This document shows positions 1 to 13,127 of a DNA stretch of 13,127 nt, piece by piece. The DNA comes from Bryobacterales bacterium (GTDB lineage Bacteria > Cyanobacteriota > Vampirovibrionia > Obscuribacterales > Obscuribacteraceae). Under the pieces are notes generated by a model. It had not been told where the DNA came from, made no database searches, and worked only from the letters and a program-made list of their open reading frames with translations. Each line of letters begins with the position of its first letter. Position 1 is the stretch's first letter. Both the position numbers and the translations under genes were made by a program. The DNA lies in contig CAJCHQ010000286.1 of the NCBI GenBank assembly GCA_903970295.1, forward strand, positions 1 through 13,127. The letters run 5' to 3'.

Positions 1-696
1 CAAGTAAGAATCAAGAATACCTTTGTTCCATTCTTCGAAAACTTCGGCTATCTGCGGGGCAGTCAAGCCAAGAGCACGCCGAAGCACGTCGTAAACTTCG
101 GCAATCAATTGCATGTCACCATATTCGATGCCGTTGTGCACCATTTTGACGAAATGTCCGGCACCATTGGGTCCCAGATATGTGACGCACGGACCATCAT
201 CGACCTTGGCAGCAATTGCTTCCCAGATCGGGCGAATTTCTTCGTAGGCTTTTTTGTCGCCGCCGGGCATGAGCGAAGGTCCCCAGAGGGCGCCCTCTTC
301 ACCGCCGGAAACGCCTGAGCCGATGAAATAAAGACCTTCAGCAGCCAATTCGTTCTCGCGTCGCATCGTATCGGTGAAGTGGGAATTGCCACCATCTATG
401 ATGATGTCGCCCTTTTCCAAATATTGTTTGAAACTATTGATTGTCTGATCGACCGCATCTCCGGCTTTGACCAGCAAAACAATTTTGCGCGGACGCTCCA
501 GCGTTTCGATGAAAGTCTTGGTATCGTCGCAACCGATTAGCTTTTTGCCTTTGCCCCGATTGGCGATGAATTCATCGACTTTAGCTGTGGTGCGGTTGTA
601 TACGGCAACCGTATAGCCGTTGCGCTCCATGTTCAAGATCAGATTCTCACCCATGACGCCAAGTCCGATTAAGCCGATTTGAGCTTTGTTAGCCAT
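1..696 (-). CDS. gnd: 6-phosphogluconate dehydrogenase, decarboxylating (3' end beyond window)
   Basis: The minus strand reads 232 codons from ATG at 696 to the left edge with no stop, about half of the usual 470-480 residues, so the C-terminal helical domain is outside the window. The product oxidatively decarboxylates 6-phosphogluconate to ribulose-5-phosphate, giving NADPH, in the cytoplasm. Seen in the translation: Rossmann motif GLGVMG (residues 11-16), NRTT near 34-37, the substrate-binding signature GVSGGEEGA (128-136) and the catalytic block [12 protein letters not shown] (181-192), in which K184, N188 and E191 match the family's catalytic Lys, substrate-binding Asn and catalytic Glu. 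Residue 127 is Ser and 137 is Leu where Met/Thr and Arg are commoner; this is minor. A strong GGGGAGG ribosome site lies 7-8 bases before the ATG. It is the last seen gene of the zwf-opcA-pgl-gnd operon, 19 bases after pgl. Identification is secure. Confidence 0.97.
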
Positions 697-715
697 TTAC
701 GAAACCTCCCCTTCC

Positions 716-1480
716 TCAGTTCTTCGAACGGACTGCACTTACTTGTTCGGCCGCAGGTCTATCGACATACCACTCGAGAGAGCCTGAAGTCGGATTGACT
801 TTTTGAGCCGGATAGCCGGCGTCTGGCGATTGCAAAACAGAAGCCAGAATATCAGCTTTGCCTTTGCCTGAAACCAGGAAAATAACATTGCGAGCCGCGT
901 TCAAGACCGGATAAGTCATTGTCAATCTTTGCCGGCTGAACTTCTGTACCCAATTGGCGACAAATGTTTGCTTGGTTTCGGCTAATGCGACACTGCCTGG
1001 AAAAAGCGAAGCAGTATGACCATCCGGACCAAGACCAAGCAAAATCAAATCGAAAACCGGTATCTCACCGAGCTCGATTTTGAAAGCATGGGCCAAAGTT
1101 TTTTGATAATTCTTGGCGCAGATTTCAGGATTCTTGTCCTGCCCCTGAGTTGGATACTGACTCGTTCTCGGAACTGGCACTCGGGCGAACATCGCCTGGT
1201 CGATCATTCTGAAATTGCTGTCTGGATCGTCATGTTTGACACAGCGCTCGTCGCCGAGAAAAAATTTGATCTTATCCCAGGCCAATTTGTCTTTGTATTT
1301 GGTGGCCAGATATTCGTAAAGAACCTTTGGCGTGCTGCCGCCGGACAGAGAAATGGTGAATACACCCCTCTCGGCAATCGCTTCTTGCGAAAGCTCATAA
1401 ATCCGTTCAGCCAATTTGGTTACTAGCTGAGCGGCATCATCGGACACCTTTAAATTTGCAAGACCAGCGTTTGCTGCCAT
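716..1480 (-). CDS. pgl: 6-phosphogluconolactonase (DevB/SOL type)
   Basis: This 254-residue protein hydrolyses 6-phosphoglucono-delta-lactone to 6-phosphogluconate, the step between Zwf and Gnd. Family motifs are clear: SLSGGSTPK (44-52), FFLGDERCV (73-81), DSNF (87-90) and GLGPDGHTASLFPG (149-162). Length fits the family (about 230-260). The frame stays open another 83 codons upstream, but that part lies inside opcA in another frame. The ATG at 1480 is chosen because AGGAGG sits 8 bases before it and the protein then begins where homologues do. The ATG is only 4 bases after the opcA stop, and its ribosome site lies inside the opcA 3' end, so translational coupling is likely. GlpR/NagB-like sugar isomerases share the fold, but the GPDGHTASLFPG block is typical of lactonase. 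Confidence 0.96.
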   Translation of the reverse strand: MAANAGLANLKVSDDAAQLVTKLAERIYELSQEAIAERGVFTISLSGGSTPKVLYEYLATKYKDKLAWDKIKFFLGDERCVKHDDPDSNFRMIDQAMFARVPVPRTSQYPTQGQDKNPEICAKNYQKTLAHAFKIELGEIPVFDLILLGLGPDGHTASLFPGSVALAETKQTFVANWVQKFSRQRLTMTYPVLNAARNVIFLVSGKGKADILASVLQSPDAGYPAQKVNPTSGSLEWYVDRPAAEQVSAVRSKN

Positions 1481-1484
1481 CGAG

Positions 1485-2816
1485 CTAACCTCCTGAAGTT
1501 CTAATATGGGGTGGCAATATTTCGGACATTGAGAGCAGATGCGCGATTGCTCGCTCGAAAACAGGATCTGCCGACATATCCTGAAGTTCATCATCGATAA
1601 GATCTTTTTGCGAACGCTCGGTAATCTTGAAGTGCAGCCGACGCGAATGCTGGCAGTCACCAGGCTGCGTCGACTGAGCACCAGGCTGCGTCGACTGAGC
1701 ACCAGACTGACTTGACAGCACACTTTCATTTGCGCCGACTTCTGAAGTGACTACGATGCTCGTACTGCCTGACTGACGTTCCGCCCGCACCACTGTGTCG
1801 TAGGGTGCGCCTATATGTATGACGACCGTGCAAATATTTCCCGCTCTCAAATCGCTTCTCGAAATCGGCTTAAAACAAGCCGACACCTTTCCTTGATTGA
1901 ACTTCACAGCGACTGATGCATCTGCGCCTTTGACAAGCGAGTCGGCGATCCAGCCCATGCGCTCAGCTAACCAACCAAGCAAAAGCACTGATTGATGCAA
2001 AACGCCTGAACGAATGACCACCTGTTCCTTGCTTGGTTTTGCATCGTCGGCGTAAGAAACCTCAATGCGCTCGATTGCTTTCAATGCAGCCGGAGGCTGT
2101 GCCCCACCCTGCCGATCGAAAGCCATAGCGAGCGCTTCCCGCCAGGGGGTGATGCGGCGCCAGGAAAGATCCGAGACGCCGAAGCGAGTCGGACAGCCCA
2201 GATCTCCTGCGTTCACTCGTAAATCCTTGAGCTCGTTGAAAAGATTCAAATGCCCATGTTCGAGAGATGAATCAACAACCAATTTGTCTACCGCCGGCAA
2301 GAATGGGGCGAGCAATTTGCGATTCATGCCTGCCGCTTGCCACCAGAGAATGACCGGCAGATCGGAGACTAGAAGAGGTAAAACGACCGACGCCAGCCTC
2401 TCTTGACCGGTGCCTTCGGCGCGCACTGTAATTTGCTCGCAGCAGATTTGCTTGCGATTCTTGGCATCAGTGATGTGACAACGAGCCGAGACCCAGGCTT
2501 CCAGATTGGCTTCCTGATTGGCTTTGACCGGTCGACAAATGGCCAGAATGGCGCGGCACGGATGATGAATCGTGATTTCGTCGAGAAGGTTGCTAGCGGC
2601 CGTTTCGGCGTCATCGTCTTCGCAATACATGACCAAATTCATGGCGCAGGCACGGGTCACTGATTGCCCGGTCAACTCTTCTTTTTCGCCGACCTGCTGC
2701 CAGAGCGCTTTCAACTCGCGTTCGATCCTGGCGATGTCGACATGCGCTAGTTTGCCCGAAAGAAATGCGGTAGTCGACTGTTTTTGTCGCGCTGCTTTTT
2801 GTTCAGCAGTTGTCAT
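1485..2816 (-). CDS. opcA: Glucose-6-phosphate dehydrogenase assembly protein OpcA
   Basis: This 443-residue protein belongs to the OpcA family, which assembles or activates G6PDH in Cyanobacteria and Actinobacteria. Recognisable blocks are the DLPVILWW segment (152-159) and DLSWRRITPWREALA (216-230), both characteristic of the family, with an N-terminal part around the CRAILAI stretch (87-93). The start MTTAEQK at 2816 overlaps the zwf stop in an ATGA arrangement; a start 20 codons further up would run deep into zwf. Position between zwf and pgl supports the call. The C-terminus is odd: residues 372-385 are two exact GAQSTQP heptads, from a 21-bp DNA duplication, inside a Ser/Gln-rich stretch before a final segment of about 55 residues. 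Eleven cysteines are present. Cyanobacterial OpcA is linked to redox control of G6PDH; whether these cysteines take part is unknown. Confidence 0.93.
   Translation of the reverse strand: MTTAEQKAARQKQSTTAFLSGKLAHVDIARIERELKALWQQVGEKEELTGQSVTRACAMNLVMYCEDDDAETAASNLLDEITIHHPCRAILAICRPVKANQEANLEAWVSARCHITDAKNRKQICCEQITVRAEGTGQERLASVVLPLLVSDLPVILWWQAAGMNRKLLAPFLPAVDKLVVDSSLEHGHLNLFNELKDLRVNAGDLGCPTRFGVSDLSWRRITPWREALAMAFDRQGGAQPPAALKAIERIEVSYADDAKPSKEQVVIRSGVLHQSVLLLGWLAERMGWIADSLVKGADASVAVKFNQGKVSACFKPISRSDLRAGNICTVVIHIGAPYDTVVRAERQSGSTSIVVTSEVGANESVLSSQSGAQSTQPGAQSTQPGDCQHSRRLHFKITERSQKDLIDDELQDMSADPVFERAIAHLLSMSEILPPHIRTSGG
1660..1701 (-). repeat. Two exact 21-bp tandem copies in the opcA 3' region
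   Basis: Positions 1660-1680 and 1681-1701 are identical 21-mers beginning ccaggctgcg and ending gactgagca, followed by a degenerate third copy at about 1702-1722. In the opcA frame each unit encodes a GAQSTQP heptad, so copy-number change keeps the frame. The repeat falls in a low-complexity linker near the C-terminus of OpcA. Confidence 0.95.
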
Positions 2817-4420
2817 AGCCTTCTCCACGCGTGACCGGTTTTTTGCAGCAGACGATCGCTCGCTTCCGGGCCCCATGAGCCGGCTTCGTAGTTTGGAAAT
2901 TCCGCAGTTTCTGTGGCTGGCTTTCCTTTCTCTTTGCCCCAGGCGTCAAGCAACGGCTGGATGAATGCCCACGACACATCAACTTGGTCGGTGCGGGAAA
3001 ATAGTGTGGCGTCTGCCAGGATACAATCGTGGATCAAACGCTCGTAGGCAGTCGGGCTGCGCACACCAAATGCGGTGCCATAACGAAAATCCATATTCAA
3101 CCAGCGCAATTTGGTCGTCTGACCAGGTTGTTTGGTGGCGAACTTTAATGATATGCCTTCGTCTGGCTGAATGCGCATCACCAAAACATTCGGGCTGAGC
3201 GGCTCGTCGTTGTCCTGAGCCGCTCCCTGAACGTGATTGAACAAGGAGAAGGGCGCCCGCTTGAAATGAACCGCGATTTCAGTAATGCCCTTAGCCAAGC
3301 GCTTTCCGGAGCGAATGAAAAATGGCACTCCAGCCCAGCGCCAGTTGTCGATAAAAAGTTTGAGAGCAACGAAAGTTTCGGTGGTCGAATCGGCGCCCAC
3401 TGATTGTTCCTGGCGGTAGCCCGGAACCTGCTTGCCGAGAATCAAACCCGGGCCGTATTGACCACGCACTGCCACTTCATCGATATGTTTAGGATCAATT
3501 GGTCGCAAAGCTCGCAATACCTTAGCCTTTTCATCACGCGTGGCTTCTGCGGCGAGCGAAATAGGCGGCTCCATGCCGACGAGCGAAACTAATTGCAGTA
3601 AGTGGTTCTGGACCATATCTCTCAGGGCGCCCGCTTCTTCGTAATAGGCGCCGCGGTCCTCGACGCCCAGAGTTTCTGCATTGGTGATCTGCACATGATC
3701 GATGTGTTCGCGATTCCAGAGCGGCTCGAAGATACCATTGGCAAAACGCAAAACCATGATGTTTTGTACTGTTTCTTTGCCCAGATAGTGGTCGATCCGG
3801 AAGACTTGATGTTCAGAGAATATTTCATGGATTTGCTCGTCGAGAAGCTCGGAAGAACGCAAATCGAAACCGAAAGGTTTTTCAATGACTATGCGCGGCC
3901 ACGGTTGGGAATTGGCTTTTGCCCGCTTGGCTAAACCGCATTCAGCCAGTCCTCTGATGATTGGCTCATAAAGACTGGGGGCAGTGGACAAATAGAAAAT
4001 ATTGTTGCCCCTGGTGCCATGCTCTCTGGCCAATTGCTCCAGGCGATCTTTCATACTGTTGAGGCCCTCGAGCTTGGTGGCGTCGGCGGGCAAATAGTGC
4101 AAACTCTCGGCAAATCGATTCCAGGACTCGTCTGCGAAATTGAGGTCGGAAGCGTATTCCTGCACGGCTTCTTTCATGAAAGCCCGAAACTGCTCATCGC
4201 TCATTTTCGTACGGGAAGTGCCAAGGATGGCAAATTCCTGGGGTAAAAGCTGCTGTAAATAGAGGGCATAAAGGGCGGGCAGCAATTTGCGCTTGGTCAA
4301 ATCACCGTGGGCGCCGAGAATAACCATGGTGAATGGTTCAGGGTGCCTTTCCTTTTCTAATCCCATGAGAAGCGGATTTTCAGCAATTGCTTCTTGCTGA
4401 GCAGTCGATGCCTGCGCCAT
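2813..4420 (-). CDS. zwf: Glucose-6-phosphate 1-dehydrogenase
   Basis: This 535-residue enzyme oxidises glucose-6-phosphate to 6-phosphogluconolactone, reducing NADP+, and is the entry to the oxidative pentose-phosphate pathway. Seen: nucleotide-binding GAHGDLTKRKLLPALY (36-51; most relatives have GASGDL), GTSR (67-70), EKPFG (180-184), the active-site signature RIDHYLGKE (208-216, with D210-H211 and K215) and the catalytic-base histidine in DMVQNHLLQ (H273). Length is near the usual 480-510 plus an N-terminal extension of about 25-30 residues. ATG 4420 is preceded by AGAGGT 6 bases upstream. The stop overlaps the opcA start (ATGA, 2813-2816), so the two are likely translationally coupled. 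It is the first gene of the operon, and its control region is 4421-4613. Confidence 0.98.
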   Translation of the reverse strand: MAQASTAQQEAIAENPLLMGLEKERHPEPFTMVILGAHGDLTKRKLLPALYALYLQQLLPQEFAILGTSRTKMSDEQFRAFMKEAVQEYASDLNFADESWNRFAESLHYLPADATKLEGLNSMKDRLEQLAREHGTRGNNIFYLSTAPSLYEPIIRGLAECGLAKRAKANSQPWPRIVIEKPFGFDLRSSELLDEQIHEIFSEHQVFRIDHYLGKETVQNIMVLRFANGIFEPLWNREHIDHVQITNAETLGVEDRGAYYEEAGALRDMVQNHLLQLVSLVGMEPPISLAAEATRDEKAKVLRALRPIDPKHIDEVAVRGQYGPGLILGKQVPGYRQEQSVGADSTTETFVALKLFIDNWRWAGVPFFIRSGKRLAKGITEIAVHFKRAPFSLFNHVQGAAQDNDEPLSPNVLVMRIQPDEGISLKFATKQPGQTTKLRWLNMDFRYGTAFGVRSPTAYERLIHDCILADATLFSRTDQVDVSWAFIQPLLDAWGKEKGKPATETAEFPNYEAGSWGPEASDRLLQKTGHAWRRL

Positions 4421-4613
4421 GCCATACCTCTATGTTGCCAAGCTGTGCCTGGTTCTGCCTTGCACGAGCTTTTCGGGGACGCAGCTCGACAGCGTCCGCC
4501 TTCCAGATATAAAGGTTACTATGTTTTGCATATTTCCACATTTAAAAGAGCCTGCCAATGAGCGCGGTGTCGGTCGCTTTAGCCGCCTGGATGGTTGCGA
4601 AATGTAATGAGGC
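4421..4613 (-). other. Leader / upstream region of the zwf operon
   Basis: No gene is seen in these 193 bases between the stop of the 4614-5138 gene and zwf. Both neighbours read on the minus strand, so this is where a zwf promoter should lie. No strong -35/-10 pair was found; weak minus-strand -10 candidates lie in the AT-rich stretch around 4505-4550 (CATAGT, TATATC). Between there and the ATG, a 6-bp stem CGAGCT/AGCTCG (4465-4470 with 4483-4488, 12-nt loop) could form in the leader RNA. No T-run follows it, so it is not an intrinsic terminator. Confidence 0.35.
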
Positions 4614-5138
4614 TCAAACAGGCACCTTGTCGTCGAACTGCACATTCATGATGCTCACCCCGCGCCCAGCTAGAAAATCAATCACATCCTGGCCATGACC
4701 GCCGAGCGGCCACAGAGGCACCTCCATCTCGAAGTAGGCGGCGTGCAGAATGACCGACGCAGAATCTGAATAAGGATAGTATTCGGCATACTGGATATCG
4801 TCTAGCAAGACCATTTGCGTCGATTGTTTGTGCTTCAATCGATCGACGACGACCAAAACCACCTCGGTTTCGTTCACTTCTAACTGGTAGTCCCGATTGG
4901 CATCGCGAATCAGGCCAAAGGTCAGTGCCCCCAGAAAAAAGGCAAAAACCACGGTGGACCCCGCCACCAGAGCCGCCCAGATCCAGCTGTGAAAGAGGGC
5001 AAGTATCGACACCCAGAACCACAAGCCGACAAAAACCCAACCTAAACTAATGCCGATAACCATCGGCACAAGCCCCGTGCGGCGCTGGTAAGGGTTGGAC
5101 GCCAGCCTGATTGAATGACGATTAGGTTGGCTGGTCAT
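4614..5138 (-). CDS. Unrecognised two-helix membrane protein
   Basis: This 174-residue protein is not recognised. The N-terminal 22 residues are polar and basic. Two hydrophobic segments follow (about 23-47, rich in Trp/Phe, and 51-78), then a soluble domain of about 95 residues with alternating beta-like stretches (ELEVNETEVVLVVVDR region, 84-100) and a Tyr-rich patch (117-123). The layout, an N-terminal helical hairpin and a C-terminal beta domain, resembles small PH-like or DUF2244-type membrane proteins, but no diagnostic motif allows a family call. ATG 5138 has a modest AAAGG site about 8 bases upstream. The gene lies 89 bases after the CPBP protease gene on the same strand and could be cotranscribed with it. 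No catalytic residues are evident. Confidence 0.7.
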   Translation of the reverse strand: MTSQPNRHSIRLASNPYQRRTGLVPMVIGISLGWVFVGLWFWVSILALFHSWIWAALVAGSTVVFAFFLGALTFGLIRDANRDYQLEVNETEVVLVVVDRLKHKQSTQMVLLDDIQYAEYYPYSDSASVILHAAYFEMEVPLWPLGGHGQDVIDFLAGRGVSIMNVQFDDKVPV

Positions 5139-5227
5139 GGCGCCTTTTGGGCATAAGCGAAAAGTCCGCTAAGAGTGAGACATCCCATTTCACTGTAGCA
5201 AAAACTGACTGTTTACGAGCGACCGCT

Positions 5228-6808
5228 TTAGCTGCCAAAAAGAATGAGCACGATGGTGAAAGTGCCACTATTCCAGAGCCCGTGCGCCACCATCGAGGGG
5301 ACAATGCTTTTCGTGCGTTCAAAAACAAAAGCAAAAATGCAGCCCAGAGTGAATAAAGGTCCGAATCCACCGGCATCGAAGTGACAAGCGGCAAATAAAA
5401 ATGCCGAGATCAAAATGGAGGGGACGACCGCCAGTTTTCGCCGCAGACTGCCATAGAGGAAACCACGAAAAAGTGCTTCTTCACAGAGCGGCGCCAGACC
5501 TCCCAGGGTCATATAAAAGATCGAAGTGGCCAATATGTTAGGCGAGCGAGCAGCTTCCATGACCAGACCAATGACCGGATTAGTAGAGCCTTGCGAGCCA
5601 ATCTTCATGGTTACGAAAACCGTGATCAACACAAAAGGAATGGCTGCGAACCAGGTGAGCAAACCGATCAAAATCAGTTGTCCCAAACCAGTGCGACCGA
5701 CTTGCAGGCGCAACTTAAGACCTTCGAAAAATTTGACACCGTGCGGGCGCATGGCAAATAACCAGGCATAAAGAAGGCTTGGTCCATTGCTGATGCAATA
5801 AAACACGGCCATCAGACAACCCGTAAAGAGCACCCCATTCTCGCCTGAAGCCGCCGTCTTCAACATGGCTGAGGCGGCGCTCCCCGATTTCAACGCGGTG
5901 CCAGCTGCCATGCCGATTAGCAATTGCGTCACCTGCCAGGCTAAGAAAACTGCATAAATCGATTTCCAGCCATAATCGACCGGTGCCTCGACCAGCACTT
6001 TGTCAGCTGGGGATGTGATTCGGCGGGCGATAAAGAGAAGCTGCGAAAAAATTACGATGACGCCGACCAGCACGGCGACTGCCCCAAAGGCCACCAGACC
6101 GACCAATTTGGCCACTAGAGTGACCGCTTTCTGGTCGAGATCGGCATTTAGTTGCGTCAGTTTGGCGGTCTGCCCGCTGACTCGATAAAGTTCAAGCAGT
6201 GAAGCATTACGATACCAGCCGGCGGGCATTTCTTTTTCTATAGCAGCGCCGATATCTTTCGCCTGATCAGCTGTAATCCGCTCGCCCGCTGATTTAGCAT
6301 AAATCTTAGCCAGTGCCGGTCCGATCGCTTTGTTCTGAGCCTTGCTGATTTCAACGAGGTGATTGAGATCGTCATGGGATTTGTGTTTGCTTTCGAAGTC
6401 GGTGACGACCAGTTTCGACCATATATTTGTCGATGACTTATCGAAATCAGCCGCTTTGCGCAATACTTTTTCTGCTTCGCCGTAGACGTCCGGCTGAGCG
6501 CTTTTGCGCAGCGGAGCGGCGACGGGCATGACGCTCGACATGGCGCGCTCACAACTGGAATTGATGCGCAACATCATCTCGGCGCGATCAGAATCGAGCG
6601 AGGACGAATTCTTCGCCAATTTATTTTCGACAAAAATTGATTTGCCTAGAGTTAAGCCGACGAAAATCGTGCCCAGTATGAGCAAAGCATTCGTGGCCAA
6701 ATTTTTGTTTTTGCCGGACAGATAGAGCCCAGCAAAAGCAATGGCAAAAACGCCTGCAACGCTATTGAGAATGAACTGAGGGTCCAAGACGGAGCGAAAA
6801 GCCTCCAA
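5228..6808 (-). CDS. CPBP-family (CAAX/Abi) intramembrane metalloprotease with long N-terminal extension
   Basis: The C-terminal part of this 526-residue multipass protein carries the CPBP (Rce1/Abi) glutamic-protease motifs: EEALFR (E443, E444, R448), a motif-2 histidine in FAACHF (H476), and H509 with N513 in the last helix. All key residues are present, so it is probably active. Before this come two N-terminal hydrophobic segments (about 12-31 and 38-56), a soluble mostly helical stretch (about 60-228), and further membrane segments from about 231. A typical CPBP protein is 200-300 residues, so the roughly 230-residue front part is extra. The only in-frame start after the upstream TAG is TTG at 6808; no good ribosome site precedes it, and a GGAGG immediately after the TTG may serve a later start. 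Substrate is unknown. Relatives process prenylated proteins, act in bacteriocin immunity, or process peptides. Confidence 0.88.
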   Translation of the reverse strand: MEAFRSVLDPQFILNSVAGVFAIAFAGLYLSGKNKNLATNALLILGTIFVGLTLGKSIFVENKLAKNSSSLDSDRAEMMLRINSSCERAMSSVMPVAAPLRKSAQPDVYGEAEKVLRKAADFDKSSTNIWSKLVVTDFESKHKSHDDLNHLVEISKAQNKAIGPALAKIYAKSAGERITADQAKDIGAAIEKEMPAGWYRNASLLELYRVSGQTAKLTQLNADLDQKAVTLVAKLVGLVAFGAVAVLVGVIVIFSQLLFIARRITSPADKVLVEAPVDYGWKSIYAVFLAWQVTQLLIGMAAGTALKSGSAASAMLKTAASGENGVLFTGCLMAVFYCISNGPSLLYAWLFAMRPHGVKFFEGLKLRLQVGRTGLGQLILIGLLTWFAAIPFVLITVFVTMKIGSQGSTNPVIGLVMEAARSPNILATSIFYMTLGGLAPLCEEALFRGFLYGSLRRKLAVVPSILISAFLFAACHFDAGGFGPLFTLGCIFAFVFERTKSIVPSMVAHGLWNSGTFTIVLILFGS

Positions 6809-6951
6809 GCTGCATTCAGCCTAACACCAGGGAATGAAACACGGATGGGAAACGGCGAAATTTCGCAAATTGAGGACGCAGAACCCTGATAAGAGCTAAG
6901 TATAGCTGTATGACAAGACATATAAGCCGCTGGCAGCCGTCGGCACTTGTT

Positions 6952-6990
6952 GCTGCGATTTGAAGCTGCGATTTGAAGCTGCGATTTGAG
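6952..6990. repeat. Three tandem copies of a 13-bp unit
   Basis: The unit gctgcgatttgaa occurs at 6952-6964 and 6965-6977 exactly, and at 6978-6990 with only the last base changed. It sits in the gap between the 120-residue membrane-protein gene (stop at 6994) and the CPBP gene, just past the stop codon. It has no hairpin potential and no T-run. It may be replication slippage or binding sites. Confidence 0.9.
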
Positions 6991-6993
6991 CCT

Positions 6994-7356
6994 TTATTCG
7001 CCGCCGTCGCCATGGCCGCCGTGGTGTCCGCCAGAGCCATCTGCGCTGCCGAAGAAGGCACCGCCGAATTCACCAAGCTCGCCGAAGCCGGAGAACTCGC
7101 CGTATTCGCCGAATCCTTCCAGACCGCCGAAGCCCGTTCCTGTGTCATGCAGGAAGTCTTTGTCGTTTTCGTTGTAATAGAGGTCCTGGCGCGCTATCTG
7201 GTCAGGGTAATAACCCCAAGGCGAACCTTTGGCCAACTGTCGGCGCCTCATCCACTTAGGCAGTTTGATGAAACCCAAACCCCACAACACGAATGCGATG
7301 AAGGCGAGTTCCGTGAGGATGATTCTGTCCCACTGTAGTCCATGTAGTGCATTCAT
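6994..7356 (-). CDS. Small single-pass membrane protein with Gly/Phe/Glu-rich and His-rich tail
   Basis: This 120-residue protein is not recognised. Residues 12-30 form one hydrophobic helix, followed by a basic patch (KWMRRR, 34-39) that predicts a cytoplasmic C-terminus. A charged, Tyr-containing stretch (45-72) leads to a low-complexity tail: from 73 to 104 there is a repeating FG/EG pattern (GFGGLEGFGEYGEF and similar), and the last 15 residues are Gly/His/Asp (HHGGHGDGG). The tail could bind metal or be disordered; both are inference. ATG 7356 has only a weak ribosome site (GGAG about 12 bases away), but a good promoter lies 40-70 bases upstream with an inverted repeat. A ribbon-helix-helix regulator gene ends 120 bases upstream on the same strand and may control it. 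The strong amino-acid bias makes an artefact possible but not likely, given promoter and helix. Confidence 0.65.
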   Translation of the reverse strand: MNALHGLQWDRIILTELAFIAFVLWGLGFIKLPKWMRRRQLAKGSPWGYYPDQIARQDLYYNENDKDFLHDTGTGFGGLEGFGEYGEFSGFGELGEFGGAFFGSADGSGGHHGGHGDGGE

Positions 7357-7397
7357 GGCGCTGCTGAACTCCGTCTACTCCGAGCCTGCCGAGGGTG

Positions 7398-7426
7398 ATC
7401 CTAAACTTGCCGGAAGGGCAAGTCAA
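7398..7426 (-). promoter_or_regulatory. Sigma70-like promoter with inverted repeat in the spacer
   Basis: On the minus strand TTGACT (7421-7426) and TAGGAT (7398-7403) are separated by exactly 17 bases. The spacer holds a perfect inverted repeat, ACTTGCC and GGCAAGT with a 5-base gap (7405-7423), as in a repressor operator. Transcription would start near 7391, about 35 bases before the 120-residue protein's ATG. The repeat could alternatively act as a weak terminator for the regulator gene upstream, but only three Ts follow it. Confidence 0.55.
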
Positions 7427-7475
7427 CAGCAGTGATGGGAGATCCACGTAGAGAAGCGCAAATGAGCTGCAGCGT

Positions 7476-7682
7476 TTACTCGGAATCAGTGAGAATAGCT
7501 ACTTTTTGCGATCCGACAGAGCTGACCGACATGCGCGGTGCCTGGGTGCGTTTGAAAGTCTCGATATAGCGACGTAGGGCTTCCCGTATCAAATCGGAAC
7601 GAGTTCGGTGCTCGACGTTAGCCACGAAATCGATTTGCTCAAGCAATCCTGGCGGCAGGGCCACTAGTACTTTCTTCGGCAT
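7476..7682 (-). CDS. Ribbon-helix-helix (CopG/Arc-type) DNA-binding protein
   Basis: This 68-residue protein has the layout of a small RHH transcription factor: a beta strand KKVLVALP (3-10), helix A (about 11-24, LLEQIDFVANVEH), a TRSDLIREALRRYIE segment (27-41) that is the classic RHH turn and helix B, then a polar tail of about 27 residues. RHH proteins bind DNA as dimers and are often autoregulators or antitoxins. The start at 7682 is preferred over one 43 codons upstream because AAAGGA lies about 6 bases before it and the RHH fold begins there. No toxin gene (ParE, RelE, PIN) is adjacent, so a toxin-antitoxin role is not supported. The inverted repeat at 7405-7423, in the promoter of the next gene on the same strand, is a possible target. 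Confidence 0.85.
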   Translation of the reverse strand: MPKKVLVALPPGLLEQIDFVANVEHRTRSDLIREALRRYIETFKRTQAPRMSVSSVGSQKVAILTDSE

Positions 7683-8061
7683 GCGGGGTCCTTTGATATT
7701 CGGCTGAGTTGGAGGAAATAAAAGATTACAAAAGAGTGGCCAAAGACGGTCGCAAGTAATTCCGTCCAGCGTGGCCGCAGGTCGTTCTCTAGAGATACAA
7801 TCTACACTCATGGCTGAGTTTTTGAAAGAGCCAGAACGCCCATAACTACAAGAGAAGAGCGAAACTAATATAAAAGGTTTCTTGGAATGTCGGAAAACGA
7901 GTCACATCAAGACGTGGACGGCATGCGGGTTTTCGTAAGCTCCGTGAATCAGTTCCCGACGCGCTTTCAGAATAAATTCAACGCTTGCCATGCGCCTCTT
8001 GTAACCTGTGTCAGAATGCGGCATTCAAAGAACTCGCAAAGACCGTCCGATCCGAAATCTT
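7683..8061. other. Divergent intergenic region between the RHH gene and selD
   Basis: These 379 bases must hold the promoters of the leftward RHH gene and rightward selD. No convincing consensus pair was found. Weak candidates are TTGCGA with TGTAAT (19-base spacing) on the minus strand, within about 7710-7760, and TAATAT (7866-7871) on the plus strand. A 10-bp palindrome TCTCTAGAGA lies at 7786-7795, and GACGG/CCGTC arms lie at 7745-7749 and 7762-7766. A 61-codon ORF fills the right half (see 7887-8072). No tRNA or recognised riboswitch was seen. Confidence 0.4.
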
Positions 8062-8072
8062 ATGCAAAATGA
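7887..8072 (+). CDS. Possible 61-codon leader ORF overlapping the selD start
   Basis: ATG 7887 is preceded by AAAAGG about 9 bases upstream, a reasonable ribosome site, and the frame runs to TGA at 8070-8072, overlapping the selD ATG (8062) by 11 bases. The peptide matches nothing recognised and has no obvious domain or signal; it contains two cysteines and a basic C-terminus. selD itself lacks a ribosome site, so this ORF could deliver ribosomes to selD by coupling. It may equally be chance. Confidence 0.25.
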   Translation: MSENESHQDVDGMRVFVSSVNQFPTRFQNKFNACHAPLVTCVRMRHSKNSQRPSDPKSYAK

Positions 8073-9135
8073 TCAGCAAATTTCTTCAAAGTTATTGACA
8101 GCGAATGTCAAAGCGGGTGGCTGTGCGGCTAAGCTCAGCGCAGCAGAGTTGCATCAGGCATTGCAGGGGCTGACAGCTGGTTTCGATCCCAATTTATTGA
8201 CCAGTCTAGAAAATTTCGAAGACGCCGCCGTTTACAAAATTACAGAAGACCTTGCAATTATTCAGACGATCGATTTTTTCCCCCCGATGATCGACGATCC
8301 ATTTTTATACGGACAGATAGCGGCTACCAATGCCCTCTCTGATGTGTATGCCATGGGTGGCAAGCCAGTGATGGCGTTGAATATACTTTGCTTCCCCACT
8401 TGCGACTTTCCGCCTGCCGTAATTTCTGAAATATTGCGCGGCGGATCGAGTCAGGTAGCGGCTGCGGGCGCAATTATCGCCGGCGGACATTCGATTCAGA
8501 GTCCGGAGCCTATATATGGTTTGTCTGTAATGGGTATGGTAAACCCCTCAAGTATGCTCACCAACTGTGGTGCCAAAGCCGGCGATGACATCGTCCTTTG
8601 CAAAGCGATCGGCACAGGTGTGGCTTTGCTCGGCGTCAAGGCAAAAAGTGTATCGGCAGAAGCCGAGAAAAAATTATTTGACAGTCTCACAACTTTGAAT
8701 GACAAGAGTCTTTCGATCGCTTTGCGCTTTACTATCAATGCAGCCACTGATGTCACCGGCTTCGGTCTGGTCGGACATTTGCATGAGATGGCCAAGGCCA
8801 GTCATCTGCTAGCTATCTTACACAGTGAGCGCGTTCCGTTTTTGCCGGAAGCATTGCGACTAGCTGAACAAGGTTTTGTACCGGCTGGTGCTTACAGCAA
8901 TCGGCAATCATACGAGCAAATAATCACCTATATAAATGATGTGGATCTGGCCGTGATGGACCTTTTATTCGACCCGCAAACTGCCGGTGGACTCTTGCTT
9001 TCTGTTGCTGCTGGTGAAGCCGAAAAGCTGTGTCTGGAACTGAAAGAGAAAGGAATAGAAGCTGCTTGCATCGGTCGATTCGTTAAAGGCACTGCAGGCT
9101 CAGTCGAGGTATCGAAAAATGGAAAAGTCGCTTGA
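8062..9135 (+). CDS. selD: Selenide, water dikinase (selenophosphate synthetase)
   Basis: This 357-residue enzyme makes monoselenophosphate from selenide and ATP, the selenium donor for selenocysteine, selenouridine and selenium cofactors. The N-terminal catalytic pair C21 and K24 (AGGCAAK) align with C17 and K20 of E. coli SelD; the residue is an ordinary TGT Cys, not selenocysteine. Further signatures are TIDFFPPMIDDPF (69-81, metal-binding Asp), GQIAATNALSDVYAMGGKP (84-102), GGHSI (141-145) and DPQTAGGLLLS near the C-terminus. Length matches the family (about 345). The ATG at 8062 was chosen because it puts C21 at the expected distance; a GTG 18 codons earlier is possible. Neither start has a clear ribosome site. 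selD overlaps yedF by 17 bases, so the pair forms an operon. Confidence 0.96.
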   Translation: MQNDQQISSKLLTANVKAGGCAAKLSAAELHQALQGLTAGFDPNLLTSLENFEDAAVYKITEDLAIIQTIDFFPPMIDDPFLYGQIAATNALSDVYAMGGKPVMALNILCFPTCDFPPAVISEILRGGSSQVAAAGAIIAGGHSIQSPEPIYGLSVMGMVNPSSMLTNCGAKAGDDIVLCKAIGTGVALLGVKAKSVSAEAEKKLFDSLTTLNDKSLSIALRFTINAATDVTGFGLVGHLHEMAKASHLLAILHSERVPFLPEALRLAEQGFVPAGAYSNRQSYEQIITYINDVDLAVMDLLFDPQTAGGLLLSVAAGEAEKLCLELKEKGIEAACIGRFVKGTAGSVEVSKNGKVA

Positions 9136-9787
9136 TTTGCGGGGATTGATCTGCCCGGAACCCGTGTTGAGAACGAAAAAAGTTTTGGACGATCGTAATG
9201 TCGAAAAAGTAGAAGCGCTTGTAGAAAACGACATCAACGTCAACAATCTCACACGCTTGGCAAAGTCGTTGAAGATGAAGTCGCACAGCCAGAAAAAAGG
9301 TGATTGCTTTTTAGTCACGATGGAAAGAGACAAAGATGTAGATGTAGATGTAGATGCAGATGCGGTCAAGAATACGCAACAGTCCAATATGTCTCATGCG
9401 CATACAGAAGCAGCCACAGTTAAATCAGCACCTACAGCTGATGCGCAAACCGTCGGCACGGTCGTCTTCCTCGGCAAAGACAGCTTTGGTGAAGGTGATC
9501 CGGTTTTCAGCAAAACATTAATCAGTCTATTTTTGCAAACGATGTTAGAAGGCGGTCACAGGCCGCGGGCAATTCTCATGGCTAACTCCGGCGTAAAGAT
9601 GTTGGCCAAAGATTCAGCTTCGTTGAAGGTTTTGCAAGACTTTAAAGCAGCCGGAGTGGAAGTGCTCGCCTGCGGCTTGTGTGTCGAATTCTATAAGCTG
9701 AAAGACGAAATTCCCGTGGAGCAAATCACGAATATGTTTGCTATATGCGAATACATGTTCGCAGCTGACAAACTAATCGTTCCATGA
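9119..9787 (+). CDS. yedF: Selenium-metabolism sulfurtransferase-like protein YedF
   Basis: This 222-residue protein has two domains. Residues 1-70 are a TusA/SirA-like domain with the motif LDLRGLICPEPVLRTKK (5-21), including the conserved CPxP (C12). Residues about 111-222 are a DsrE-like domain, with GTVVFLGKDSFGEGD and the CGLCVEFY motif typical of selenium-associated YedF. In between is an acidic repeat (DVDVDVDAD) and an Ala/Thr-rich linker. YedF proteins of this type co-occur with selD in selenium-using genomes and are thought to carry or deliver sulfur or selenium as a persulfide or perselenide; the exact step is not established. GAGGT lies about 9 bases before ATG 9119. The start lies inside selD, so translation is coupled. 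Its last 15 bases overlap a small ORF on the opposite strand. Confidence 0.93.
   Translation: MEKSLDLRGLICPEPVLRTKKVLDDRNVEKVEALVENDINVNNLTRLAKSLKMKSHSQKKGDCFLVTMERDKDVDVDVDADAVKNTQQSNMSHAHTEAATVKSAPTADAQTVGTVVFLGKDSFGEGDPVFSKTLISLFLQTMLEGGHRPRAILMANSGVKMLAKDSASLKVLQDFKAAGVEVLACGLCVEFYKLKDEIPVEQITNMFAICEYMFAADKLIVP
9335..9364 (+). repeat. Hexanucleotide repeat in the yedF linker
   Basis: Three exact gatgta units (9335-9352) are followed by gatgca and gatgcg, encoding alternating Asp-Val then Asp-Ala. It lies between the TusA-like and DsrE-like domains. Unit changes keep the frame, so linker length can vary without breaking the protein. Confidence 0.9.
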
Positions 9788-9919
9788 ACCTCGATCCATA
9801 AAGTCGGAATCGAAATATCTGAAAACGATAAAAGCAACGATCATCGAAATTACAATAATCAAACTGATCACGGCAGCAGAAAGACCGTGAAACAAATCAA
9901 CAAGGCCGCCAATATCCAT
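9773..9919 (-). CDS. 48-residue single-helix membrane miniprotein
   Basis: The minus strand encodes a 48-residue peptide from ATG 9919 to TAG at 9773-9775, below the usual ORF size cut-off. Residues about 14-33 form one strongly hydrophobic helix (AAVISLIIVISMIVAFIVF), with a short amphipathic N-terminus (MDIGGLVDLFHG) and an acidic, aromatic C-terminus (RYFDSDFMDRG). AGGTG lies 7 bases before the ATG, and a TTGACA promoter with an operator-like palindrome lies 45-75 bases upstream. Its last 5 codons overlap the end of yedF in convergent orientation. No family is recognised. A ribosome site, promoter and clear transmembrane design together make this more likely real than not. Confidence 0.6.
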   Translation of the reverse strand: MDIGGLVDLFHGLSAAVISLIIVISMIVAFIVFRYFDSDFMDRGSWND

Positions 9920-9950
9920 GGATTCACCTGATGGGTTCCGGGCAGCTAGT

Positions 9951-9988
9951 CTAACAATTTACTTAAATAAAGGAAAGTAAATTGTTAG
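9951..9988. repeat. Perfect inverted repeat, 14-bp arms, operator-like
   Basis: CTAACAATTTACTT (9951-9964) is followed after 10 bases by its exact reverse complement AAGTAAATTGTTAG (9975-9988). The arms are AT-rich and no T-run follows on either strand, so it is unlikely to be an intrinsic terminator. It covers the -10, the spacer and the predicted start of the minus-strand promoter at 9966-9995, the usual place for a repressor site. Confidence 0.8.
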
Positions 9989-9995
9989 TTGTCAA
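9966..9995 (-). promoter_or_regulatory. Sigma70-like promoter of the 48-residue miniprotein gene
   Basis: On the minus strand a perfect -35 TTGACA (9990-9995) is followed after 18 bases by TTTATT (9966-9971), 4 of 6 to the -10 consensus. The expected start is near 9958, about 40 bases before ATG 9919. The overlap with the 14-bp-arm palindrome suggests repressor control. Confidence 0.5.
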
Positions 9996-10073
9996 GTAAA
10001 GAAGTGTCGTGTTCCTGACAGATTTTTTTCTAACACAGCGAAAATCCAAGGGGCAATTGTTGACCTTAAACTT

Positions 10074-10128
10074 ACCGATATCGGTGAGTTTTCATCGCCA
10101 GAAACCCCTCCAGCCGCATGGCGACTGG
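10074..10128. repeat. Two-motif module, copy 1 (palindrome A plus 17-mer B)
   Basis: Motif A here is the perfect 12-bp palindrome ACCGATATCGGT (10074-10085), followed by GA. After a 24-base gap from that GA comes motif B, AGCCGCATGGCGACTGG (10112-10128). The same pair recurs at 10180-10238. Outside A and B the copies are only loosely similar. The region is noncoding, downstream of convergent yedF and the SCP2 gene. Confidence 0.9.
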
Positions 10129-10143
10129 CTTTCGGCTTTTTTT
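10112..10143 (+). terminator. Terminator-like hairpin 1 (weak stem, seven Ts)
   Basis: AGCCG (10112-10116) can pair with CGGCT (10133-10137), directly followed by Ts to 10143. A competing inner hairpin pairs CCAG (10110-10113) with CTGG (10125-10128). The left arm is part of motif B. The stem is short, so efficiency is doubtful on its own. Confidence 0.4.
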
Positions 10144-10170
10144 GGCCCGAGATTTGCCGGGCCATTTTTT
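10144..10170 (+). terminator. Rho-independent terminator 2
   Basis: GGCCCG (10144-10149) pairs perfectly with CGGGCC (10158-10163) around an 8-base loop, followed by A and six Ts (10165-10170). It works only for plus-strand transcription. It is 357 bases past the yedF stop, so it ends either a long selD-yedF 3' UTR or a separate short transcript from this region. Confidence 0.65.
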
Positions 10171-10179
10171 CAGCCTAAA

Positions 10180-10238
10180 TTCACCGATATCGGTGAAATT
10201 TCGATAGATGGAATGCATTTAAGCCGCATGGCGACTGG
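10180..10238. repeat. Two-motif module, copy 2 (palindrome A plus 17-mer B)
   Basis: Motif A is an 18-bp perfect palindrome, TTCACCGATATCGGTGAA (10180-10197). Motif B, identical to copy 1 over all 17 bases, is at 10222-10238. The gap after the shared ...GGTGA is 25 bases against 24 in copy 1, and the two modules are offset by 109-110 bases. Unlike copy 1, no terminator-like T-run follows motif B. Confidence 0.9.
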
Positions 10239-10264
10239 ATTAGCGTCAGTAAACTGCGGCGCAA

Positions 10265-10675
10265 TTAGGCTGAAACGGCGCGGCCATTGGATTTGTAGAC
10301 ATCCGGGTAAATTTGGAACGCCGGCTTGATCGTCGGCAGGAGTGCAAGAGCTTTATTCACTGGGCCTTTGGCTACCATTTTGCCGGTCAAGATGGCCATC
10401 GGCACACTGACTTGACCTAACCAGAAATCATGCGCTACATCAGCGGTCATGGACATCTCCACGATCGGTTTCGCATCGTTATCGCCGGCATATATTTTCA
10501 TTTCCTGGCCGTCCGAGCTGTCGATCGTCATCGTCCCTTTTGGTTCGCGGTAGTGAAAGCGCACGATCAATTTTGAGCGCAGCAATTCTTCCGACATGGC
10601 TTTATCAGCCTTGATGCGATCCCAGAGTTCGACCATCACTTTATGTAGCTCTTCGGTGTTGGCATACGCCGGCAT
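10265..10675 (-). CDS. SCP2 sterol-transfer-domain protein
   Basis: This 136-residue protein consists of a single SCP2-like (sterol carrier protein 2) domain, a lipid-binding alpha/beta fold with a hydrophobic cavity. Recognisable parts are the strand region LIVRFHYREPKGTMTI (36-51) and a C-terminal block like other bacterial SCP2 proteins: ADVAHDFWLGQVSVPMA (78-94), followed by LTGKMVAKGPVNKALAL (96-112). The start at 10675 is chosen for AGAGGA about 7 bases upstream; a longer version adds 11 residues. There is no signal peptide, so it is cytoplasmic. The ligand is unknown. It lies 168 bases after the alcohol dehydrogenase gene on the same strand, with its own likely promoter, so a functional link is uncertain. 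Confidence 0.85.
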   Translation of the reverse strand: MPAYANTEELHKVMVELWDRIKADKAMSEELLRSKLIVRFHYREPKGTMTIDSSDGQEMKIYAGDNDAKPIVEMSMTADVAHDFWLGQVSVPMAILTGKMVAKGPVNKALALLPTIKPAFQIYPDVYKSNGRAVSA

Positions 10676-10707
10676 GGGTGTTCCTCTTGGATGGAAGCAA
10701 TACCGCA

Positions 10708-10716
10708 ATTATGGCA
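10708..10716 (-). promoter_or_regulatory. Extended -10 promoter of the SCP2 gene
   Basis: The minus strand reads TGC then CATAAT (-10 hexamer at 10708-10713), an extended -10 with 5 of 6 consensus bases. No good -35 is visible. The start would be near 10701, about 25 bases before ATG 10675. Confidence 0.4.
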
Positions 10717-10843
10717 GAAATACCTCAACAATTTTCCACACGGCTCAGTTAGAGGCTTCTCAGCGCTCCCTGTAGTGCCGCGCGCTCAAGCGCCTGAGCA
10801 CCTTGGCGCTCTCAGCACGCCCGCAATGGCGGCGGCTGCTCGC

Positions 10844-12007
10844 TCAGTATGCTTTTTGGTATATGCCGATGATATCGGCAATAGAGCTATCTTTCGGATT
10901 GAACATGATTGCCGGATCAGTGCTAGCCAGATCAGCCAATTCATCGAGCTGACCATTACTGAACTCGGGTACACCGAGGTCCCGCAATCGGGCAGGCAAG
11001 CCGACTTTAGCTGACAGTCCCTCGATTGCTTTGATCAGCGCCTGGGCAGCCTGCGTGTCGTTGCGACTGTCCGACAGTTTGAGGAAGCGAGCGATAGTCG
11101 CATAGCGAGCGGCGATAGCGTCCAGATTGAAAGACATCCCATGAGGTAGAAGCACCGAATTAGTAGCGCCGTGATGAGTGCCGTAGCGAGCGCCGGTGGC
11201 GTGAGCCAGAGCATGCACGATACCCACACCCGAATTGGTGAAGGCAACGCCAGCCATGGTACTGGCGACCAAAGTGGCCGAACGCGCTTCCAGATCGTCA
11301 CCGTGGGCAGTGGCACGAGGAAGAAATTCCAGAAGCATTTGTAAGGACTGCAAGCAAAGCGACTCGGTGAAAGCCGAACTGGCGATCAACGATGAGAATG
11401 ATTCGATGCCGTGCGTGACGGCATCTAGACCAGTTGCCGCCGTCAATTTCGGTGGCAGTGAAACAATCAGAGTTGGATCGAGTATAGCGGCATCAGGAGC
11501 CAAGAAGCGGCTGCCGAACAAGAGTTTTTTGTGCTCGGTTGCATCTTTGACCATCGCCACCATCGAAACTTCAGAGCCAGTGCCGGCTGTTGTCGGAATC
11601 GCGATTAAAGGTTTCAAGCGTATAGCCAAATTATTCAAACCCTGATATTCCATGAGGTCGCCACCCATGGAAAGACAAATGTTCACAACCTTGGCTGTAT
11701 CCATGGCCGAGCCGCCACCGACGGCGACGACGCAATCACAACCATTTTGTCGAGCCATTTCGGCGGCGGCATTGACCGTGGCCACTTCAGAATCCGGAGG
11801 CACATCACTGAAAATAACTGTTTTGCCTGATGTCAGCTCTGCCAGAGACGTAAAAACAGGGTCGAGAATTTTCGATTTAAAGAGAAAGTCGTCGGTCACT
11901 ACGAAGGGACGCGTGCCTCCGAATTCCTTGACAACGTCGGCAACGGTAGCAGCCATGTGTTCACCGAAGGTGACTTTGGTCGGTGAATGGAAAACAAAGG
12001 GATTCAT
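10844..12007 (-). CDS. Iron-containing alcohol dehydrogenase (group III)
   Basis: This 387-residue oxidoreductase belongs to the Fe-dependent ADH family (FucO, DhaT, AdhB-like). Seen: nucleotide-binding GGGSAMDTAK (97-106), PTTAGTGSEVS (138-148), and four metal ligands in the family's positions: D195 and H199 (GLDAVTHGIES), H265 (VHALAH) and H279 (THHG, family usually PHG). Length is typical (380-390), and the protein is cytoplasmic with no signal. Substrate cannot be told from sequence; candidates are short-chain alcohols or aldehydes, 1,3-propanediol or lactaldehyde. The ribosome site before ATG 12007 is weak. A TTGACG/TGTTAT promoter lies 43-71 bases upstream, with a palindrome near the start of transcription. 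The gene is divergent from the ostA-like gene to its right. Confidence 0.94.
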   Translation of the reverse strand: MNPFVFHSPTKVTFGEHMAATVADVVKEFGGTRPFVVTDDFLFKSKILDPVFTSLAELTSGKTVIFSDVPPDSEVATVNAAAEMARQNGCDCVVAVGGGSAMDTAKVVNICLSMGGDLMEYQGLNNLAIRLKPLIAIPTTAGTGSEVSMVAMVKDATEHKKLLFGSRFLAPDAAILDPTLIVSLPPKLTAATGLDAVTHGIESFSSLIASSAFTESLCLQSLQMLLEFLPRATAHGDDLEARSATLVASTMAGVAFTNSGVGIVHALAHATGARYGTHHGATNSVLLPHGMSFNLDAIAARYATIARFLKLSDSRNDTQAAQALIKAIEGLSAKVGLPARLRDLGVPEFSNGQLDELADLASTDPAIMFNPKDSSIADIIGIYQKAY

Positions 12008-12032
12008 TGTTTTAGCTCGCAGTTCGCTCGTG

Positions 12033-12047
12033 TTGATACATGATCAA
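12033..12047. promoter_or_regulatory. Inverted repeat near the Fe-ADH transcription start
   Basis: TTGAT (12033-12037) and ATCAA (12043-12047) form an inverted repeat with a 5-base gap, at the predicted transcription start of the ADH gene. The half-sites equal those of FNR/CRP-type sites, but those have a 4-base gap, so this is not a proper FNR box. It may be a site for another repressor or chance. Confidence 0.3.
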
Positions 12048-12049
12048 AG

Positions 12050-12078
12050 ATAACAAACAATTCATTGGAAGCCGTCAA
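12050..12078 (-). promoter_or_regulatory. Sigma70-like promoter of Fe-ADH
   Basis: Minus strand: TTGACG (12073-12078), 17-base spacer, TGTTAT (12050-12055). Matches are 5 of 6 and 4 of 6. The start would be near 12043, about 36 bases before the ATG. Confidence 0.5.
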
Positions 12079-12150
12079 TAGTAATGACCTTTGAGTCACA
12101 GTTTTTACACATTATCGGTGTTACAGTGCCAACGGCTTAAGTAGCTTTCC

Positions 12151-12178
12151 TTGACCGTGACACCTTCTCTCTTATAGT
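12151..12178 (+). promoter_or_regulatory. Sigma70-like promoter of the OstA-like gene
   Basis: TTGACC (12151-12156), 16-base spacer, TATAGT (12173-12178); each hexamer matches 5 of 6. This gives an untranslated leader of about 145 bases before ATG 12333, longer than usual. Confidence 0.5.
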
Positions 12179-12332
12179 ATTAGACCGGTGTTGACATCCA
12201 GCAGTCGCTCGACAAGAAACATTCCTGGTGAATCGCAGCGAAATTCGGAAAGATCGAGAAAATCGGCATACTCTTAAAGCCTTATGGCGTCCCAGGCGAA
12301 TTGATTAGAGCCGACATAGAAAGAGGATCCTA

Positions 12333-13127
12333 ATGGTATTTCAATACAAATCCGGCACCGCCAATTCAAATGCGGGGCGGATCTTGAAGCATTACCAGAA
12401 ATCAATCGTTGCCACTCTTGCCCTGACAGTGCTCGTTCAAAGTCAGATCATATGTTATCAACCGGCGGCAGCAGCAACCACACCTGAGGATTTGCCGACC
12501 GGCACATTGCTGATCCCGATGACGCCAAGGCTGGACTCGCAACCAGCTTCTTCCGCTAAAACGCAATCTCACCCTACCGGTGACTCCGATTCAGACAATG
12601 CCACTAGCGCCACTCCGGCGGCATCCGCTCCAGGAGCTGCAACCTCCGCTGCCGCAGCTGCATCAACTGCACCACAGGCGGAGTCAGCACCGGCAGCGGT
12701 GGCTGATGACGATGCCAGCGGTGTAATTAAGCCGACCACTCCGAAGAAGAAAATGTCGCCCGGTGAAGAGGCGATGGCCAGAATCGAGAAAGGCACGATC
12801 GAAGACGACGACGGCGACCTCAAAGAAGAAGACACGACGCTCAAGGGCACCGTGCAAATTATCGCCGACGACACCGAATACGACCAGGATAAAAATACTT
12901 TCTTGGGCAGCGGTAACGCGGTCGCCTTGATCGGCGGACAAGACGCCAAGCTCGAAGCCGACACCATTCTCTACAATCAGACCACTCAATTGATGGATGC
13001 ACGCGGTCACGTGCGCATTCTTCGTGCCGGCAATTTGACTACCGGTGATTCTTTCAAATTCAAAGTGACATCGGACGAATATCTGATCACTAGCCCCGAC
13101 ACTGACATCAACGGTTCGGAAGTGATC
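12333..13127 (+). CDS. OstA/Lpt-like outer-membrane biogenesis protein, N-terminal part
   Basis: The frame runs 265 codons from ATG 12333 to the right edge with no stop, so the C-terminus is missing. AGAGGA precedes the ATG by 5 bases. Residues 1-48 look like a long signal peptide: basic residues to 23, a hydrophobic core (24-41) and a likely AAA cut near 46-48. Residues 66-130 are a low-complexity Ala/Ser/Pro/Thr linker, then an acidic/basic stretch. From about 172 an OstA-type beta-jellyroll begins (VQIIADDTEYDQDKN, GSGNAVALIGG, LEADTILYNQ, DARGHVRI), matching the repeating strand pattern of LptA and the LptD N-terminus, which carry lipopolysaccharide across the periplasm. It could be LptA, LptD or a cyanobacterial-type OstA; the missing end would decide. 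It implies an outer membrane. Confidence 0.8.
   Translation, partial: MVFQYKSGTANSNAGRILKHYQKSIVATLALTVLVQSQIICYQPAAAATTPEDLPTGTLLIPMTPRLDSQPASSAKTQSHPTGDSDSDNATSATPAASAPGAATSAAAAASTAPQAESAPAAVADDDASGVIKPTTPKKKMSPGEEAMARIEKGTIEDDDGDLKEEDTTLKGTVQIIADDTEYDQDKNTFLGSGNAVALIGGQDAKLEADTILYNQTTQLMDARGHVRILRAGNLTTGDSFKFKVTSDEYLITSPDTDINGSEVI

Follow-up and report, generated by a model that had tools for sequence, protein, structure and literature searches.

Duplicated palindromic intergenic sites are a known kind of sequence, and the array described here, which lies downstream of a gene for a sterol-carrier (SCP2) family protein, belongs among them. REPs and BIMEs consist of short palindromic units with a GTAG or CGTC tag at the palindrome end; in PMC3733652, REPs are reported to be grouped 20-100 bp apart, beyond the end of a coding region and flanked by genes of the same direction, and untagged REP-like families, cyanobacteria included, are mentioned as well. 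Intrinsic terminators and tandem small RNAs offer a further comparison through their hairpins. Tandemly duplicated dimeric operators, taken here as a general type and not as one specific family, repeat a two-fold symmetric site at near-constant spacing. Operators bound by dimers are commonly uninterrupted perfect palindromes, with no spacer between the arms, and REPs, which are looped, are unlike such palindromes. Set beside these systems, the array resembles REPs and BIMEs in its grouped short palindromic units and in its noncoding position, past the end of one gene and ahead of another read in the same direction, but it has no GTAG tag, has CGTC beside its second copy only, and follows a direct tandem A-B-A-B order. 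With duplicated dimeric operators it shares a continuous perfect palindrome and a near-constant repeat spacing, whereas each of its units holds two unlike sites and lies far from a promoter. Like terminators and tandem small RNAs it combines hairpins with a partial consensus fold, and a site resembling a terminator separates its copies; in contrast to them, this site with its T run follows copy 1 only, no Rfam match reaches the cut-off, and copy 2 alone is unremarkable on the plus strand. The best reading of the array, though a tentative one, is that it represents a duplicated pair of putative protein-binding sites.

Within the window, by which we mean the whole stretch of 13,127 bases that was analysed, two sites recur as a pair. 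Site A is ACCGATATCGGT, a 12-bp perfect palindrome at 10074-10085 in its first copy; in its second, the same core (10183-10194) is part of an 18-bp perfect palindrome, TTCACCGATATCGGTGAA, at 10180-10197. The window has no other perfect palindrome as long as this one; its three palindromes of 12 bp, copy 1 of A among them, are also exceeded by two of 14 bp. Site B is a 17-mer, an imperfect inverted repeat (AGCCGC-ATG-GCGACT plus GG), located at 10112-10128 and repeated exactly at 10222-10238. The exact recurrence of A and B as a pair, the two palindrome lengths and a module offset of 109-110 bases (109 for A, 110 for B) had all been given in the initial annotation and were confirmed; its spacing of 24 and 25 bases between A and B applies to the 14-mer ACCGATATCGGTGA that both copies have in common, but becomes 26 and 27 when counted from the 12-bp core. 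No third copy of A was found in the window with up to 2 mismatches allowed (shuffle expectation 0.23, two matches being reached in 5 of 200 shuffles), nor any of B with up to 3 (expectation 0.06, two matches in 1 of 200).

The two sites lie within a longer duplicated unit, whose copies occupy 10050-10131 (82 bp) and 10159-10241 (83 bp) and are identical in 61 of 83 aligned columns, with a single indel of one base. The best local alignment between the halves of the gap scores 37, whereas 1,000 shuffles average 8.4 and never exceed 14. The left flanks match at 16 of 24 positions, a value equalled in 4 of 100,000 shuffles, and the stretch between A and B matches at 8 of 19 with the best placement of the gap (549 of 20,000 shuffles). 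The high alignment score and the flank matches together indicate that the flanks are diverged homologues. A tandem duplication did occur here, and it is old judging by its divergence; even with the lowest threshold set, Tandem Repeats Finder leaves the array unlisted, as expected at such a divergence between copies. Elsewhere in the window, a 21-bp unit is repeated 2.5 times in tandem at 1658-1709, towards the 3' end of the opcA frame, where the protein repeats AQSTQPG and the upstream end of a 337-aa frame overlaps; a 13-bp unit is repeated 2.9 times at 6952-6989, within short unassigned frames upstream of a gene of the CAAX-protease family (5228-6808, minus strand).

Identity between the copies is clustered. 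Outside the two identical runs, of 17 bases (B) and 14 bases (A plus GA), the copies agree in 30 of 52 columns, and when the 83 columns are shuffled both runs together appear in 188 of 100,000 trials, a test that compares two copies in one chosen alignment. The longest run of 17 is by itself much less rare (5,897 of 100,000). The flanks had been described as diverged while A and B were kept, and this had been attributed to selection on the motifs rather than to a recent duplication. A and B are indeed exact and identity is concentrated in them, but the flanks are still recognizably homologous, and the duplication is real, though old. With two copies to compare, the clustering supports selection on A and B but is no proof of it.

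The array had been placed in a gap between yedF and the SCP2 gene, but that gap is not empty: it holds a previously unlisted minus-strand gene (9773-9919) for a 48-aa protein, a gene that the initial annotation leaves unmentioned and that overlaps by 15 bases the 3' end of yedF (ending at 9787). A protein search returned three homologues of this protein (MDIGG...GSWND), each of 48 aa and 83-90% identical, so the ORF is very probably a real gene. The product has no Pfam match; it is called membrane-type here on the basis of one hydrophobic stretch read by eye. A Shine-Dalgarno-like AGGTG, read from the sequence, precedes its ATG, and a candidate promoter on the minus strand (TTGACA-18-TTTATT, 9966-9995) agrees with 10 of 12 consensus positions; a stricter promoter scan of 9700-10400 listed no promoter, this candidate included. 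Overlapping the candidate promoter is an inverted repeat, CTAACAATTTACTT / AAGTAAATTGTTAG (9951-9988), whose 14-bp arms match perfectly across a 10-base spacer and which looks like an operator.

On the other side of the array lies the gene of the SCP2 family protein (136 aa, 10265-10675, minus strand), assigned by its homologues and by PF02036, for which its score of 27 bits exceeds the cut-off of 21.3. Its stop codon (10265-10267) is 26 bp from B copy 2, so that the array sits just past the SCP2 stop, between two genes of the same strand, and about 80-245 bp upstream of the candidate -35 hexamer of the 48-aa gene. A plus-strand frame of 106 aa, the longest across the array, matches no Pfam family and returned no candidate homologue, hence the array is apparently noncoding; protein searches over the array covered this longest frame, and shorter ones of 20-57 aa are also present. 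A coding role for the 106-aa frame was rejected on the same grounds, and because offsets of 109 and 110 bases do not keep the copies in one frame. An intrinsic-terminator-like hairpin with a T run (10143-10170, plus strand) is located between the two copies, and 9700-10400 contains four terminator-like sites where shuffles predict 1.0. Finally, a perfect 11-bp inverted repeat (10168-10178 / 10265-10275) encloses A and B of copy 2, its outer arm being the 3' end of the SCP2 gene with the stop codon. Among the 120 listed of 133 SCP2 homologues found, the few that are named are Melainabacteria, Obscuribacterales, various cyanobacteria (MAG records) and "bacterium", which makes it probable that the window comes from a member of the Melainabacteria. 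The closest three among the matches listed (P0001-P0003, 91-96% identical) have a C-terminal V in place of the A of the window, which means that the SCP2-side arm differs there, and the 11-bp repeat is probably not a conserved structure.

Searches for relatives of the module returned little. Rfam at curated cut-offs gave no match in the whole window, and with the limit relaxed to E 10, the stretch 9900-10330 yielded five weak matches, all far below cut-off; a known RNA or riboswitch was rejected for lack of any match reaching the cut-offs. Plasmid records held nothing matching 9100-10700, and 11 phage matches (E 0.1-0.4, covering 6-10% of 9900-10300) were taken as chance. The view that the module matches no known riboswitch or repeat family therefore holds as far as the curated Rfam cut-offs and the searched plasmid and phage records go. 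A pattern made of A, 18-46 bases and the 10-base core of B was found four times in a genome collection, in four unrelated bacteria and each time in a stop-free frame (longest 313-1259 aa). The A-B spans of the window also fall within a stop-free frame, of 109 aa, so a frame alone is no proof of chance, and the absence of wider similarity weighs more: the four were dismissed as chance because their module scores were 12-15, against 37 between the window's own two copies. In viral contigs, a looser A-B pattern gave four matches (module scores 11-14, longest frames 139-684 aa) and the 17-mer B gave one, with scores of 17 and 19 that reach barely beyond the 17-mer and a frame of 234 aa; all were taken as chance. 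The 18-bp palindrome had no match in these contigs, nor did they yield a relative through SCP2, YedF, the 48-aa protein or an SCP2 alignment built from the window protein and 27 of the 120 listed homologues. A text search of a paper collection found the A 12-mer in two papers, one of which also has CACCGATATCGGTG; both were taken as irrelevant, and neither has the 17-mer B.

Both sites are symmetric, and they are predicted to fold on different strands. With its flanks, A copy 1 would form a 10-pair hairpin on the plus strand (10068-10091, including one U-G pair), at -11.7 kcal/mol against -7.5 on the minus strand, and copy 2 is equal on both (-9.5). B prefers the minus strand, where it forms 8 pairs in copy 1 (-11.9 kcal/mol) and 6 in copy 2 (one G-U; -6.6); the corresponding plus-strand values are -7.4 and -4.0. 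This opposite preference makes sites acting as DNA somewhat likelier than one RNA. At -3/+3 of A, copy 1 has C-G where copy 2 has T-A, so that both members differ while symmetry is preserved at this pair, and another pair beside the core varies on the plus strand between U-G and C-G. Symmetry is imperfect at -1/+1 (T-G in copy 1) and at -4/+4 (A-T in copy 1, A-A in copy 2), and so survived change only in part. Consensus folds, predicted from the same two sequences that they compare, keep 17 pairs on the plus strand (7 in the A hairpin, 3 in a hairpin between A and B, 3 in the B stem, and 4 in a closing stem that hinges on the placement of a 13-column gap) and 15 on the minus strand (6 in B, 6 in A and 3 others), two on each strand being changed on both sides. 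Longer stretches fold more stably than shuffled sequence, with z of -4.6 for 10050-10290 on the plus strand (below all 200 shuffles), -5.6 for 9923-10264 on the minus strand (below all 100, the 14-bp repeat of 9951-9988 being included), -5.6 (plus) and -4.7 (minus) for 10168-10275, and -3.2 for 10052-10170 (plus). Copy 1 stands out on both strands (-3.3 plus, -4.0 minus), while copy 2 alone is little below shuffles on the plus strand (-0.95) and moderately so on the minus strand (-2.3).

All three options offered in the initial annotation, a paired binding site, an RNA element and a dispersed element, are kept here as the main readings. According to the preferred one, that of duplicated protein-binding sites, an ancestral unit of about 83 bp with two near-palindromic sites, A and B, whose centres lie about 40 bp apart, would have undergone tandem duplication in the DNA that separates SCP2 from the 48-aa gene on the minus strand, and the copies would later have diverged save at A and B. 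A would most likely be an operator recognized by a dimeric DNA-binding protein, and B another putative protein site; the resulting A-B-A-B array would regulate the 48-aa gene from upstream of its candidate promoter, or else may insulate that gene from SCP2 transcription. Such binding is suggested by the exact conservation of A, within the 14-base run, and of the 17 bases of B when the remainder has fallen to 30 of 52, and by the shape of A, a perfect palindrome without a spacer at both 12 and 18 bp. Regulation of the 48-aa gene is favoured in turn by its position, since it starts downstream of the array, is read from the same strand as SCP2 and has a candidate promoter of its own. What speaks against binding sites is the distance of 80-245 bp to that promoter, long for a simple bacterial operator, as well as the ability of both A and B to form hairpins and the imperfect symmetry around A.

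The same arrangement could be explained if A and B were units of an untagged REP-like or BIME-like dispersed palindromic repeat, in tandem here just downstream of SCP2, a close though somewhat less probable rival. Grouping and position fit what PMC3733652 reports of REPs, and the untagged families that it mentions mean that the missing tag excludes tagged REPs only: GTAG and CTAC are absent from 10040-10290, and the lone CGTC there (10244) lies beside copy 2, with none beside copy 1. A dispersed repeat is nevertheless hard to reconcile with the lack of any further copy of A or B within 13.1 kb, with the absence of Rfam and plasmid matches and the short, weak phage ones, and with continuous perfect palindromes so unlike looped REPs. 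Another close rival, slightly less probable again, is that the array acts as RNA, whether as minus-strand hairpins of a transcript spanning SCP2 and the small gene or as a small RNA of some 120 nt read from the plus strand (roughly 10052-10170) that would end at the terminator-like site, copy 2 then being a decayed duplicate. The low folding energies of the whole array and of copy 1, the terminator-like site, the pairs changed on both sides and a shared 6-pair B stem on the minus strand are consistent with such a role. Any palindrome folds well regardless of its role, however, so these energies fail to separate RNA from protein sites or REP-like units; against RNA stand also the opposite strands preferred by A and B, the folding of copy 2 alone, unremarkable on the plus strand and moderate on the minus strand, the 11-bp repeat that has no equivalent around copy 1 and whose outer arm differs in the closest homologues, the lack of an Rfam family at cut-off, and a weak plus-strand promoter (9 of 12 positions, with a 19-base spacer).

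Least probable of all is a neutral tandem duplication whose identical stretches arose by chance or were kept alike through gene conversion. The window does hold other short local tandem duplications (1658-1709, 6952-6989), the comparison rests on two copies and the 17-base run alone is not rare, but both runs together are unlikely under uniform divergence, and the stretches kept are precisely the symmetric ones. A bolder proposal, that the array is a two-site cis-regulatory or RNA module unlike described families, specific to a melainabacterial lineage, which would control the 48-aa protein and have been amplified in tandem to strengthen that control, seems improbable, though slightly less so than neutrality.

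On present evidence the array is a modest local feature. If its sites turned out to be dispersed, they would constitute a new untagged palindromic repeat family; if conserved, they would offer a way into studying how genes are regulated in Melainabacteria, the non-photosynthetic Cyanobacteriota, and would link that regulation to a 48-aa membrane protein.
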